Shown here piece after piece: positions 1-64,000 of a stretch of DNA of 64,000 nucleotides. The notes below the pieces were generated by a model, which did not search any database, had not been told where the DNA came from, and worked only from the letters and a program-made list of their open reading frames with translations. Origin of the DNA: Natronosalvus amylolyticus (lineage in GTDB: Archaea; Halobacteriota; Halobacteria; Halobacteriales; Natrialbaceae); NCBI RefSeq assembly GCF_024298845.1, contig NZ_CP101156.1, forward strand, positions 3,410,001 to 3,474,000. The letters are read 5' to 3'. The number at the start of each line of letters is the position of its first letter. Position 1 is the first letter of the stretch. The translations under genes were made by a program, and so were the position numbers.

Positions 1-629
1 TGACCGTCCTCGACGCCCTGATCTACGCACGTGACGAGTTCGATTCCTCGCTAACGTTCCGACACTCCTGTCGACAGGCGATCTGTGGCTCGGACGCCTT
101 CTTCGTCAACGGCTCACAGCATCTGGGCTGTAAGACCCAGCTCTCCGAACTCGAGCAACCGGTTCGTATCGAGCCCCTGCCACACCAGGAGGTCGTCAAG
201 GACCTGGTCGTGGACATGGATCACTTCTACGACCAGATGCACAGCGTCGAACCTTACATGCAACAGGAAGACCTTCCCGATGGCGACCTCGAGGAGTTCC
301 GCCAGTCACGGGAAAACCGCGAGAAAATCAAGATGTCGACGCGGTGTATCTGGTGCGGTGCGTGTATGTCCTCGTGTAACATCGCGGCGGGAGACAACCA
401 GTATCTCGGGCCGGCAGCGATCAACAAGGCCTACCGGTTCGCGATGGACGAGCGCGAGGACGAAGAGATCAAAGAGCATCGGCTCCGTATTATCGAGCAG
501 GAACACGGCGTCTGGCGGTGTCAGACCCAGTTCTCCTGTACGGAGGTCTGTCCGAAAGACATCCCACTCACCGAGCACATTCAGGAGCTCAAGCGTGAGG
601 CAGTCAAGAAGAACCTGAAGTTCTGGTAA
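1..629 (+). CDS. sdhB: Succinate dehydrogenase iron-sulfur subunit, 5' end outside window
   Basis: SdhB passes electrons from the flavoprotein to the membrane quinone site in complex II of the TCA cycle and respiratory chain. Reading from base 3, the visible part has a 2Fe-2S ligand block (HSCRQAICG, then GCKT), a 4Fe-4S motif CIWCGACMSSC, the 3Fe-4S cysteine segment CQTQFSC and a final CTEVCPKDI. The start codon lies before the window. The stop is two bases before sdhA, so the two genes are one operon. All cluster cysteines visible are intact. Confidence 0.95.
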   Translation, partial: TVLDALIYARDEFDSSLTFRHSCRQAICGSDAFFVNGSQHLGCKTQLSELEQPVRIEPLPHQEVVKDLVVDMDHFYDQMHSVEPYMQQEDLPDGDLEEFRQSRENREKIKMSTRCIWCGACMSSCNIAAGDNQYLGPAAINKAYRFAMDEREDEEIKEHRLRIIEQEHGVWRCQTQFSCTEVCPKDIPLTEHIQELKREAVKKNLKFW

Positions 630-631
630 TC

Positions 632-2482
632 ATGTACGAACACGACGTCATCGTGGTCGGCGCCGGCGGCGCTGGCCTCAGAGCGGCAATCGCAGCACAC
701 GAAGCGGGAGCGGACGTGGCAATGGTCACGAAACTCCACCCGGTCCGCAGTCACACGGGCGCGGCGGAAGGAGGCATCAACGCCGCCCTCCGCGAGGGTG
801 ACGACTGGGAACTCCACGCCTACGACACGATGAAGGGCTCGGACTATCTGGGTGACGCCCCGGCCATCGAAACCCTGGCCAAGGACGCCCCGGAGGATAC
901 GATCACCCTCGAACACTGGGGGATGCCCTTCTCTCGTGAGGACGACGGGACGGTCTCACAGCGACCGTTCGGCGGCCTCTCGTTCCCGCGAACCACGTAC
1001 GCGGGGGCCGAAACCGGCCATCACCTGCTACACGTCCTGTACGAACAGGTCGTCAAACGTGGTATTCAGGTGTACGACGAGTGGTTCGTGATGAACCTCG
1101 CGGTGACCGACGAACCCGACCCGAACGACCGAACCTGTCACGGCGTCGTCGCCTACGACGTGCAGTCGGGCAAGGTCGAGGGCTTCAAAGCGAACAACGG
1201 CGTCATCATCGCGACCGGTGGCCCTGGACAGGCCTTCGATCACACCACCAACGCGGTCTCCTGTACCGGCGATGGTCAGGCGATGGCTTACCGCGCGGGT
1301 GTCCCGCTCGAGGACATGGAGTTCGTACAGTTCCACCCGACGACCTTGCCGAGCACGGGCGTCCTCATCTCCGAGGGTGTCCGTGGAGAGGGTGGCATTC
1401 TCTACAACGAGGACGGCGAGCGATTCATGTTCGAACACGGCTACGCCAACAACGCGGGCGAACTCGCCAGCCGTGACGTCGTCTCGCGCGCCGAGTTGAC
1501 CGAGGTCAACGAGGGCCGCGGTGTCAACGACGAGTACGTCCACCTCGACATGCGACATCTCGGTTCCGAGCGGATTCTCGACCGCCTCGAGAACATACTC
1601 CACCTCGCCGAGGACTTCGAGGGCGTCGACGGGCTGATCGAACCGATGCCCGTCAAACCCGGCCAGCACTACGAGATGGGCGGCATCGAAACCGACGAAA
1701 ACGGTAAGACGTGTGTGGATGGCCTCTACGCCGCCGGCGAGTGTGCGTGTGTCTCCGTCCACGGCGCAAACCGCCTCGGCGGAAACGCCCTCCCCGAGCT
1801 CGTCGTCTTCGGCAAGCGTGCGGGCTATCACGCTGCCGGAAAAGACCTCGGCGAGGCCGAAATCGAGACCGGCTACACAGACGACGTCGAAGACGAAACC
1901 GAGGCTGACTTGCCGATCACGCCGGGTGAAGCCGGCATCGAGCCAGTCTCGGCCAGTGAAAGCGTCGCCACCGACGGCTCCGGCCAGGTCGCCGGCGGGG
2001 ACGCCTTGCTCGAGCAGGCCGTCGAGGCAGAGCGCGAGCGCGTCGACCGGTTGATGGAGAAAGAAAGCGGCACCAAACACGCCGACATCCGCTCGAAACT
2101 TCAGGATGCGATGACTCGCGACGTGAACGTCTTCCGCGAGGAAGAAGGTCTCAAACGCGCGCTCAAGGAAATTCAGGAGTGCCGAGAACTGTATCAAGAT
2201 GTCTACGTCGAGGACCCATCCCGAACGTTCAACACGGACCTCCAGATGACCTACGAGACGCGCAACCTGATCGACGTCGCCGAGACCATCACACTCGGTG
2301 CGCTCGTCCGAAACGAGTTCCGCGGCGCGCACTGGCGTCTCGAGAACCAGATCCGTGACGACGAAAACTGGCTCAAACACACGCTCATCTCCTGGAACGG
2401 CGGCAAGCCGTCGATCTGGTACCGGCCCGTCATCCTCGAGGGCGAGGACAAAACCTACGAGCCGAAAGTCCGGAGTTACTAA
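632..2482 (+). CDS. sdhA: Succinate dehydrogenase flavoprotein subunit
   Basis: This 616-residue protein is the catalytic FAD subunit that oxidises succinate to fumarate. It has the N-terminal dinucleotide motif GAGGAG (residues 10-15) and the segment RSHTGAAEGG, whose His41 is the expected covalent FAD attachment site. Conserved HPTTL, AAGECA and the C-terminal helical domain (ETRNL) are present. The length is normal. It starts right after sdhB, so it is translated from the same mRNA. The order B-A at the operon end fits the haloarchaeal sdhCDBA arrangement. Confidence 0.97.
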   Translation: MYEHDVIVVGAGGAGLRAAIAAHEAGADVAMVTKLHPVRSHTGAAEGGINAALREGDDWELHAYDTMKGSDYLGDAPAIETLAKDAPEDTITLEHWGMPFSREDDGTVSQRPFGGLSFPRTTYAGAETGHHLLHVLYEQVVKRGIQVYDEWFVMNLAVTDEPDPNDRTCHGVVAYDVQSGKVEGFKANNGVIIATGGPGQAFDHTTNAVSCTGDGQAMAYRAGVPLEDMEFVQFHPTTLPSTGVLISEGVRGEGGILYNEDGERFMFEHGYANNAGELASRDVVSRAELTEVNEGRGVNDEYVHLDMRHLGSERILDRLENILHLAEDFEGVDGLIEPMPVKPGQHYEMGGIETDENGKTCVDGLYAAGECACVSVHGANRLGGNALPELVVFGKRAGYHAAGKDLGEAEIETGYTDDVEDETEADLPITPGEAGIEPVSASESVATDGSGQVAGGDALLEQAVEAERERVDRLMEKESGTKHADIRSKLQDAMTRDVNVFREEEGLKRALKEIQECRELYQDVYVEDPSRTFNTDLQMTYETRNLIDVAETITLGALVRNEFRGAHWRLENQIRDDENWLKHTLISWNGGKPSIWYRPVILEGEDKTYEPKVRSY

Positions 2483-2668
2483 ACCGAGGGCAGTAGCTGG
2501 CTCATTCCGATTTTCTCGGTGTCGTGTGATAGGGATTGTTGTCACTGTTTATCGGTCAGCGACCACCCCGGCTCGTCGCTGACTGGTAAAAGACCACAAC
2601 GGACCCTATGACTCCTTGGAGATTGGGCCGTTCGTCGTGGCTGTGTTTACAGAAATACAAGGAGAAAA

Positions 2669-2695
2669 CCCACGACTTCGGCCGTGTGGAGGATG
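2669..2695 (+). repeat. Imperfect hairpin resembling an IS200/IS605-type right end
   Basis: In the 363-base space after sdhA there is CCCACGACTTCGGCCGTGTGG followed by AGGATG. Haloarchaeal IS200/IS605/IS1341 elements commonly end in a similar hairpin (CCCACGRCTTCAGYCGTGGGAGGATG; from general knowledge). The preceding GGAGAAAA also matches the sequence before the similar hairpin at 51.5 kb. No tnpA or tnpB reading frame is left nearby, so this would be only a scar. Otherwise I see nothing convincing between 2483 and 2845. Confidence 0.35.
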
Positions 2696-2845
2696 CCGAT
2701 GGCTCGTATTGCTTGGCTATAGATTCCAACGACTACAAATCCGTGTGGACCAATGGCCTCGTATGCACTCGAGTGGACGGCAGTCAGGAGGCCGAGCACG
2801 CGGCTGGAAGCGAGGGGCCGTATCTCCGATAGCGGGGGCGAAGTA

Positions 2846-3049
2846 ATGGCCCGGCGACGCCGACGTTCGGCCGTCGATGCCGACACCGTTCAGCGACTGC
2901 GCGTCGGATTCGTCGTTCTCGTCGCTCTTTCGGGGACGATGATGGCGCTTCAGGGCGGGGCGTCACTCCCGGTCGCTGCGCTGGCGACGGGTATCGGAGC
3001 GCTCGCCGGAGGAGCGTTGATCTGGTATCTGACGTGGATCGTCAGCTAA
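2846..3049 (+). CDS. Small hypothetical membrane protein
   Basis: A 67-residue protein starting MARRRRRSAVDADT. It has a basic N-terminus followed by two hydrophobic stretches (about residues 17-35 and 40-64), so it is probably a two-pass membrane protein with a cytoplasmic N-terminus. I chose the ATG before the arginine run because the longer upstream extension reads like non-coding sequence. It stands alone between sdhA and a converging gene. I do not recognise the family. Confidence 0.55.
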   Translation: MARRRRRSAVDADTVQRLRVGFVVLVALSGTMMALQGGASLPVAALATGIGALAGGALIWYLTWIVS

Positions 3050-3186
3050 TAGCGATTCTCGGGAGTCTCGAGGCGATCGAGTGGAGACAGTACAGTTTTA
3101 TAGCATCTCGAAAGTTACAGGAATGACGATAACGGCCGAGAGACGTTCGATTTCAGCCAGGAACCGACGCTTGGCGGAGTGGTGAT

Positions 3187-3263
3187 ACGGTTTACTGTCG
3201 TCTCGTACCGGTGATTGCCGACCCGGTATGGGCGCTCATCGGTACGAAGTTACAGTAGACTGT
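3187..3263. repeat. 77-bp palindromic intergenic element, family 1, copy A
   Basis: The ends ACGGTTTACTGT and ACAGTAGACTGT are imperfect inverted repeats. A second nested inverted repeat, CGTACCGGTGATTGCC against GGCGCTCATCGGTACG, lies inside. Copies occur at 7863-7924 (left arm truncated) and 12303-12379 (full, also 77 bp). All three lie between genes. Copy A lies just past the stop of the minus-strand gene ending at 3272. It could be a transcribed hairpin or a MITE without its own transposase. Confidence 0.75.
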
Positions 3264-3271
3264 CTGAAGGA

Positions 3272-4228
3272 CTATCTCTCGAGGCGACGAATCCACAGGC
3301 CCGGCGTCTCGAGTTCGTCGTCGGTTGGCAACGATTCTGGCCCGTCCCAGACCTGGCTCGCGAACTCGAGGTCGCGGTGCTCGACGACCGTCTCGAAGAA
3401 GGCTTTTCCACGTTCGTACTGGCGCTGTTTCAGTCCAAGGCCGAGGAGCCGCCTGAACAGCTGCTGGAGCGGGCCGCGCCCCTGTCGCCTGGCGTCGAGT
3501 TTGCGTCGCAGGTCCTCGTACTCGTCGTCGAAGGCGTGATCCATCAGAAGTTCGGCGTACCCTTCGACCACGGTCATCGTGGCGTTGAGTTCGCGGAACG
3601 TATCGCGGTCGAACGCGCCCTCCGAAAGGGCGTCGATACCCGATTGCATACGTTCTTCGAGATGCGTCGACAGCCACGGTGCCGCGCCGAACTCCGCGGC
3701 GTGTGTCACCTCGTGGAAGGCGATCCAGCGACGGAATCGGTCGGGATCGACCTCGAGGACGTCTGCGGCGTTGAGAATGTTCGGCCGGACGAAGTAGAGG
3801 GCGTGGTCGTCGTCGGGGGTCTCCGCGAGCAACAGCGGATCGTACTGACCGAGAACGTTCCGGCCGAGGAAGGCGAGCAATACGGTCATCGTCCCGGTGT
3901 TGACCGTTCGAGCCACGCCGGGGAACGCGCCGAGTTGGTCTTCCATCGGGGCCATCACTCGCTCGAACGTTTCGATGTTGGCGTCCATCCAGTGATGTCG
4001 GTTCTGGATTTCGATCACCTCGGGGACGTCGAACTCGAGGCCTGCTGCCTCGCGCACCCCTTCGCGTGCGTCACGAACGTCTCGAGCGTAGGCGGCCTGC
4101 TCGCCCGGCTCGAGTGCAAGTGAGCCGGGGTCAGTCGAAGCTTTGGCTGCCTCGGCGGCGGCCTGCCAGTCGATGGCGTCGTCACCGGAGGCCTCGGCGA
4201 CCGCACGGACGCTACGATAGAGATTCAC
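3272..4228 (-). CDS. Zinc-dependent metalloprotease-like protein (F420-biosynthesis-associated family)
   Basis: A 318-residue protein. The central HEVTHAAEF (HExxH) is a zinc-metalloprotease signature, and the segment after it resembles a widely distributed archaeal/actinobacterial family annotated as zinc-dependent metalloprotease or F420-biosynthesis-associated protein. The substrate is unknown. I start at GTG 4228, giving VNLYRSVRAVAEASG, because residues further upstream are arginine-rich and unlike haloarchaeal protein. It ends next to palindromic element A. Family assignment is from memory of the motif and overall pattern. Confidence 0.75.
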   Translation of the reverse strand: MNLYRSVRAVAEASGDDAIDWQAAAEAAKASTDPGSLALEPGEQAAYARDVRDAREGVREAAGLEFDVPEVIEIQNRHHWMDANIETFERVMAPMEDQLGAFPGVARTVNTGTMTVLLAFLGRNVLGQYDPLLLAETPDDDHALYFVRPNILNAADVLEVDPDRFRRWIAFHEVTHAAEFGAAPWLSTHLEERMQSGIDALSEGAFDRDTFRELNATMTVVEGYAELLMDHAFDDEYEDLRRKLDARRQGRGPLQQLFRRLLGLGLKQRQYERGKAFFETVVEHRDLEFASQVWDGPESLPTDDELETPGLWIRRLER

Positions 4229-4395
4229 ACCAGCGATACGGGAAGCGCGGCCAAAAGGGTTCTGTCGCTGTCGACGACTCCGGCTATCGGTTTCCCACGG
4301 AGCCGTCACTCGCGGTCGGTACACTCGAGCGTCAGGGGGATACGTTGCTGTGTGTCACGAGACAGCACGTTGAAAATTCGGGTACGACAACTGTA

Positions 4396-4686
4396 TCAGG
4401 AGGTGATGATTTCGGGTTCGTCGTAGCCTTCCGCGCCCTCGTCGTCGTTGCCACGGCGTTTTTTAACTGCGACGGCGAGTGCGACGAGCGCAACGAGACC
4501 GATGACCGCCCCGATTGCGGAAGATTTTCCGCCTTCTTCGTCCGCGGCGACGGCTTCCTCCTCCCGATCCTCGCTTTCGCTTTCCTCGCTGTCGCCGATA
4601 GGGAGTCCGTCGCTGATCGTTTTCGGGCCGAACTGCGTGTTGCCGTCGAGGTGGAGTTCGACGAACGTGAATTTTTTACTACCCAT
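4396..4686 (-). CDS. Haloarchaeal hypothetical membrane protein
   Basis: A 96-residue protein starting MGSKKFTFVELHLDG. It has an acidic Ser/Glu-rich middle (about residues 35-55), one hydrophobic helix (about 60-77, IGAVIGLVALVALAVAV) followed by KKRRG, and an acidic tail. The N-terminal half is probably a beta-rich outside domain and the tail cytoplasmic. The start at the second methionine removes four residues of doubtful coding. It is divergent from the histidine kinase. Function unknown. Confidence 0.65.
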   Translation of the reverse strand: MGSKKFTFVELHLDGNTQFGPKTISDGLPIGDSEESESEDREEEAVAADEEGGKSSAIGAVIGLVALVALAVAVKKRRGNDDEGAEGYDEPEIITS

Positions 4687-4814
4687 GTGCGGATACACGT
4701 CGAGCGGTCATTTATGTATTGTGTCGAACATCACGACGGTCTCGAGAGGAGGTGGGAAAATTTCCGACCGAAAGCTGCCGGTATGTTTTAGTAAATCCCT
4801 CGAGAGTGAGGCCC

Positions 4815-6755
4815 ATGGGCTGGAACGTTACCTACCACCTCGTTCCGCTCGCCGTCGGCATCGTGACGACCGTGTTGGTGATGGGTGTCGTCTGGAAGCA
4901 CCGTCACAAAAACGAGGCGACGATCCTGTTTCTCCTGTTTGGCGGCATTCTCGGCTGGGCATCGGCAGCGGCGGTACAGATTGCGAGCACTGATCCTGTC
5001 CTCATCCGATTCGTCGATCGGTTTTTGATGGGATTCGTTTCAATCGTTGCCGTCTCGTGGTGTGCGTTTGCGATCAGTTACACAGAAAGGACCGAGTGGA
5101 TCAGTCCGGTGCCCGTTGCCCTGGCACTCGGTGTTCCTGTCCTCACACAGCTCGTCGTCTGGACGAATACCGCTCACGAACTGATGTGGCCTGCTGGCAC
5201 GCGAGTAACCGACGTAAACGGCCTCGTCCTCCCTGCGACGGAAACTGGCATCTGGTTCACTTGGGTACACGTTCCACACTCCTATGGCCTGTTATCTATC
5301 GGAGCCGTTCTCGTCGCCCGGTCAGCCATTCGAACCTGGCACGTGTATCGAGGCCAGGCGATTGCACTGCTGGTCGGAATGCTCGTTCCCCTCGTAGCAA
5401 ACGGCGCATTTTTGCTCGAGATTACTCGGATCGACTACACCCCGTTTGCGTTTACGATCAGTGCCCTCAGTATCGCCTGGGCGTTGTTTCGGTACGAATT
5501 TCTCAGCTTACTCCCGGTTGCGAGAGAGACCGTCGTCGAAGAGATGCGAGATGGTGTGATCGTCCTCGATCGAGACGACCGGATCGTCGATTACAACCGG
5601 GCGGCCGCTTCGGTCCTCTCAGAACCGTCGACGAGGAAATCAGCCATTGGGATGCCGGCCACTGCCGTGCTCCCGTTCGAACTGGTTTCGATAGTTTCCG
5701 AAGGTGGGCAGGGAACAGGTAACGGCACGACCCCCTCATCAGACCGTTCAACCGTGAGTGAGACACTGGCTGAAAACGGTGGATCTCGGTTCTCGTCAGC
5801 ACAGGGTCTCCGATCGATTGGCCTGCAGGCATCCGATATGGAGGATGTTCCCGACGACGATTCATCTCACCGTCGACAGTTTGAACATACCATTGGTGAT
5901 GAGACCGTTATCTATCGTCTCGACGCCGTCCCGATTTCGAACCACGATGGCGACAACACCGGCCGCATTCTCGTCTTGCAGGACATTACTGCGCTCAAAG
6001 AACGAGAAGCGGCCCTCCGGTCGTTGAGCGAGGAACTCGAGTTACTCAACCGGATCGTTCGCCACGATATTCAAAACGACATGAACGTTGTAGCTGGCTA
6101 CGCGGACTTGCTCGAAGAGCATCTCGAGACGGCACGCATGGATGGCGATATCGATTCGACGTACCAGGAGTATCTCGAACCGATTCAGTACAATACGACC
6201 CATACGATCGAGCTCACCGAACAGATCGGGACCCTACTCGAGGCAATTACGGCAACCGAGGGACTAGATGGTGCACCCGGCGATCACGGCGAGCCAAACA
6301 CCCTTCAGCTCGAGCCTATTGAACTCGGCCCGATGATCGAGCGCGAACTCGAGAAAGCGCGCACGGCGTTCAATCAGGCGACGTTCACAACAACGTATCG
6401 TGAATCGATCGAGGGAATCGCCGTGTATGGAACGCCGATGCTGTCTTCGGTGTTTTCGAACATCCTCTCGAATGCTGTTCGACACGCAGACAACGCACAG
6501 CCGCTGGTCCATCTCGAGACGGACGTTGGAGCGTCGTCGGTGACGATTCGAATTGCCGATGATGGGCCCGGCATCTCCGACGATAAAAAGGACGCTGTCT
6601 TCGGCCGGGGGGAACGCGGTCTCGACAGCCCCGGTAGCGGTATCGGTCTGTACCTCGTCCATCGGCTGACGACAGCGTTCGGTGGCTCGGTTCACATCGA
6701 GGACAACGAGCCTCGAGGGGCGGTGTTCGTCGTGACGCTCGAGCGCGCTTTATAA
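4815..6755 (+). CDS. Sensor histidine kinase with 7TM input, PAS, HisKA and HATPase domains
   Basis: A 646-residue membrane sensor. Residues 1 to about 230 form seven hydrophobic helices of the HisKA_7TM kind. A PAS region follows (MRDGVIVLDRDDRIVDYNRA), then the H-box VRHDIQNDMN with the phospho-accepting His near residue 417. The ATPase has an N-box (SNILSNAVRHAD) and G-boxes (DDGPGISD, GSGIGLYLV). No response regulator lies beside it, so its partner is elsewhere, as is usual for haloarchaeal kinases. The start is the ATG of MGWNVTYH, the first that gives a membrane-compatible N-terminus. Confidence 0.9.
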   Translation: MGWNVTYHLVPLAVGIVTTVLVMGVVWKHRHKNEATILFLLFGGILGWASAAAVQIASTDPVLIRFVDRFLMGFVSIVAVSWCAFAISYTERTEWISPVPVALALGVPVLTQLVVWTNTAHELMWPAGTRVTDVNGLVLPATETGIWFTWVHVPHSYGLLSIGAVLVARSAIRTWHVYRGQAIALLVGMLVPLVANGAFLLEITRIDYTPFAFTISALSIAWALFRYEFLSLLPVARETVVEEMRDGVIVLDRDDRIVDYNRAAASVLSEPSTRKSAIGMPATAVLPFELVSIVSEGGQGTGNGTTPSSDRSTVSETLAENGGSRFSSAQGLRSIGLQASDMEDVPDDDSSHRRQFEHTIGDETVIYRLDAVPISNHDGDNTGRILVLQDITALKEREAALRSLSEELELLNRIVRHDIQNDMNVVAGYADLLEEHLETARMDGDIDSTYQEYLEPIQYNTTHTIELTEQIGTLLEAITATEGLDGAPGDHGEPNTLQLEPIELGPMIERELEKARTAFNQATFTTTYRESIEGIAVYGTPMLSSVFSNILSNAVRHADNAQPLVHLETDVGASSVTIRIADDGPGISDDKKDAVFGRGERGLDSPGSGIGLYLVHRLTTAFGGSVHIEDNEPRGAVFVVTLERAL

Positions 6756-6760
6756 CCGAT

Positions 6761-6769
6761 TCTTTAAAA
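6761..6769 (+). promoter_or_regulatory. TATA-like box of the M42 peptidase gene
   Basis: TCTTTAAAA lies about 27 nt before the ATG at 6793. This is the spacing of a leaderless haloarchaeal transcript, with transcription starting at or just before the start codon. It overlaps the end of the kinase gene by only a few bases, so the peptidase probably has its own promoter. Confidence 0.55.
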
Positions 6770-6792
6770 CCGTCACCGTTCGAGCAGTACGT

Positions 6793-7851
6793 ATGGACAC
6801 AACCGCCCGCGACTTTCTGATCGAGTTGCTCGAGACCCCCTCTCCATCGGGATACGAAACCCGCGGTCAGCGCGTCTGGGTCGACTACGTCTCCCAGTTT
6901 GCCGACGACGTTCGAACCGACGCCTACGGGAACGCCATCGCCGTCCACGAGGGCGACCCGGACGGTCCCGAAGTCGTCCTGACGGGCCACGCCGACGAGA
7001 TTGGATTTATCGTCAAATCGATCGACGACGACGGGTTCATCCGCCCCGGTCGAATCGGCGGATCGGACCCGACGGTTTCCCAGGGCCAGCACGTCACGAT
7101 TCACGCCGCCGATGGCCCGGTCGAGGGCGTTATCGGCCAGACGGCCATCCACCTCCGGGAAGACGGCGAGGAACCCGACATGGAGGACCTCTGGATCGAC
7201 ATCGGTGCCGAAAGCGAGGAGGACGCAAAAGCCCTGCTCGAGGTCGGGGACCCGATCACGTTCTCCTCGAGCGTCTCGTGGCTCACCGAGAACCGACTCG
7301 CGGCCCGTGGGCTGGACAATCGCGTCGGGACGTGGGCGGCCGCCGAGGGTTTCCGACAGGCCGTCGAAGCGGGTACCGAAGCCACGGTGTACGCCGTTTC
7401 GACGGTTCAGGAGGAAGTCGGCGTCAAAGGCGCACAGATGGTCGGCTTCGACCTCGAGCCGGATGCCGTCGTCGTCGTCGACGTTGGTCACGCGGTCGAT
7501 TATCCGTCGGCTCCGAGCGAGAAAACGAGCCAGATGGAACTGGGCGGCGGGCCAGGGCTCGGTCGCGGCAGCACGAACCATCCGGTGATTTTCGAGGGGC
7601 TGCGAACCGTCGCCGACAGCGCCGAAATCGACGTCCAGATCGAGGCGCTCGGACTCGGGACGGGCACCGACGCCGACGGCTTCTTCACGGCCGCTGGTGC
7701 CATCCCGGCACAGGTCGTCAGTGTCCCCAACCGGTACATGCACACTCCAGTCGAAGTGATCGATACCGACGACCTCGAGGAGATCGCGACAATGCTCGGC
7801 CTGTTCGCGAGTCGGGCCCACGAGTTCGCCCCGTTCGAAGTCGACGTCTGA
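6793..7851 (+). CDS. M42 family metallopeptidase (aminopeptidase/endoglucanase family)
   Basis: A 352-residue cytosolic metallopeptidase of the TET/M42 type, which removes N-terminal residues from peptides. Expected two-metal ligands are visible: His in LTGHADEIGF, Asp in RGLDNRVG, the catalytic EE in VQEEVG, Asp in VVDVGH and a C-terminal His in NRYMHTPVE. The length is normal. It has its own TATA-like box. The exact peptide specificity cannot be read from the sequence. Confidence 0.92.
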   Translation: MDTTARDFLIELLETPSPSGYETRGQRVWVDYVSQFADDVRTDAYGNAIAVHEGDPDGPEVVLTGHADEIGFIVKSIDDDGFIRPGRIGGSDPTVSQGQHVTIHAADGPVEGVIGQTAIHLREDGEEPDMEDLWIDIGAESEEDAKALLEVGDPITFSSSVSWLTENRLAARGLDNRVGTWAAAEGFRQAVEAGTEATVYAVSTVQEEVGVKGAQMVGFDLEPDAVVVVDVGHAVDYPSAPSEKTSQMELGGGPGLGRGSTNHPVIFEGLRTVADSAEIDVQIEALGLGTGTDADGFFTAAGAIPAQVVSVPNRYMHTPVEVIDTDDLEEIATMLGLFASRAHEFAPFEVDV

Positions 7852-7862
7852 TACGGCCTGCT

Positions 7863-7924
7863 ATAACTGTTTTCCGGTGATTGTCGACTCGGAATGGGCA
7901 ATCACCGGTACGAGACGACAGTAA
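7863..7924. repeat. Palindromic intergenic element, family 1, copy B (one arm truncated)
   Basis: The core CCGGTGATTG ... CAATCACCGG is a perfect inverted repeat. The right arm GGTACGAGACGACAGTAA is the reverse complement of the left arm of copy A at 3.2 kb, giving about 27 matching bases through the core. The outer left arm has been lost and replaced by ATAACTGTTTT. It lies directly after the stop codon of the M42 peptidase gene. Confidence 0.7.
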
Positions 7925-7971
7925 CCCGAATAATCGCAGCCTATAACCAGCCCGAGCGGCTAGTTCGAGTG

Positions 7972-8235
7972 CGTACCATAAGTCCCCGGCCGAGTTAACC
8001 CACTTCGGGTGCGATGACAGCCCGGCGAACCCAGGTACGGTACATACGTTGACGGCTTCGGCCGTCCCACTCGAGGGTGGTGTCCCTCGCACGCGGAGTC
8101 GGCGTCAGTCGGCTCGGCACCTGGAGGCGCGTTGCGCTTCCCGCCCGGCACGAGGGTTAGCCAGCAGACGCGGCATGCCGCCACGGGATGATGCTGGACG
8201 TTAGTGTTCCGGGTGCCATTTTCAGTGACGTTTTG
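7972..8235 (+). ncRNA. Candidate structured non-coding RNA
   Basis: There is no credible protein in the 407 bases before endonuclease III. A TATA-like CCTATAACC (7940-7948) would start a transcript near 7972. The segment then holds several stems: ACCC/GGGT, GACGGC-TTCG-GCCGTC (a UUCG tetraloop), CGAGGG/CCCTCG, GGCGC/GCGCC-like and the perfect palindrome GCGGCATGCCGC. T-runs follow (CATTTTC, GTTTTGTTT). It lacks the SRP RNA helix-8 motif and RNase P core motifs. It might instead be a decayed mobile element. The strand is inferred only from the promoter-like box. Confidence 0.35.
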
Positions 8236-8258
8236 TTTGGCCACTCGAGAGTAAGGGT

Positions 8259-9086
8259 ATGGACGAACAGCCACAAGCTGACCCCGAACCCGACGTCAAC
8301 ATCAGCGGCGGCGTCGCCGGTGGCGGTGAACTGGCTCCGTTCGAGACGGTCGCTATCGACACGCGAGCCGGGCGGGTCGTCGCTCGGTTGGGCGAGTTGT
8401 ACTGGGAGAAAACCTACGGCGGCCGGGACGCCTTCGAGTGTCTCGTGCGGACGATTCTCAGCCAGAACACGAGCGACGTCGCGAGTCAACCGGCCCACGA
8501 CGCCTTACTCGAGCGCTATGCCGACGACGAAGCGGACCTCGTGAACGCCCTCGCGGATGCCGACCACGACGAACTGGCCGAAACGATCAGCGGGGCTGGA
8601 CTCTACAACCAGAAATCGAAGATGATCCGCGGTGCGGCCGCGTGGGTCAGTGAGGAGTTCGGCTCCGAGGCGGCGTTCGACGCGTTCGTCACGGACGAGG
8701 ACCCGAATGAGGTGCGAGAGACGTTGCTCGAGGTTCACGGTGTCGGACCGAAAACGGCCGATTGCGTTCTCCTGTTCGCTGGCGGGCAACCGGGCGTTTT
8801 TCCGGTGGACACACACGTCCACCGCATCGCTCGTCGGCTCGGAATCGCCCCAGCGGATGCCGACCACGAAGGCGTTCGGGAAGCGCTCGAGGACGCTATT
8901 CCGCCCGAAATGTGTGGGTTTGGTCACACCGCGATGATCCAGTTCGGGCGCGAATACTGCACGGCTCGAGCGCCGGCGTGTCTCGAGGACCCCGACGCGT
9001 GCCCGATGGCAGACCTGTGTGAGCAGGTGGGCGTCTATCCGGAGACTGGCGAGTTCGTCGACCCGGCCGAGGCCCCCGAGTCGTAG
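8259..9086 (+). CDS. nth: Endonuclease III-type DNA glycosylase/AP lyase
   Basis: A 275-residue base-excision repair enzyme that removes oxidised pyrimidines. The helix-hairpin-helix EVHGVGPKTADCVLLF contains the catalytic Lys, and PVDTHVHRIARRLG has the catalytic Asp. The C-terminal Fe-S cysteines are CTARAPAC, DAC and CPMADLC. The spacing is C-x6-C-x6-C-x5-C, longer in the middle than the usual x2. About 35 acidic residues precede the catalytic core. It is a single gene with no operon partner. Confidence 0.92.
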   Translation: MDEQPQADPEPDVNISGGVAGGGELAPFETVAIDTRAGRVVARLGELYWEKTYGGRDAFECLVRTILSQNTSDVASQPAHDALLERYADDEADLVNALADADHDELAETISGAGLYNQKSKMIRGAAAWVSEEFGSEAAFDAFVTDEDPNEVRETLLEVHGVGPKTADCVLLFAGGQPGVFPVDTHVHRIARRLGIAPADADHEGVREALEDAIPPEMCGFGHTAMIQFGREYCTARAPACLEDPDACPMADLCEQVGVYPETGEFVDPAEAPES

Positions 9087-9163
9087 TCGGTGGGGACCCG
9101 CTCGAGTGTACAGGGGGTACTGGCAGTGAGAAGCCGCTCGAGTGTGTGACCTCACGAATCCGG

Positions 9164-9577
9164 TCAGTTTGCGAGCAAGACGACCGCGAGGATGGCAAAG
9201 CCAATGCCGGCGGCGTTTTTCAAGGTGAGCGATTCGCCGAGTACCAGAATTCCGATGAGTGCTGCGACTACGAAATAGAGGGCGGAGATGGTAGCGACGA
9301 CGCCGACCCGGCCCGCGCTCAGTCCGGTGTAGAAGGCGACAGCGCCGATGCCGGCGAAGACACCCGCACCGAGTGCGTAGGCCACACCGGTTCGCTCGAG
9401 CGCCAGCGGTTCGCCCTGTGCAGCGACGTAGCCGACGGCGATGACGACGCTTGCGGCGTACGAAAGGATCATGGCGAGTTCGGGGGCGATGGTTCGTGTC
9501 GCCTCGTTCGCGAGAACGGTCCACAGACCCCAGCCGAGCATAGCGAGGACGGCGAAGGTGATTGCGTGTTGGCTCAT
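9164..9577 (-). CDS. EamA-family small transporter
   Basis: A 137-residue protein with five hydrophobic helices. It forms a single EamA (drug/metabolite transporter) unit, half the size of the usual ten-helix protein, so it should act as a dimer. The late motif VLGESLTLKNAAGIGFAILAVVL is typical of EamA. The start MSQHAITFAVLAMLGWG puts the first membrane helix at the very N-terminus. Substrate unknown. It is convergent with nth. Confidence 0.8.
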   Translation of the reverse strand: MSQHAITFAVLAMLGWGLWTVLANEATRTIAPELAMILSYAASVVIAVGYVAAQGEPLALERTGVAYALGAGVFAGIGAVAFYTGLSAGRVGVVATISALYFVVAALIGILVLGESLTLKNAAGIGFAILAVVLLAN

Positions 9578-9611
9578 ACCAAGTGGACTCGATAACCGAA
9601 CCAATAGTTTG

Positions 9612-11423
9612 CTATTCGTTCCACCGGGCGTCAGCCAGCGTTCGCTGGACCACGTCGTTTCCGACGGCTTCGGCTAGCGTTTCGAAGCCGGCGCGTTCGG
9701 CACGGTCACTCGCGTTGGCAACCAGCCTCGAGACGATGAACTCCGGCGTCGAGCGACCGACGGTGCCAAACCGCGGCTGGTAATCCACCTCGAGTTCGAG
9801 GTCGGGGTTCAGACCTTCGGCGAAGATACCATCGACGCGGGCTTGGGGTGGTAACGGCTCGAGGTCGTCTGCGAGGTGGGTGACGAACACGCCGAGTGCG
9901 CCCTGGTTGACCGCTAGCTGGACGAGGCCGTGGAGCAGGTTGGCCGCGCTACCAGGTTCGGTGATTGCTTCGAACTCGTCGACGAGCATGAGCGTCTGCC
10001 CGTCAGTGGAAAGCGGTGGCACGATCGAGCGCAGCGTCGACTCGAGGACGCCGGCGTTGAAACTCGCGTGTCGACGGTGGAAGACGAGCGAATCGACGGG
10101 CGGGATTTCGGCGCGTTCGGCCGGCACCGGGAGCCCCATCGTGGCGAGCAAGACGACCTGACACAGCGTCTCGAGCAGCGTCGTCTTTCCGCCGCTGTTC
10201 GCACCCGTGAGGACGGTAATCCGTTCGTCCCCGGGGAGCGCCCACTCGTCGTTCGAGCCCGTATCATCGTCGCTGACGGGGAGGGAAAAATCTTCGTCCG
10301 ACAGGGAGTGTTCGCCGAGCGTGTAGGTTATCGGCTGGACGGTTTCGTCCGCTCGAGTGGCGAGCGAGAGATTCCGGGCGTCGACGACCGAGAGTGTCGG
10401 GGCGGCTCCGTCGTCGGAACGGAACGTCGGCCGCGTGCAGTCGTACGCCAGGGCAAACCGTGCAAGCGAGAGGTGAAAGGCAATGTCGTCGACCGCGCTA
10501 ATGGCGCCGTCGACTGCGCTCTCGGCGTCCTCGAGTGTCTCCTCGAGTTCCGTGCGAACCGTCGATTCGCGTTCATCCACGGCCTCGGTCAGATCCGAAC
10601 GGAGGGTTCTGAGGGTCCCGCCGACGAAGTCCGTCGCATCGGTTGGGTCGCTGGGCATCGCCTCGCGCACCCGGTCGATGGTTGCCTGCGTCTCGCTTTG
10701 CAGTCGGTCTTCGAATGCGTCGCGGAAGGCACTCACGTCGCCGACTCCGTCCGAGCGGAGGTCTTCGATAATCGCCAACGCGTTGGCGTCCATGTCCTCG
10801 ACGGCACCCAGCGTGGTTCGCAACCGGTCGAGTTCCTCGTCGGCACCCTCGCGAACGCGGCTGTCTTCCAGCGCACCGAGTGCCGTCGCCGCATTCTCGA
10901 GCGCGTCCGTCTCGAGTTCGGCAATCGCCGCGAACGGGCCGTCTTCGACGCCGGTGTCGAGTAGCGCGATAGCGGCTTTGACTGCTGCGTACGCGCTTCC
11001 GTCGCGGTCGTCGTACCGTTCGTACGCCTCGAGCACACGGTTCTGTTCGGCCTCCTCGAGTCGTTCCCAGGCGTCTCGAGCGGCCAGCACGTCGTCCAAT
11101 CGGTCGTTCATTTCGGCCTGGGTAGACAGTGGGGTCAGCACCCTGATTCGGTCGGCGGCCCGTTCGGTGACGGCGTACTCGACGGCCAGGTCGAGCAGTT
11201 CCTTGTACGCCGCTCGAGCATCGCTCGTCGCGAGCGTATCGATGCCTTCACCGCCGATGGCTCGCCGAAGAATACGGGTCGCCCGACCCCGCGGGAGGCC
11301 CGCATCGGCGAGGGTCCGGACGTCGCCGCTTTCGATGGCCTCGATTGCTCGTTCGGTGCCCAGTTCCTCGACGAGTGTCTCCCGGGTTTTCGGTCCCACT
11401 CCCCAGTACGCCTCGAGTCGCAT
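9612..11423 (-). CDS. Helix-hairpin-helix protein with MutS-type ATPase domain
   Basis: A 603-residue protein. Residues 1-50 resemble HhH motifs (YWGVGPKTRETLVEELG and LADAGLPRGRATRILRR). A long helical, coiled-coil region follows. The C-terminal third is a MutS-type ATPase: Walker A TGANSGGKTTLL, Walker B LMLVDEFEAIT and a conserved FVTH. The mismatch-recognition and connector domains of MutS1 are absent, so it is closer to the MutS2/MutS-related class acting on recombination structures or unusual DNA. The start is the ATG of MRLEAYWGVG. It is divergent from the J-domain ferredoxin gene with about 125 bp between them. Confidence 0.85.
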   Translation of the reverse strand: MRLEAYWGVGPKTRETLVEELGTERAIEAIESGDVRTLADAGLPRGRATRILRRAIGGEGIDTLATSDARAAYKELLDLAVEYAVTERAADRIRVLTPLSTQAEMNDRLDDVLAARDAWERLEEAEQNRVLEAYERYDDRDGSAYAAVKAAIALLDTGVEDGPFAAIAELETDALENAATALGALEDSRVREGADEELDRLRTTLGAVEDMDANALAIIEDLRSDGVGDVSAFRDAFEDRLQSETQATIDRVREAMPSDPTDATDFVGGTLRTLRSDLTEAVDERESTVRTELEETLEDAESAVDGAISAVDDIAFHLSLARFALAYDCTRPTFRSDDGAAPTLSVVDARNLSLATRADETVQPITYTLGEHSLSDEDFSLPVSDDDTGSNDEWALPGDERITVLTGANSGGKTTLLETLCQVVLLATMGLPVPAERAEIPPVDSLVFHRRHASFNAGVLESTLRSIVPPLSTDGQTLMLVDEFEAITEPGSAANLLHGLVQLAVNQGALGVFVTHLADDLEPLPPQARVDGIFAEGLNPDLELEVDYQPRFGTVGRSTPEFIVSRLVANASDRAERAGFETLAEAVGNDVVQRTLADARWNE

Positions 11424-11548
11424 ACCTTGCAGGTTCGAAGGCAGTACCTTGAAGCCACCGCTCGCGCTCTCGAGAACGGTTGCTGTCGAATCCGGCAGCC
11501 CTGTACGATGGAGCAACACTATTGACGACGCATCCGCTACCCTCTCGC

Positions 11549-12175
11549 GTGGAGTCCCCGTTCGACGTCCTGGGAATTGATACGGATGCAGACCACGACG
11601 ACATCGAGCGAGCCTTCAGACGCCGTATCAAGGAGGTTCATCCAGACCAGGGTGGTTCAGTCGAGGAGTTTCGACTGGTTCACGCCGCCCGTGAGCAACT
11701 GCTCTCGAAGCACCTCGAGGGTGTCGACCCCAGCGATATCGGCGTCGACGGCAACGGAACGGAACCGGTCGCCCCGACAATCCAGTACCTGAATTTCGAA
11801 GTGTTCGAAGACTACGGCTGGTCGCTCGAGGACGAGGACCTCTTCGAAAAAGCGGCTGACGCCGACCTCGACTCGAGTGACTACGGCCGCTTCGTTGTCG
11901 ACCCGTCCGAAAGCGTACTCGAGGCAGCCGAAAACCGTGGCTTCGAGTGGCCGTATGCGTGTCGCGGCGGTGCCTGTGCGAACTGTGCCGTCGCCGTTCA
12001 GGATGGGGACTTATCGACGCCGGTCAATCACGTCCTTCCCGACGAGATGGTCGACTGTGGGATTCGTCTCTCGTGTGTGGCCGAACCGACGACCGACGAA
12101 TCGAACGTTATTTTCAACGTCAAGCAACTGCCGGAACTCGACGAGTTGCGATTACCGCCCCGCCCGTTCGAGTGA
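11549..12175 (+). CDS. J-domain/2Fe-2S ferredoxin fusion protein
   Basis: A 208-residue protein. Residues 1 to about 55 are a DnaJ-type J domain (SPFDVLGIDTDADHDDIERA, then the HPD of EVHPDQGG). The C-terminal half is a plant-type 2Fe-2S ferredoxin with ligand pattern CRGGACANC plus a later Cys in LSCVAEP. This fused ferredoxin is characteristic of haloarchaea. It is an electron carrier whose J domain may let Hsp70 assist Fe-S assembly or stability (inference). I start at GTG 11549, directly before the J domain. Preceding residues do not look conserved. Confidence 0.9.
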   Translation: MESPFDVLGIDTDADHDDIERAFRRRIKEVHPDQGGSVEEFRLVHAAREQLLSKHLEGVDPSDIGVDGNGTEPVAPTIQYLNFEVFEDYGWSLEDEDLFEKAADADLDSSDYGRFVVDPSESVLEAAENRGFEWPYACRGGACANCAVAVQDGDLSTPVNHVLPDEMVDCGIRLSCVAEPTTDESNVIFNVKQLPELDELRLPPRPFE

Positions 12176-12302
12176 ATAGGCGACGGGTTTCTGCTTTGCA
12201 AAAATGGTGACCCGAGAGGGGCTTTGAGTTACAGCATTCTCGTTCGAGTGTGACCTCGAGGTGCCCATTGATTGAAGGATTACCTGACGGCGGTGTTTTC
12301 AT

Positions 12303-12379
12303 ACGGTTTCCTGTCGTCTCCTCCCCGGTAATTGCCCATAGGGGTCGGCAATCGCCAGTAAAAAGTTACAGGAGACCGT
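12303..12379. repeat. 77-bp palindromic intergenic element, family 1, copy C
   Basis: The ends ACGGTTTCCTGT and ACAGGAGACCGT are inverted repeats. The size is the same 77 bp as copy A at 3187. Relative to A, a base in the left arm changes from A to C and its pairing base in the right arm changes from T to G, so the stem is kept. The core CCGGTAATTGCC pairs with GGCAATCGCC. It lies immediately past the stop of the minus-strand gene ending at 12381, the same position relative to its neighbour as copy A. Confidence 0.75.
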
Positions 12380-12380
12380 C

Positions 12381-13325
12381 TCAGTCTCGATTTCGGTTCG
12401 GCGTCCACTCCTGACAGGCGTCCATGTCGTCCATCGTTTCATCGAAGCGTCCACAGTATGGTATGATGTTGCCGTTGGACCGGACGTAATCGAAGTGTCG
12501 GCAGTTCCCACAGTAGCGGTCGGTCGGTTCCGGCGTCTCCGGCCCGTCGACGATAGCGGCGTCATAGCCGTTACTTGTGTCGTCTAGCGGCGAACTGATG
12601 TCGTTCGTCGCCGCGCCGCCATCGCTCGCAGGGGTGGTCCTGCCGGCTGAGAGTGGACCGCCGGTGTTCGATTTCTGCCCTGTCTGTGTCCTCGAGGTTG
12701 CTTCGGCCTTGCTGGTCGGCTCACTCACGTCGTTCGTCTGGGTTTCGACGTCCCCGTCCGGCGTGTTACCGAAAAAGCCCATGCTGCTGAAGCCGCCGCT
12801 CTGTGATTCGACCTCGACGACTTTCGTCTGGTTACGCCGGGTGACGTTCATCTCGAGCATGCCACCTGGGTCGTTTCTGGTTTTGAAGTTGACGACGGCG
12901 GTGAACAGACACCACATAGCAGTAAACAGGCCGAGCAGGTAGACGACCGAGACGTGCATCGTGAGGTTGTCGCCGTGGCCACGCCAGTGCGCTGGATAGG
13001 CGTGCCAGAACAGTGCGACGCCGAGTAGACAGATACTCGTCCCGATAACGGCGGCGGCCTGAATTCGGCGGCTGGCCGGCAGCACCGTAAAGACGCCGAG
13101 TAAGGCGAGTGGAACGCCGGTTCCAGAGAGAACTCCGGCCCAGAGGACGGGGCCGTACTGATCGGCGAACGCACTCGAGAACAGATCGGTCGTCGCAACG
13201 AGAACGGCGACGACGGACAGTATCGCCCCCACGGCGACGAGTGCCGTTCCGGCGTACAGCCGCCGGAGGCTCGCCCCCTTTGCCGTGCCATCGTATACCT
13301 CCGTCAGGCTGGTCATACGCGACAT
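12381..13325 (-). CDS. Haloarchaeal membrane protein with C-terminal zinc-ribbon-like tail (DUF7139-like)
   Basis: About 314 residues. The N-terminal half has four or five membrane helices (about residues 28 to 155). It is followed by a Thr/Ser/Asp-rich linker and a C-terminal CGNCRHFDY ... CGRF ... CQEW segment. The cysteine pattern suggests a small metal-binding module in the cytoplasm. I recall the arrangement as a haloarchaeal family (DUF7139) of unknown role. The start is uncertain between the second and third Met. Confidence 0.7.
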   Translation of the reverse strand: MSRMTSLTEVYDGTAKGASLRRLYAGTALVAVGAILSVVAVLVATTDLFSSAFADQYGPVLWAGVLSGTGVPLALLGVFTVLPASRRIQAAAVIGTSICLLGVALFWHAYPAHWRGHGDNLTMHVSVVYLLGLFTAMWCLFTAVVNFKTRNDPGGMLEMNVTRRNQTKVVEVESQSGGFSSMGFFGNTPDGDVETQTNDVSEPTSKAEATSRTQTGQKSNTGGPLSAGRTTPASDGGAATNDISSPLDDTSNGYDAAIVDGPETPEPTDRYCGNCRHFDYVRSNGNIIPYCGRFDETMDDMDACQEWTPNRNRD

Positions 13326-13441
13326 AAAGGGCTCATTCCACAAAACGATACGTCAGACATTGTATCGAAATTTGATACGTATGTGGCGAGGGAGGCGGAG
13401 GAAACGAAAGCTTGAATCGATGGGCTCCCAAACCACCCGCT

Positions 13442-13864
13442 ATGAGTGACGATGCAGACGACGCAGGCCCTGTCGTCGAACTTGGCGAGAAAACGCCCGT
13501 CGAGGGGGCACCACTGGCTCGAGTGACTGCTCGACTTCACTGGCCAATCGAAAAAAGTGAGATCGACCGACACGAAGGCGAAAGTACGATTCGGACTCCG
13601 GCGGGCCCACGGACGGTTTCGGCTATCCTCGAGGAGATCGACGAAACCTACTTCCAGCGTCGCCAGGAGTTCGAATCACACGTTCGCGACGCCATCGGGA
13701 CTGGGCCAGTCGACGCGGACGACGGTCCGGACGAAACCGTGACAGGGACCGATGACGGTGATGATGCGGACGTCGAAGTGGTGACTGGCGAAGACGATAC
13801 CGACGCTTCAGCGGGTGACGTAGCTGACGAGAGCGACGATACCGACACTGAGACGGACGAGTAA
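13442..13864 (+). CDS. DUF5789-like small acidic protein
   Basis: A 140-residue protein. Residues 10-85 form a folded-looking region (LARVTARLHWPIEKSEIDRH, then TPAGPRTVSAILEEIDETYF). The remaining third is an Asp/Thr/Glu-rich disordered tail. The core resembles the haloarchaeal DUF5789 family, whose function is unknown. It is followed six bases later by the next gene in the same direction, so the two are probably one transcript. Confidence 0.7.
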   Translation: MSDDADDAGPVVELGEKTPVEGAPLARVTARLHWPIEKSEIDRHEGESTIRTPAGPRTVSAILEEIDETYFQRRQEFESHVRDAIGTGPVDADDGPDETVTGTDDGDDADVEVVTGEDDTDASAGDVADESDDTDTETDE

Positions 13865-13870
13865 GGACTC

Positions 13871-14596
13871 GTGGCACGGGGAGACAGCACTCACTCGAGT
13901 CCGCTCGAGGGAATTTACGACGCGCTTTCGACGCTGTCCGATGTGTTGACGGACACGACCTGGTTTCAACGCTCGTTACTGGTCGGTGCCGTGTTGACCG
14001 TGATCTGGATGACAGCCGTTCCAACCGATCTCGGACGCCGGACGGTGTTCGACACCGTGGTCCTTATTGGTGGGCCGCTTGCACTGGGGGTGACACACGG
14101 TCGCCACATCGGCTGGACGGTCAATCGGGTCGCCGTTCGTAATGGTCTCTTGCTCGCGATGTTCGTCTTGCCGTTTTATCTGATCGGGTCGACGTTGCCG
14201 ACGATCAGGGAGTACTACCCGATGTGGCAGACGACGCTAGCGTTTGGGGAGTTTATCCCGCACGCGTTACAGCTGTTTATCTTGGCGCTGGCTGCCGAAA
14301 CGTACTACCGGGGCCTGCTCTGTGTCGGCGTCAAAGAAATCGGTTTCAAAGCGGTGTTCATTAGCCCCATCGTTTACATGATTCATCACGCCGGTAAACC
14401 CCCGATCGAATTTCTCCTGTCGGGCCCGACGGACGTCCTCTTCGGCGCCGTCGACTATCACTCGAACTCGATTTTACCCTCCGTAATCGCACACGGAGCC
14501 GGCCTCGTCTTGCTCGATTGGCTCGTCCTGCGAGAACCGCTGTTCGACCCAACGGCTGGACTGCGTGCCCTCGAGTGGTTGCCAATCCCGCTGTAG
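13871..14596 (+). CDS. CPBP-like intramembrane protease relative
   Basis: A 241-residue protein with about six membrane helices. Three motifs match the CAAX-protease/bacteriocin-processing (CPBP) family: AETYYRGLL, an H-containing helix YMIHHAG and VIAHGAG. The family motif EExxxR is altered: the first Glu is Ala (AETYYR). The start is a GTG seven bases after the stop of the preceding gene. It may be a degraded or divergent CPBP member. Substrate unknown. Confidence 0.7.
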   Translation: MARGDSTHSSPLEGIYDALSTLSDVLTDTTWFQRSLLVGAVLTVIWMTAVPTDLGRRTVFDTVVLIGGPLALGVTHGRHIGWTVNRVAVRNGLLLAMFVLPFYLIGSTLPTIREYYPMWQTTLAFGEFIPHALQLFILALAAETYYRGLLCVGVKEIGFKAVFISPIVYMIHHAGKPPIEFLLSGPTDVLFGAVDYHSNSILPSVIAHGAGLVLLDWLVLREPLFDPTAGLRALEWLPIPL

Positions 14597-14806
14597 CGGT
14601 GGGGGGATGTCTCTCCTCGAGTAATCCACACGTACTCCAGCTGTTGTGCCGTCCTTCCCTGGCTGACTGGGTCGTTACTTATCGTCGAGCAGGTCCTGTG
14701 TCCTTCTCGTGTTTCCCACCTCTCCACTGGCCGTCGTTCCATCGCGCGTCGTGACTCGCGTCAGTCCGAACAACACAACCGCCGAAGCCGAGTCGATATA
14801 GGACAC

Positions 14807-15514
14807 ATGCTTGGACGAATTGTGGCCGTTTTCGTTCGGACTGTGATTGCCGTCGCACTCCTTTCTGCTATCCTCTCGCTTGCCGTTACGTCCGGAGCAA
14901 TCGATGTCGGACTCGGGGACGGTGAGCAAATCGATACTCCACATCCGCTGCCGGACTGGCCGTTCAACTGGGATATCGTCATCGAGAATGAGTCGAGCGA
15001 AGTCGGTAGTCCGGCACAACTAGATGATGATACAGCGGTCGGGGAGCCAGTTACCGACGATCCTGGCACTTCGAGCGTCGGCCCTGCCGGCTCGGTCACC
15101 TCCGACGCGGTAGAAGTGGCAATCCACGAGCGTATCAACGAAATTCGAACCGAAGCCGGACTCTCTTCGCTCGAGCACGACGACGAGATAGCGAACATTG
15201 CTCGAACCTACAGCCACGACATGGCCGAACGGGACTTCTTCGCACACGTGAGCCCTGAGGGTGAACGACCGGCTGACCGATTCGGCGACCTGTTTCCCAA
15301 CTCGTGTCGAGCTATCGGTGAAAACCTCGCCGTCTTCAACACGGTTGGTACCACCGATGCGGAGACGCTGGCTGAGCGCATCGTCGACGGCTGGATGGAG
15401 TCGCCCGGACATCGGGACAATATCCTTACCGAGTCGTGGGATAGACAGGGGATCGGCGTCTACGCCGACGACTCGAGGGTGTACGCGACACAGAAATTCT
15501 GTGACAGTCGATAG
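14807..15514 (+). CDS. CAP/SCP-domain exported protein
   Basis: A 235-residue protein with an N-terminal hydrophobic helix (residues 5-27) that is a signal anchor or signal peptide. An acidic linker leads to a CAP domain from about residue 100: HERINEIRTEAGLSSLEHD, YSHDMAERDFFAHVSPEG, GENLAV and SPGHRDNIL. This pattern (two His, two acidic residues) is the CAP cavity signature. It is secreted or surface-bound. The role in archaea is unknown. Its stop codon lies within a 20-bp tandem repeat. Confidence 0.85.
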   Translation: MLGRIVAVFVRTVIAVALLSAILSLAVTSGAIDVGLGDGEQIDTPHPLPDWPFNWDIVIENESSEVGSPAQLDDDTAVGEPVTDDPGTSSVGPAGSVTSDAVEVAIHERINEIRTEAGLSSLEHDDEIANIARTYSHDMAERDFFAHVSPEGERPADRFGDLFPNSCRAIGENLAVFNTVGTTDAETLAERIVDGWMESPGHRDNILTESWDRQGIGVYADDSRVYATQKFCDSR

Positions 15515-15556
15515 TGTTCTGTGAAAGTTGGTAGCGTTCTGTAACCGTTAGTGGCG
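15497..15556 (+). repeat. Three 20-bp tandem repeats
   Basis: Units are TTCTGTGACAGTCGATAGTG, TTCTGTGAAAGTTGGTAGCG and TTCTGTAACCGTTAGTGGCG, in exact 20-bp register. The first unit contains the last codons and stop of the CAP gene. The array may have grown from the gene end by slippage, or it may be a binding site for a regulator of the following DUF302 gene. Confidence 0.7.
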
Positions 15557-15654
15557 TGTCTTCGATGCAGTTTCTCCTGCTCGAGAACGGTTCCGGTCGA
15601 CAGTCCCTCGAGCGAACCCAACTGTGTTTGTACCGTCGGGACGTACACCACGGT

Positions 15655-16131
15655 ATGACGCTTCCATTCGACCCGGCAGCGATCGACCCGTCCGACATCG
15701 GCGAAAAACAGGTCGTCCTGGAGCAATCCCACGAGGACGCGATCGAAACGGTTCGAACCGCCTGCGTCGACTGTGGGTTTGGGATTCCCGTCGAGTTCTC
15801 TCCCTCGGAACTGCTCAACGAGAAGGTCGACGCCGACCGCGACCCCTACTACGTCCTCGGTGCGTGTAATCCGGCCGTCGCCGACCGCGCGCTCGATGAG
15901 ACGCTAAAAATCGGTGGTCTCTTTCCGTGTAACATGGTCGTCTGGGAGGAGGCTCCCGGTCGACAGCACGTCTATCACCTGTCGATTATGCGTATCGCAC
16001 ACGCACTGGGTATCGCGCCCGACTCCGCGGAGTGGGACGGCATCCTCGAGACGACTGGCGAACTCACCGAACAGGCGTTCGCATCGCTCGAGGCACACGA
16101 GGACGCCGTGTCCGTGACTGAGGACACGTAG
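15655..16131 (+). CDS. DUF302-domain protein
   Basis: A 158-residue cytoplasmic protein starting MTLPFDPAAID. The central segment resembles the DUF302 fold (ETVRTACVDCGFGIPVEF, then YVLGACNPAVADRALDE, GGLFPCNMVVWEE). DUF302 proteins are small alpha/beta proteins of unknown role, some linked with sulfur or metal metabolism. Three cysteines (two in ACVDC, one in PCNM) could bind a metal. It is convergent with dnaJ. Confidence 0.75.
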   Translation: MTLPFDPAAIDPSDIGEKQVVLEQSHEDAIETVRTACVDCGFGIPVEFSPSELLNEKVDADRDPYYVLGACNPAVADRALDETLKIGGLFPCNMVVWEEAPGRQHVYHLSIMRIAHALGIAPDSAEWDGILETTGELTEQAFASLEAHEDAVSVTEDT

Positions 16132-16185
16132 GAACGAACTGGCTCGCTTTTGCAGCACTCAAACCTCAACGTTTCCGACGACTGA

Positions 16186-16211
16186 AACCGATTGTTGTTA
16201 TCCGGTTTCAC
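16186..16211. terminator. Hairpin between convergent genes
   Basis: GAAACCG and CGGTTTC form a 7-bp stem around ATTGTTGTTATC, between the convergent ends of the DUF302 gene and dnaJ. It could end transcription in both directions. A close copy of the sequence occurs at 46706. Confidence 0.4.
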
Positions 16212-16235
16212 TACCAGTCGACGGTTGGAAGGGCA

Positions 16236-17393
16236 CTAGAACGTCCGTTTGATTTTATCGAAGAAGCCCTCGCTGACGTCGATCTCTTCGCCGCCAGCCT
16301 CGGCGAACGCCTCGAGGGCCTCGCGCTGTTCGTCGTTGAGCGATTCGGGCGTGACGATCTGCACGCGGACGAACAGGTCACCCTGTCCGTACCGTCGCAG
16401 GCGGGGCATGCCTTTCCCCTCGAGGCGGAACTGCTCGCCGCTCTGGGTCGCACGTGGAATCTCGAACGCAACGGAGCCGTCGAGGGTCGGCACCTGGACG
16501 GTGTCTCCGAACGTGGCCTGGGGGAACGAAATCGGTAGCTTGTAGTACAGATTGTCGCCGTCACGTTCGAACTCGGGGTGGTCGGCGATCGATATATCGA
16601 TCAGGAGATCGCCGTGGGGGCCGCCGTTCGGACTCGGTGCCCCTTCGCCTTCCATACGCAGCGTCTGGCCGTCGGCAATGCCTTCGGGGACGTCAACGGT
16701 TAGTGAGGCCTCGTTACGAACGTAGCCTTCGCCGCGACAATCGTCACAGGTTTCGGAGTAGATGGTCCCTTCGCCCTCACAGCGTGGACAGGTCGTCGTC
16801 TGCTGGACGCGCCCCAGCGGCGTCTGCTGGACTTGCGTCACCTGGCCGCGGCCCTGACATTCACTACAGGTCGTGGCATCAGCCTCCGGGGGATGTCCTG
16901 CACCATCGCAGGTCTCACACTCCTCTGGCCGCTCGACGCTGAACTGTTTGGTCACTCCCTCGTAGGCTTCCTCGAGGTCGATCTCGAGGGTCGTTCGCAG
17001 ATCGCGCCCTTTCCGTGGCCGGTTACGTCCGCGTCCGCGACCTCCGCCGAAGACCTGTTCGAAGATGTCACCAAGGCCACCGCCCATGCCGCCCATGCCG
17101 CCGAACGGGTCGCCGCCAGCGCCGCCGAACGGGCCCTGCCCACTACCGGCGTCGAAGCCGTGCTTTTCGGCCTGCTCGAAGCGGTCGTGGCCCATCCGAT
17201 CGTAGGCCGACCGCTTGTCCTCGTCGGTCAGGACCTGCTTGGCTTTCTGTATCTTCTTGAACTTCTCCTCGGCGTCCGGATCGTCGCTGACGTCCGGATG
17301 GTACTCCGTCGCCTTCTTCCGGTAGGCCTTTTTGATTTCCTCGGCGGAAGCGTCCTGGCTCACGCCGAGCACGTCGTAGAAGTCCTCGCTCAT
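16236..17393 (-). CDS. dnaJ: Chaperone DnaJ (Hsp40)
   Basis: A 385-residue complete type-I Hsp40, the co-chaperone that delivers unfolded clients to DnaK and stimulates its ATPase. The J domain is at residues 4-67 with HPD (EYHPDVSDD). A Gly/Phe-rich region follows (about 85-130, GGAGGDPFGGMGGMGGG). Next come four CxxCxGxG zinc repeats (CETCDGAG, CSECQGRG, CPRCEGEG, CDDCRGEG) and the C-terminal client-binding domains. The start is the ATG of MSEDFYDVLG. It lies 87 bases after the GrpE fusion gene, in the order dnaK, fusion, dnaJ. Confidence 0.97.
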   Translation of the reverse strand: MSEDFYDVLGVSQDASAEEIKKAYRKKATEYHPDVSDDPDAEEKFKKIQKAKQVLTDEDKRSAYDRMGHDRFEQAEKHGFDAGSGQGPFGGAGGDPFGGMGGMGGGLGDIFEQVFGGGRGRGRNRPRKGRDLRTTLEIDLEEAYEGVTKQFSVERPEECETCDGAGHPPEADATTCSECQGRGQVTQVQQTPLGRVQQTTTCPRCEGEGTIYSETCDDCRGEGYVRNEASLTVDVPEGIADGQTLRMEGEGAPSPNGGPHGDLLIDISIADHPEFERDGDNLYYKLPISFPQATFGDTVQVPTLDGSVAFEIPRATQSGEQFRLEGKGMPRLRRYGQGDLFVRVQIVTPESLNDEQREALEAFAEAGGEEIDVSEGFFDKIKRTF

Positions 17394-17480
17394 TAGTTGT
17401 GCACCGGTAACGCGTTGAGACACTTGAAACGACCGTTCCGTCTCGAGGCACACCGTGTGCCGATCAGACACACGAACTGT

Positions 17481-18845
17481 TCACGCTTCCTGACTCACGC
17501 TCACTCGAGCCGGCCGAATAACCCGGTCATCGAGTTCGTAGCCGCGCGTGTAGACCGAACTGACCGTACCCGCCGGCTGGTCCCCCTCGACCCGGTGCAT
17601 CACCTCGTGACGGTGTGGGTCGACGGGCGTTCCCGGCTCGGGGTCGATTCGACTCACGCCTTCGTCCTCGAGAATTCGGTCGAATCGGCGCAACGTGAGT
17701 TCGACACCCTCTTTCACTCCTGCCCCGTCGTCACTGTCCGCTTCGACGGCTCGCTCGAGGTCCTCACGAACCTCGACGAAGCGCTCGAGGAGACTCGCCG
17801 CCGCCTGTTTGTCCCGCCGTTCTTGTCGCGTTTCGACACGGTCTTTGTACGCCCGAAACTCCGCTTGCGTGGATTCCAGTGCCGACTCGAGGGCTTCGAT
17901 TCGGGACTCGTACGCCTCGAGCGTCGACTCGGCTGGCTCTTTCGTGGCACGCTCATCGGCAGGGCGCTCGTTCGCTAGCGGGCCACCATCGTCCGATTCG
18001 ACTGCGAGGTTACCGTCTCGCTCGGTGCTCGTGTCGGATGCTCGAGTCTGCGCCCGTGGGCCTCCCCGTCTACCAGTGGGCGGTCCAGGAGTGTCCCGGT
18101 CCGGGTCGATTGCCGCCTCCTCCGAGCTAGTTTTCCCCTCGTCCGGGTCAGCTACCCCGTTACTCTGAGACGGTGACCGACCCGTTGTATCGTCCTCGAG
18201 TACGATCGTGACGTACAGATCCCCGCGCTCGTCGCCGTCGAGGGCCGGCATTCCTTTCCCTTCGAACCGGAACCGGTCACCGGTTTCGGTTCCGGGGGGT
18301 ACCTCGAACTGGACGTCGCCATCGAGCGTTTCGATTTCGATCGTCTCTCCCGCTCGGGCCCGTCCTGGCGCAACCGCGTGTTCACAGGAAAGGTCGGTGC
18401 CGGTGCGGTCGTAGCGTTCGTGTGGCTCGATTGTAACCTCGAGAATCGCAATCGGTTGCTGATCTGCACCTGCGGTCACTCGCAATCCCTGTCCGTCTTC
18501 GATTCCGGGCGGTACATCGACGGACACCGCAGTTTCCTGCCAGCGGGTACCATCACCGTCACAGATTGCACACTGGCTGGCCGAAACCGTCCCGCTTCCT
18601 TCACAGCGGGGACAGCGCCTCGAGCCAGGGCGACCGATGGACGCCCGACTGTCTCGAGCGACCCGCCCGCGGCCACGACACTGTGGACATCGCGTTGTCC
18701 GCCCCGTTCGCCCCGTCCCCGAACAGGCCCGACACCGCGTGGGCTGTTCGACCGAAAGCTCACGCTCGAGGCCCGAGAACGCCTCCTCGAGCGTGAGTTC
18801 GATCGGAATTCGTCGAATGCTGTCGTCAGGTTGGTTCGTCGGCAT
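17481..18845 (-). CDS. grpE: DnaJ zinc-finger/C-terminal domain (no J domain) fused to GrpE
   Basis: A single 454-residue reading frame. Residues 12-37 and 101-215 match the client-binding C-terminal domains of type-I DnaJ (IPIELTLEEAFSGLERELSV; VPPGIEDGQGLRV; RFRFEGKGMPALDGDERGDL). Between them is a full zinc domain with eight cysteines (38/41, 53/56, 78/81, 92/95) in CRACSGTG, CPQCRGRG, CPRCEGSG and CAICDGDG. Residues 216-305 are a disordered acidic linker. Residues 306-454 are GrpE: a coiled coil, EFRAYKDRVETRQERRDK, then PVDPHRHEVMHRV and TVSSVYTRGYELDDRVIRPARVSV. The J domain and Gly/Phe region are absent. It combines client binding with nucleotide exchange for DnaK (inference). It lies between dnaK and a complete dnaJ on the same strand. 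Confidence 0.93.
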   Translation of the reverse strand: MPTNQPDDSIRRIPIELTLEEAFSGLERELSVEQPTRCRACSGTGRTGRTTRCPQCRGRGRVARDSRASIGRPGSRRCPRCEGSGTVSASQCAICDGDGTRWQETAVSVDVPPGIEDGQGLRVTAGADQQPIAILEVTIEPHERYDRTGTDLSCEHAVAPGRARAGETIEIETLDGDVQFEVPPGTETGDRFRFEGKGMPALDGDERGDLYVTIVLEDDTTGRSPSQSNGVADPDEGKTSSEEAAIDPDRDTPGPPTGRRGGPRAQTRASDTSTERDGNLAVESDDGGPLANERPADERATKEPAESTLEAYESRIEALESALESTQAEFRAYKDRVETRQERRDKQAAASLLERFVEVREDLERAVEADSDDGAGVKEGVELTLRRFDRILEDEGVSRIDPEPGTPVDPHRHEVMHRVEGDQPAGTVSSVYTRGYELDDRVIRPARVSVSQEA

Positions 18846-19021
18846 CTCTCTCGGGTGGTCGTCCGCTCGAGGGATCGAACGATCGGCCTCGAAGACGAGT
18901 ATGCGTCAACACTGGGTAAAATCGGTTACTGTGCGTTCGGCGTCAGATTCCACCGTTGGCTCGCACACTCGTGGGGACCACGGGTCGTGTTCGGGAACCG
19001 GTACGGTGGCTGGATATCGCG

Positions 19022-20941
19022 TTAGTTTTCGTCGTCTTCGGGATCGACGTCCTCGAAGTCGGCGTCGACGAACTCCTCGCCGTCGTCGTCGCCCGCTGGG
19101 CCGCCTGGACCTGGGTTTGGTCCGCCACCCATGCCGGCACCAGCTGCGCCGCCGGGTCCTGCACCGCCGGGTCCTGCGCCACCGGCCTCGGCCGCCGCGG
19201 CCTCCTGGTAGATCTGTTTGCCGATCTCCTGAAGTTCGTTGCTCAACTCTTTCGTCGCGGCTTCGATTGCTTCCGCGTCGGCGTCCGAGTCGTCGATAGT
19301 CGCCTCGAGTTCGTCGACGGCAGCCTCGATGTTGTCACGAAGTTCGTCGTCGACGTCGTCGTTCTCCTCGAGGAGGGTTTCGGCTCGTTGGATCGTCGCT
19401 TCGGCCGTGTTGCGTGCCTCGATGCGGTCACGGCGCTGTTTGTCCTCTTCGGCGTGTTCTTCGGCTTCGCGCTGCATCCGCTCGATTTCGGCGTCGGAGA
19501 GGCCAGCGCCACCCTCGATAGTGATCTCCTCGCTGGTGCCGGTGCCTTTGTCCTCGGCACTGACGTTGACGATCCCGTTCTCGTCGATAGAGAAGGTGAC
19601 TTCGATCTGTGGCGTTCCGGCCGGCGCCGGCGGGATGCCCGTCAGGTGGAACTCACCGAGCTGTTCGTTCTTGTTCGCGAGTTCGCGCTCACCCTGGAAG
19701 ACCCGTACCTGCACGGAGGTCTGGTTGTCCGCAGCGGTGGTGAAGATTTTCGACTCCTCGGTTGGAATCGTCGTGTTCTTTTCGATAAGGCGCTCGAACA
19801 GGCCGCCTTTGACCTCGATACCGAGGCTGAGCGGCGTGACGTCGAGCAAGACGATGTCGTCGACTTCGCCGCCGAGGACACCGCCCTGAATTGCTGCGCC
19901 CAGTGCGACAGCCTCGTCGGGATTGACGTTCTTCTGTGGGGCTTCACCGATGAGCTCTTCGACCTTCTCGGTTACCTGTGGCATCCGGGTCGAGCCACCG
20001 ACCAGAATAACCTCGTCGATATCGTCTTTCCCGTAGCCCGCGTCCTCGAGTGCCTGCTCGGTTGGCTCGACGGTTCGCTCGATCAGATCCGCCGTGAGTG
20101 ATTCGAACTTCGCGCGTGTGAGTGACTCCTCGAGGTGGATCGGACCGTCGTCGGTCGCCGTAATGAACGGCAGGTTGATCTCGGTCTCCTTGCGGCTCGA
20201 GAGTTCGATCTTGGCTTCCTCGGCGGCGTCTTTCAGCCGCTGGAGGGCCTGTCGATCCTCACGCAGGTCCATGCCGTGTTCGTTCTCGAACTCGTCTGCC
20301 AGCCAGTCGATGATCGCGTGGTCCCAGTCGTCGCCACCGAGGTCGTTGTCCCCGTTGGTCGCGACAACCTCGTAGACGCCCCCACCCAGGTCGAGGATGG
20401 AAACGTCGAACGTACCGCCACCGAGGTCGTAGACGAGTACGGTCTGATCGGAATCGTCGTCGAGGCCGTACGCCATCGACGCGGCCGTTGGCTCGTTGAT
20501 GATCCGCTCGACTTCGAAGCCGGCGATTTCGCCGGCGTCTTTGGTCGCCTGGCGCTGTTTGTCCGAGAAGTACGCCGGGACCGTAATGACGGCCTTCTCG
20601 ACGTCGTCGCCGAGATACTCTTCGGCGTCGCGTTTGATCTTCTGGAGGATCATCGCCGAAATCTGCTGGGGTGTGTACTCCTCACCCTCGATATCGACGG
20701 TGTAGCCGTCCTCGCCCATGTGGCGTTTGATCGAGGCGATCGTCTTTTCGGGGTTCTGGATCGCCTGATTCTTCGCCGGTTTGCCGACGAGTCGCTCGTC
20801 GTCGTCCGTGAAGGCGACGACAGAGGGTGTCGTGCGGTCTCCTTCGCCGTTGACGATAATCTCTGGATCACCGCCTTCCATAACCGCGAAGGCGCTGTTC
20901 GTCGTCCCAAGGTCGATTCCGAGAATCTTGTTACTCGCCAT
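19022..20941 (-). CDS. dnaK: Chaperone DnaK (Hsp70)
   Basis: A 639-residue Hsp70. The nucleotide-binding domain starts [13 protein letters not shown] and has [19 protein letters not shown] and [11 protein letters not shown]. The substrate-binding domain has [14 protein letters not shown], and the helical lid ends in a Gly/Pro/Asp-rich tail. It refolds proteins with DnaJ and GrpE. The gene is first in the chaperone cluster, 176 bases before the GrpE-fusion gene. It has its own TATA-like box with leaderless spacing. Length and motifs are normal. Confidence 0.98.
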
Positions 20942-20966
20942 CTACTCCACTATTGTGCGCACTTTG

Positions 20967-20974
20967 TTTTAAAG
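20967..20974 (-). promoter_or_regulatory. TATA-like box of dnaK
   Basis: On the minus strand CTTTAAAA lies 26 nt before the dnaK ATG, so the transcript would begin almost at the start codon. It is the only clear promoter-like box before the chaperone cluster. The heat-shock nature of the promoter is inferred from the gene, not from the sequence. Confidence 0.6.
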
Positions 20975-20979
20975 GTTAC

Positions 20980-21433
20980 TACACGGAGCGAGGTGACGAA
21001 TATAATTCACATTCCCCGACCTGTGAGGGAAACGTGTGGCGAACATGGCTTATGATTTTAGCTCCATAACACTGGTATAAACGATCTGTGGCATTGTAAT
21101 ACTATTATCGAAGTGAGTTGCTATTAATAATGGATCTTGAATGTCCGGCTGTATGGAGTGACTACCGGGCAAAACAGTCAGTTGAATCGGGTCAATTTGT
21201 TCGTTCAGCGCGCGAACGATTCTGACAGATCGTTTTCTCCGGACAATCACGATTGAATAGAGAGTCAGGAAAAACGGTGTGAACCTTCACGACTTCCGAT
21301 AGAGGTCGCGCGAGTTCGTCGCAGTCTTCGTATTCGTGTGTGACAGGGTCTATAGGAATGTCGCTTAATTAATTATACAAATGTACAGCATTATTTGAAA
21401 GTCACAGAAAAGAGCCGATCTCTGCACGAGAAA
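20980..21433. other. AT-rich intergenic region without recognised genes
   Basis: Between dnaK and the divergent beta-helix gene are about 450 bases that are much richer in A+T than their surroundings (for example TTAATTAATTATACAAATG near 21366). I see no conserved small protein, tRNA or clear stem. The composition and the orphan surface-protein gene beyond it could indicate acquired DNA. Confidence 0.5.
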
Positions 21434-21441
21434 GTTTATAT
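21434..21441 (+). promoter_or_regulatory. TATA-like box of the beta-helix protein gene
   Basis: GTTTATAT ends about 26 nt before the ATG at 21467, which is leaderless spacing and supports that start. Confidence 0.55.
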
Positions 21442-21466
21442 CTGATTAGTTAGCTCCCCGGACTGT

Positions 21467-23641
21467 ATGGCACGCGATACTCCGGTTAGCGATCGATTAC
21501 CGACTCGTACGGACGAACACACGAGCGAACGCTTGCACCGACGTTCAGTCCTGAAATACGCCGGCACAGCAGTGGGTCTCTTTGCGGGCGCAGGCACAGC
21601 AACAGCGACTGCCGACCTCGACGATGCAGTAAACATCGTCGACGCTGGTGCTGACCCGACTGGTTCGACCACGATCAACAGCGTCCTCGAGTCCGTCCAC
21701 GATGACGGTGAAACGGTTTACTTCCCACCCGGCGAATACCGACTCGACCCGTTTCGAGACGGTGCGAACAATTGGTCGTGGATCGGTGAGGACGCGACCA
21801 TCGTCGTCCCGAGGCACGTCACCAGTCGATATCTCCACTTCACCGGACGTGGGTGGTCGATCGATGGTATCGATGTCGACCTCTCCGCGAACGGTGCCGC
21901 CCCGACTAACTTCTTCCACGGCGGGGACTGGGCCGTTCGGAACCTCGAGTTTATCGGCCAGATGAGTGACCCTGGCGAGCGCGGGGGGTCGAGCCTCCTC
22001 TATCTGGATGCAGACCGTGGCACTACCGGTCTACTCGAGAACGTCCGGGCGATGGATGGCTCGGCCGACCCGGATAGCTCCTCGAACCGCGGCGGACTCC
22101 GCATCGTCGGCTCCGAAGGTGATATTACCCTCAGAAACGTGGCCGTTTCCGGCTTTGCGAACAATTCGATGTACTTCCACAATATGCCGGCGCACCTGAC
22201 GATAGACTCGTGTTACCTCGAGGATACGAACACAGGGCTGCGAATCGGTGGCAACACGACGGTTCGAAACACGGTCTTCAACCAGTCACGCGCCCCGCGG
22301 GCACGATGGTCCGGCGGTCGCGCTGCCCGCGGCATCTGGATCAATTCAAACGGCTCGACGAGCGGTGACATCACCATCGAAGGCTGTGAGTTCGTGATGG
22401 GCGAACCGGCCGGTGCCCACGCGATTTACACGTCGAACGCTCACGAGGGCATCACGATTCGTGACTGTCGCATCCGGCAAGATCGGAACTTCTTCGCGAT
22501 CCAACTTGATGAAGGTGGCTCCGGACACACGATCATCGAGAACGTTTCGATTACCGGTGACGCAAATCGCGCAGGGATTTATTTGCGTGGCCGGAGCGGT
22601 GCCCGCTTTCGAAACCTCTGTCTACAAAAAGCGGGTGACGGCGTTCGCATCCGTAGCTCGAGCAACGTCCGTCTCGAGAACTCGACGATCAACGTCGACG
22701 GCACGACGATCAGCGGCAGTCCATCGACCAGCGGGATTTCGACCAGCGGCACCTGCCCGGTCCCCGACGGCGACTGGAAACCATCGGAAGCTTCCGAAGA
22801 AGACGTCGACGACTCGGGAGCGTCAAACGACGATGGGCCGCGCGAGAACGAAACCGTCCTCCGTCTCGAGGGCGAGTGTGACTACCGAATCGGGGTCACG
22901 GGCGACATCCGGCCTGCTCCCGAAATCGCTCAGTGGGTCACCGAGGGCGAGCAGTACAGTGATGGTGAAGCCGACTGGTATCTCACGGGATCGTGGACAG
23001 AGTGGTACTTCACCGGGGACCTCGAGACGTTTGACGTGGATTCGACGGCCGACCTTCGTGTCTATCTCGACGGCGAAGAAGTCGATCCTGACACACTCAC
23101 GAACCCGGCCGACGACGGGCCCGCGGAATCGACCATCAGGCTCGAGGGCGCGTGCGACTACCGAATCGGCGTCACAGGCGACATTCGCCCACACGACGAC
23201 CTGGCACAGTACGTGACCGAAGGCGAGCAGTACGGCGATGGCGAGGTAGACTGGTACCTAACCGGTTCGTGGACCGAGTGGCACTTCACCGGCGACATCG
23301 AGACGTTCGAGGTGGACTCGACTGCCGACCTCCGCGTCTTCATCGACGGTTCGGCAGTCGAACCCGGCGACGTCGTCACCGAGGCCCAGGAGTCGACGAT
23401 TCGGCTCGAGGGGACCACGGATTACCACATCGAAGTCAGCGGCGACATCCGGCCCGCTCCAGAAATCGCACAGTGGGTCTCCGAAGGCGAGCAGTACGGT
23501 GACGGCGAGGCCGACTGGTATCTCACGGGATCGTGGACGGAGTGGCACTTCACCGGCGACATCGAGACGTTCGAGGTGGACTCGACCGACGACCTGACCG
23601 TCTCCGTCGACGGCATCGAGGTCAACACGAGTCGACTCTAA
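21467..23641 (+). CDS. Tat-exported beta-helix protein with three C-terminal repeats
   Basis: A 724-residue secreted protein. A twin-arginine signal (LHRRSVLKYAG, about residue 24-34) is followed by a hydrophobic stretch and ATATA. Residues about 55-440 are a right-handed parallel beta-helix of the pectate-lyase type, starting VNIVDAGADPTGSTTINSVL with later rungs such as ITIEGCEF and ITIRDCRI. An acidic linker leads to three repeats beginning near residues 463, 556 and 644. Each holds DYxIxVxGDIRP, EGEQYxDGExDWYLTGSWTE and a strand ending in DG. The repeats may bind carbohydrate or the cell surface (inference). The enzyme activity is not evident. Confidence 0.88.
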   Translation: MARDTPVSDRLPTRTDEHTSERLHRRSVLKYAGTAVGLFAGAGTATATADLDDAVNIVDAGADPTGSTTINSVLESVHDDGETVYFPPGEYRLDPFRDGANNWSWIGEDATIVVPRHVTSRYLHFTGRGWSIDGIDVDLSANGAAPTNFFHGGDWAVRNLEFIGQMSDPGERGGSSLLYLDADRGTTGLLENVRAMDGSADPDSSSNRGGLRIVGSEGDITLRNVAVSGFANNSMYFHNMPAHLTIDSCYLEDTNTGLRIGGNTTVRNTVFNQSRAPRARWSGGRAARGIWINSNGSTSGDITIEGCEFVMGEPAGAHAIYTSNAHEGITIRDCRIRQDRNFFAIQLDEGGSGHTIIENVSITGDANRAGIYLRGRSGARFRNLCLQKAGDGVRIRSSSNVRLENSTINVDGTTISGSPSTSGISTSGTCPVPDGDWKPSEASEEDVDDSGASNDDGPRENETVLRLEGECDYRIGVTGDIRPAPEIAQWVTEGEQYSDGEADWYLTGSWTEWYFTGDLETFDVDSTADLRVYLDGEEVDPDTLTNPADDGPAESTIRLEGACDYRIGVTGDIRPHDDLAQYVTEGEQYGDGEVDWYLTGSWTEWHFTGDIETFEVDSTADLRVFIDGSAVEPGDVVTEAQESTIRLEGTTDYHIEVSGDIRPAPEIAQWVSEGEQYGDGEADWYLTGSWTEWHFTGDIETFEVDSTDDLTVSVDGIEVNTSRL

Positions 23642-23718
23642 TACCCACCAACCGTCGACTACCGAGTGAACTCACGCGGACGCGTTCGGTGTCACTCACG
23701 GGTGCACGACTGGGGGTT

Positions 23719-23965
23719 TAAACGGGTGCAGGTCTAGGGAGCGGTTCCCAACGGCCCCACGCGGGCGTCCCGTGGTGTTTGTCGGCCCCATCGAGTGAAT
23801 GGTCCGCGCACCCTCGAGTCGAACGGACCATGCACGAGGTGGGCTCACCAGAGGTAGGCCCCCAATTCTACGAATTGGGTGTCGGGAAATCCTCCCATAA
23901 CAATGCCCGGATAGCTGGTGCGCTCGCCCATGGACTACCAAGCGGGGAACTGGAGGCGAGAGCGA
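23719..23965 (+). ncRNA. Candidate structured non-coding RNA or decayed transposon end
   Basis: The 370 bases before the flippase gene hold no credible protein. GTTTAAACG (23718-23726) looks like a TATA box. Downstream are stems GGGA/TTCCC, CGGG-CGT-CCCG flanked by CCA/TGG, ATGGTCCG/CGGACCAT, and CCCAATTC/GAATTGGG. The last, followed by GGTGTCGGGAAATCCTCCC, recalls the structured 3' end of IS1341-type (TnpB) elements, so a guide-RNA-like relic is possible. I found no SRP or RNase P hallmarks. Boundaries are approximate. Confidence 0.3.
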
Positions 23966-24011
23966 CCGGATACCGAGACGGTGTCACTCGAGTCTGCACA
24001 CCGCCACTGAT

Positions 24012-25478
24012 ATGCCGAGCACACTGGGCTCGCGTTTCACGGCCGAGTTTTCCGGGCAACTCGTCGCGACCATCGCCGGTGGATTGCTCACCGTTTTGCT
24101 CGCACGATTGCTCGGCCCCGAGGAATACGGGCTGTTGTTCCTCGCAATCGCCGTCTTCGCTGCGGTTGGGATTCTTGCCAAACTCGGCATCGCCAAATCA
24201 GGTGCCAGATACGTCGCCGAGTACAAAGAGAAGGCCCCGGAGCAGGTTCCACACATTCTCCGGGTGACGCTCTGGTACAATCTGCTCGCGGTCACCATCG
24301 TCGCCATCGCGTTCCTCGGCGGCCACGATTACCTGGCATCGATACTGGACGAGCCAGCCCTGGCTCCGTTTTTATTACTTGGCGTGTTCTACGTCTTCCT
24401 CGAGGCGGCGAAGACCTACGTTCGCCTGTTGCTCCAGGGTTTCGAGGCCATCGAACTCTCGGCAACCCTGCACGCGCTCGACCGAGCGAGTCGACTCTTT
24501 TTTGCAACTGGATTCGTCCTCCTCGGCTTCGGTGCACTCGGTGCGCTCGTGGGGTATCTGCTCAGCTTCGCACTCGCGTCGGCTATCGGCCTCGGGTATC
24601 TCTACCTGTACCAGTATCGGCCCCACCGAACCGAAACCGGTATCGAGGCGGGACTGCGACGTCGTATCGGTGCTTACACCCTCCCGCTGACGGCCACCAG
24701 TACCGCAAACACGCTCGATAAAAAAGTCGACACGATTCTCGTCGGCTTCTTTCTCTCGCCCGTCGCCGTCTCCTACTACGTCCTCAGCAAACAGATCGTC
24801 CAGTTCGTCGAAACCCCGATGTCCGCTCTCGGCTTTACCATCTCGCCGACGTTTGCCGCCGAAAAGGCGAGCGACAACCTCGAGCGGGCGGCCAGCATCT
24901 ACGAAACCTCCCTCGTCCACGCACTGTTATTGTATATCCCGATCGGGGCTGGCGTCGTCTTGGTCGCCGAGCCGACGATAACGTTGCTCGTCGGTTCGGC
25001 ATATCTTGGCGCAGCACCCGTCTTGCAGGTTCTCTCGGTGTACGCGATACTGCAGGCTGTGACGAATATCACCAGCAACGGCCTCGATTACCTCGGCCGC
25101 GCACGCGCTCGGGCCATCGTCAAAGGGTCGACCGCGGTCTTGAACGTGGTCCTGACGATCGCGTTGATTCCGGCCCTTGGTGTGGTTGGTGCGGCACTGG
25201 CAACGGTAATCACCTACTCGATGTACACGGCTGCAAACGTCTACATCATCCATCAGGAGTTCGGCCTTCGACTGGGCTATCTCGCTCGTAGGCTCGTCCA
25301 GATCGCTCTCATCACTGGTGCCATGGCACTGGCCGTCGCCAGCGTCACCCGCTACATCACCGGCATCGTCTCGCTCGCGCTCGTCATCGGCCTCGGCGTC
25401 TTCGTCTGGGCTGTCCTCGCCGTCGCGAGCGGCCTTCTCGATCTGACTGAACTTCGCTCGACGTTCCAATACGCATGA
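24012..25478 (+). CDS. Polysaccharide/oligosaccharide flippase
   Basis: A 488-residue integral membrane protein with about 12-14 helices, of the Wzx/MATE-like polysaccharide biosynthesis family (MVF superfamily). It moves lipid-linked glycans across the cell membrane. Typical features are the N-terminal LVATIAGGLLTVLLARLLGPEEYGLLFLA and the middle TANTLDKKVDTILVGFFLSP. Its stop overlaps the start of the next gene by four bases (ATGA), so the two are translationally coupled. Together they suggest a surface glycan or S-layer glycosylation module. Confidence 0.9.
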   Translation: MPSTLGSRFTAEFSGQLVATIAGGLLTVLLARLLGPEEYGLLFLAIAVFAAVGILAKLGIAKSGARYVAEYKEKAPEQVPHILRVTLWYNLLAVTIVAIAFLGGHDYLASILDEPALAPFLLLGVFYVFLEAAKTYVRLLLQGFEAIELSATLHALDRASRLFFATGFVLLGFGALGALVGYLLSFALASAIGLGYLYLYQYRPHRTETGIEAGLRRRIGAYTLPLTATSTANTLDKKVDTILVGFFLSPVAVSYYVLSKQIVQFVETPMSALGFTISPTFAAEKASDNLERAASIYETSLVHALLLYIPIGAGVVLVAEPTITLLVGSAYLGAAPVLQVLSVYAILQAVTNITSNGLDYLGRARARAIVKGSTAVLNVVLTIALIPALGVVGAALATVITYSMYTAANVYIIHQEFGLRLGYLARRLVQIALITGAMALAVASVTRYITGIVSLALVIGLGVFVWAVLAVASGLLDLTELRSTFQYA

Positions 25479-27253
25479 CACGAAACACCATCGATCCGGC
25501 CCGCTCGAGCCCCCCGAAACCACCCGGCGTGTCGGTTCCCTCGGGTCAGTGCCGATCGCGCTCCTCGAGTCCTTCTTCACCACACCCCGGAACCAAGCGA
25601 AACGGCTGGCTCGCGCTTTTCGGGCACGAACTCGAGGGTCCGTATCTGACTCTCGGGCCGGATGCCCTGCGCTGTGCTCGGGCACTCGAGGTCTACACGA
25701 CGGCGAGCGGTGAGCCGATTTTCGTCCAGGTGTCGAATCAGGACGCCCTCGAGACACTCCACGCGACCCGAATTTCGCCGCTGTTGGGGATTGACCGACG
25801 ACCCCCTCTCGAAACGGACGCGGTTGGAACCGTGGTCGCCGACTGGAGTGAGCGTACTCCGTCGACCATCAGCGACAGTCTCGAGTCCATCCGAGATACG
25901 CTCAGGACGGACGGAACGCTCGTTTTCACCGCCGATGGGCCAACGGGGCCCCTGCTCCGGACGCTGCGTGAGAGCCAACAAGAGAACTGCGCACGTTCAC
26001 GATCGATTGCAGCCGCCGTCGGGTCGACGGTCGGTCGCTACCGAACGCTGGCCGAACGGGCCGGCTTCGAAACCGTGGACATCTACGCGTTTGTCCCCGA
26101 CGCGGCCACGCCGTCGTACCTGTTTCCGGTTGGCGACGAGGGGACGATCGTCCGGCTGCTGGAGTTCATTTTTGCCGAACTCGAGTATGGTCGCACGCTC
26201 GGTGAAACTTCCCTGTCGATCGTGTCACGAGCGGGACCCACGCGCGCTCTACTTGCAGCCCTCTGTGAACGACTCGTTCCGTCGTTGCTCGTCGTCTGCT
26301 CGAACACCCCTCGTGCGGAACGGATCTGCGGACAACCTGTCCTCGAGGACTGTCGCCCGCTTGTGCTCCCCGGTCGGTCACGCTCGGTCGTCCTCGAAAT
26401 CGCCAGCGACGACCGGGTCATCGAACGGGTCTGGAAAGTTCCCAACTGCCCACAGAACGCCCCGCTCACCGCTCGAGAGCACGCGCTACTCTCCTGGCTC
26501 CGAGCACCAGAACATGGCTTTTCCCGTCGCGAGACGCTTCCCGCCGGTAGGGCCGTCGAGACGGCGGTTGGGACTGCCAGAATGGAGGTGCCGACGCAAG
26601 GAACAGCCCTTAGCGAGCGCCTCGAGGGGGACCCCGACTCGTTCGAAGCCGTCCTCGAGACGGGGCTGGAGTGGCTCCTCGCGTTTCAGCAAACGTTTCG
26701 AAGCGAGCGCTTCGAACCCTCGCCCCAGATGGTTCGTGACGAACTGACCTTCGAACCGACGGGGCTCGAGCCACCGCCACTATCCGCTTCCGTCCCGACG
26801 TTCACCACGCCCGTTCACGGCGATTTCATGCCGAGTAACGTCCACGTCGACGACGAGGGAACCGTCACCGGCGTCATCGACTGGGAGTACGGCGCCGCCG
26901 ACGGCTGTCCAATCGTCGACGCCGGACTCTTCTTGCTGGATACGGCCAAACGGGTTTTTGGCGGCTATCCCGCCGCTCTCGAGGCACTATCTCCCTCGCT
27001 CGAGCGAGACGCCCTTTCGACGCCGGAATCCGAACTCGAGCCCTATCGCGACGCTGCCCAGCGGTATCTGGCTGCTTACTGTCGCACACTCGAGATACCA
27101 CCTCGGACCATCTCGGTGTATCTACCAGCCATCTACCTCCATCGGCTTCGGATCGACTGGCACTATCAGACGACGATCGTCCACGACGAGACGCTTGCGG
27201 CCCGCTCGCGATTTGTCGAGCGATTGTACGAGGCTAGGCTCGGACTCGAGTAG
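25475..27253 (+). CDS. Methyltransferase-like/aminoglycoside-phosphotransferase-type fusion
   Basis: A 592-residue protein. Residues about 60-230 look like a degenerate SAM-methyltransferase domain (VVADWSERTPSTISDSLESI; GTLVFTADGP; LAERAGFETVDIYAFVPD). The C-terminal 200 residues are an APH/choline-kinase-type phosphotransferase with PVHGDFMPSNVHV (catalytic HGDxxxxN) and GVIDWEYG. Probable role: phosphorylation or modification of a sugar or lipid-linked glycan, given its four-base overlap with the flippase gene. The glycine loop of the methyltransferase is not evident. The first 40 residues are Ser/Pro-rich and the start is uncertain. Confidence 0.75.
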   Translation: MTRNTIDPARSSPPKPPGVSVPSGQCRSRSSSPSSPHPGTKRNGWLALFGHELEGPYLTLGPDALRCARALEVYTTASGEPIFVQVSNQDALETLHATRISPLLGIDRRPPLETDAVGTVVADWSERTPSTISDSLESIRDTLRTDGTLVFTADGPTGPLLRTLRESQQENCARSRSIAAAVGSTVGRYRTLAERAGFETVDIYAFVPDAATPSYLFPVGDEGTIVRLLEFIFAELEYGRTLGETSLSIVSRAGPTRALLAALCERLVPSLLVVCSNTPRAERICGQPVLEDCRPLVLPGRSRSVVLEIASDDRVIERVWKVPNCPQNAPLTAREHALLSWLRAPEHGFSRRETLPAGRAVETAVGTARMEVPTQGTALSERLEGDPDSFEAVLETGLEWLLAFQQTFRSERFEPSPQMVRDELTFEPTGLEPPPLSASVPTFTTPVHGDFMPSNVHVDDEGTVTGVIDWEYGAADGCPIVDAGLFLLDTAKRVFGGYPAALEALSPSLERDALSTPESELEPYRDAAQRYLAAYCRTLEIPPRTISVYLPAIYLHRLRIDWHYQTTIVHDETLAARSRFVERLYEARLGLE

Positions 27254-27302
27254 TGGGTCCCCTTCGTTCGGGGTCGTTTCACTCCTCGAGAGTTTCCTCG
27301 TG

Positions 27303-27331
27303 GCAAAAACGGGCCGGGCGCGATTGTGAAC
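27303..27331 (-). repeat. Partial copy of the tRNA-Lys 3' end
   Basis: CGGGCCGGGCGCGATT (27310-27325) is identical to the 3' end of the adjacent tRNA-Lys gene, with GCAAAA before it and GTGAAC after it also matching apart from single changes. The copies are direct repeats 134 bases apart. Such 3'-end duplications mark where an integrative element has used the tRNA as its attachment site. No integrase remains, so this is probably a scar. Confidence 0.6.
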
Positions 27332-27443
27332 TACGCCGAGACGTTCCTGCTCGCCTCACTCCGTTCGGCTCCGCGGGCTGCGACTCGTCTAGTTCAAATC
27401 GCTCTAGCCGCTTTGCTCCTCGCGTAATTGCTCGGAGCAAAAG

Positions 27444-27517
27444 CGGGCCGGGCGCGATTTGAACACGCGACCGTCTGATTAAGAGTCAGACGCTCTGCCT
27501 AACTGAGCTACCGGCCC
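27444..27517 (-). tRNA. tRNA-Lys (anticodon CTT)
   Basis: The minus strand gives GGGCCGGTAGCTCAGTTAGG at the 5' end, a GTCTGA/TCAGAC anticodon stem with loop CTCTTAA, a T loop TTCAAAT and an acceptor strand CCGGCCC plus discriminator G. All four arms pair. The anticodon CTT reads lysine AAG. CCA is not encoded. There is no intron. A partial copy of its 3' end lies 134 bases downstream on the same strand. Confidence 0.97.
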
Positions 27518-27671
27518 TGTACCCCGGACTTTTTGCCCGCCGGTAAAATAGGTTTCCTTTACCCGGCACTGTATCACGGGTTCCGACCGCTCGAGCCTAT
27601 CAACACACCTGAACGTAAATCGTGCGCGTCTTCGGGACCATTAAGTACAGTCGGTCCAACCAGACTGTCAC

Positions 27672-29117
27672 ATGAACACGGGGGTTACGATCTCGTCGAT
27701 CTCTGACTACGCGATTCTCGGCTGCGGCAGCGTCGGCTTTGCAGTCGCCGAGGAGCTAACGGGCCAGGACAAAGACGTGCTGATCATCGACCGCGACGAA
27801 AATCGCGTCGAGTCCCTCCGCGATCAGGACCTCGACGCCCGAACCGCAGACATCCGCGAACCCGAAACGGCAGAACTGGTCGCCGACCGCTCTGTCGTGT
27901 TGATCCTCGCCTCGGACGTCGAATCCAACAAACAGGCCGTCGAACACATCCGCGACCTCGGTGGAAATCAGTTCATCATCGCGCGTGCGAGCGACCCGGT
28001 GTCGGGCGACGAACTTTCCGAACTCGGCGCCAACATCGTTATCAACCCGTCGGCAGTCATCGCCGACTCCGCGCTTCGAGCTCTCGAGTCGGGCGAACTC
28101 GAGCACAATGCGGCGTCACTCGCCGAACTGCTCGAGGATACGACGGGGAAACTGGCTATCGTCACCCAGCAGAGCCCGGACCCGGATTCCATCGCCAGCG
28201 CAGCGGCCCTGCAGGCGATTGCGACGCACCTCGATGTCGATTCCGATATCGTCTACCTGGGTGACATCGGCCATCAGGAAAACCGTGCCTTCGTCAATTT
28301 GCTCGGCATCGAACTGGTCCAGTGGAACGACGTCGAGGACAAATCGGTGTACGATACCGTTGCGCTGGTCGACCACGACACGACCGGCGATCTCGACCTC
28401 GAGGTCGATATCCTGATCGATCACAACGAACCCGACGAGGAGTTCGAGCCCGCGTTCAGCGATATCCGGCCGAACATGTCCTCGACCTCGACGATCATGA
28501 CGAAGTACATTCAGGAGTTCGACATGAACGTCTCCGAGGAGGTGGCGACTGCCTTGCTGTATGGCATTCGCGCCGAAACGCTCGATTTCAAACGCGACAC
28601 GACGCCTGCCGATCTCACGGCTGCGGCCTACCTCTATCCCTTCGCGAACCACGACACGTTAGAACAGGTCGAGTCGCCGTCGATGTCTCCCGAAACCCTC
28701 GACGTGCTGGCCGAAGCCATCGCCAACCGGGACGTTTCGGGCAGCCACCTGGTTTCGAACGCCGGCTTCGTTCGGGACCGCGAAGCGCTCATGCAGGCGG
28801 CGAATCACCTGCTGAACCTCGAGGGTGTGACGACGACGGCGGTGTTTGGCGTCGCCGAGGAAACCATCTTCCTTGCCGCGCGCTCGAAAGACATTCGCAT
28901 GAATATCGGTGGCGTCCTCGAGGACGCCTACAGCGAAATCGGAGCAGCGACGGGCCACTCTACGCAGGCGAGTGCGGAGATTCCGCTCGGGATCTTCACC
29001 GGAATCGACATCTCCGACGATACCCGGGAGACGTTGCTCACGTTGACCGAAGAAGCGGTCAAACGGACGTTGTTCGACGCCATGGGTGTCGAAGGCGAAG
29101 GCTCGAACGGGAATTGA
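27672..29117 (+). CDS. TrkA-N/DHH-DHHA1 fusion phosphoesterase
   Basis: A 481-residue protein. Residues about 13-130 form a Rossmann RCK/TrkA-N domain (ILGCGSVGFAVAEEL) that binds NAD or a nucleotide. A DHH phosphoesterase follows (SPDPDSIASAAAL; LVDHDT; LIDHNEP) and then DHHA1. Metal-binding Asp/His residues are present, though the DHH triplet reads DHN. Related proteins hydrolyse c-di-AMP or short RNA, and the RCK part suggests nucleotide control. A TATA-like ATTAAGTA about 27 nt upstream supports this start. Confidence 0.88.
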   Translation: MNTGVTISSISDYAILGCGSVGFAVAEELTGQDKDVLIIDRDENRVESLRDQDLDARTADIREPETAELVADRSVVLILASDVESNKQAVEHIRDLGGNQFIIARASDPVSGDELSELGANIVINPSAVIADSALRALESGELEHNAASLAELLEDTTGKLAIVTQQSPDPDSIASAAALQAIATHLDVDSDIVYLGDIGHQENRAFVNLLGIELVQWNDVEDKSVYDTVALVDHDTTGDLDLEVDILIDHNEPDEEFEPAFSDIRPNMSSTSTIMTKYIQEFDMNVSEEVATALLYGIRAETLDFKRDTTPADLTAAAYLYPFANHDTLEQVESPSMSPETLDVLAEAIANRDVSGSHLVSNAGFVRDREALMQAANHLLNLEGVTTTAVFGVAEETIFLAARSKDIRMNIGGVLEDAYSEIGAATGHSTQASAEIPLGIFTGIDISDDTRETLLTLTEEAVKRTLFDAMGVEGEGSNGN

Positions 29118-29301
29118 TCGGCCTGCGGTTCTGGGGCGGCTATTCGTTTCCAACACGCTCGAGCGACACTCCCGTCTCCACAACCTCGCGTGACACACGG
29201 GTGGGCGCGTGTGAATTTCTCGATCGAACCCGTTTGACCGATAGCCAGACCCATGGCTCAACGAGTCGTGACTCGAGGGGAAATACTGTGTCCTGAACCG
29301 A

Positions 29302-29595
29302 TCAGGCGACGATTTCTTCCTGTTCTTCGTCGGGCTCTTTGACTCGCTCGACGACGTCTGTGACGAGAATAACGTCGCCGACGGCGCGCACCCATCGGTA
29401 GGGCACGACGACGCCTCGAGAGCCGTGTACCTGGTCGCCAAAGAGTTCGTAGTTGAGACCACCGAGCGCTAATCCTGTGACGGCTTCCCCATCGACGTTG
29501 AGCCGAAGGTCTTCCACTTCACCAACGAACACGCCGTTGTTCGTGTATACCTCACGGCCGACCAGCGAGGTAATTTCTTGCGGTGTATCGTCCAT
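29302..29595 (-). CDS. PRC-barrel domain protein
   Basis: A 97-residue protein made almost entirely of one PRC-barrel (EITSLVGREVYTNNGVFVGE, VPYRWVRAVGDVILV), with an acidic tail. PRC-barrels occur in RNA-processing (RimM-like) and photosynthetic proteins. In archaea stand-alone copies are common, and some interact with cell-division proteins. The start MDDTPQEITS is preferred to an ATG three codons earlier. Confidence 0.85.
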   Translation of the reverse strand: MDDTPQEITSLVGREVYTNNGVFVGEVEDLRLNVDGEAVTGLALGGLNYELFGDQVHGSRGVVVPYRWVRAVGDVILVTDVVERVKEPDEEQEEIVA

Positions 29596-29736
29596 GCTAC
29601 CCACCAGGTGTGGCGGACTCTTAATTCTTAGTCAGACGCGCGTCCCGTTCGGCCGTGGTCTGGCTCGGACGATTCACCGTCTCGGAGGGTTTGTTTTCGT
29701 TGTCAGCGGTGGGACGGTTCGATCGCTGCTCAGGAA

Positions 29737-29812
29737 GTAGCCAGTGAAAGTCATTGCACACCCGATCGCAAGCGTGCGTCGGACTAGGTGTGTAAATCGT
29801 TTCACTGGCTAC
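29737..29812. repeat. 76-bp palindromic intergenic element, family 2, copy 1
   Basis: GTAGCCAGTGAAA and TTTCACTGGCTAC are perfect 13-bp terminal inverted repeats. The inside (GTCATTGCACA ... GGTGTGTAAATCG) also partly pairs. A second 76-bp copy is at 53245-53320. At the eighth position of the arms this copy has a G-C pair and the other a T-A pair, so the stem is conserved while the sequence changes. It lies before a small membrane-protein gene. Confidence 0.8.
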
Positions 29813-29886
29813 AATAGTTACACCACTCCGATTACCGCGTTTGGAGGGCCGATCGACCACCTCCAAAACCGCAACAATCAACGACT

Positions 29887-30180
29887 ATGACTGCGAACCA
29901 CGGCGTAATGGATCTTCGATTCGGTTCGATCTCCCGCGATCCTCGAGCCATCGTGGCCGCAGTTCTCGGTGTGTCACTCGTCGCCGCGGCGCTGGGTGGG
30001 GCGCTCGGTTTTGGATTGCAAACGCTTGGCGGCTACGAAACAGTCACCGTTCTCGCAATCCCGTTCACCGTCTCTCTGCTCAGCTTTGCTGCGTATGCGG
30101 GAGTGTCAGTCGGCACTTTTCTGGTGACGTTGGCGCTCGTGTTCGTCGCCGTCGAGCACCTCGAGGACGAACAGTTTTAG
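29887..30180 (+). CDS. Small hypothetical membrane protein
   Basis: A 97-residue protein with three hydrophobic stretches (about residues 21-43, 49-70 and 72-90) and a short acidic C-terminus (EHLEDEQF). The N-terminus MTANHGVMDLRFGSISRDPR is polar and probably cytoplasmic. I do not recognise the family. The second methionine could also be the start. It lies 75 bases after a family-2 palindromic element. Confidence 0.6.
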   Translation: MTANHGVMDLRFGSISRDPRAIVAAVLGVSLVAAALGGALGFGLQTLGGYETVTVLAIPFTVSLLSFAAYAGVSVGTFLVTLALVFVAVEHLEDEQF

Positions 30181-30302
30181 CTCGAGATGGCGGCTCTCGG
30201 GCCCGGACCCGACTTTGGGGCGAATTCGAGCCGTCCGACGAGTAATCCGTGCTCGAGTTGACGGGCACTTTCGATTACCTCCCCGAAAGGAAACGTCAGT
30301 CC

Positions 30303-32306
30303 CTAGTTGCTCTCTTTGACCTGTTCTGCTATCTCATCGACGATTTCGGGGTTCCGGAGCGTCGAGGTGTTGCCCAGTTCGTTGCCGGAAGCGATGTCTT
30401 CGAGGAGGCGGCGCATGATTTTGCCCGAGCGGGTTTTCGGCAGTTCCGGGGTGAAGATCACGTCTTCCGGACGGGCAATTGGCCCGATGCCGTCTTCGAC
30501 GCCCGAGATAATTCGGTCGTACATACCATCCGTTGGCTCCTGGCCGTCCTCGAGGATGACGTAGGCGTACACCGCTTTCCCCTTGACGTCGTGGTCGCCG
30601 CCGACGACGGCGGCTTCGGCGACCCCTTCGACGCCGACGATGGCGCTTTCGATCTCCATCGTCCCGAGACGGTGGCCGGAGACGTTGATCACGTCGTCGA
30701 CGCGTCCGAGGATGGTGATGTAGCCGTCCTCGTCGACTTTCGCACCGTCTTCGGGGAAGTACACCCAGCTGTCGGCGTCTTCGTCGGAGTACTCGCGCCA
30801 GTACTCGCTGAGAAAGCGGTCGTCGTTGTTGTACAAGGTCCGAAGCATGCCGGGCCAGGGTTTCTGGACGGTCAGGTAGCCGGCGTTTCCGGGATCGACA
30901 TCGTTGCCAGCGGCGTCGACGATCCTCGCGTCGACACCCGGCAGTGGCGGTCCGGCCGCGCCGGGTTTCATCTCCCCGATGCCGGGAAGCGTGGTGATCA
31001 TCATGCCGCCGGTTTCGGTCTGCCACCAGGTGTCGACGACCGGACACTCGCCGCCACCGATGGTGTCGTAGTACCACTGCCACGCGCGGGGGTTGATCGG
31101 CTCGCCTACGGTGCCGAGCAGGCGAAGACTCGAGAGGTCGTGGCTTTCGGGGTACTGTTTGCCCCATTTCATGAACGCGCGGATGGCCGTCGGTGCGGTG
31201 TAGAAGATGTCGACGCGATTTTTCTCGATGAGTTCCCACAGGCGGTCTTTCTCGGGGTAGTCCGGCGTGCCCTCGTACATCATCGTCGTCGTCCCGAGCG
31301 TCAGCGGCCCGTAAACGATGTAGCTGTGGCCCGTAATCCAGCCGATGTCGGCCGCACACCAGTAGGTGTCCTCCGGTTTGATGTCCAGAACCGAGTGGCT
31401 CGTCCACGCCGCGTACGAGAGGTAGCCCCCCGTCGTGTGCTTGACGCCCTTCGGCTGCCCCGTCGTCCCCGACGTGTACATCAAAAACAGCATGTCTTCG
31501 GCGTCTCGAGCGACCGGCTCGACCGATGCGCCCTCGTGGGCGGCCACGAGTTCGCCGTAATCGTGTGCCGCCGCACCGAGGAAGTGCTGGAGTTCGTCAC
31601 CAAGCCGGTCGACGACGACGGTCTGGACGTCGTGATCGACTCCACGGAGGCCTTTGTCGGCCTTTTCTTTGTGGTTGAGCGCGTCGCCACGGCGGTAGTA
31701 GCCGTCACAGGTGACCAGATACTCGCTGTCTGCCGCGTTCATCCGCGTCGCCAGCGCATCAGCCGAGAAGCCGCCGAAGACGACCGAATGCGGCGCGCCG
31801 AGGCGCGCACACGCCAGCATCGCGATCGGGAGTTCGGGGATCATCGGCATGTACAGCGTGACGACGTCGTCCTCCTCGACGCCCAGCTCCCGCAATCCGG
31901 CGGCGAACGCCTCGACCTCGTTCAGCAGGTCGCCGTACGTGTAGGTGCGCGTCTCGCCGAGTTCGCCCTCCCACTTGATCGCTGCCTGGTTCTTTCGCCC
32001 CTCCTCGACGTGGCGGTCCAGACAGTTGTACGACGCGTTGAGCTCGCCGCCGGTGAACCATCGGTAGAACGGTGCATCATCCTCCTCGAGGACCGTGTCG
32101 TACTCTTCGGACCACGAGACCAGATCGGCGGCTCGTTCCCAGCACTCGGGCCAGTGCTCTTCGAACTCGTCGTAAATCGCCGGATCGTTAACATTTGCTT
32201 GCTCGACGAACGTCTGTGGTGGTTCGTAGGTCTCCCCCTCGGTAAGTCGCGCCTCGAGGCCCCCATCCGTGTCACCGTCGCTCTCTGCAGTGTTATCATC
32301 ACTCAT
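30303..32306 (-). CDS. acs: Acetyl-CoA synthetase (AMP-forming)
   Basis: A 667-residue enzyme activating acetate to acetyl-CoA through acetyl-AMP. It has the P-loop-like YTSGTTGQPKGVKHTTGGY, the acetate-pocket motif WCAADIGWITGHSYIVYGPL, DTWWQTETGG, and SGKIMRRLLEDI with the acetylatable lysine. The length is normal. A TATA-like TTTATC on the minus strand lies about 30 nt upstream. It works with the ADP-forming enzyme at 57 kb, which normally runs in the acetate-producing direction. Confidence 0.96.
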   Translation of the reverse strand: MSDDNTAESDGDTDGGLEARLTEGETYEPPQTFVEQANVNDPAIYDEFEEHWPECWERAADLVSWSEEYDTVLEEDDAPFYRWFTGGELNASYNCLDRHVEEGRKNQAAIKWEGELGETRTYTYGDLLNEVEAFAAGLRELGVEEDDVVTLYMPMIPELPIAMLACARLGAPHSVVFGGFSADALATRMNAADSEYLVTCDGYYRRGDALNHKEKADKGLRGVDHDVQTVVVDRLGDELQHFLGAAAHDYGELVAAHEGASVEPVARDAEDMLFLMYTSGTTGQPKGVKHTTGGYLSYAAWTSHSVLDIKPEDTYWCAADIGWITGHSYIVYGPLTLGTTTMMYEGTPDYPEKDRLWELIEKNRVDIFYTAPTAIRAFMKWGKQYPESHDLSSLRLLGTVGEPINPRAWQWYYDTIGGGECPVVDTWWQTETGGMMITTLPGIGEMKPGAAGPPLPGVDARIVDAAGNDVDPGNAGYLTVQKPWPGMLRTLYNNDDRFLSEYWREYSDEDADSWVYFPEDGAKVDEDGYITILGRVDDVINVSGHRLGTMEIESAIVGVEGVAEAAVVGGDHDVKGKAVYAYVILEDGQEPTDGMYDRIISGVEDGIGPIARPEDVIFTPELPKTRSGKIMRRLLEDIASGNELGNTSTLRNPEIVDEIAEQVKESN

Positions 32307-32522
32307 GCTACTGCAATGGTTCGAGTATAACGCCGATAAACGTTGCCCTCGCCGTCACCGCGCGCGGATTTTTCGTCGTGCGTTGGACCCGCTCGAGTAG
32401 CACCGATGGGTCAGTCTCGAGGAGCGTGTTCTCGGGGCTCGATGATATCTCCGACGGGATACATTATACTCGGTTCGAGATTTTCTAGAAACGACTTTAC
32501 AACCTCGCGCAAATTTTGCGAC

Positions 32523-33527
32523 ATGGAACTGGGCACCGGGTTGTTCACCTGTCAGCAACGACCGGACGATGATCGTTCGATGACCGATCTCTACCAGGAC
32601 GTACTCGAACTGGGCGAGGCCATCGAAGATGCCGGATTGGACAGCGCCTGGGTCTCCGAACATCACTTCGCCGAGGACGGCTATCTCTCGGCGACCATGC
32701 CAACGCTCGGGGCGCTTGCCGGCGTGACCGAGGAAATCGAAATCGGCACCTGCATCGCGCTCGCACCACTGTACGACGGCGTTCGTCTCGCCGAAGACGC
32801 AGCCACCGTCGATCTACTCGCCGACGGTCGACTCACCCTCGGTCTCGCTATCGGTTCGAACCCGCGAGAGTTCGACGCCTTCGGAGTGCCCCGCGATGAG
32901 CGCGTCGACCGCCTCGAGGACCAGATCGACCTGTGTCGCAACGCCTGGTCGGCCGGTCCGCTCGAGTACGACGCGCAGTTTCACGACGTTTCGCCGGACG
33001 TCAGCGTAACGCCGAAACCCGAAAATGACGTTCCAATTATGCTGGGCGGAAAGGCGAAACCCGCCGTAAGACGGGCGGCCAGAACAGCGGACGCCTGGTG
33101 TGCGCCGTCTTCGCTCTCGCTTCCGGGCCTCGAGAAACGCGTCGAGGACATTCGTTCCGTTCGCGAAGACGAGGGCATCGACGGCGATTTCACCATCTAC
33201 GTGATTAAACACGGTTTCGTCGGGGACTCCCGGGAGGCGGCCTGGGAAACGATGCGAGACGGTTACTTCTACATCCAGCGCCGGTACGCCGAGATTTTTA
33301 GCGGTGAGCCGGTCGACGAACTGTCGGAAGAACGGAAGGCCGAACTGAAATCCGAAGCCATCTTTGGGACGCCCGAAGAAGTGACGGCTGAACTCGAGAC
33401 CTACCGAGAGGCGCTCGGGGATGACATCCACATGATCTTCCGAACCTACCATCCCGGCACCGATCCCGACGCAATGTGTGACTGTATCTATCGACTGGGC
33501 GAAGAGGTCGCTCCAGAGGTCCGCTAA
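32523..33527 (+). CDS. LLM-class (luciferase-like) flavin-dependent oxidoreductase
   Basis: A 334-residue TIM-barrel protein of the bacterial-luciferase-like family, using FMN or F420. Characteristic parts are MELGTGLFTCQQ, DSAWVSEHHFAEDGYLSATM, LGLAIGSNPREFDAFGVPRDERV, and the late HMIFRTYHPGTDPDAM. The substrate cannot be told. Its stop overlaps the next start by one base (TAATG), so the downstream methyltransferase is co-translated. A TATA-like ACTTTACA about 28 nt upstream supports the start. Confidence 0.9.
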   Translation: MELGTGLFTCQQRPDDDRSMTDLYQDVLELGEAIEDAGLDSAWVSEHHFAEDGYLSATMPTLGALAGVTEEIEIGTCIALAPLYDGVRLAEDAATVDLLADGRLTLGLAIGSNPREFDAFGVPRDERVDRLEDQIDLCRNAWSAGPLEYDAQFHDVSPDVSVTPKPENDVPIMLGGKAKPAVRRAARTADAWCAPSSLSLPGLEKRVEDIRSVREDEGIDGDFTIYVIKHGFVGDSREAAWETMRDGYFYIQRRYAEIFSGEPVDELSEERKAELKSEAIFGTPEEVTAELETYREALGDDIHMIFRTYHPGTDPDAMCDCIYRLGEEVAPEVR

Positions 33528-34138
33528 TGGGCGGCTTTCACACCTTCCCGGTCGAACGAGCCGACGCCCTCGAAGATCCATCGCGATACCGCTACTGCTC
33601 GCGGGAGGAACTGATTTCGATGCTCGACATCGAGGGCCAGGACGGTCCGACGGTCGCGGATCTGGGCTCTGGAACGGGCTTTTACACCGACGACGTTGCC
33701 CCGTTTACCGGCACCTGTTATGCCGTCGACGTCCAGTCGGCGATGCACGACGCCTACCGCGAAAAGGGACTCCCTGAAAACGTCGAGTGTGTGACCTCCG
33801 GTATCGATTCGCTACCGTTCCCCGACGACCATCTCGACGGGGCCTTTTCGACGATGACCTACCACGAATTTTCGGATCCGGCGATTCGGTCATTCGAGGG
33901 GACAACCGACTCGTTTCACGACGAGGCACTCGCCGAACTCGCTCGCGTGATTCGACCGGGTGGCCGACTCGTCACCGTCGACTGGTCGGCTGACGGGCAG
34001 GGCGAAGACGGGCCCTCTGTCGACGAACGGTTTTCCATTAGCGATGTGCGTCGGGGCCTCGAGTCGGCCGGCTTCGAAGTTATCCGAGAGGACGACCGTC
34101 CAGAAACACTCGCTATTGTCGCCATTTGTCCGGAATAA
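33527..34138 (+). CDS. Class I SAM-dependent methyltransferase
   Basis: A 203-residue protein with SAM motif I VADLGSGTGFYTDDVAP, motif II-like YAVDVQSAMHDAYRE, FPDDHLDGAFSTMTYHEF and LARVIRPGGRLVTVDW. It resembles small-molecule (UbiE-like) methyltransferases. One-base overlap with the LLM oxidoreductase suggests the two act on the same metabolite or are made in equal amounts. Substrate unknown. Confidence 0.9.
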   Translation: MGGFHTFPVERADALEDPSRYRYCSREELISMLDIEGQDGPTVADLGSGTGFYTDDVAPFTGTCYAVDVQSAMHDAYREKGLPENVECVTSGIDSLPFPDDHLDGAFSTMTYHEFSDPAIRSFEGTTDSFHDEALAELARVIRPGGRLVTVDWSADGQGEDGPSVDERFSISDVRRGLESAGFEVIREDDRPETLAIVAICPE

Positions 34139-34235
34139 TACGACAACTATACGCTCGGTGTGTACACAATCCCGCCCAGTATATACATATTCTTTCAGCA
34201 AAAGGGTTAGTGCCTGTTCGGTGCCCACACACAAC

Positions 34236-34379
34236 ATGGTCCGATCAGATCCATACACACCGACCAGATACGACGTGGAGTGCTACGAGTGTAGTTTCCG
34301 TGAGCATACCGACTCGAGGCCTGGTCGGTGTCCGGCCTGCGGTGGTCCCGTTCACAACGTCGCCGTTCCGCGAGAATAA
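34236..34379 (+). CDS. Small zinc-ribbon (rubrerythrin-like) protein
   Basis: A 47-residue protein, MVRSDPYTPTRYDVECYECS at the start, with two CxxC knuckles (CYEC and CPAC) that form one zinc or iron ribbon. Such rubredoxin/rubrerythrin-like mini-proteins are common in haloarchaea, often with unknown partners. The ATG follows an AT-rich stretch with TATACATAT about 60 nt upstream. Confidence 0.8.
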   Translation: MVRSDPYTPTRYDVECYECSFREHTDSRPGRCPACGGPVHNVAVPRE

Positions 34380-34399
34380 GCCAGCGGCGACGTTCCTGG

Positions 34400-34867
34400 T
34401 CAGTCGAAATCAGGCAGATCTTCTGGCGGTTCGTACGACGCTTCCCAGTCGATGTAGTGTTCTTTCAGGCGGACGCAGACGAGTTGGCCGAACTCGGTTA
34501 ACTCCGCGTTGATCCCAGACACCGTTCCCCAGGAATCGAGTTCGGGGTGGTACTCGCGTTCGCGCCAGTCTTCCGGGATGCCGGGGGCGTGATAGCCCAC
34601 GCGGTCTGCAAAGTCATCCCAGAAGAAATCGAACTTCGAGAACAACTCGAGGTCGGTTGCAATCCGAAATTCGTCTTCCTCGAGGTCGGTGTCAGCGCGC
34701 CACTCCTCGAACGATTCTTCCCAGGCACCTTCTTCGAGAAACGCTTGCAGTTCCTCTCGGCGATAGTCGATGTCGTCAGGGTTGCCGGCGATCGTGGCGT
34801 CTTCGTATTCGTTCGGATCGACGAACTCCAGTTCCGGTGGGGCGGGGGCTTCGACCTCGAGCGTCAT
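34400..34867 (-). CDS. Conserved-looking acidic hypothetical protein
   Basis: A 155-residue strongly acidic, soluble protein with no signal or membrane helix. Aromatic residues are abundant (EEWRADTD; FSKFDFFWDDFADRVGYHAP; HYIDWEASYEPPEDLP), which suggests a folded domain. I do not recognise it. It is convergent with the zinc-ribbon gene, 20 bases away. Confidence 0.7.
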   Translation of the reverse strand: MTLEVEAPAPPELEFVDPNEYEDATIAGNPDDIDYRREELQAFLEEGAWEESFEEWRADTDLEEDEFRIATDLELFSKFDFFWDDFADRVGYHAPGIPEDWREREYHPELDSWGTVSGINAELTEFGQLVCVRLKEHYIDWEASYEPPEDLPDFD

Positions 34868-34990
34868 GACCGGGGATAGGTCCGGATAGCGGATAAGGAT
34901 TCGTTTGCCTCGCCCGAGTCGGCAGTCGACGTCGCTGCCTCGTTCGCCCGGAACCGAACGCTCAACCCGGTTGCGTCCTTAGTACTGGCT

Positions 34991-35785
34991 ATGAGTGCGT
35001 ACGAGGCGGTTATTCTCGATGTCGACGGCACGCTCGTTCGCGGCGAGCAAGTGCTTCCGGGCGCAGTCGACGGGCTTCGGGCGATCGACGATACCGGGTG
35101 TCAACGTCTTCTCTTTTCGAACAACCCGACGCGCGGTGGCGAACACTACGCCGACCGACTGGGAAAACACGATATCGTGGTCGACCCCGAGTTCGTCCTC
35201 ACTTCCGCGAGCGTGAGCGTCGACTATCTCTCGGTAACACATCCGGATGACCCGATCTATCTGGTCGGTGAAGATCGGCTCCGGGAACTACTCGAGTCGG
35301 CGTCCCTCGAGGTAACTGACGACCCGAAATCGGCAGCGATCGTTCTCGGTTCGATAGACCGGGGATTGACCTACGACGAACTGAGCGCATCGGTCGGGGC
35401 ACTCGAAGCGGCCGATGCATTCTACGGCACCGACCCTGACGTGACCATTCCGACCGAAACCGGCTTGCAACCGGGGTCGGGAGCGATCATTGCGGCGATG
35501 GAGGCAATTGCGGGTCGTGAGGTGGATGCAATACTCGGCAAACCTTCGAGCATTGCCGCGGCGACGGCGCTACAGCGTCTCGAGACGGCGCCTGAACGGA
35601 CGCTCATCGTCGGCGACCGACCGGATACGGACATCGAACTCGGGACGCGTGCGGGGATGGACACCGCGTTGGTGACGACAGGGATCACCTCGAACGAACG
35701 GGCGGCTAACGGCGACCTCCCGGTCGAACCGGACTACGTCCTCGAGTCGCTGGCGGAACTCGAGGAGATACTAACTGAGGCATAA
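34991..35785 (+). CDS. HAD-IIA family hydrolase (NagD-like)
   Basis: A 264-residue phosphatase-type enzyme. Motif I ILDVDGTLVRG carries the nucleophile Asp, motif II is FSNNPTRGG and the C-terminal motif is LIVGDRPDTDIELGTRAGMDTALV with the Mg-binding acidic residues. The IIA cap lies between. It probably dephosphorylates sugar phosphates or nucleotides. Specificity is unknown. It stands alone. Confidence 0.92.
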   Translation: MSAYEAVILDVDGTLVRGEQVLPGAVDGLRAIDDTGCQRLLFSNNPTRGGEHYADRLGKHDIVVDPEFVLTSASVSVDYLSVTHPDDPIYLVGEDRLRELLESASLEVTDDPKSAAIVLGSIDRGLTYDELSASVGALEAADAFYGTDPDVTIPTETGLQPGSGAIIAAMEAIAGREVDAILGKPSSIAAATALQRLETAPERTLIVGDRPDTDIELGTRAGMDTALVTTGITSNERAANGDLPVEPDYVLESLAELEEILTEA

Positions 35786-35811
35786 GGGCAACGGAGTCGC
35801 GCCGGGGTCAT

Positions 35812-37320
35812 TCAAATCGAACCCTGTCGAGTTCGATTTCGAATCCGCTCGGCCCGCTCGTGGATCGCGGTCCGCTCAGTCTCGTCCTTGTTCTGGAGGT
35901 GATGGTAGACGAGTCCCATTCGGTGGTTGTCACCGAGTCGATCCTCGTTTCGCTCGAGAAAGTCCCAGTACAGCGCGTTGAACGGGCAGGCCTGCTCTCC
36001 CACCGTCTGGTCAGGATCGTAGGGGCAGTCGGCACAGTAGTCGCTCATTCGGTCGACGTAGTTCGCACTCGCGGCGTAGGGTTTCGTCGAGAGCGCGTCG
36101 CTCGCAAACAATCCCATCCCGATCACGTTCGGGGTCGTCACCCAGTGGTAGGCGTCGACGTACGCGAGGTGAAACCAGCGGTTGAGCGCCTGAGGCTCGA
36201 CGCCGTACAGCAGGGCGAAATTCGAGAGGAGCATCAGACGCTCGATGTGGTGTCCGTAGCCTCGCTTTCGGACGCGGCCGACCGCCGTCTCGAGGCAGTT
36301 CATCTTCGTTTCGCCATCCCAGTAGAACGACGGCAACTCGCGGTTCGCCTCGAGGGCGTTTGCCGTCGCTAGCTCCGGCATTGCGCGTCGGTAGACGTGT
36401 CTGACGAACTCTCGCCAGCCGAGGACCTGCCGCAGGAAGCCTTCGACACTCTCGAGGGGAACGCCCCCCTTTTCGTAGGCCTCGATGGCGGGGTCGATGA
36501 GTTCGCGCGGATGGAGCAAGCCGAGGTTGAGCGCGGGCGAGAGCAGTGCGTGTTCGCCGGCCCACGAGCGCTCGACCATCGCGTCCTGGTACGGCCCGAA
36601 CCGGGGCAACCGCTTCGAGATGAAGTGATCGCGTGCGTCCAGCGCTTGCGCTCTCGTGACGGGCCACTCGAACGGTTCCGGCTCGCCCCAGGTTTCGAAG
36701 GTGGACTCGACCCACTCGAGGGTCGCTTGCGTCAGGTCGTCGGGTTGGAACCGACGCGGGTCGCTGAACGCGTATTCCGGTCGGGGGAACGCCCGATTGT
36801 CCTCGTCGAAGTTCCACTCGCCGCCGACGGGTTCGTCGCCATCCATCAGGTAGCCCGTTTTTCGACGCATCCACCGATAGAACGATTCGTGTCGAAACGA
36901 GTCGGCATCGGGGCCGGCCCACTCGTCGAACGCCGCACGAGAGCACAGAAACCCCTCGTGATGGCGTCGCTCGAGCGTCCCACCGTGCGATTCGACGAGC
37001 CTCTGGAGACGGTCGCCAGCACCGTGACTCGGCGGTTCCATACAGATCAGACGGTCACCCGGGTGAGAAGCGAAATGTGAATCGAGTGCGTTCTCAAACG
37101 TCGCCGTCTGCCGGTAGTCGACCTCGAACCCTTCACGCCGGAGCCGATCACGGAACTGTCGCATTGCCGCGAACACGAGGGTGAGTTTCTGGCTGTGGTA
37201 CCGGTGTCGACGGGCAAACTCCGTTGCTTCGACCATGAGGACGCGGTCGTGATTCGGGTCTGCCTCAGCCAGCGGGCCGTACTCGAGTGCGAGCTGGTCG
37301 CCGAGCGCCCAGATAGTCAT
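35812..37320 (-). CDS. Cryptochrome/photolyase-related protein (FeS-BCP type)
   Basis: A 502-residue protein of the iron-sulfur bacterial cryptochrome/(6-4) photolyase group. The N-terminal Rossmann-like domain begins MTIWALGDQLALEYGPL. The C-terminal FAD domain has LGWREFVRHVYRR, NALEANRELPSFYWDG and the 4Fe-4S cysteines in KMNCLETAV, YCADCPYD and EQACPFNALYWDFLERN (four in all). It repairs UV photoproducts or senses light. The strong sunlight of salterns fits this role (inference). Confidence 0.93.
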   Translation of the reverse strand: MTIWALGDQLALEYGPLAEADPNHDRVLMVEATEFARRHRYHSQKLTLVFAAMRQFRDRLRREGFEVDYRQTATFENALDSHFASHPGDRLICMEPPSHGAGDRLQRLVESHGGTLERRHHEGFLCSRAAFDEWAGPDADSFRHESFYRWMRRKTGYLMDGDEPVGGEWNFDEDNRAFPRPEYAFSDPRRFQPDDLTQATLEWVESTFETWGEPEPFEWPVTRAQALDARDHFISKRLPRFGPYQDAMVERSWAGEHALLSPALNLGLLHPRELIDPAIEAYEKGGVPLESVEGFLRQVLGWREFVRHVYRRAMPELATANALEANRELPSFYWDGETKMNCLETAVGRVRKRGYGHHIERLMLLSNFALLYGVEPQALNRWFHLAYVDAYHWVTTPNVIGMGLFASDALSTKPYAASANYVDRMSDYCADCPYDPDQTVGEQACPFNALYWDFLERNEDRLGDNHRMGLVYHHLQNKDETERTAIHERAERIRNRTRQGSI

Positions 37321-37442
37321 ACGACACCCTCTCCTCGAGGGGGCCTGAACGCTTCCCCTACTAACGTGAACTGGCCCGTGTGAGGAACCCTCATTCCACC
37401 AAACGGTATAAATCCCGAGTGACCGAACACCGACAGTGACGA

Positions 37443-38513
37443 ATGTCCAGACCTCACGAGGAAGCCGAGTTCATCATGCCACCGTCTCTCGAGCGCGGCG
37501 ACCAGGTCGCGATCGTCGCGTCCGCCTCGAATCCATCGCTCGAGGCACCGCACGTCTACGAACTGGGGCTCGACCGTCTCGAGAGTGTGTTCGGTCTCGA
37601 ACCGGTCGAGTTTCCGACCACCGGGATGAACAACGACGAACTGTACGCTAACCCCGAGGCCCGTGCCAGCGACATTCACGACGCCTTTCGGGACCCCGAT
37701 ATCAGCGGCGTCATCGCAGTTATCGGCGGAAACGACCAGATACGGATGCTCGAGCACCTCGACCCCGAAGTGCTTCGGTCGAACCCGACCCGGTTTTTCG
37801 GCTACAGCGACAACACGAACCTCGCACTGTACCTGTGGAATCTCGGCGTCGTCTCGTTTTACGGCCCCGCGGTCATGCTCGAACTGGCGATGGACGGCGA
37901 GATGTTCGAGCACACCGTCGAGCACACCGAACGTGCGTTTTTCGGCGACTCCATGGGCGAACTCGAGCCAGCGGACCGATTCACCGACCAGCCGGGGAAC
38001 TGGGTTGAGCCGGCCGCCCTCGAGGAGTCCCGCGAGACCGAACCGAGTCCCGGCTGGCACTGGTCTGGCGGGTCAGACCCCGTCTCTGGTCGGGTCTGGG
38101 GTGGCTGTCTCGAGATCATCGACCAGCAGTTTCTGGCAGGACGGTATCTTCCGGACGAAGAGCGCCTCGAGGGGACCATCCTGGCACTCGAGACCTCCGA
38201 AGAAATTCCCGACTCGGCGTGGGTTGTTGGCGTGTTGCGCGCGCTGGGTGAACGCGGCCTCCTCGAGCAGTTTTCGGGCGTCCTGGTCGGACGACCGCCC
38301 GCTCGCACCCACCTCGAGGATCGGCCACCCGAGTGGCGCGAAGCGTATCGCGAGCAACAGCGGTCGGTGATCGAAGCCGTTCTCGAGGAGTACAATTCCG
38401 ATGCACCGGTGGTACAGGGACTCGAGTTCGGGCACGCCTACCCGACCGTTCCAATCCCGATCGGTGGCCACGTCGAAATCGACCCGCAGAGTGAACGGAT
38501 TCGATTCGAGTGA
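37443..38513 (+). CDS. S66 family peptidase (LD-carboxypeptidase/MccF-like)
   Basis: A 356-residue serine peptidase-like protein. The motif FFGYSDNTNLALYLW contains the nucleophile Ser, and VFGL, IAVIGGNDQIRMLEHLD and GRVWGGCLEII match the family. The final His is in GHVEID. Archaea lack murein, so a role in cleaving peptidyl-nucleotide or other branched peptides (as MccF does) is more likely than wall recycling. A TATA-like GTATAAAT ends 30 nt upstream. The Met at residue 12 (MPPSLERGD) is an alternative start. Confidence 0.88.
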   Translation: MSRPHEEAEFIMPPSLERGDQVAIVASASNPSLEAPHVYELGLDRLESVFGLEPVEFPTTGMNNDELYANPEARASDIHDAFRDPDISGVIAVIGGNDQIRMLEHLDPEVLRSNPTRFFGYSDNTNLALYLWNLGVVSFYGPAVMLELAMDGEMFEHTVEHTERAFFGDSMGELEPADRFTDQPGNWVEPAALEESRETEPSPGWHWSGGSDPVSGRVWGGCLEIIDQQFLAGRYLPDEERLEGTILALETSEEIPDSAWVVGVLRALGERGLLEQFSGVLVGRPPARTHLEDRPPEWREAYREQQRSVIEAVLEEYNSDAPVVQGLEFGHAYPTVPIPIGGHVEIDPQSERIRFE

Positions 38514-38551
38514 GAAATTGTGCTTTCGAGCGTGAACGACTGGTCGCGTCC

Positions 38552-38998
38552 CTACACTGTATCTGACTCGTACTCGAGGGCTTCCTGATAGAGCCGTTCG
38601 CCTTCTTCGCTCTCGATTGTCAGTTCGGGGACTGGGGTCGGTTTCCGGTTTTCGTCGATGGCGACGAACGTGAACACCGATTCGGTCGTTTTCTCACGTT
38701 CGCCCGTTCGCAGGTCTTCCCGGTAGGCGCGAATCCGGACTTTCGACGTCGTCCGACCCGTCTCGTAGACGTACGCCGAGATGAACGCGACGTCGCCGAC
38801 CAGAATCGGCCGCCGAAAGTCCATCTGATCGACGCCAGCGGTCACGCAAGTTTCGCCCGAAAATCGCATCGCCGCCATCGCCCCGATCTCGTCCATCCAC
38901 AGCATAACGTTCCCTCCGTGGGCCGTCTCGAGGTTGTTCGCGTGATTTGGCTGGACCATCTCCCGGTTCTCGATCAGCGTTTCCTGTAGCGTTGGCAT
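38552..38998 (-). CDS. Acyl-CoA thioesterase (hotdog fold)
   Basis: A 148-residue hotdog-fold enzyme hydrolysing acyl-CoA to free acid and CoA. Conserved parts are QPNHANNLETAHGGNVMLWM, the catalytic Asp in WMDEIGAMAA, AGVDQMDFRRPILVGD and SVFTFVAIDENRKPTPVP. This is the YciA/BACH type, usually a hexamer. Its in vivo substrate chain length is unknown. Confidence 0.9.
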   Translation of the reverse strand: MPTLQETLIENREMVQPNHANNLETAHGGNVMLWMDEIGAMAAMRFSGETCVTAGVDQMDFRRPILVGDVAFISAYVYETGRTTSKVRIRAYREDLRTGEREKTTESVFTFVAIDENRKPTPVPELTIESEEGERLYQEALEYESDTV

Positions 38999-39117
38999 CC
39001 CCTGATCTTTCTGCTCGGCGAATCAGTTTCTTTCGATTACGCGGTCGCGGGAACTCGGTCTGGGAGTCGGGGGACCGATGGTAACAAAAGCCGCGGGGAA
39101 CCTATCCACGAGAACTG

Positions 39118-39336
39118 TTGCTTCGACAGACGATCCTGTTTCGCTGGCTCGGCGTGACGGGCGGAGTTCTCGCGAGCGTCGTCATTCTTGCCGGTTTCCT
39201 CGTCGTTGCCTGGCTACTCGCTGGTGTTGCCGATGGCCTAACTTTTCGACTCACCGGCTTGACCGTGTTCGTTCTCGTCTTTTCGATCCTCCTGCTCGAT
39301 ATACCGGCTCTGAACGAGGACTACGGGCGAACGTGA
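39118..39336 (+). CDS. Small hypothetical membrane protein (start uncertain)
   Basis: A 72-residue frame with two long hydrophobic segments (about residues 12-36 and 42-62) and a polar end ALNEDYGRT. The start shown is TTG, and a GTG inside is possible. The steady hydrophobicity and codon use look coding, but I have no family match. It lies just before the TraB gene. Confidence 0.5.
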   Translation: MLRQTILFRWLGVTGGVLASVVILAGFLVVAWLLAGVADGLTFRLTGLTVFVLVFSILLLDIPALNEDYGRT

Positions 39337-39388
39337 GGTGTATGGACGCTTCGATACTGGTAAAAGCCGTGACCGAGTTGGACCGACA

Positions 39389-41164
39389 ATGAGCGATGCA
39401 GGTGACGCGACCGTTCCAGACCCACCGGAGCCAGCGGGTGATGGCCGTGGCTCCGTCGAAGTTCTCGGAACGGCTCACGTCTCCCAGGCGAGCGTCGAGG
39501 AGGTGACCGAGACGGTCGACCGGGAACAACCGGACATCGTCGCGGTGGAACTCGACGAAGGTCGCTACCGGCAGATGCAAGGGGGGACGCCCGACGATAT
39601 CGAGGCGAAAGACCTCCTGAGCGGAAACACCGTCTTTCAGTTTCTGGCCTACTGGATGCTCTCGTACGTCCAGTCACGACTCGGCGAGCGCTTCGACGTC
39701 GAACCGGGCGCAGATATGCGGGCCGCTATCGACGCCGCCGAGCGAAACGGCCTCGGCCTCGCGCTGGTCGACCGGGACATCCAGGTTACGATTCAGCGCT
39801 TCTGGACGCGACTCTCGTTTACGGAAAAACTCAAGATGGTCGGCGGACTCGCCCTGGGAATCACCGATCCGCGGACGCTTTCTATCGCGTTCGGTTCCGT
39901 TATCGGGCTCCTCGTGGGTCTCGGCTTCGGTGCGTTCGCCGCTGGCTGGGTCGGCCTCGAGGACACGCTCGCACTCGGCGTGACCGATCCGACGACGCTC
40001 CAGTACGTCGGTGCGGTCGGGATTGGCCTGTTGGGTGGTCTATTCGTCGGCTTACTGTTCTTGCCCTCACTCGAGGATGCGAGTCAGTATACGAACGGGC
40101 TCCTCAGCGGCTCGAGTCTACGAATGCTGCTCGGCGGGGTTCTGGGCATTGTCGCAATGGTTGGGCTGGTCGCGACCGAAATGTTCGTCGGGCCGTTCAG
40201 TGCGGGAACCTTCGAGAGCAGTGGCGGGCTAACCCTGCGGGGGACCGTTGGTGGTGTCGCCGGGCTCGGCATCGGCGCGACACTCGGCGTCCTCGTTGGC
40301 TTCACCCTGGATACACTGACGGCTGACGTCGAGGGCGTCGAGGAGATCGATATCGAGGAGATGACCGATGGCGACGTCGTCGCGGCCATGATGGAGGAGT
40401 TTCGCCGGTTCAGTCCGCGCGGGGCGAACGCGCTTATCGACGAACGGGACGCCTTCATCGCCCACAAACTGCACGTCCTGCGCGAGCAGGGCTACGACGT
40501 GTTAGCAGTCGTCGGTGCCGGACACAAAGCGGGTATCGAACGCTATCTGGCCGACCCTGAGAGCCTCCCACCGATGGAGTCGCTCACCGGAACGGCCTCG
40601 AGTCGCCGGTTTTCGATTACCAAAGTGTTCGGCTATCTCATCATGGTCGGCTTCTTCGCCTTCTTCGGCCTGCTGTTGATGGCTGGCGTACGGGACGTCT
40701 TCTTGCTCCAGTTGTTCCTCGCGTGGGTGGCGTTCAACGGTGTGTTCGCCTTTTCGCTCGCACGACTCGCCGGGGCACGCTGGACGAGCGCGGCCGTCGG
40801 CGGGGCCGTTGCCTGGCTCACCAGCATCAACCCGCTGCTCGCACCCGGCTGGTTCGCCGGGTACGTCGAACTCCGATACCGACCGGTCAACGTCACCGAC
40901 ATCAGCCGCCTGAACGAGATTGCGGGCGACACCACACAGCCGGTTTCGGATTCCCTCGAGCAGATGTTCGACGTGCCGTTGTTCCGTCTCATCATGATCG
41001 TCGCGCTGACGAACGTCGGCAGCATGATCGCCACGTTCCTGTTCGTCCTGTTCGTCTTGCCGTGGCTGGCTGGTGGCGAACTCGGCAGCGTCGACGCCCT
41101 CATGGCCGAACTGTTCGAGGGTGCGCGAAACAGCCTCGAGTTGATCCGTGATATCCTGACATGA
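39389..41164 (+). CDS. TraB/PrgY-family membrane protein
   Basis: A 591-residue protein. The N-terminal TraB domain (VLGTAHVSQASVEEVTETV; VAVELDEGRYRQM; ALVDRDIQVTIQRFW; VVGAGHKAGIERYL) belongs to the superfamily that includes PrgY and Tiki proteases, in which conserved Glu, His and Arg residues form the site. Hydrophobic segments lie inside the TraB region, and about six membrane helices follow. Its stop overlaps the next start (ATGA). The pairing with an M50 peptidase suggests a membrane proteolysis pair. The substrate is unknown. Confidence 0.9.
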   Translation: MSDAGDATVPDPPEPAGDGRGSVEVLGTAHVSQASVEEVTETVDREQPDIVAVELDEGRYRQMQGGTPDDIEAKDLLSGNTVFQFLAYWMLSYVQSRLGERFDVEPGADMRAAIDAAERNGLGLALVDRDIQVTIQRFWTRLSFTEKLKMVGGLALGITDPRTLSIAFGSVIGLLVGLGFGAFAAGWVGLEDTLALGVTDPTTLQYVGAVGIGLLGGLFVGLLFLPSLEDASQYTNGLLSGSSLRMLLGGVLGIVAMVGLVATEMFVGPFSAGTFESSGGLTLRGTVGGVAGLGIGATLGVLVGFTLDTLTADVEGVEEIDIEEMTDGDVVAAMMEEFRRFSPRGANALIDERDAFIAHKLHVLREQGYDVLAVVGAGHKAGIERYLADPESLPPMESLTGTASSRRFSITKVFGYLIMVGFFAFFGLLLMAGVRDVFLLQLFLAWVAFNGVFAFSLARLAGARWTSAAVGGAVAWLTSINPLLAPGWFAGYVELRYRPVNVTDISRLNEIAGDTTQPVSDSLEQMFDVPLFRLIMIVALTNVGSMIATFLFVLFVLPWLAGGELGSVDALMAELFEGARNSLELIRDILT

Positions 41165-41799
41165 GTTACGCAAATCAGTCCCCGTTGTCGTTTAGTGAGA
41201 AGGAACTGCTCGACCTGGCTATCGCCTGGGTCGTCCTGAGTGTCGCGTTTGCCCTGCTCTTGGCACCGATCCACCGCGGCATCGGCACCGTCGGTGGCTT
41301 CGTGACGATGATCGGTCTGAGCTTCGTGACCGTCGGTGTTGCGTTCCTGTTACACGAACTCGCCCACAAGGTGGTCGCGATTCACTTCGGCCAACTAGCG
41401 GAGTTTCGCGCCGACTACCAGATGCTGTTTCTGGCGATCATGAGCGCGCTCATCGGTTTCCTGTTTGCTGCACCCGGTGCCGTCTATCACCGCGGGCGCA
41501 TTACGCCTCGAGAGAACGGCCTCATCTCCGTCGCAGGACCCGTGACGAACGTGGCGCTGGCTGGTGTTTTCCTTCCAATTATGCTGTTCGGCTCGATCCT
41601 CGGTGGTGGCCTGCTCGAGCGAATCGGCTACATGGGTGTATTGATCAACCTGTTCCTGGCCGCGTTCAACATGATCCCGTTCGGGCCGCTCGACGGCAAA
41701 TCCGTCCTCACCTGGAGTAAGTCCGTGTTCGCGCTCACGTTCGCGACCTGTCTCGGTTTGCTCGCGCTGTTCTTGCTCGAGTTTGGACTCCAGTTTTGA
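41161..41799 (+). CDS. Site-2 protease-type M50 metalloprotease
   Basis: A 212-residue membrane protein with about six helices. The zinc motif LLHELAHKVVAIHFG (HExxH) lies in a helix, and the second motif reads GPLDGKSVL in place of the usual NPxDG. It cleaves membrane proteins inside the bilayer. It is coupled by four-base overlap to the TraB gene and is probably co-expressed in a fixed ratio. Confidence 0.9.
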   Translation: MSYANQSPLSFSEKELLDLAIAWVVLSVAFALLLAPIHRGIGTVGGFVTMIGLSFVTVGVAFLLHELAHKVVAIHFGQLAEFRADYQMLFLAIMSALIGFLFAAPGAVYHRGRITPRENGLISVAGPVTNVALAGVFLPIMLFGSILGGGLLERIGYMGVLINLFLAAFNMIPFGPLDGKSVLTWSKSVFALTFATCLGLLALFLLEFGLQF

Positions 41800-41886
41800 G
41801 ACCGGAGGCACCTCCCCGAGAGGTCGGGTGACGCGGCGTTTTCCGCCTGCCCGAGATTGATACCGTTGGCGAGGATACTCGTACGC

Positions 41887-42795
41887 ATGGGCCAGACCCT
41901 CAGCTACGACGATAGCAAAATTTACGAGTTCACCCCCGACCTCGAGGCCGCTCTTACCATCGAATCGGGCGATTCGATCACCGTTGAAACGGCCGATAGC
42001 CTCGAGGGAGCCGTCATGGATGACGACGACCTCCTCGAGGCCGTTCCCGAGGAGGTAAACGCCGCGACGGGACCGATCGCCGTCGACGGGGCGACACCTG
42101 GTGACGTTCTCGCCGTCCACATCGACGACATTCGGCTCACTGAACCGGCAGGGCGGGTCGTCACGCTCGGCGGTTTTGGCCTACTCGACGGCCACGAGCG
42201 AATCGAAGCCCCGCGCTCGAGGATGACGCCCATCGAAGACGGCACGCTCGAGTTCGGTGATCGCGAGGTGCCGGTCGACCCCGTCATCGGAACGATCGGC
42301 GTCGCCACCCGCGATAACGAGGCGGGGTACAGCACGCTCGTGCCCCATGACCACGGCGGCAACCTCGATACAACAGATATCACGACCGGGACCACGGTCT
42401 ACTTCCCTGTCAACCAGCCCGGCGGGTTGCTCGCGATGGGCGACTGTAAAGCGGCGATGGCCGACGGCGAGATGTGCGGGACTGGTGCGGAAATCGCCAC
42501 CGAGATCGACGTTACCCTCGAGATTATCGAAGAATCGACCGTAGACATCTCGAGACCGCTACTCGAGACGGCCGACGCCTGGAAAACCGTGGCCAGCGCG
42601 GAGACGCTCGAGGAGGCGTGCGAACTCGCCAACTGGGACCTGATCGACTTGCTCGTGGCCGAACACGGATTCGACGAAACCGAGGCCTACATGTTCTCGA
42701 GTTTGGCCGGTGGTCTCGAGATCAGTCAGGTGGTCGACCCGCTGGTGACGGTTCGGAACGCGATACCGAAAGCGCACCTCTCCTCGCCGTTTTGA
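41887..42795 (+). CDS. Acetamidase/formamidase family protein
   Basis: A 302-residue amidohydrolase of the FmdA/AmdA family, which releases ammonia from formamide or acetamide. Typical parts are TGPIAVDGATPGDVLAVHI, VPHDHGGNLDTTDI, GDCKAAMADGEMCGTGAEI and the tail EAYMFSSLAGGLEISQVVDP. Start at ATG of MGQTLSYDD. Substrate preference cannot be judged. It is independent of neighbours. Confidence 0.92.
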   Translation: MGQTLSYDDSKIYEFTPDLEAALTIESGDSITVETADSLEGAVMDDDDLLEAVPEEVNAATGPIAVDGATPGDVLAVHIDDIRLTEPAGRVVTLGGFGLLDGHERIEAPRSRMTPIEDGTLEFGDREVPVDPVIGTIGVATRDNEAGYSTLVPHDHGGNLDTTDITTGTTVYFPVNQPGGLLAMGDCKAAMADGEMCGTGAEIATEIDVTLEIIEESTVDISRPLLETADAWKTVASAETLEEACELANWDLIDLLVAEHGFDETEAYMFSSLAGGLEISQVVDPLVTVRNAIPKAHLSSPF

Positions 42796-42890
42796 GGTTC
42801 CGTTCGTCGGTCTCCGACCGCGTCGTGAGTGGCGTTCCGGTTCGATAACGGACCGGTGCCCTTTTGCCCTCACCGCGAGGTCTCTCGAGC

Positions 42891-43904
42891 ATGACTAACG
42901 AGGCGGACGACACCGGTTCGAACGGGGAGGCTGACGACGCTGCGGGGCTGACGTACGCGGGGACTGGCGTCGACATCGACGCCAGCGAGGACGCGACCGC
43001 GGCGCTGCTCGAGGCGTTCGGCAGCGGGATGAAAACCGAGTACGCGGGCCTGCTCGATATCGGCGACCGCTATCTCGCGCTCGCGACCGACGGCGTCGGC
43101 ACCAAACTACTGGTCGCCGAAGCCATCCAGGATTTCTCGACCATCGGCATCGACTGTATCGCGATGAACGTCAACGACCTCGTCGCTGCTGGGGTCGAAC
43201 CCGTTGCCTTCGTCGACTACCTGGCCATCGACGAACCGGACGACGACCTGACGGCGCAGATCGGACAGGGGCTGGCGACCGGTCTCGAGGAAGCCAATCT
43301 CACGCTGCTCGGTGGCGAGACGGCCGTCATGCCGGACGTCATCACCGGCTTCGACCTCGCGGGCACCTGTGCGGGACTGGCGCTCAAAGACGAGATTCTG
43401 AACGAAGGGGCTGCCGTCGGCGACGTACTCGTGGGCGTCCCGTCCAACGGTATCCACTCCAACGGATTGACGCTGGCTCGAGAGGCCGTTACCCGCAATC
43501 ACGATTACGAGGACCCGTTCCCGCTCGACCCCGAGGTGTCCATCGGGGAGGAACTGCTTCGTCCAACCCGTCTCTACACCTACCTGCTGGACCCGATTCG
43601 ACGACACGAGGTTCGCGCGGCGGCCCACATCACCGGCGGCGGGTGGACCAACCTGCTCCGGATGGGTGAGCGAAAGTACGTCATCGACAACCCGCTGCCT
43701 GCCCAACCCATCTTCGAATTCGTCCAGGAGCAAGGAAACGTGTCGGACGAGGAGATGCACCGCACGTTCAACATGGGGACCGGGTTCGTCGTCGCGCTGG
43801 CCGAAGACGATGCGGAAGCGTTCGCCGACGAAACGGACGGCGAAATAATCGGTCGTGTTGAAGAAGGTAACAGCGTCGAGATTCGCGGCCTCTCACTCGA
43901 GTAG
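42891..43904 (+). CDS. purM: Phosphoribosylformylglycinamidine cyclo-ligase (AIR synthetase)
   Basis: A 337-residue enzyme of step five of purine synthesis, converting FGAM to AIR with ATP. It has LTYAGTGVDIDA, the TDGVGTKLLVA loop, GIDCIAMNVNDLVAAGVEPVAF, LLGGETAVMPDV and HITGGGWTNLLRM, as expected. The first 20 acidic residues are haloarchaeal. Another purine gene, purF, is at 61 kb, so the pathway is dispersed in this genome. Confidence 0.96.
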   Translation: MTNEADDTGSNGEADDAAGLTYAGTGVDIDASEDATAALLEAFGSGMKTEYAGLLDIGDRYLALATDGVGTKLLVAEAIQDFSTIGIDCIAMNVNDLVAAGVEPVAFVDYLAIDEPDDDLTAQIGQGLATGLEEANLTLLGGETAVMPDVITGFDLAGTCAGLALKDEILNEGAAVGDVLVGVPSNGIHSNGLTLAREAVTRNHDYEDPFPLDPEVSIGEELLRPTRLYTYLLDPIRRHEVRAAAHITGGGWTNLLRMGERKYVIDNPLPAQPIFEFVQEQGNVSDEEMHRTFNMGTGFVVALAEDDAEAFADETDGEIIGRVEEGNSVEIRGLSLE

Positions 43905-43960
43905 CAGGGCTGCTTGTAACGTGCTCGAGTAACCGCTCTCTGTGACTGTCGCGTCAGCGA

Positions 43961-44464
43961 TTACTCGAGGCCCTCCACTGCGGAGCGAATCGTCTCGTAC
44001 TCTTCGTCGCTGTAGGCGATAAACCGGACGTCCTCGAGGGTCGAGGGTTCGTATTCGGCAATCGTTTCGCCGACGATTTCGGCTCCCCGCTCGAGGGCAA
44101 AGCCGGCGACGCCACAGCCGAGTGCCGGGAGGACGAGCGAGCGGCAGTCGAGTTCGTCTGCGCGCTCGAGGCTGTTTCGGGTCGCTTCGCGGATACTCGT
44201 TTCCGTGGCGTTCCCGTCGCCGTAGTGGGGCATCGCCGCAGCGTGGATGACGTATTCTGCCTCGAGGTCGTAGGCGTCGGTGACGGCGACCCCACCGAGG
44301 TCAATCGGCCCTTTGGACACTGCTTCCTCGTTAATTTCCGGGCCTGCGCGACGTTTGAGTGCGCCGGCGACGCCCGACCCCATCTGCAGACTCGTCCCAG
44401 CGGCGTTGACGAGGGCGTCGGCTTCCTGTGCGGCGATATCGCCCTGAATAACGTCGAACTCCAT
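43961..44464 (-). CDS. Macro-domain protein
   Basis: A 167-residue protein that is one macro domain binding ADP-ribose. It has the start VIQGDIAAQEADALVNAAG, the ligand loop QMGSGVAGALKRRAG, VIHAAAMPHYGDG, and VLPALGCGVAGFAL. Relatives remove O-acetyl from O-acetyl-ADP-ribose or ADP-ribose from proteins. The protein lacks extra domains. No toxin partner is next to it. Confidence 0.93.
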   Translation of the reverse strand: MEFDVIQGDIAAQEADALVNAAGTSLQMGSGVAGALKRRAGPEINEEAVSKGPIDLGGVAVTDAYDLEAEYVIHAAAMPHYGDGNATETSIREATRNSLERADELDCRSLVLPALGCGVAGFALERGAEIVGETIAEYEPSTLEDVRFIAYSDEEYETIRSAVEGLE

Positions 44465-44608
44465 GCCCCAGTTACGGTGAGGAACCTGAAAAAGTGTCAG
44501 GCCTCGAGCAGTCGAGTGCTGTAAAATGCGCTCGAGCGCGCTGCAGTTGCTACCGCGACTCTCGAGGGTCCCGAACTCCCGGACTCTCGAGCGCTTCTGA
44601 AACCGATC

Positions 44609-45877
44609 TTAGTACTCGATTCGCGTAATCTCCTCGACCGGCCACTGGCTGAGGATTTCGACACCGTTCTCGCGAACGACGACCATCTCCTCGACGCGGA
44701 CACCCTGGTTTTCAGCTGGTTCCTGGGTCTCGACTGCCATCGTCATCCCTTCCTCGATTTCGATGGGGTGGTCGGGCGAGAGGCCGCGCCAGATGAGCGG
44801 CACCTCGTACAGCTGCAGGCCGAGACCGTGGCCCCAGTGGTTGGTCGTCATCTGCCAGTGTTCGTCAGCGTCGTAGAAGTCGGCGTGTTCGCCTTCCATG
44901 TCCGGAAAGCCCTTGCAGATTTCGTCGGTCGTCGCGCCCGGTTCGATGCGCTCGAGGACGTCGTACAGGTTGTCGCGAGCGATTTCGTAGGCATCCTGCT
45001 GGGCCTGGGTAGGCTCGCCCATGGAGAACGTCCGGTAGTAACACGAGCGATAGCCCAGGTAGCCGATATTGTAGAAATCGGCGTAGACGAGGTCGCCGGG
45101 GCGGATCATCCGGTCGGTCGTGTTGGCCTGGTGTTTGGGCCAGGTGTTCGGCCCGGAGGTGACGTAGCCGCCGCCGACGAACGCGCCCTGCTGCCAGAGG
45201 GTTTCGGCTGCTGCCCCCCAGAGGTCGGTCTCTTTCGCGCCGGGTTTGGCTTCCTCCGTAATCCGCTGGAACCCGGCTTCACAGATTGCAGCCACCTGTC
45301 GCAGACACTCGATCTCGTCGCGCGTTTTGACCTTGCGGGCGTCTTCCATCACCGCGGGGACGGTTTTGGTATCGACGTCGATTCCGCGCGCCTCGAACGC
45401 GCTCACGAGGCCGCCGTTGGCGACGTCGATGCCGAGCGTCTCGCCGTCGACGCCGTACTCTTCGAGTGCCGTGGCGACGGTGTCGGCCATCTTCGATTTG
45501 AGGAACTCGCGCGCGGAGTCCCGGCCGGACGCTCGAGGGACGTTCCCGAGGCCCGGGCAGGCGTACCGGATGTCGTGCAGCCAGGGACAGTTGAAACGCT
45601 GGTTGCTCGCGTGGTCGGCCGTGTCCCAGTGGATGATGTCGCCGTTTTCGGTGAGCACGGTGTAGTGGTCGGCACCGCTGCCGCCGGTCATCGCCAGCCC
45701 CGTCACGTAGCGGATGTTCGGGTCCGACACGAGCAACATGGCCCCGAGTTCGGTCTCCTGGAGTCGCTCGAGTGCGCGGTCCTTGCGTTCTTCGCGCATA
45801 CGCTTGACGTCGATTCGTTCCTCCCAGTCGACCGCCTGGGTGCCACGTGTCCCCTCCATGAACGAACGCTCGTACAT
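44609..45877 (-). CDS. M24 (pita-bread) family protein with an altered metal site
   Basis: A 422-residue protein with an N-terminal creatinase-like domain and a C-terminal pita-bread fold (Xaa-Pro peptidase/creatinase/DddP group). Metal ligands are visible: Asp in VYADFYNIG, His in HWGHGLGLQLYE, Glu in VETQEP and Glu in VRVEEMVVV. The second aspartate (usually SDxxRTF) is a cysteine here (SCYYRTF). It may therefore use one metal or be a lyase-type relative such as DMSP lyase DddP. GGAGG lies one base before the chosen ATG, so a start at MEGTRGTQ is possible. Confidence 0.8.
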   Translation of the reverse strand: MYERSFMEGTRGTQAVDWEERIDVKRMREERKDRALERLQETELGAMLLVSDPNIRYVTGLAMTGGSGADHYTVLTENGDIIHWDTADHASNQRFNCPWLHDIRYACPGLGNVPRASGRDSAREFLKSKMADTVATALEEYGVDGETLGIDVANGGLVSAFEARGIDVDTKTVPAVMEDARKVKTRDEIECLRQVAAICEAGFQRITEEAKPGAKETDLWGAAAETLWQQGAFVGGGYVTSGPNTWPKHQANTTDRMIRPGDLVYADFYNIGYLGYRSCYYRTFSMGEPTQAQQDAYEIARDNLYDVLERIEPGATTDEICKGFPDMEGEHADFYDADEHWQMTTNHWGHGLGLQLYEVPLIWRGLSPDHPIEIEEGMTMAVETQEPAENQGVRVEEMVVVRENGVEILSQWPVEEITRIEY

Positions 45878-46008
45878 ACCTCCTTCTTCACGAATGTTGT
45901 ATAAGAAACACACTGTCATCGCTCGAGTGTGGGTTCAGGTCGCATACGATGGGTGCCAACGCCGAGGAAAAACAACGTACTTGTCGATTCACCCGTTCGT
46001 TGCACGTA

Positions 46009-46590
46009 ATGGAATGGTCCCCCGTCGGTATCGTCCTCGTGGGTGGAATCGTACTGAGCGGGCTCGCCGGTCTCTGGCTCCGTCGTCGGCGCTCGAGTGT
46101 CGGTGACCCGTGGTCGCCCGCCGACGTGGACGCGTACCTCGAGGACGCCGATCTGTACGACATCGAGGGGCTCGAGGAGCTTGGTGCGTACGACCGCCTC
46201 ATCGAACTTGCGGAAGCGGGAAAGATCACTGACGAACGCGCGTTCGAGGAACTCTGTCACGCTATCGTCGCGGCCGGCCACGACTGGGAGGATGCTGTCG
46301 AGGAGTTCGACGAACTGGACGACGTTTCACAATCCTATCGGGCACATCAGGAAGCTCGCGAGCGAGAACCGCCGGTCGACATCGGGGAAGAAGTCCGATT
46401 GGGGGTGCTCGAACTCGAGACTCATCACTCCGGCGAGTGTCGAGCCGTCGGCAAAGTCGAGGGGTTCGTCGTCTTCGTTCAGGATGTCCCCGAGTCGGTG
46501 ACCGAAGGCGATATCCTGCGGGCCAAAATCATGTACTTCAATCGGAACCGGACCTCTGCGTCAGCGTCGTTACTCGAGGTAGACGGGTAG
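46009..46590 (+). CDS. TRAM-domain membrane-anchored protein
   Basis: A 193-residue protein. One N-terminal membrane helix (about residues 5-22, SPVGIVLVGGIVLSGLAG) is followed by basic RRRR, an acidic helical middle (residues about 35-125), and a C-terminal TRAM domain: EEVRLGVLELETHHSGEC, AVGKVEGFVVFVQDVPESV, GDILRAKIMYFNRNRTSA. TRAM binds RNA and acts as an RNA chaperone in archaea. A membrane-tethered TRAM protein is uncommon. I start at MEWSPVG. Confidence 0.8.
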   Translation: MEWSPVGIVLVGGIVLSGLAGLWLRRRRSSVGDPWSPADVDAYLEDADLYDIEGLEELGAYDRLIELAEAGKITDERAFEELCHAIVAAGHDWEDAVEEFDELDDVSQSYRAHQEAREREPPVDIGEEVRLGVLELETHHSGECRAVGKVEGFVVFVQDVPESVTEGDILRAKIMYFNRNRTSASASLLEVDG

Positions 46591-46776
46591 CGTCGCGGTA
46601 GACGAAGCAACACTCGGGACAAAGAAACCGATTGAACGAGGGGTCAAGCCGTTGATGAACGCGTTTCGTCTCATCGAAGTGGTTCGTCAAGCCTGAAGAC
46701 ATGAGAAACCGATTACTGGTGTCCGGTTCCACGAACGACCATAGCATTATTCGGCTTGCTTCCCTAGTGAGTAGGG

Positions 46777-47070
46777 ATGGTAGACACGGAAAACGGACGA
46801 GAGAACCAATCAGACGGCGAGAACCGACGCGGGGACGGAGCTTCGGACTCGCTTCCCGAGTGCCACCGTCGCGGCTGCACCGAGCGGGCGACGTTTGTCG
46901 TCCTCGAGCGATATCAAGAAGAAACCGGGCACGGTGCCGTTGAAGCAGAGGCCGTTCTCTGCCAAGGGCATACCGACGAAGAGAGTCCCGCGAATCTCGA
47001 TGGCAGTTACGCGGAGTACGTATTCCGTGTCGAGCCCCTCCAAGAGACTCCGGAAATGGACACAGCATGA
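46777..47070 (+). CDS. Small acidic hypothetical protein with Cys/His residues
   Basis: A 97-residue protein. Residues 1-25 are disordered. The core has CHRRGCTERATFVVLERY ... VLCQGHTDEE, so two Cys pairs or Cys/His may bind zinc. It resembles small haloarchaeal proteins of unknown role. Upstream at 46706 is the hairpin-like motif also seen at 16186. Confidence 0.65.
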   Translation: MVDTENGRENQSDGENRRGDGASDSLPECHRRGCTERATFVVLERYQEETGHGAVEAEAVLCQGHTDEESPANLDGSYAEYVFRVEPLQETPEMDTA

Positions 47071-47155
47071 TCAAAGGGAGGAGTTCAATCACTCCCGTCC
47101 GGCAGTAGAACAACCACGCAGGTATGCGGGCACGAGCGGCACCTGTCCCACCAAA

Positions 47156-47164
47156 ACATATTTA
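47156..47164 (+). promoter_or_regulatory. TATA-like box of the 55-residue gene
   Basis: ACATATTTA lies 27-35 nt before the ATG at 47191, giving a leaderless transcript. The operator-like palindrome at 47168 sits between this box and the start codon. Confidence 0.55.
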
Positions 47165-47167
47165 GCT

Positions 47168-47181
47168 TTAGGCTCGCCTAA
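47168..47181 (+). promoter_or_regulatory. DtxR-like operator, perfect palindrome
   Basis: TTAGGCTCGCCTAA is a perfect 6-2-6 inverted repeat. It resembles DtxR/IdeR-type iron and manganese boxes (TTAGGYNNRCCTAA-like, from general knowledge). It lies between the TATA box and the start codon, where a bound repressor would block initiation. The nearby dpsA gene fits an iron theme. The regulator gene is not in the window. Confidence 0.6.
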
Positions 47182-47190
47182 CTTCTCTCA

Positions 47191-47358
47191 ATGGACGTAC
47201 CGGCCCAACGCAACGATCCTGACCCCTCAGCCGACATCGATACGGATCCGTCTCTGGTCACCTGCCACGAAACCCGCCCTGGAAAGATTGTCCTTACTGA
47301 AAAAGACAATTCCGACGCCTGGATCGCCGCTGACGTTTCTCTCGAGCTTCGACCCTGA
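47191..47358 (+). CDS. 55-residue haloarchaeal protein (DUF7331-like)
   Basis: A very short gene, MDVPAQRNDPDPSADIDTDP then SLVTCHETRPGKIVLTEK and DAWIAADVSLELRP. It has a disordered acidic start and a compact end with one Cys-His. I recall similar small haloarchaeal proteins (DUF7331), of unknown role. Support comes from the TATA box at leaderless distance and the operator-like palindrome right before the start. If the palindrome is a DtxR-type site, the protein is made in response to iron or manganese. Confidence 0.7.
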   Translation: MDVPAQRNDPDPSADIDTDPSLVTCHETRPGKIVLTEKDNSDAWIAADVSLELRP

Positions 47359-47510
47359 ACGGCGTCAGATAGCGACGAGATACGCTCTCGACGGTCACCG
47401 TGAACTACCCGAGCAGTGGTCTGTGATTTCCGCTCGAAAAATATCGTCGTTCGACTGACGACCTGTCAGCGGACCTGTGCCCGTCGTCGTACTCGTCTCG
47501 TCTCCAGCGC

Positions 47511-48056
47511 TCAGTTGAGCGCGTCCTCGCGAACGAGGGTCTCGTCCTCGAGGTAGTGCTCGAAGTGGTGTGCGTCGTCTTCGACGTCCACGAGGATGTT
47601 CCGGAGGATCTGAGCTGTGGCGTGATCTCCGAGGTTGGTCGCGAGTTCGATGCTGTCGCGCATCGACTCGATAATGTCGCCGTAAATCTCGAGGTCGTTT
47701 TCCATCATCGTCCGCAGGTCGTAGACGTCTTCGCCCTCGAACTCGACGGTGGCGCGGTCTTCGAGGTTCGTCGGGCCCGAGACGGGGACGCCGCCGAGTG
47801 CTTGAGCGCGTTCGGCGATCAGGTCCGCGCCGCCTTCGGCGTTCTCGTAGGCTTCCTCGAAGAAGATATGGAGGTCGCGGAACTCCGCTCCCTCGACGAC
47901 CCAGTGGTGTTTCTTGAGCTGGTGGTAGAGCACGTAACTGTTCGCCAGCTCCGTGTTCAACGCGTCGACGATCTGTTCTGCCTTCTCTTTCTCGAGTCGA
48001 AGGCCGGTTTCTTCGACGGTTTCGGCATGCTGACGGATGGTTTTCTGGGTACTCAT
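47511..48056 (-). CDS. dpsA: DpsA-type ferritin-like protein
   Basis: A 181-residue four-helix-bundle protein of the Dps/bacterioferritin-like group, which oxidises and stores iron and protects DNA. The ferroxidase-region residues are in YHQLKKHHWVVEGAEFRDLH and FFEEAYENAEGGADLIAERA, typical of haloarchaeal DpsA. Start at ATG of MSTQKTIRQH. A TATA-like TTTTAAGA lies about 30 nt upstream on the minus strand. It converges on the 55-residue gene with the DtxR-like box. Confidence 0.92.
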   Translation of the reverse strand: MSTQKTIRQHAETVEETGLRLEKEKAEQIVDALNTELANSYVLYHQLKKHHWVVEGAEFRDLHIFFEEAYENAEGGADLIAERAQALGGVPVSGPTNLEDRATVEFEGEDVYDLRTMMENDLEIYGDIIESMRDSIELATNLGDHATAQILRNILVDVEDDAHHFEHYLEDETLVREDALN

Positions 48057-48266
48057 CTCACTCTCACCTACCACGCGCAGCCTCTTAAAACCTATCCATT
48101 GGAAAATTATTGTTTTGGATTCAAAAACAACTTTTCCTACTAAATTAACTCTTTCACCTGTGTTGGGACCTCGGGGAACGTAAATTCATCCCAGGGTGGC
48201 CGGGCCAACAGCGCAGGTCCAGCCGTGACCGACAGGATAAACTGACGGACACGCGAGGGTCACAGT

Positions 48267-49235
48267 ATGCCTCCAGCAGTACTGGTCGCCGGGGAGACGC
48301 TGATCGATTTCTTACCCGAACGACCTGGTCCTCTCGAGACCGTGAGCGGGTTCGAACGACGACCCGGCGGTGCGCCAGCGAACGTCGCCGTGGGACTCGC
48401 CCGTCTCGAGGAACCGGTTTCGCTGTGGACTCGCGTCGGCGACGACCCGTTCGGACGCTATCTGACGGACGTCCTCGCCGGCTACGGACTGCCAGAAACC
48501 TACGTCGAACTCGACGGAGACGCGCAGACCAGTCTGGCCTTCGTCACGCACGACGAGAACGGCGACCGAACCTTCTCCTTTTATCGTGACGGCACGGCCG
48601 ACACGCGTATGGAACCGGGGCGAATCGACGACGACACGCTCGCGACGACCGAGTGGGTCCACGCCGGTGGCGTCGCCCTCTCGAGCGGCCGGTCCCGGGA
48701 CGCGACACTGGACTTGCTCGAGCGCGCGGCCGAGCAGGGGTGTACGGTTTCGTTCGACCCAAACGCACGGCCGGAACTCTGGCGGGACGAGGACACCTTC
48801 GAACGCGTCTCCCGGCAGGCCCTCGAATACACGGACGTGTGCAAGGCAACGGTCGAGGAACTCCGAGCGCTGGGCTGTCAGGGTGACTCTCTCGAGGCTG
48901 TCGCTCGAAATGCCCTCGAGTACGGTCCTCACACGGTATACCTCACACGCGGGAGCGAGGGGGCGATGGTCGTCACGAACGACGACGCTCGTGAGCCGGA
49001 TACGCTGGTCGAACACGACGGGTATGCCGTCGACGTGGTCGACACGACTGGCGCGGGCGATGCGTTCGTCGCCGGACTCATCGCGGCGCTTCGAAACGGA
49101 CGACCGCTCGCGGAGACCCTCGCCTTCGCCGGTGCGGTTGCAGCGACCACGACGACGGAAACGGGAGCAATGACCGCGCTGCCGACTCGTGACGCCGTCG
49201 AATCGATGCTCGAGGCGAACGACGCCGGCGACTGA
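48267..49235 (+). CDS. PfkB-family carbohydrate kinase (fructokinase-like)
   Basis: A 322-residue ribokinase-fold sugar kinase. It has N-terminal VAGETLIDFLPERPG, FERRPGGAPANVAVGLARL (PfkB signature 1) and VDTTGAGDAFVAGLIAAL (signature 2 with the catalytic Asp). It probably phosphorylates fructose or a related sugar. Its stop overlaps the next gene start by one base (TGATG). Confidence 0.9.
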   Translation: MPPAVLVAGETLIDFLPERPGPLETVSGFERRPGGAPANVAVGLARLEEPVSLWTRVGDDPFGRYLTDVLAGYGLPETYVELDGDAQTSLAFVTHDENGDRTFSFYRDGTADTRMEPGRIDDDTLATTEWVHAGGVALSSGRSRDATLDLLERAAEQGCTVSFDPNARPELWRDEDTFERVSRQALEYTDVCKATVEELRALGCQGDSLEAVARNALEYGPHTVYLTRGSEGAMVVTNDDAREPDTLVEHDGYAVDVVDTTGAGDAFVAGLIAALRNGRPLAETLAFAGAVAATTTTETGAMTALPTRDAVESMLEANDAGD

Positions 49236-49648
49236 TGGTCGAGCCATCTATCGAGACGGCGGTCGAGACCCGTACACGCCAAGAGCACGCGGGCGTCTGC
49301 TCGGCTATCGAGGTCTGTGCCGACGCCGTGGCCGACAGCTGGCCGACCCCTGCGGCAGCTGGAGGTCGAGCCATCGTCGACCCGTTTCGAACGCGACTCG
49401 AGCGCACGGGCGTTCTCGAGGCATTACCGGGTGTGCTCGCCGACCTCGTGGTGACGGCGGGCTACCGCTTATCTGCACCGCCTGCCCCCGCCCCGCCGTA
49501 CGTCGTCGTCACGAGTCGCGGGGTGATACTGCGGGCGACTATCGAGCCCGGACGGCTCGTCGTCGAGCTCGAGGCGTTCGAACTCGATCCTGCGCACCAC
49601 ACCTACAGCCGACGCGACGGCCTCGCGGTGTCGGCATCGCTCCGGTGA
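49235..49648 (+). CDS. Hypothetical protein coupled to the sugar kinase
   Basis: A 137-residue soluble protein. The N-terminal half is helical (HAGVCSAIEVCADAVADSW), and the C-terminal half is beta-rich (YVVVTSRGVILRATIEPGRL, VELEAFELDP). I do not recognise the family. The one-base overlap with the PfkB gene supports it as a real gene and suggests joint expression. Confidence 0.65.
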   Translation: MVEPSIETAVETRTRQEHAGVCSAIEVCADAVADSWPTPAAAGGRAIVDPFRTRLERTGVLEALPGVLADLVVTAGYRLSAPPAPAPPYVVVTSRGVILRATIEPGRLVVELEAFELDPAHHTYSRRDGLAVSASLR

Positions 49649-49713
49649 CGATTGCGCTGCACGAATTCCCGGGACCAATAGGTTTTCACCATCGCCGCGA
49701 GATACCACACGGC

Positions 49714-50196
49714 ATGCATCCACGCGCAACGGCGTTTGTCGACTGTGCTCGAGAGGAATACGAATTCGAACCGGCCGTCGAAGAGTTTCCCGAGGGGACG
49801 AAAACGGCAGCCGACGCCGCCGAGGCGATCGGCTGTGACGTCGCTCAAATCGCGAGTTCGCTCGCGTTCGAAGCCGACGGCGACCTGATCGTCTCGGTGA
49901 CCAGCGGCGCACATCGAGCCGATGAAGCCACTCTCGCCGAACACGTCGGCGTCTCGCCTGACGCTCTCGAGATGGCCGACCCCGAGCGGATCAAATCACA
50001 CCTCGGGTGGTCTATCGGTGGGGTCCCACCGTTCTGTCACGAGACGCCCACGCCGACGTTTCTGGACCGGACGCTCCTCGAGTTCGACACCGTCTGGGCG
50101 GCCGCTGGGACGCCGACCGCGGTCTTTCCCATCGAACCGTCAACCCTCCAGAAACTGGCTGACGCGGACGTTGTGAGGGTGGCGGCGTCGGAGTGA
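49714..50196 (+). CDS. YbaK/EbsC-type aminoacyl-tRNA deacylase
   Basis: A 160-residue editing protein that hydrolyses mischarged aminoacyl-tRNA (such as Cys-tRNA-Pro). Family features: FPEGTKTAADAAEAIGCDVA, IASSLAFEADGDLIVSVTSG, GWSIGGVPPFCH, and VWAAAGTPTAVFPI. Start MHPRATAFVD. T-rich sequence TTCTTTTTGCC about 50 nt after the stop may end the transcript. Confidence 0.88.
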   Translation: MHPRATAFVDCAREEYEFEPAVEEFPEGTKTAADAAEAIGCDVAQIASSLAFEADGDLIVSVTSGAHRADEATLAEHVGVSPDALEMADPERIKSHLGWSIGGVPPFCHETPTPTFLDRTLLEFDTVWAAAGTPTAVFPIEPSTLQKLADADVVRVAASE

Positions 50197-50378
50197 TCGA
50201 ATCGGTCGTCCTCGGGAACGCTGTGACGTGACGGCAACCGAATGCATTCTTTTTGCCTCGAGTGACTCAGGCCTCCAAAAAACTGCGTTTATCAAACCAG
50301 CCACTCTTCTTCGCACTTGTTAATAATATCGTCAGCTTCATTACTAACAATCCCTGATGTCTCGAGTAGCGTCTAACA

Positions 50379-51077
50379 ATGCGTCCAACAGATACGACTC
50401 AATCACGACGGAACGTACTACTCGGAACCGCGTCTATCGGTGCGCTTGCGCTCGCTGGCTGTCTCGGTGATGACGATGATGAGGGTGCTGGCGACGATCA
50501 CGACGATCATGACGATCATGATGACCACGACGACGACCATGACGACCACGATGACCACGATGACCACGACGACCACGATCATGAACACAGTGAGTCCGAA
50601 GTAGCCGAATCGGAGTTCGACCATATTGGAATCGAGGAGTTCAGCCTGCACGATGACCACGGGGATCGAATCGCGTGGGTCCACGGCGATCACTGGGATG
50701 GACGCCTTCCACAGATTCCAGTCGATGGGTCGGTCTCACTCGAGGCAAATGTGGAAACGGAAACGGGTGAGGAACTGACTTTCGAGGACGAGTACGAACT
50801 GCGCATTGCCTACGCACACGATGCTCCCGAAGGCGCACTCTCATTCGATACTCACGGAAAGGATGTCTCACTTGGTGGTGAGGAAACCGGTGTCACTGAT
50901 ATCGTCTTCTTGATATGGCACGATGATCATGCAGATTATCAGTCGCCTGGGCTTACCGCCCAAGTCGTGGATGAGGTTGACGACGACCACGATCACGATC
51001 ACGACCACGACCACGACCACGACGACGACCACGACGACGACCACGACCACGACGACGACCACGACCACGATCACTAA
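50379..51077 (+). CDS. His/Asp-rich Tat lipoprotein with a zinc-locus domain
   Basis: A 232-residue exported lipoprotein. It has a twin-arginine signal SRRNVLLG and lipobox LAGC (Cys28). Residues 31-70 and 200-232 are almost pure Asp/His (HDDHDDHDD; DHDHDHDHDH), able to bind many Zn ions. The domain between (about 84-197) has WVHGDHWDGRLPQIPVDGSV, YAHDAPEGALSFDTHG, and WHDDHAD. The same domain is found at residues 163-282 of the zinc-binding protein encoded at 53660. It probably traps zinc at the cell surface and passes it to the importer (inference). Confidence 0.85.
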   Translation: MRPTDTTQSRRNVLLGTASIGALALAGCLGDDDDEGAGDDHDDHDDHDDHDDDHDDHDDHDDHDDHDHEHSESEVAESEFDHIGIEEFSLHDDHGDRIAWVHGDHWDGRLPQIPVDGSVSLEANVETETGEELTFEDEYELRIAYAHDAPEGALSFDTHGKDVSLGGEETGVTDIVFLIWHDDHADYQSPGLTAQVVDEVDDDHDHDHDHDHDHDDDHDDDHDHDDDHDHDH

Positions 51078-51142
51078 TCATACCCAATCAGCTATTTCGG
51101 TCAGGTTGAAGGGGTGTTTTCTGTCGATTTTGCAGAAATATT

Positions 51143-51532
51143 GGCTCTGTTAAATCCTATGATGTATTATACATTTGTACAGTCATCGCTTATCAACCGC
51201 AACGCAGCGAAAGTCGAAGTTTCCCTTGGAGACAAGAGATACGACGTTCAACAGGTTCGGATAACGCCCCGTGAGTACGGGATTCCCCACTTATCAAACA
51301 TCGGGAGTTCTCCTCGCTTCAGAAAGTGTGGACGGTTCGGCTGGATAAGGAACGCTACAACGAACGGAGCCAGAGCGAAACGGTGAACTCTCAACTCAAG
51401 CGAAAATACGGTGCGTTCGTCCGTTCACGACGCTGTTGGAAGCAGTTTCGTGAACTCACCCTCGCGTGTATCGCCCACAATCTTGACCGAGTTCTCTAAC
51501 AGTCAATACCGTTTTTTCAGCCAATAACAGAG
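51143..51532. pseudogene. Remnant of a DDE-transposase insertion sequence
   Basis: Bases 51326-51499 encode the end of a DDE transposase (DKERYNERSQSETVNSQLKR ... RSRRCWKQFRELTLACIAHN, stop). This is a C-terminus with the last catalytic acidic residue in a Y(x)2(R)3E(x)6R-like context, as in the IS4/IS5 superfamily. The upstream part is in other frames and the catalytic centre is missing. CTCTGTTA (51145) and its reverse complement TAACAGAG (51525) may be what is left of the inverted repeats. The element is internally deleted and dead. Confidence 0.7.
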
Positions 51533-51540
51533 ATTTTGGG

Positions 51541-51840
51541 AGAAACCCTACGACTTCACTCCTGTCTCTTACCCACAAATGGCGCCGCTGTCGTGAGTGA
51601 ACAAGATCGAGGAATGCAACCGAAACTCCCGTTTTTCACGGGTACAATCAATCTCGAGGATCGATTCCGTCGATCCCGCCTACCGGTGTTCATCCACCCC
51701 AACCACTGGCATCATCGCTCGAATCGCTCCGAACCTCGAGTGTCCGGGCACAACTCGAGTTCGAAAGCGGCTGAAACGCCTGTTTGGAACGCCGTGGACT
51801 TATGGGTAAGAGACAGGACTTCACTCGTGGGAGGATGCTA
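51541..51840. mobile_element. IS200/IS605-like right-end hairpin interrupted by an insertion
   Basis: If the 255-bp element below and one copy of its target duplication are removed, the joined sequence reads GAAACCCTACGACTTCACTC then GTGGGAGGATGCT. This is the kind of hairpin that ends haloarchaeal IS200/IS605 and TnpB elements. The left half of the stem is CCCTACGA and the right half TCGTGGG. No tnpA or tnpB is left. It matches the scar at 2669. Confidence 0.5.
51562..51816. mobile_element. 255-bp MITE with 10-bp target duplication
   Basis: Terminal inverted repeats are CTGTCTCTTACCCACAA on the left and the complement of CTGTCTCTTACCCATAA on the right. The flanks GACTTCACTC (51552-51561 and 51817-51826) are identical 10-bp direct repeats. 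The CTGTCTCTTA end and a 10-bp duplication recall the IS4-type ISH8 group (from general knowledge). The inside has no transposase, so it would need one in trans. The intact duplication means the insertion is recent relative to decay of the neighbouring elements. Confidence 0.85.
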
Positions 51841-51933
51841 AAGTCTTTGAGGCATGTTTTCATCGGAATGAAGAAGCGGCAGGCGACGGTGTATTCCAAA
51901 GTCGTTAGGATTAGGTGATGTGATCGTTGCGAT

Positions 51934-53220
51934 ATGACGATTTCCGGAGCAGTCTTCAGATATTATCTCTACAAAGCGACGGAAGCGGTTGAGTTCTATC
52001 GGCCGATCATGTACCTTTACTTCCTCTCACAGGGACTCTCGTTCACACAAATCGTCATCGTCGAAGCGCTCTACAATCTGGCGACAGTTTTCGGGGAAGT
52101 ACCGACAGGCTACGTCGGTGACCGAATCGGTCGTCGAAATAGCCTGCTCGTCGGATCGGCACTCATTACGGCGACGTTAGTTGGTATCGCGTTTGCCTCT
52201 TCGTTTCTTGCGTTTGCCCTCTTGTTCATCTGTTGGTCGCTTGGCTATAACTTCCGCTCGGGAACGGAAGATGCGTGGGTGTATGAAACGCTCACCGACG
52301 TTTCGGCGAGTGACGAGTTTACTCGCGTTCGTGGACGTGGACAATCGATCGCTTTGACGGCCGGTGTCGGTGCGTCACTCGTCGGCGGATATCTCGGCGG
52401 ACTTGACCTCACGTATCCGTTTCTCGCGGCTGCGCTGTTCACCGGGTTAGGGCTGCTCGTGATCGTAACGCTAGACGAACCGGCGACGTACGAGGAAAGC
52501 GATTCGAGCGAGATGGGTATCCGAGAGGCGTGGGGTGTCGTGACGCAGGCTGTCGGTCAGCGTCGGCTCCGGTCGTTCATCGTCTACTACTTCGTGCTGT
52601 TCTCAGCCGTTACCTATCTCGTGTTCATCTTCCTCCAGCCGATCTTCGAGTCCGTGGTGACTGGCCTGAACATGAGTCTCACGCTCTCACTTCCTGTTCC
52701 CGGTCAAGAGAACCCCTACACTCTCGCTATTTCGACCGACAACGTCGAAACGTTGCTCGGGGTGTACTACGCAGCGATCAATCTCGTCTCGGCAGCGATC
52801 AGCTACCGTATCGGGTTCATTCAAGAGTGGATTGGACTGCGTCGGTGGTTTGTCGTCATCCCGCTCCTCGTCGGTGGTCTGTTAACAGCAATGGTGTTCG
52901 TGCCTTCGATAGCGCTCGTCGCGTTGTTCGTCGGGTGGGCGTGCGTTGAACCGACGCGAGTGCTTGCTGGACAGTACGTGAACGACCGTATCGAAACGCT
53001 CGGTCGTGCAACCGTATTGAGCGCAATGGCGATGGTAAGTGCGGTAACCGTTATTCCGTTCCAGCTCGGGAGCGGCGTGATTTCGGATGCTGTGTCACCC
53101 TTGATCGCACTCTCGACAGCAGGTGTGATACTGGTCGTCGGCTCAGTTGTGATCTCGCTCTGGGAATCGCCAATCGAAGAGCAAACAATGGGTTCGGATC
53201 CGGAAACTGGAATGTCGTGA
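51934..53220 (+). CDS. MFS transporter
   Basis: A 428-residue protein with 12 predicted membrane helices. The loop after helix 2 carries VPTGYVGDRIGRRNSLLVGS, the major facilitator signature, and the second half shows the weak internal repeat. It resembles the drug/unknown-efflux class. The substrate is unknown. It sits between mobile-element debris and the zinc importer genes. It could be part of metal homeostasis (metallophore or metal-complex movement) or an unrelated passenger. Confidence 0.85.
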   Translation: MTISGAVFRYYLYKATEAVEFYRPIMYLYFLSQGLSFTQIVIVEALYNLATVFGEVPTGYVGDRIGRRNSLLVGSALITATLVGIAFASSFLAFALLFICWSLGYNFRSGTEDAWVYETLTDVSASDEFTRVRGRGQSIALTAGVGASLVGGYLGGLDLTYPFLAAALFTGLGLLVIVTLDEPATYEESDSSEMGIREAWGVVTQAVGQRRLRSFIVYYFVLFSAVTYLVFIFLQPIFESVVTGLNMSLTLSLPVPGQENPYTLAISTDNVETLLGVYYAAINLVSAAISYRIGFIQEWIGLRRWFVVIPLLVGGLLTAMVFVPSIALVALFVGWACVEPTRVLAGQYVNDRIETLGRATVLSAMAMVSAVTVIPFQLGSGVISDAVSPLIALSTAGVILVVGSVVISLWESPIEEQTMGSDPETGMS

Positions 53221-53244
53221 AAGAGCCGTTCGCGGTCATTATAG

Positions 53245-53320
53245 TAGCCATTGAAAGTCATTGCACATCTTATCGCATGTTGGCGTCGCGATAGGTGTGT
53301 GAATCGTTTCAATGGTTACT
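53245..53320. repeat. 76-bp palindromic intergenic element, family 2, copy 2
   Basis: The ends GTAGCCATTGAAA and TTTCAATGGTTAC pair with one mismatch, and the stem extends outward by TATA on both sides (53241-53324). The inside (GTCATTGCACA ... GGTGTGTGAATCG) matches copy 1 at 29737 in most positions and has the same length. It lies after the MFS gene and before the zinc importer operon. The remaining 330 bases up to 53660 are AT-rich with no recognised gene. Confidence 0.8.
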
Positions 53321-53659
53321 ATAGTTTTCATGGGCAGTATTTTCAGCAGAGTTGGTGTATGAATACGAATATTTCAACAGAACCGGAATTTCCATAGGCG
53401 GTACAGCGCACGAACTCCGATCTGTGAAATCGGGGTTGTTGACGGTGATATTGTATTGAGGCGGTACTCGAGAATTGGTCGAGAACACTCAAAATTTCAT
53501 TGCAATTGGCTCCCGCAAGGAACCGTTGTACTCTCTCTCTCTCGTCGATCTCGAACTCGAGGGAAGAATTACCAAAATAGCGACTCGAACTCCCCAGGAT
53601 TATTAAACCAACCAATTTAGATAATAACTCTTTTATCGGTGAGCCGATTTCATTCGGGT

Positions 53660-55081
53660 ATGAAATGCACACGCCGGAATGTGCTTCAGCGCGGTGGGGC
53701 AGCCGTCGCTGTCGGTGCACTTGCCGGCTGTCTGAGTGAACCGGGCGAGGATGGTTCCGACGACGATTCGGGCACCAACAACGAGGATGAGGCAGGCGGC
53801 CTCACCGGGTACGCTTCCTTTTTCGCTCTCTGGGACTGGGCCAACGAGATCACTGGTGAACACGGAACGTTCGAAAATCCCGTCGACGTCGGAGAAATGG
53901 GGCACGGGTGGACGCCAGAGGGAGATCTCGTCCGCAACGTTGCAGAGACAGATGCGTTCGTCTATCTCGACACGCCGGAGTTTTCCTGGGCACAGGACCT
54001 GGCAGCGCAACTCGAGGCCGAGTCGGTCGATGTGGCCACCATCGATGGGTTGGCCGGCTTTACCGATGACCAACTTCTCTCGTTTTCGGATGGGAGCCTT
54101 CCGGATCCAGACCCGGAGTACACTGTCGATCCGGCCGATTTCACCCTTGAGGAGTTCCAGGTAATCGATCCGACGACGAACGAGGTCACTGCCTACTGGC
54201 ACATCGATCACTGGGACGGCGGCCTTCCGAACGTCCCGCTCGAAGGCGCAGTTCGATTCGAACCGTTCGTCGAAGCCGACGGTGGACACGTCGTCCCGCT
54301 TGGCCCGGATGAGGAGTTGCAGGTCGACGTTCGTCTGGACGACGGCGCACCCGAGGGTATCGTCGACCTCGAGTCAGATGGAAACACCGTCGAAATTACC
54401 GGCCTCGAGGAGGGTCGAACGCTACTCGTGTTCGAACTGCACCATGATGGGTCAGTTATCTGGGACTCGAGTGCGGGCGCACTCAGTATCGACGTCTCTG
54501 CGGACGTCGATCCCGCTGACGTGACGGAGTTCCACGATCCGCACGTGTGGGCCGACCCAGTGCTTGCGACCCAGATCGTAGAGACGTTTGCACGTGAGTT
54601 TGCCACACTGGATCCGGACAATGCGGCCACGTACGAAGCGAACGCGAAGGCGTATGCACAACGGCTTGAGGGAGTCGACGAGGGGTTCCAGTCGGCGGTC
54701 GCAGACGGCGAACTCGATATCGCCGTCTTCGCCGGCCACGACTCCTTTCGCTACGTCGAACATCGGTACGGGTTCGATCTGCACTCACCGGTGGGCGTCT
54801 CACCTGACGAATCGCCGAGTTCCGGTGAAATTACGGCGACGATCGAACTCGTCGACGAACACGGTATCGATACGATCCTGTACGACCCTTTCGAGGCGAC
54901 GAACGAGGAAATCCCGCCACTCGCCCAGACTATCGTCGAGAACAGTAGCGCAACCGAGACCGCACCCATGACGCCTGCTGAAGGCACCCTCGCCGAGTGG
55001 CACGAGCAGGGCTGGGGCTGGATCGAACAGATGGAAGAAGTGACGATACCTTCGCTTCGCAAGGCACTCAAAGCAGATTGA
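53660..55081 (+). CDS. znuA: Zinc ABC transporter substrate-binding lipoprotein (ZnuA-like) with inserted domain
   Basis: A 473-residue Tat lipoprotein (CTRRNVLQRGG, lipobox LAGC, Cys24) of the cluster A-I metal-binding family. Expected Zn ligands are His82 (MGHGWTPEGD), His295 (DPHVWADP), His360 (AGHDSFRYVEHRYGF), and an acidic residue near 408-412. Between ligands one and two, where ZnuA usually has a His-rich loop, is a domain of about 120 residues (about 163-282; AYWHIDHWDGGLPNVPLEGA, DDGAPEGIVDLESDG, FELHHDG) shared with the lipoprotein at 50379. The stop overlaps the ATPase start by one base. Mn cannot be excluded as substrate. Confidence 0.9.
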   Translation: MKCTRRNVLQRGGAAVAVGALAGCLSEPGEDGSDDDSGTNNEDEAGGLTGYASFFALWDWANEITGEHGTFENPVDVGEMGHGWTPEGDLVRNVAETDAFVYLDTPEFSWAQDLAAQLEAESVDVATIDGLAGFTDDQLLSFSDGSLPDPDPEYTVDPADFTLEEFQVIDPTTNEVTAYWHIDHWDGGLPNVPLEGAVRFEPFVEADGGHVVPLGPDEELQVDVRLDDGAPEGIVDLESDGNTVEITGLEEGRTLLVFELHHDGSVIWDSSAGALSIDVSADVDPADVTEFHDPHVWADPVLATQIVETFAREFATLDPDNAATYEANAKAYAQRLEGVDEGFQSAVADGELDIAVFAGHDSFRYVEHRYGFDLHSPVGVSPDESPSSGEITATIELVDEHGIDTILYDPFEATNEEIPPLAQTIVENSSATETAPMTPAEGTLAEWHEQGWGWIEQMEEVTIPSLRKALKAD

Positions 55082-55884
55082 TGGCAGGAACCGCTCACAC
55101 GGAAAGTGCAAGAACTAACTCGGCGGCGGTCGGAGAGTCGGCCGTGACCTCCGCGGTCGACGTTCGGAACGTCTCGTTTGCCTACGGCGATTCGCCCGTC
55201 GTCAAAGACGTGTCTCTAACGATCGAGAAGGGCGAGTTCCTGGGGCTAATCGGTCCTAACGGGTCTGGAAAGACGACCTTATTGCATCTCATGCTCGGCC
55301 TCCTCGAGCCCGATTCCGGTTCCATCGACCTCTTCGGGAAACCCGTCGAGGAGTTCAGCGCGGGCGACCGCATCGGATACGTTTCCCAGCAATCGACTAA
55401 TCGGGGCGGTTCGATGCCGGTAACCGTCCGTGAAGCCGTGAAAATGGGACGGTTCGCCCACGCAGGACACGCACGCTTGAAAGAACGGGATTATGCGGCC
55501 ATCGAGGATGCCATCGAGACCGTCGGCATCGAGGACCTTGCAGACCGGCGCGTCAACGCACTCTCCGGTGGCCAGCGCCAGCGTGCGTTCATCGCCCGTG
55601 CACTCGCCTCCGAATCCGACTTGCTCGCACTCGACGAGCCAACTGTCGGCGTCGATGCCGAGTCTCGAGACGCCTTCTATCAGCTGCTCGAGTCACTCAA
55701 CGACTCCGGTATCACCATCATCCTCATCGAACACGACATCGGTGTCGTCACCGACCGTGCCTCGCGAATCGCCTGTATCAACACGGAACTGTACCACCAC
55801 GGCGACACCGAATCGTTCGTCCAGAGCGACGCGCTCGCCGAGGCCTACGGAGCGACGGGAACCGTCGTCCACCACGATCACTGA
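55081..55884 (+). CDS. znuC: Zinc ABC transporter ATP-binding protein
   Basis: A 267-residue ABC ATPase powering metal uptake. Walker A is GPNGSGKTTLL, the Q-loop is YVSQQS, the signature is LSGGQRQRAFIARAL, Walker B is LLALDEPTVGVD and the H-loop is LIEHDIG. About 25 acidic residues precede the core. The C-terminus has a His-rich YHHGD and VVHHDH. It overlaps by one base with both the binding protein and the permease genes, so the three are a tightly coupled operon. Confidence 0.95.
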   Translation: MAGTAHTESARTNSAAVGESAVTSAVDVRNVSFAYGDSPVVKDVSLTIEKGEFLGLIGPNGSGKTTLLHLMLGLLEPDSGSIDLFGKPVEEFSAGDRIGYVSQQSTNRGGSMPVTVREAVKMGRFAHAGHARLKERDYAAIEDAIETVGIEDLADRRVNALSGGQRQRAFIARALASESDLLALDEPTVGVDAESRDAFYQLLESLNDSGITIILIEHDIGVVTDRASRIACINTELYHHGDTESFVQSDALAEAYGATGTVVHHDH

Positions 55885-56936
55885 TGACCGAAAACGTCGA
55901 CACTACAGTCGCCCGCGAAACCGACTCTAGCCGCGATATTCGCCGCCTGCTCGAACTGGCTGGTCTGGCGGTTACGGGTGCCGTTTCCCTCGTGATGCTC
56001 GCCTTTATCATCCTCTTTTGGCTTCAGGAACAAGGCATCGCAACGGGAGCCTACGAACAGTTTATGATCGCCGGCCAGTGGCTCGATCACTACCTCGGAA
56101 CGAACGTCTTCAAGTGGGCGTTCATGTGGCAACAATTAGCGATGGGCGTCTTGATCGGCATCGTTGCGCCACTCATCGGCACGTTCCTCGTCCACCGGGA
56201 GATGGCACTCATCGGCGAGACGCTCGCCCACACTGCCTTCGCCGGGGTTGCCATCGGCTTTGCCGCCGGTTCGTTGGTCGGAATCAACGTGCCGCTGTAC
56301 TTTGCGCTGGTCGTCAGCATCCTTGGCGCACTCGGCGTGCAGTGGCTTTCAGAACACACCGACACCTACGGCGACGTTCCCGTTGCGATCATGCTTACCG
56401 GGAGTTTCGCCGTCGGGACGCTGGTCATTAGTTGGGGTCGCGGTCAGCGCGGCATCAGCATCGAGGGGTTCCTCTGGGGCGACCTGTCGATCGTGACGGC
56501 CTCGAGCGCCCGATTGATGGCCGTATTGAGTGTCATCGTCGTCGCGGTCGTCATCTACACGTACAAGCAACTGGTGTTCATCACCTTCGACGAACAGGCT
56601 GCCCGGGTGGCCAGGCTCAACGTCACCGCCTACAACACAATTCTGGTCGTCATGACGGCCGTCGTCGTCGTCGGCTCGATGCAGGTTCTCGGCGTTATTC
56701 TGGTCGCCGGAATGCTCGTTATTCCGGTTGCTGCGGCCTCCCAGATCGCCCACGGCTTCCGCGAGACGATGTACCTGTCCGTGCTGTTCGGCCAACTCTC
56801 GATCGCTGGGGGCTTGGCCATGGCGATCACCTACGGACTGCCCTCGGGCGGATCGATCATCGTCGTCGCAATCGCTTTCTACCTGCTAACGATTGGCCTC
56901 TCGAGTGACGGTGTCCGGTCGCTTTCGATGCATTAA
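55884..56936 (+). CDS. znuB: Zinc ABC transporter permease
   Basis: A 350-residue permease of the ABC-3 metal family (ZnuB/TroC). It has about eight to nine membrane helices after an acidic N-terminal segment (residues 1-28) and one helix unusual for the family (about 33-55). Family features are MWQQLAMGVLIGIVAPLIGT, REMALIGETLAHTAFAGVAIG and LGVILVAGMLVIPVAAASQIA. It starts on the last base of the ATPase stop. It forms the membrane pore of the importer. Confidence 0.95.
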   Translation: MTENVDTTVARETDSSRDIRRLLELAGLAVTGAVSLVMLAFIILFWLQEQGIATGAYEQFMIAGQWLDHYLGTNVFKWAFMWQQLAMGVLIGIVAPLIGTFLVHREMALIGETLAHTAFAGVAIGFAAGSLVGINVPLYFALVVSILGALGVQWLSEHTDTYGDVPVAIMLTGSFAVGTLVISWGRGQRGISIEGFLWGDLSIVTASSARLMAVLSVIVVAVVIYTYKQLVFITFDEQAARVARLNVTAYNTILVVMTAVVVVGSMQVLGVILVAGMLVIPVAAASQIAHGFRETMYLSVLFGQLSIAGGLAMAITYGLPSGGSIIVVAIAFYLLTIGLSSDGVRSLSMH

Positions 56937-57092
56937 GTGGTTCCAATCAGAGCTGTTGGCTCTCTGGCAGTGTGGGTTGGTTGTACGAATCAGTCAACGG
57001 GAGGCACGTCACCGTGTCTCACCCTTCGATTGGACCCAGTCGGTGGGAACGTGTGAATATACTTAACTCGGTGCCGAGTGACCGTCCACGTG

Positions 57093-59189
57093 ATGGGAAG
57101 GTTACGTGATCTCTTCGCACCGGAATCTGTAGCCGTCGTCGGGGCGACTGATCGCGAAGGCGCCGTCGGACACGCGATTCTCGAGAATCTCGTGGCGGAT
57201 TACGTCGGGGACGTTATCCCCGTCAATCCGAACCGCGAGTCCGTGCTCGGGATCGAGTGTTATCCTGACGTCGCCAGCGCGCCACCAGTCGATCTCTCAG
57301 TAATCGTCGTCCCGCCGTCGATCGTACTCGAGGCAATTCGGGAAAGCGCCGAAGCCGGGGTCGAAAACGTCGTCGTCATCACGGCGGGGTTCGCCGAAAC
57401 CGGCAGTGATGGTGCAGCCCGCGAGCGCGAACTGCGCGAACTCGCCGACGAACACGACCTCAACCTGGTCGGCCCGAACAGCCTCGGGATTATGAACACC
57501 CGAAGTGGAATGAACGCCACCTTCGGGCCCGAGAACGCGCTCGATGGCTCTGTCTCGTTTATGAGCCAGTCGGGCGCGTTCATTACGGCCGTTCTCGACT
57601 GGGCGAACGAACAGGGAATCGGCTTCCGTGACGTGGTCTCCCTGGGGAACAAATCCGTCCTCGACGAGACCGACTTCGTCGAAGAGTGGGGTGAAGACCC
57701 CGAAACCGACGTCATCATCGGCTACCTCGAGGGAATCGACCGTGGCGACGAGTTCGTCGAGGTCGCCCGCGAGGTCAGTGACGACACCCCAATCGTGCTC
57801 GTCAAGTCCGGACGGACCGACGCCGGCGCACAGGCAGCCTCCTCTCACACCGGGGCGATTGCCGGCAGCGAGGTCGCTTACGAAAGCGGCCTCGAACAGG
57901 CCGGGGTCTTGCGCGCTCGATCCGTTCAGGAGTTGTTCGACTGGGCACGGGCGCTTTCGGGCCTGCCGACACCCGACGCCGATGGCGTTGCGGTCGTCAC
58001 CAACGCCGGCGGCCCCGGCGTCCTCACGACTGACGCCGTCGGCGACGCGAACCTCGAGATGGCGAACTTCACCGACGAAACGATCGGGCGACTCGCCGAG
58101 ACGATGCCGGACGAGGCGAACGTCTACAATCCGATCGACGTCATCGGTGACGCCGATATCGAACGATTCGAGACCGCACTCGACATCGCACTCGAGGATC
58201 CCAACGTGGGCAGTGCCGTCGTCGTCAGTGCGCCGACGGCCGTCCTCGAGTACGACCGGTTGGCGGAGGTCGTGATCGAACAGCGCGATATCCACGACAA
58301 GCCGATCGTTACCAGCCTGATGGGCGGCAGTCGGTCACGGGCGGCCGAGGAGGTCCTGCGAGAGTTCGGTATCCCGAACTACTTCGACCCCGCCCGCGCG
58401 GTGTCCGGCCTCGATGCGCTCGCTCGATATCGAGACATCAAAACCGCACAACGTGACGAGCCGGAACGGTTCGATGTCGACCACGACCGCGCCAGAGAAA
58501 TCCTGGAGACGGCGCGTTCCCGGACCGGCAACCGACTCGGCGTCGAAGCGATGGATCTGCTGGATGCGTACGGGATTCCGACGCCACACGGCGAAATCGT
58601 GAGCGATCCCGAAGCGGCCCAAGAGATCGCTGCCGACATCGATGGCGACGTCGTCCTCAAAATCGTGAGTCCCGATATCTCACACAAGTCCGACATCGGC
58701 GGCGTCCGCGTCGGCGTGAGCGACGAGGACGTCTACGACGCCTACGAGGACGTGGTCTCGAACGCCCGGAACTACCAGCCGGATGCGTCAATCGTCGGCG
58801 TGCAGGTCCAGGAGATGCTCGACCTCGAGGGGTCGACGGAGACGATCATCGGCGTCAACCGCGATCCGCAGTTCGGTCCACTCCTGTTGTTCGGACTCGG
58901 CGGGATTTTCGTCGAAATCCTCGAGGACACGTCCGTTCGCGTGGCACCGGTCGGCGAGGACGAGGCGCAGGCGATGGTCGAGGACATCAAAGCCGCGCCA
59001 CTGTTGCGTGGCGCACGGGGCCGCGAGCCGGCAGACATCGAATCCGTCGTGGAGTCCATCCAGCGACTGTCACAACTGGTGACCGACTTCCCGGCGATTC
59101 TCGAACTCGACGTCAACCCGCTGGTCGTCGGACCTGAGGGCGTACAGGCAATCGATCTTCGACTGACCGTTGACACGGAGAAACTATGA
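57093..59189 (+). CDS. acd: Acetate-CoA ligase (ADP-forming), fused alpha-beta subunits
   Basis: A 698-residue enzyme making acetate and ATP from acetyl-CoA, ADP and phosphate, the main acetate-forming route of haloarchaea. The N-terminal CoA-binding domain begins VAVVGATDREGAVGHAILEN. The phosphorylated His is in SSHTGAIAGSEVAYE, and VVTNAGGPGVLTTDA follows. The C-terminal ATP-grasp has VVLKIVSPDISHKSDIGGV. A TATA-like AATATACTTA at 57057-57066 puts the RNA start near 57088, so the ATG at 57093 is favoured over an upstream GTG. It overlaps the next gene by four bases. Confidence 0.93.
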   Translation: MGRLRDLFAPESVAVVGATDREGAVGHAILENLVADYVGDVIPVNPNRESVLGIECYPDVASAPPVDLSVIVVPPSIVLEAIRESAEAGVENVVVITAGFAETGSDGAARERELRELADEHDLNLVGPNSLGIMNTRSGMNATFGPENALDGSVSFMSQSGAFITAVLDWANEQGIGFRDVVSLGNKSVLDETDFVEEWGEDPETDVIIGYLEGIDRGDEFVEVAREVSDDTPIVLVKSGRTDAGAQAASSHTGAIAGSEVAYESGLEQAGVLRARSVQELFDWARALSGLPTPDADGVAVVTNAGGPGVLTTDAVGDANLEMANFTDETIGRLAETMPDEANVYNPIDVIGDADIERFETALDIALEDPNVGSAVVVSAPTAVLEYDRLAEVVIEQRDIHDKPIVTSLMGGSRSRAAEEVLREFGIPNYFDPARAVSGLDALARYRDIKTAQRDEPERFDVDHDRAREILETARSRTGNRLGVEAMDLLDAYGIPTPHGEIVSDPEAAQEIAADIDGDVVLKIVSPDISHKSDIGGVRVGVSDEDVYDAYEDVVSNARNYQPDASIVGVQVQEMLDLEGSTETIIGVNRDPQFGPLLLFGLGGIFVEILEDTSVRVAPVGEDEAQAMVEDIKAAPLLRGARGREPADIESVVESIQRLSQLVTDFPAILELDVNPLVVGPEGVQAIDLRLTVDTEKL

Positions 59190-60304
59190 CAGACGACACC
59201 GCAACCGACCCAGACAGTGCAGACGAACAGCCAGCGACGACCGACGACGGGCCACGAACGACGCTCGTCGCCTCACTCGAGGAGAGTATGGGCAAAACGG
59301 CGATCACGCTCGCCCTTGCCAAACACGCGAGGGACGCCGGGTCGACCGTCGGCTACATGAAGCCGAAAGGGACGCGCCTCCAGAGCAACGTCGGCAAAAC
59401 CCTCGATGAGGATCCGATGCTCGCCCGCGAACTGCTCGACCTCGATGCCGAGATGCACGACCTCGAGCCGGTCGTCTACTCGCCTACGTTCATCGACCAG
59501 GCGATTCGCGGACGGGAGGACCCCGAAGGGATCGGTGAACGCGTTCGAGAGGCCTTCGAGAACCTGTCCAAAGACGCGGATCACATGTTCATCGAGGGTG
59601 GTGGTCGCCTCGAGCAGGGCGGCATCGTCGACCTGACTGACGCTGACGTAGCCGAACTGCTCGACGCCGAGGTAGTGCTCGTCGCACCCTACGAAACCGT
59701 CGGTGACGTAGACGACGTTCTTGCAGCAGCGAAGGACTTCGGCGACCGTTTCGGTGGCGTCATCTTCAACGCCGTCTCCGATGCCGAACGCGACCGACTC
59801 GAGACCGAAATCGCGCCGTTCCTCGAGGGACGAGGCGTCCCAGTTCACGGGGTCTTGCCGCGCGAGCAGACGCTGGCTGGCGTCACCGTTGATGACCTCG
59901 CTGACGAACTCGGTGGCCAGGTCCTCGTCGAGGAAGGCCTCGAGAACTACGTCGAGCGCTTCTCTGTCGGTGCGATGGGTGCCGACAGCGCCCTGCGACA
60001 CTTCCGCCGCACGAAAAACGCGGCCGTCATCACGGGTGGCGACAGGGCGGACATCCACGCTGCCGCACTCGAAGCATCGGGGGTCAAGTGTCTGATCCTC
60101 ACGGGCGGCCACCGACCATCGGGAGCCATTCTCGGACAGGCAGCGAAGAAGGGCGTTCCGGTCGTCCTCGCCCAGACCGACACCTTGCGGACGGTCGAAC
60201 GCGCCGAAGAAATCGTCCGCAGCGGGCGGACGCGCGATGCACAGACCATCGAGACGATGGCGACGCTGCTCGCCGATCACACGGATCTCGAGGCGCTACG
60301 GTAA
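59186..60304 (+). CDS. Pta-N-terminal-like DRTGG protein (phosphotransacetylase family)
   Basis: A 372-residue protein. Residues about 25-230 resemble dethiobiotin synthetase/P-loop proteins (TLVASLEESMGKTAITLALA; FIEGGGRLEQGGIVDLTDAD). The rest is a DRTGG domain (RFSVGAMGADSALRHFRRTK, TGGDRADIHAAALEASG, GGHRPSGAILGQAAKKGVP). This is the regulatory N-terminal part of bacterial Pta, without the catalytic PTA_PTB domain. Its overlap with acd (ATGA) points to control of acetate or acetyl-CoA flux, perhaps by nucleotide binding (inference). Confidence 0.88.
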   Translation: MTDDTATDPDSADEQPATTDDGPRTTLVASLEESMGKTAITLALAKHARDAGSTVGYMKPKGTRLQSNVGKTLDEDPMLARELLDLDAEMHDLEPVVYSPTFIDQAIRGREDPEGIGERVREAFENLSKDADHMFIEGGGRLEQGGIVDLTDADVAELLDAEVVLVAPYETVGDVDDVLAAAKDFGDRFGGVIFNAVSDAERDRLETEIAPFLEGRGVPVHGVLPREQTLAGVTVDDLADELGGQVLVEEGLENYVERFSVGAMGADSALRHFRRTKNAAVITGGDRADIHAAALEASGVKCLILTGGHRPSGAILGQAAKKGVPVVLAQTDTLRTVERAEEIVRSGRTRDAQTIETMATLLADHTDLEALR

Positions 60305-60566
60305 CGTTTCGAAAACGTGAACGGGAACCCGTTCACGGCCGTCGAGTGTCAGAGGCACGCCGGCAGTGACTAGCCTAGCGGTCCAGCACCAAAACTGCAC
60401 CTCTCCGTCCATCCGCTATCGATCCAATGGCTCGTACGTCTCTCGTCGTACATTCCCCGATACCCTGACTCTTCCGAGTGATCACTCCTGGTGACTGTCA
60501 TTGGTTCCGGGAGACGGCAACCGCTCGACCGGTACGGTTAAGTACATGACAACTGCCATCACGAGT

Positions 60567-60794
60567 ATGAGTGGACGACCGCTTGACGTCCTCGAGGCGT
60601 CACTTGGCGACCGAGTTCGAGTACGACTCAAAAGTGGCGAGGAGTACGTCGGTGACCTCGCGGGCTACGACCAGCACATGAATCTCGTCCTCGAGGATGC
60701 CGCGGTTTCGTCACCCGAGGAAACGGCAGCGGATGCGTCAATCGAAGACACAACCATTATACGCGGCGATAACGTCGTTTCGATTACTCCATGA
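60567..60794 (+). CDS. lsm: Archaeal Lsm (Sm-like) RNA-binding protein
   Basis: A 75-residue Sm-fold protein that forms a heptameric ring and binds U-rich RNA and tRNA-like RNA. Sm1 is in [21 protein letters not shown] with [12 protein letters not shown]. Sm2 is [15 protein letters not shown]-like TTAAGTA at about 60537-60544 gives leaderless spacing to this ATG, so upstream Met codons are unlikely. Its stop overlaps rpl37e by four bases (ATGA), a haloarchaeal pairing. Confidence 0.95.
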
Positions 60795-60967
60795 CTGGCG
60801 CAGGAACCCCAAGCCAAGGAAAGAAGAACAAGACGACGCACGTCAAATGCCGACGCTGCGGTGAGAAATCCTACCACAAGCAGAAAGGCGTCTGTGCCTC
60901 CTGTGGCTTTGGCAAATCCGCCAAACGCCGCTCGTACGCGTGGCAAGGAAAGACTGGCGACAACTAA
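60791..60967 (+). CDS. rpl37e: Ribosomal protein L37e
   Basis: A 58-residue basic ribosomal protein of the large subunit, starting [20 protein letters not shown]. Four cysteines form the zinc ribbon (CRRC and CASC). The basic tail is [19 protein letters not shown]. It is coupled to lsm by the four-base overlap, and the two are likely one transcript. A T-rich stretch follows the stop. Confidence 0.97.
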
Positions 60968-60992
60968 CTGTCTTTTTCCTGTCGCTTTTCGA
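60968..60992 (+). terminator. T-rich terminator after rpl37e
   Basis: CTGTCTTTTTCCTGTCGCTTTT directly follows the stop codon of rpl37e and has two T-runs, the usual form of an archaeal intrinsic terminator. Confidence 0.55.
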
Positions 60993-61082
60993 AGCCACTT
61001 ACCGGTAGTCGCCGGCTTCGTCGGTATCTCGAGTACTCGAGTCGACAACGAACCGCTCAAAACCGACCCACGACACCTTACG

Positions 61083-61106
61083 TATGCAAGTGTGTGCATA
61101 TATAAT
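61083..61106 (+). promoter_or_regulatory. Palindrome overlapping a TATA-like box before purF
   Basis: TATGCA and TGCATA form an inverted repeat around AGTGTG, and TATATAAT begins within the right arm. A second TATA-like stretch (ATTTTTATC, 61143-61152) gives leaderless spacing to the ATG at 61175. The palindrome may be a regulator site for purine synthesis or an alternative promoter. Confidence 0.4.
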
Positions 61107-61174
61107 GCGCTTGATGTTCCGAATTCGAGCACAAACACGGGGGATTTTTATCGGCTGAAACCCCACTGACCACC

Positions 61175-62686
61175 ATGACTGATGGGCGGGGCCAGACACC
61201 CCGGCGAACAGGGATGACGGAAAAATGCGGGGTCGTCGGTATCGCTTTCGAGGACCGAAACGCCGCTCGACCGCTGTACTATGGTCTTTATGCACTCCAG
61301 CATCGCGGTCAGGAGTCAGCGGGTATCGTGACCCACGACGGGTTCCAACAACACAGCCACGTCGAGATGGGACTCGTCGGTGACGTATTCGATGAAGACG
61401 ACCTCGAGTCGCTCAACGGCTCGACGGGAATCGGTCACGTTCGCTACCCGACTGCTGGCAGCGTCGACTCCTGTTGTGCCCAGCCGTTTTCGGTCTCGTT
61501 CAAATCCGGGTCGCTCGGGCTGAGCCACAACGGTAATCTCGTCAACGCCGAAGAAATTCGGGACGAACTCGCCGGACTTGGACACGCCTTTACCTCCGAC
61601 GGGGACACGGAAGTCATCGCCCACGACCTCGCCCGAAACCTGCTCAACGAGGACCTTATTCGGGCGGTCAAACGGACGATGCAGCGAATCCATGGCTCGT
61701 ACTCGCTGACGATCATGCACGACGAGACCGTCATGGGTGTTCGTGACCCACAGGGGAACCGACCGCTCTGTATCGGAGAACTCGATAACGGCTACATCAT
61801 CGCCTCCGAATCCGCGGCTATCGACACGCTGGACGGCGAACTCGTCCGGGACGTCCGCCCGGGCGAACTGGTCGTCCTGAGCGAGGACGGGTCTGGTTTC
61901 GATTCCTATCAACTGATCGAGGCCGAGAACACGGCACACTGCTTCTTCGAGCACGTCTACTTCGCTCGCCCCGACTCCCGAATCGACGGGACACTGGTCT
62001 ACGAAGCGCGTCGGAACCTCGGCCGCAAACTCTGGGAAGAAAACGGCGTCGAGACGGACGTCGTGATGCCGGTTCCTGACTCCGGGCGTGCGTTTGCCTC
62101 CGGCTACGCTGACGCTGCCGACGAGACGACTGCTGATGGCGAGCCACGCGCAGTCGAAGATACGGGGGTCGAGTTCGCCGAAGGCCTGATGAAAAACCGG
62201 TACGTCGGCCGAACGTTCATCATGCCGACACAGGACGAACGGGAACGGGCCGTACGTCTCAAACTCAACCCGATTACCTCGACCGTTGAGGGAAAAACCG
62301 TCACCCTTATCGACGACTCCATCGTCCGTGGAACGACCTCAACCCAACTCGTTAGCCTTCTCAAAGACTGTGGCGCGGCGGAAGTCCACATGCGAATCGG
62401 TGCCCCACCCATCGTCGCTCCCTGTTACATGGGTATCGACATGGCCACTCGAGAGGAGCTCATCGCTTCGGACAAAACGATTCCCGAAATCGGTGACGCC
62501 ATCGAGGCCGATAGCATCGCCTACCTCTCGCCCGAATCCGTCGCGGAGGTGCTGGGGGCCAATCGATCTGACCTCTGTATGGGCTGTGTCTCCGGCGAAT
62601 ACCCCTACGATATCGAGGGTGAGCCAACCGACCGTGACGTAACGCGGCCGAACATCGGCGGGCAAACCATTCAGGCTGACGACTGA
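61175..62686 (+). CDS. purF: Amidophosphoribosyltransferase
   Basis: A 503-residue enzyme catalysing the first step of purine synthesis (PRPP and glutamine to phosphoribosylamine). The N-terminal glutaminase nucleophile Cys is residue 18 (TEKCGVVGI), so the preceding 17 residues would be a propeptide to be removed. RHRGQESAGI-like sequence (QHRGQESAGIV), GTGIGHVRYPT-like STGIGHVRYPT, and the PRPP motif VTLIDDSIVRGTTSTQL are present. Late cysteines (CCGAA-like DCGAAEVHM, LCMGCVSGEYPYD) could hold an Fe-S cluster. The start could also be MTEKCGVVG, but TATA spacing favours 61175. Confidence 0.94.
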   Translation: MTDGRGQTPRRTGMTEKCGVVGIAFEDRNAARPLYYGLYALQHRGQESAGIVTHDGFQQHSHVEMGLVGDVFDEDDLESLNGSTGIGHVRYPTAGSVDSCCAQPFSVSFKSGSLGLSHNGNLVNAEEIRDELAGLGHAFTSDGDTEVIAHDLARNLLNEDLIRAVKRTMQRIHGSYSLTIMHDETVMGVRDPQGNRPLCIGELDNGYIIASESAAIDTLDGELVRDVRPGELVVLSEDGSGFDSYQLIEAENTAHCFFEHVYFARPDSRIDGTLVYEARRNLGRKLWEENGVETDVVMPVPDSGRAFASGYADAADETTADGEPRAVEDTGVEFAEGLMKNRYVGRTFIMPTQDERERAVRLKLNPITSTVEGKTVTLIDDSIVRGTTSTQLVSLLKDCGAAEVHMRIGAPPIVAPCYMGIDMATREELIASDKTIPEIGDAIEADSIAYLSPESVAEVLGANRSDLCMGCVSGEYPYDIEGEPTDRDVTRPNIGGQTIQADD

Positions 62687-62871
62687 GTGGCCTGGGAGGG
62701 TACTGAGGGGTAACGACGGTCTTTACCAAACAGTACACTCGAGCGACAGCGACGAATTCGCAACGAAACCACTATTAGATCCGTACTAAAATACTCAACT
62801 TTCCAAAGTATTGTGAGTCTGACGCTCGAGACGTACCATAATTTCCATAGTGAGTGGTACTGAACCTCCGT

Positions 62872-63435
62872 TCAGTACACGATGTGTAACAGCACGTAGA
62901 CGACGATTCCAAGCGAGAACGAGATGAGCCACAGCGTCGCTGCGATACGACCGATTTGTGCATGCCGAGTCTTGTACAACTCGCCGACCGAATGGCTCAT
63001 TGCGAGCAACAGGACGTAATACAGGAGCGGAATACAGACGACAGCGAGCAGAATGTGTATCGCCAGCACCGGCAGGTAAACGAATCGCTCGATCGTTTCC
63101 GGCCCGGGGAACGGCTGGGACCCACCCAGCGCGATCAGACGATACAGATACAGGACCAGAAACGCGGCGAACAGGAGAAACGACGTGATCATTAGCACGC
63201 GGTGTCGGTCGACGGCACCGCGTCGAATCGCACGAACCCCTGTAAGAATCGTTCCGATGGCAGTAATCGAGATGAGGACGTTAATCGTCGGAATCGCCTC
63301 GAGCAACCACGCAGGCACGTTCGGAACTGCCGATTGTGGAATCACGCCACCGGCAGCACCGAACACCAACGCGAGCGAGATGATCGACAACAGTGCAGTG
63401 AGTAGCGGAACACGCTCTCGAGCGACCACGGTCAT
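62872..63435 (-). CDS. DUF420 membrane protein
   Basis: A 187-residue protein with five membrane helices. It matches the DUF420/YozB-like family, often near cytochrome oxidase assembly genes. Conserved His are in VDRHRVLMITSFLLFAAFL, and a later LAIHILLAVVCIPLLYYVLL. It could be linked to haem or copper handling in terminal oxidase assembly (inference from the family). Confidence 0.85.
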   Translation of the reverse strand: MTVVARERVPLLTALLSIISLALVFGAAGGVIPQSAVPNVPAWLLEAIPTINVLISITAIGTILTGVRAIRRGAVDRHRVLMITSFLLFAAFLVLYLYRLIALGGSQPFPGPETIERFVYLPVLAIHILLAVVCIPLLYYVLLLAMSHSVGELYKTRHAQIGRIAATLWLISFSLGIVVYVLLHIVY

Positions 63436-63599
63436 ACCTGCCTATCAGGAGTGGGCGGTTAAGGTCGTATTGGTCGCTCCTGACAGCGCTCACAGCGGGA
63501 TAACCGTATCTCCCTGTCGTCTTCGTAGCGATCGAAACGATTCACGTCCCTATCCGGAGGTCGTCTTGTGTCTGGAGGTGGAACGCGTGTCAACGGTCA

Positions 63600-64000
63600 C
63601 TATTTACTGCGTTCGCTCAGATCTGTGCCGGTTGACTCTCCAGGCAAGATGTCACCGATAACGGCCCCCAGGGCAGCAGCAGCCCAGATAACGGTTACTC
63701 GGCTCAGTTGTTCGAGCGCAGTCGGGTCGGCTTCGTGTAATCGACCCCAGAGAACCATCGTGCCGAACGCCGTCAGAAAGGAAACGAGGAGTACGCCGAC
63801 GTACCGCCGTGGAATCACACCAAAGAACGGATATTTCACCTGTACGTCTCTGAAATCGGCATAGTACAGCAGTCCAGCAGTCAACCCCAGGATGAACAAC
63901 ACGTTCGCAACCAGGAACACTGGAATCCCTCCCACGGTGATCTCGAGGAACCACTCCGCAATCTCGAAGACCCCGTCTTCGACGAGCAGCGGAAGGGAAA
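63600..64000 (-). CDS. Membrane protein, N-terminus outside window
   Basis: The frame stays open to the window end (reading ...LPLLVEDGVFEIAEWFLEI, then TVGGIPVFLVANVLFILGL), so the apparent GTG start at 63935 is internal. The visible part has four hydrophobic helices, with IPRRYVGVLLVSFLTAFGT and a polar C-terminus GESTGTDLSERSK. I do not recognise the family. It lies upstream of the DUF420 gene on the same strand with a 165-base gap. Confidence 0.7.
   Translation of the reverse strand, partial: SLPLLVEDGVFEIAEWFLEITVGGIPVFLVANVLFILGLTAGLLYYADFRDVQVKYPFFGVIPRRYVGVLLVSFLTAFGTMVLWGRLHEADPTALEQLSRVTVIWAAAALGAVIGDILPGESTGTDLSERSK

Follow-up and report, generated by a model that had tools for sequence, protein, structure and literature searches.

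The 64,000-nucleotide stretch of Natronosalvus amylolyticus DNA analyzed here (the window) carries three copies, A, B and C, of a palindrome. Judged by its sequence, it belongs to a MITE-like, non-autonomous family of transposable elements, 79-80 bp long, whose inverted ends are slightly asymmetric. We consider it very probable that this element is moved by a transposase supplied in trans, is directed to GAC-TSA-GTC targets, is retained at stop codons by selection and evolves by template switching. In outline, the element is a nearly pure hairpin of 79-80 bp, conserved at its left and right ends, which differ slightly, and the putative transposase would insert it at the palindromic GAC-TSA-GTC, where a 3-bp TSA duplication results. 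TGA stops preceded by C match this target, and insertion there restores the stop codon so that the gene survives; through target choice and purifying selection, surviving copies would thus concentrate at gene ends. Template switching from arm to arm would then, in place, homogenize the arms and invert the core. Such a mobile element could spread through compact genomes, with stop codons as landing sites where it does no harm. In the following, G000 is the genome from which the window comes (4.2 Mb, with the window on its main contig), G003 and G004 are congeners, and G018 belongs to another genus.

Anatomy and gene context of the three copies

A search with copy A as query returned 35 matches in the genome with E values from 2.3e-34 to 9.6e-4, and the three palindromes reported by the first-pass annotation are therefore real and far beyond chance. 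Their limits, given there as 3187-3263, 7863-7924 and 12303-12379, were corrected to 3186-3264, 7852-7931 and 12302-12380, and copy B, described as truncated, proved to be full length with one diverged arm. The compensated pair that distinguishes A from C (A-T versus C-G) was also confirmed. The window contains these three copies only. Their occurrence within 9 kb needs no special cause, since about 60 copies in 4.2 Mb predict, by rough estimate, about half such a tight triple by chance.

With its left arm at left, the canonical 79-bp copy reads TACGGTTTACTGT-CGTCTC-TTACCGGTGATTGCC-core-GGCAATCACCGGTAAAAAGTTACAGCAGACCGTA. The arms pair, with mismatches at an internal GTC versus AAC stretch and at one or two more positions. 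The element is short and non-coding with inverted ends (TACGG..CTGT) at both sides, and the asymmetry between left and right ends is found again in other genera, in subfamilies with a different inner-stem sequence. Length was nearly constant: among 93 end pairs no more than 157 bp apart in a contig scan, 74 delimited 79-80 bp. The predicted RNA fold of copy A is -41.6 kcal/mol (z -5.8), and young G003 copies have predicted folds with z near -7, both as RNA and as DNA. An Rfam scan of the window returned one tRNA only, and the palindromes matched no curated RNA family.

Copy A (79 bp, 3186-3264, plus strand) has its left arm at left and its core in plus orientation (GCCGACCCGGTATGGGC type). It is flanked on both sides by TGA (3183-3185 and 3265-3267, plus strand) and lies 7 nt from the stop of a zincin-like metallopeptidase gene (PF10103; 3272-4228, minus strand). 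Copy B (80 bp, 7852-7931, minus strand by arm orientation) directly follows a gene of the M42 peptidase family (PF05343; 6793-7851, plus strand), whose TGA stop at 7849-7851 (plus strand) is the surviving target-site triplet; the opposite side has decayed to AAT. Copy C (79 bp, 12302-12380, plus strand), in which the core is inverted relative to its own arms, lies between a TCA at 12299-12301 (plus strand) and a second TCA, read on the plus strand, at 12381-12383. The latter is, on the minus strand, the TGA stop of a DUF7139/DUF7140 gene (12381-13343, minus strand), the end of which is thus the target duplication. The reported placement of the palindromes at gene ends was in this way upheld, with B and C abutting TGA stops and A close to one.

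Copy number and distribution

The genome-wide search proposed by the first-pass annotation was performed with a profile of 29 aligned copies, which is essentially a sequence model as it holds 3 base pairs only. The profile gave 103 both-strand matches in G000, representing about 60 distinct places, and an excess of copies at gene ends was found. The copies were scattered singly across the genome. Of 81 genomes sampled within the taxonomic family, 40 had profile matches (E≤1e-5). Within the genus, the distribution was patchy, with no copies in three of seven congeners and many in G003 and G004. The G003 copies are near-identical and have intact duplications, which point to recent movement in this genome. 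A limited search of the open-access literature returned no description of the palindrome family.

Large related subfamilies in other genera (L200-L229 from G018, and L230-L309) share the ends and the 3-bp duplication and differ in their inner stems; in G018, each strand has 186 matches to the ends. Variants of 137 bp (L204 and L216) resemble 80-bp copies in which one arm has taken up a second, small sequence.

Target duplication and empty sites

Outside TACGG...CCGTA, the copies are bordered by a direct repeat of TGA or TCA, rarely TTA. An exact TNA duplication was present in 148 of 205 distinct copies (TGA or TCA in 143 of the 148), and the two sides did not match exactly in the remaining 57; in the contig-scan set, 80 of 95 copies had an exact duplication. 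Of 32 one-base mismatches between the two sides, eight were TGA versus TCA, a change that lets the hairpin pair through the duplication. The logo of 106 reconstructed empty sites was the palindrome GAC-TSA-GTC.

Comparison of sister species revealed natural empty sites. At the site of copy C, G004 has no element, and its orthologous gene finishes there with one TCA (the gene's TGA stop); G004 copies in L414 and L137 are absent from G000 (L051 and L030), where one TCA or TGA is found. That TSA is present only once at these empty sites supports insertion, and the duplication has a fixed length, as in MITEs. The insertion of copy B is common to G000 and G004; it was not seen in G001, G002, G006 or G007, in which the gene ends at the same place.

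Core inversion and arm evolution

The centre of the hairpin was found in both orientations. In G003, arms that hardly differ enclose either GCCGACCCGGTATGGGC or the exact reverse complement of it, both orientations were also seen by eye in other subfamilies, and the overall ratio was 89 to 42 among 131 copies. A tie of core orientation to the strand of the target duplication or to gene sense, suggested by the first copies, was dropped, as no significant association with duplication strand was detected in the 131 copies (Fisher P 0.09).

Fifteen insertions shared by G000 and G004 were compared, of which L010 did not span the element (its core was not flipped by eye). At two of the 14 spanned insertions, copy B and L050, the core was inverted between the two genomes, with the pairing of L050, like that of L012 and L047, resting on weaker flank identity. 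Cores are thus inverted in situ; gene conversion by a different copy may be an alternative source of inverted cores. These shared insertions provide a site series for measuring hairpin-templated inversion in archaea.

Compensated changes were not in excess among the 29 own-genome copies (28 to 265 of 500 shuffles reached the observed value), and RNAalifold recovered only a 3-bp stem from the same copies. Between subfamilies, double changes exceeded all 200 shuffles (193 versus a maximum of 131, and 132 versus a maximum of 119) in comparisons uncontrolled for relatedness, and template switching would also explain them. In a published account (PMC8604942), template switching between inverted repeats results in arm homogenization and spacer inversion, both of which are seen in these hairpins, although the process is described there in yeast genes and not in a mobile element. 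We infer that template switching probably causes the core flips and the copying between arms.

Insertion at stop codons

The association with gene ends was examined in G000, G003, G004 and G018. The target duplication coincided exactly with an in-frame stop codon in 42 of 106 copies, compared to expectations of 19.0 from the TSA sites in the intergenic regions concerned and of 26.0 after weighting by a target motif learned from the non-stop insertions. The observed 42 was not reached in 200,000 and 400,000 draws. The bias toward gene ends is real. Taken singly, only G000 had a clear motif-weighted excess (24 versus 12.4 expected), with 8 versus 5.8 in G003 (P 0.09), 5 versus 2.9 in G004 (P 0.075) and 5 versus 4.9 in G018 (P 0.86). 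The weighted excess was also strong within each orientation class having a 3' end. Since an insertion breaks the open reading frame, insertions within genes were counted on rebuilt empty sites: 42 of 109 were at stops, 61 were intergenic and 6 were inside called genes, two of the latter no more than 30 nt from the gene end. The family offers natural insertions of hairpins into 3' UTRs, which, with sister-species empty sites as controls, make effects on transcript ends testable.

Genes were called by a simple, purpose-built codon-usage caller, which missed a reading frame that apparently ends at 3049 near copy A. For the stop-codon test, 106 of the 109 copies were taken, leaving out L032 and L069 (without recognizable duplication) and a G018 copy in L200 (one flank without a called gene). 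Two copies had been removed earlier as the same insertions as L010 and L021 (L139 and L144), and the G000 set of 59 does not include L030, into which another element has inserted and split it. Copies from the other genomes were the best-scoring or first-listed ones, chosen by strict end patterns, with 20 loci giving 21 copies in G003, 20 loci giving 19 in G004 and 30 loci giving 12 in G018.

Search for a mobilizing enzyme

DDE transposases ordinarily make short duplications at symmetric targets, and an IS5-family subgroup (IS1031-like) makes 3-bp TNA duplications. The 3-bp duplication of the palindrome family suggests a DDE-type transposase, presumably acting in trans. The likeness to the IS1031-like elements lies in the TNA duplication, but no such transposase could be linked to the palindromes. 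No autonomous element or transposase with the family ends was detected in 2.44 Mb of collected sequence, in which end pairs 400-3500 bp apart were neighbouring short copies; a 2860-bp end pair in L237, considered as a longer element, was resolved into two separate copies. At PF01609 transposase loci of four genomes, the ends differed from those of the family. Solo ends in G000, G002, G003 and G004 (20 loci) were mostly decayed or variant copies, and long open reading frames at three of these loci included no recognized transposase beside the end. Plasmid and phage records gave no match to copy A, and viral contigs gave 20 single-end matches with no paired ends. The putative transposase of the family is a clear target for genetics.

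Relationship to known elements

MITEs are short, non-coding elements present in many copies, with target duplications, terminal inverted repeats and assumed mobilization in trans (PMC3119063). The palindrome family shares all of these features, and the first-pass suggestion that the copies could be MITEs that favour gene ends is borne out by the inverted ends, the 3-bp duplication, the empty sites, the patchiness and the near-identical young copies in a relative. By contrast to MITEs, no parent transposon with matching ends was found in the 2.44 Mb or at the PF01609 loci, a single hairpin makes up the whole element, and its 3-bp TSA duplication arises at a palindromic target, often at stops, around a core that occurs both ways. 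The fixed length (79-80 bp in 74 of 93 pairs), unusual for a MITE, is a point against this assignment. A more far-reaching proposal, that these are transposase-less hairpin transposons of fixed 80-bp length, is offered tentatively and is rather less likely than otherwise. Here the stop codon would be a safe harbour (the TSA target duplicates TGA, giving harmless entry at the gene end), templated switching would invert the core, copy the arms and create subfamilies, and about half of the sampled taxonomic family would carry one and the same 80-bp frame around unrelated inner stems.

The nearest published elements, from a survey of MITEs, PATEs and SMRs in Haloquadratum (PMC3119063), are SMR-A and SMR-B of Haloquadratum walsbyi, which have inverted repeats over about 80-110 bp (HqIRS41 is 80 bp), are unrelated to known transposons and are called "enigmatic" in their mobilization. 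The palindrome family resembles them in size range, inverted repeats and enigmatic mobilization. However, SMRs are described there as lacking a target duplication, with PATEs and IS605 elements as the targets of SMR-A, whereas our family duplicates TSA and lies mostly outside genes, often at stop codons; membership in the SMRs was rejected on the duplication. PATEs, which are palindrome-associated and tied to IS605 (PMC3119063), are likewise palindromic, transposase-free and haloarchaeal, but they are without terminal inverted repeats and target duplications, and membership was rejected because the palindrome family has both.

Alternative explanations

The placement at gene ends could reflect selection for the hairpin in mRNA, with the palindromes serving as functional RNA elements that protect or terminate 3' ends. 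The strong predicted hairpins, that of copy A among them, and the stop-codon excess beyond the target motif in G000 are in its favour. This explanation is nevertheless quite improbable, given that compensatory changes are not in excess among the 29 own-genome copies, core orientation is not significantly tied to the duplication strand, 13 of the 106 copies lie between two gene starts, and three of seven congeners lack the family. A further possibility is that the insertion machinery itself has evolved to target stop codons as safe harbours, beyond recognition of the short motif. The 42 stop-codon hits against 26.0 expected after weighting would fit such targeting, but the young G003 copies exceed expectation only slightly and G018 shows no excess, so that survival bias is enough and the proposal is unlikely. 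As the weighted excess is clear in G000 only, motif choice combined with purifying selection is the likeliest cause of the gene-end placement, over a function at mRNA ends, and much of the bias would be due to these two factors.

Bacterial REP/BIME elements are extragenic hairpins, often just after stops, that make no target duplication and are paired or arrayed. The first-pass annotation had likened the placement of the palindromes to theirs; a REP/BIME-like nature would imply small hairpins spread by a RAYT (Y1 HUH) enzyme and kept at 3' ends by protein binding or mRNA stabilization. Extragenic hairpins near stop codons, the many copies and the lack of a classical autonomous partner agree with this comparison. 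The exact 3-bp duplications, the greater length of 79-80 bp and the singly scattered copies without paired arrays contradict it, and Y1 transposition is not known to make target duplications; membership was rejected on the duplication and the scattered copies, and we regard a REP/BIME-like origin as extremely improbable. Site-specific recombination of a circularized element at the TSA core (CCGTA-TSA-TACGG with GAC-TSA-GTC), rather than DDE transposition, is very unlikely. The two partners would each be palindromic about a core of 3 bp, and the TGA versus TCA mismatches would be consistent with such an exchange, but these mismatches are also expected from arm homogenization, no recombinase was linked to the family, and duplications of this kind are, as noted, ordinary products of DDE transposases. 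Insertion of a MITE-like element by a trans-acting transposase remains our preferred reading.

Other repeats in the window

A second family of short inverted repeats, with AGTAGCCAGTGAAA ends, is present in the window at 29736-29819 and 53243-53326 and at no fewer than 40 places in the genome; it is inserted inside two copies of the palindrome family (L013 and L030). Positions 22860-23628 hold three copies of a direct repeat of about 229 nt, 78-79% alike and at spacings of 276 and 264 nt, and a 51-nt direct repeat (27275-27459, 78% alike) lies beside a tRNA gene (27444-27517, minus strand). Two clusters of periodic repeats of 9 and 12 nt were found at 50439-51091. Inverted 32-nt arms (81% complementary, 221 nt apart) at 51547-51831 are perhaps another short mobile element.

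Follow-up and report, generated by a model that had tools for sequence, protein, structure and literature searches.

The window, a 64,000-nucleotide stretch of the Natronosalvus amylolyticus genome, encodes two copies of a protein domain that is undescribed and probably zinc-binding. The first copy is part of a Tat-exported lipoprotein (50379..51077, 232 aa), and the second is inserted in a ZnuA-like, predicted zinc-binding lipoprotein (53660..55081) followed by its transporter genes; all features discussed here are on the + strand and coordinates are those of the window. It is quite likely that the locus is a zinc-starvation uptake system in which surface capture and ZnuABC import are placed under a shared operator. 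This reading is built on computed features, namely the homology of the two copies, their predicted fold, the insertion site, the arrangement of the locus, the operator that the two genes share, the kinds of gene that carry this operator, and the separate insertion of the domain in archaea and Izimaplasma bacteria. Zinc acquisition and the sensing of zinc lack have been little studied in haloarchaea and haloalkaliphiles, and the locus offers a testable candidate zinc-capture domain together with a defined operator that has three sites in one genome.

The N-terminus of the lipoprotein carries the Tat-type signal SRRNVLLG and the lipobox LAGC. Its domain (residues 84–197; 50628..50969), delimited by homology and an AlphaFold2 model, is flanked as originally predicted by two Asp/His tracts, one before it (about residues 31–70, read directly; 50469..50588) and one after it (residues 201–232; 50979..51074). 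Residues 85–189 are homologous to residues 163–270 of ZnuA, with 35% identity and 55% positives over 108 residues (BLASTP with composition adjustment), and the E-value falls from 5e-14 with the full-length proteins to 1e-17 when only the segments are compared. When the lipoprotein segment was searched against 125 genomes of the family, it recovered the ZnuA segment on its own at E 8.7e-14, so the acidic composition of haloarchaeal proteins does not account for the likeness. Neither single copies nor a 115-row profile gave a significant match to Pfam, NCBIfam, or PDB sequences. The original prediction of a shared, unrecognised domain is thus confirmed, and the sequence details it gave for both genes all hold; the profile search matched no known non-metal domain, and the domain occurs mostly in metal-uptake contexts. 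A tblastn search of plasmids returned nothing. The host archaeon is salt- and alkali-loving.

AlphaFold2 models the lipoprotein domain confidently as an 11-strand Ig-like beta-sandwich (pLDDT 91), and the ZnuA copy is modelled with 11 strands in identical order. The best fold match is the S-layer Ig domain of SbsC (Z 9.4, 87 residues, 2.3 Å). The sequence E-value against S-layer and BIG-type Ig-like domains is 0.039, a Foldseek search with the domain model gave no match under 1e-3, and the structural libraries searched gave only common Ig-like matches. Since Ig-like domains commonly serve as envelope spacers and S-layer Ig domains head the list of fold matches, the domain could be a structural spacer or an S-layer-contacting module that anchors ZnuA or the lipoprotein in the envelope, its histidines being incidental. 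This is improbable, because the His and Trp residues of HxxHW, and not only core residues, are among the most conserved of the family, the context of the domain is metal transport, and some ZnuA homologues do without the domain.

We favour a metal-binding role, for which the signature HGxHx[HD] is both the hallmark of the domain and, by analogy, the proposed zinc site. In the lipoprotein, the motif is HGDHWD (residues 102–107; 50682..50699), proposed as the site from its conservation. HxxHxH is found in 102 of 115 domain copies and HGxHx[HD] in 92, with His102 and His105 conserved in 93% and 98% of the copies, respectively. The AztD zinc site, His99-Gly100-x-His102-x-Asp104 on a beta-hairpin, follows the HGxHx[HD] pattern (PMC6689063), and the PhtD zinc site is HxxHxH (PMC3842936). 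These analogies suggest zinc as the metal bound by the domain. The motif of the ZnuA insert, located by homologue alignment, is HIDHWD (54200..54217), and its His181, His184, and Trp185 do not vary among 34 ZnuA homologues. At the second and third His motifs, the haloarchaeal ZnuA inserts have 10–43% His, versus 78–90% in the haloarchaeal lipoproteins. As these motifs are mostly lost in the inserts, metal binding by the insert may be poorer.

The start of znuA is most likely the ATG at 53660 rather than the GTG at 53639, giving a protein of 473 aa. The Pfam ZnuA profile (PF01297) scores 141.6 bits against a cut-off of 29, and the match is split in two (profile positions 2–83 and then 76–242) with the insert in between. 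The model contains the two lobes and the linking helix of the TroA/ZnuA fold, and its core of ~260 residues matches Lmb (Z 30.4), Lbp (Z 29.7), and AdcAII (Z 29.2), as well as AztC (Z about 30). Alignment to 33 homologues and AdcA/YcdH assigns the zinc ligands to His82 (GHGWTP; 53903..53905), His295 (DPHVW; 54542..54544), and His360 (GHDSF; 54737..54739), all of which are invariant. The insert (residues 163–281; 54146..54502; from homology and the model) lies between His82 and His295, in agreement with its predicted position between zinc ligands one and two, and the ligand alignment and fold match also place it at the site of the bacterial ZnuA His-rich loop. The three-His ligand set is therefore retained, with the loop replaced by the domain or, in relatives, by the domain and an Asp/His tract. 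A paralogous ZnuA in the same genome has neither the insert nor an exact operator. Downstream of znuA are a ZnuC-type ABC ATPase (55084..55884), identified with Pfam and NCBIfam, and a ZnuB-type permease of the ABC-3 family (55884..56936), identified in the same way. They score best to AztA and AztB in NCBIfam, and the AztA, AztB, and AztC models are all matched below their cut-offs. For each transporter, the metal is presumed on the basis of family membership.

Several known systems resemble this arrangement. AztD is a beta-propeller, and assignment of the domain to that type was rejected on size, the 126-residue, 11-strand all-beta model being too small. In the AztABCD system, as proposed here, an extracytoplasmic zinc protein (AztD) is encoded with a ZnuA-type binding protein (AztC), and the flexible AztC loop is required for zinc to pass between the two (PMC6689063). 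By comparison, the AztC loop is short and has no inserted domain. In streptococci, PhtD is a surface His-rich protein next to the ZnuA-type lipoprotein AdcAII; it has an HxxHxH site, and it has been shown to scavenge zinc and hand it over (PMC3842936). On the other hand, the Pht fold unit is a three-stranded sheet rather than an 11-strand Ig-like sandwich, and AdcAII has not been described as carrying a Pht unit. Membership of the Pht family, raised by the HGDHxH motif, was rejected, since none of the 115 copies matches the Pht PROSITE motif (PMC3842936) and the best E-value of Pfam Strep_his_triad (PF04270) is 0.0089, with 6 of the 115 copies matched. The His-rich loop of ZnuA in ZinT-ZnuA systems is a flexible His-rich segment at the equivalent place, and the ZnuA of one compared genome (G015) has a classical loop of this kind; the segment here is instead a domain of about 115 residues with a predicted fold, which either fills the loop by itself or follows an Asp/His tract. 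The cyanobacterial ZepA is similar by description, as a zinc-binding exoprotein of a zinc regulon with an Ig-like domain and the motif H-x(2-9)-H-[FY]-H (PMC10957091), but it contains a further domain, is sorted by a PEP-CTERM signal, and is bacterial and mostly vertically inherited.

Based on these comparisons, the surface lipoprotein, once exported by Tat, would capture Zn2+ through its Asp/His tracts and the HGxHx[HD] hairpin of the Ig-like domain, so that more zinc would be held next to the ZnuABC importer. The ZnuA copy sits in the loop used by bacteria for zinc capture and hand-over, and it may therefore act as an enlarged, folded His-rich loop. Zinc would move from the weaker tract and domain sites to the high-affinity His82/His295/His360 site and then enter through ZnuB and ZnuC. 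In this model the lipoprotein would pass zinc to ZnuA; the two copies of the domain may dock specifically on each other, but the data do not call for it. A stricter version, in which the lipoprotein domain docks on the ZnuA domain of the same fold and hands zinc over there, is rather doubtful. Both partners carry the domain, their genes are neighbours in nearly all full-context haloarchaeal loci and have a common operator, and AztD cannot pass zinc to AztC unless AztC has its loop at the equivalent position (PMC6689063). However, in six genomes ZnuA retains the insert but the lipoprotein in the same slot is of another Asp/His-rich type, three same-genus genomes have the Asp/His tract and the domain together in the ZnuA loop with no adjacent lipoprotein, and in one genome the domain is limited to the lipoprotein while ZnuA has a classical His-rich loop. 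These arrangements indicate that homotypic pairing is not required. The original prediction of a surface zinc trap with a matching acceptor domain is therefore supported by the metal-uptake context of the domain, its loop position, and the operator that both genes share with a zinc-metallochaperone GTPase gene, while the role of the lipoprotein as donor to a matching acceptor is borne out only in part. Natural variants place the domain in the lipoprotein or in the ZnuA loop, or fuse it with an Asp/His tract, and so allow the contributions of tract, domain, and loop to be told apart.

Exact copies of a 30-bp operator are found upstream of the lipoprotein gene (GTTAATAA-N14-TTACTAAC; 50319..50348) and upstream of znuA (ATTATTAA-N14-ATAATAAC; 53599..53628), and none is expected in shuffles of the window. 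The whole 4.2-Mb genome has three sites, the third of which precedes a ZigA-like COG0523 GTPase gene whose product matches the zinc metallochaperone ZigA (NF038288, E 5.7e-128). In 20 of 23 related genomes, 40 of 44 operator sites precede lipoprotein, znuA, or ZigA-like genes, and the reversed pattern, used as a control, has no sites in the same genome set. An operator common to these three genes predicts a zinc-starvation regulon, in which the lipoprotein, ZnuA, and the metallochaperone would be derepressed together. No description of this Natrialbaceae operator was found in the papers retrieved, among which a search for haloarchaeal zinc regulators gave only SirR, which responds to Mn, and the prediction of ZntR in Methanosarcina.

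Three-His ligands with a His-rich loop are typical of zinc-specific binding proteins, and Mn-binding ones usually have no loop. The three-His set and the loop position of the present ZnuA, together with the ZigA match of the third operator-bearing gene, make it quite unlikely that the binding protein is mainly an Mn importer and that the operator answers to Mn through a SirR/DtxR-type protein. The model for such a system is the Halobacterium ABC transporter, as SirR is an Mn-dependent repressor of zurM/zurA/ycdH (PMC3600143), and the Natronosalvus genome encodes two DtxR-type proteins and no Fur/Zur (PF01475) by profile search. A DtxR-type protein can be assigned to zinc as well: ZntR is a predicted zinc regulator of znuABC and a COG0523 gene in Methanosarcina (PMC2770081). 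This predicted regulon is similar in gene content, but it belongs to another lineage, and the Natronosalvus operator and lipoprotein do not appear in that description.

The domain is a mobile module found mostly in haloalkaliphilic (soda-lake) archaea and bacteria. It usually adjoins or sits inside ZnuA, with ZnuC and ZnuB, in haloarchaea, Thermoplasmata, and Izimaplasma/Mollicutes, and it is sometimes found in Co/Ni ECF operons. In soda-lake Syntrophomonadaceae and Tindallia, domain lipoproteins are encoded between CbiO and CbiM in CbiQ-CbiO-CbiM operons. In Myxococcales and one Gemmatimonadota MAG, the domain forms multi-copy lipoproteins, and no transporter was found in their vicinity. As a result, the metal of the domain need not be zinc everywhere. 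His metal sites are usually promiscuous, and a general capture module that binds several divalent metals, with the partner transporter setting the metal (Zn with ZnuA, Co/Ni with CbiMQO), is a serious alternative to which we give slightly less than an even chance. Against it are the zinc-type operator set of Natrialbaceae (ZnuA and ZigA-like genes) and the association with ZnuA across archaea and bacteria.

The broadest form of the zinc reading, that a zinc-binding Ig-like family has spread among haloalkaliphiles, has twice been inserted in ZnuA, and in Natrialbaceae belongs to a zinc regulon and a donor-acceptor relay for zinc-poor soda brines, stands at about even odds. A literature search found no direct measurement of zinc in soda lakes, where zinc is presumed to be low. 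Insertion into the ZnuA loop is separate in archaea and in Izimaplasma. If true, insertion of one domain separately into one ZnuA loop across two domains of life would argue strongly, on evolutionary grounds, that the loop is a zinc-receiving site. In AU tests on 39 rows, the two L065 inserts were not separable from the other haloarchaeal inserts, and a single clade of haloarchaeal and Izimaplasma ZnuA inserts was rejected (p 0.0026).

The ~115-residue domain proposed in the original prediction is common to a His-rich lipoprotein and a ZnuA-like protein, and both genes are found at the predicted positions. The lipoprotein gene (50379–51077, + strand) encodes a 232-residue protein that bears a Tat-type signal and a lipobox, and Asp/His tracts flank the domain on both sides. 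The ZnuA-like gene (53660–55081, + strand, with the ATG at 53660 as the best start) lies 2.6 kb downstream and is followed directly by an ABC ATPase gene (55084–55884, + strand) and then an ABC-3 permease gene (55884–56936, + strand). BLASTP aligns the two proteins with 35% identity over 108 residues (E-value 5e-14 with the full proteins, 1e-17 with the two segments alone). The closest named relative of the locus is in Natronosalvus hydrolyticus, where the two domain copies are 97% and 93% identical to those here, so the window probably belongs to a Natronosalvus-like member of the Natrialbaceae. In the window, a 2.26-kb stretch (51143–53398) with an MFS transporter gene (51934–53220) separates the lipoprotein gene from znuA; this stretch is missing in N. 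hydrolyticus (locus L083), and the two genes adjoin.

The domain had been described as unrecognised, which the profile search confirms. No Pfam or NCBIfam family covers the domain, a Pfam scan of 115 domain copies taken singly gave no covering family, and a PDB search with the profile of these copies returned no chain at a meaningful E-value. The domain family appears to be undescribed. AlphaFold2, with the 115-copy alignment, predicts an all-beta domain of 11 strands (mean pLDDT 91). Since the top structural neighbours are Ig-like domains of the S-layer and filamin type (SbsC, Z 9.4, 87 residues, 2.3 Å), the modelled domain is an Ig-like beta-sandwich, with no close solved relative in the structure searches run. 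The ZnuA insert, modelled inside the whole protein, also has 11 strands, and the strand order of the sandwich is common to both copies.

The most conserved positions over the 115 copies include H102 (93%), H105 (98%), and W106 (98%; lipoprotein numbering), in HGxHW[HD]G. Two more His motifs (HGDHVH and HDDHxD) are well preserved in the lipoproteins and less so in the haloarchaeal ZnuA inserts. HxxHxH is present in 102 of the 115 copies and HGxHx[HD] in 92, and this pattern is a zinc site in two unrelated proteins. Site 2 of AztD binds zinc on a beta-hairpin through H99, H102, and D104, with a conserved G100 (PMC6689063), while PhtD binds zinc via HxxHxH (PMC3842936). The AlphaFold model places the motif at the turn between two strands (fragment residues 22–27 and 30–33). 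From the likeness to AztD and PhtD and the turn position in the model, we infer with good reason that the HGxHx[HD] site would bind zinc. Natronococcus loci (L019:571–1107; L091, L094, L095, and L097) have a third domain lipoprotein upstream, which has no Asp/His tract and has lost most of the motif histidines (IEGDGWEV vs HGDHWHG).

Pfam ZnuA matches the ZnuA-like protein in two stretches with the insert in between, and the protein model aligns to Lmb, AztC, AdcAII, TroA, and others (Z 26–30, ~260 residues). By sequence alignment, zinc ligands 1–3 are H82, H295, and H360. The insert falls in the ZnuA loop, with H82 before and H295 after, so the proposed location between ligands one and two holds. 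This loop is His-rich in zinc-specific ZnuA-type members, and the zinc hand-over from AztD to AztC needs the AztC loop at the equivalent position (PMC6689063). In two family genomes of the same genus (G111 and G114), a long Asp/His tract occupies the loop ahead of the domain; the loop of G015 is Asp/His-rich only, and in that genome the domain is located in the lipoprotein. Judging by these loops, the tract and the domain act as exchangeable components of a single putative capture module.

A 30-bp operator, RTTANTAA-N14-WTANTAAY, with identical spacing in its two copies, lies upstream of both the lipoprotein gene (50319–50348, + strand) and znuA (53599–53628, + strand). Both sites match the pattern exactly, and shuffles of the window give an expectation of none. 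The whole 4.2-Mb genome has three sites, the third between a CobW-type GTPase gene and a divergent FAD/NAD-binding protein gene. The GTPase is a full-length match to the zinc metallochaperone ZigA (E 5.7e-128), under the curated cut-off. Its divergent partner (L138:6860–8122) is an oxidoreductase (NAD_binding_9, Pyr_redox) that recurs in other genomes under an operator of its own. In 23 family genomes, host included, the operator is present in 20, with 44 sites in total, and the reversed pattern gives no site. Forty sites immediately precede znuA, the gene of the domain lipoprotein, the ZigA-like gene (a fragment in one case), or the FAD partner, and a 41st (G122) precedes another Asp/His-rich lipoprotein. 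Three sites (L174:3001, L175:3001, and L184:3001) fall outside the zinc gene set: one close to a peptide-type ABC permease, one to a DoxX-like membrane protein, and one to a short reading frame. Domain-free genomes retain the operator at znuA, and one also at the ZigA-like gene. An exact match is absent from G117, a relative of the window, which shows that the pattern in this form overlooks some sites. Shortly upstream of a paralogous ZnuA without the insert, an operator-like sequence with two mismatches (L139:3889–3918, − strand) may be a weak operator or just A+T-rich promoter DNA. Searches of the host genome gave two DtxR-type proteins and no Fur-family member; in Methanosarcina, znuABC and COG0523 are predicted targets of ZntR, a DtxR-type zinc repressor (PMC2770081). 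Given the gene set (znuA and ZigA-like) and the DtxR-type proteins with the ZntR precedent, a predicted zinc regulon is the best reading of the operator set.

The original prediction paired a surface zinc trap with a matching acceptor domain. In an obligatory donor–acceptor pair, both domain copies should co-occur. They do in most loci, and in genomes with both copies a homotypic relay between the lipoprotein domain and the ZnuA insert may operate. In six genomes (G034, G085, G102, G107, G109, and G122), however, the lipoprotein slot beside the insert-bearing ZnuA is filled by another kind of Asp/His-rich lipoprotein, whose domain is different. No lipoprotein adjoins znuA in G111, G112, and G114, G018 has the insert only, and G015 has the domain in the lipoprotein only. 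These exceptions indicate that specific homotypic docking is not needed, and the idea of a matching acceptor is weakened. General zinc capture near ZnuA would account for every case. In kind, the system would work like PhtD–AdcAII or AztD–AztC, but it is a member of neither.

The second Asp/His-rich Tat lipoprotein family carries the domain DHACxH...DERExLxAG...DAPTISDTHQPF and, in six or more genomes, takes the lipoprotein slot beside a znuA with the insert (for example, L157:1613–2341, − strand; L193:2696–3412; L199:506–1378); in G122, it adjoins an exact operator. Exported proteins of ~870–1055 aa (L013, L016, L028, and L029) have 2–3 domain copies plus repeats (NDHACxHxxxDxRTPLDAG) that resemble the second lipoprotein domain, and G034 has one protein of this type near operator-bearing ZigA/FAD genes (L172).

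The domain is present in 58 of 125 family genomes versus 18 of 393 sampled across the phylum, and 69 loci were recovered in a single scan covering 84,980 species genomes. About 41 of these loci carry soda-lake metagenome sample codes, a raw count obtained with a search pattern built from haloalkaliphile sequences. B1Sed10 is a soda-lake sample code (PMC6146748), and the other codes we take to denote soda-lake metagenomes as well. Many of the remaining loci belong to named haloalkaliphiles.

In full-context loci, the usual haloarchaeal order is the lipoprotein (1–3 domain copies), ZnuA with the insert, ZnuC, and ZnuB. In Thermoplasmata, ZnuA has 2–3 copies in total, located on either side of the C-terminal lobe; in Izimaplasma, Acholeplasmatales, and other Mollicutes, it has 1–3 copies within the loop. 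In a tree of the 115 copies, whose finer forks are limited by the short alignment, 19 haloarchaeal ZnuA inserts cluster together (SH-aLRT 100), and the Izimaplasma inserts are placed among Izimaplasma lipoprotein domains. An AU test on 39 rows, with groups picked after the first tree was seen, rejects a single clade of haloarchaeal and Izimaplasma inserts (p 0.0026), from which the domain is judged to have been inserted into this ZnuA loop on two or more occasions. Together, the common operator and these separate insertion events lend weight to the metal-uptake reading.

Domain lipoproteins, most of them multi-copy, also occur in Myxococcales, Lujinxingia, and a Gemmatimonadota MAG, with no transporter neighbour within the stretch read. 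In soda-lake Syntrophomonadaceae and Tindallia (L046–L054), the domain lipoprotein is encoded within a Co/Ni ECF transporter locus, between CbiO and CbiM; the domain is therefore not tied to zinc everywhere, and this placement suggests its use in cobalt or nickel uptake.
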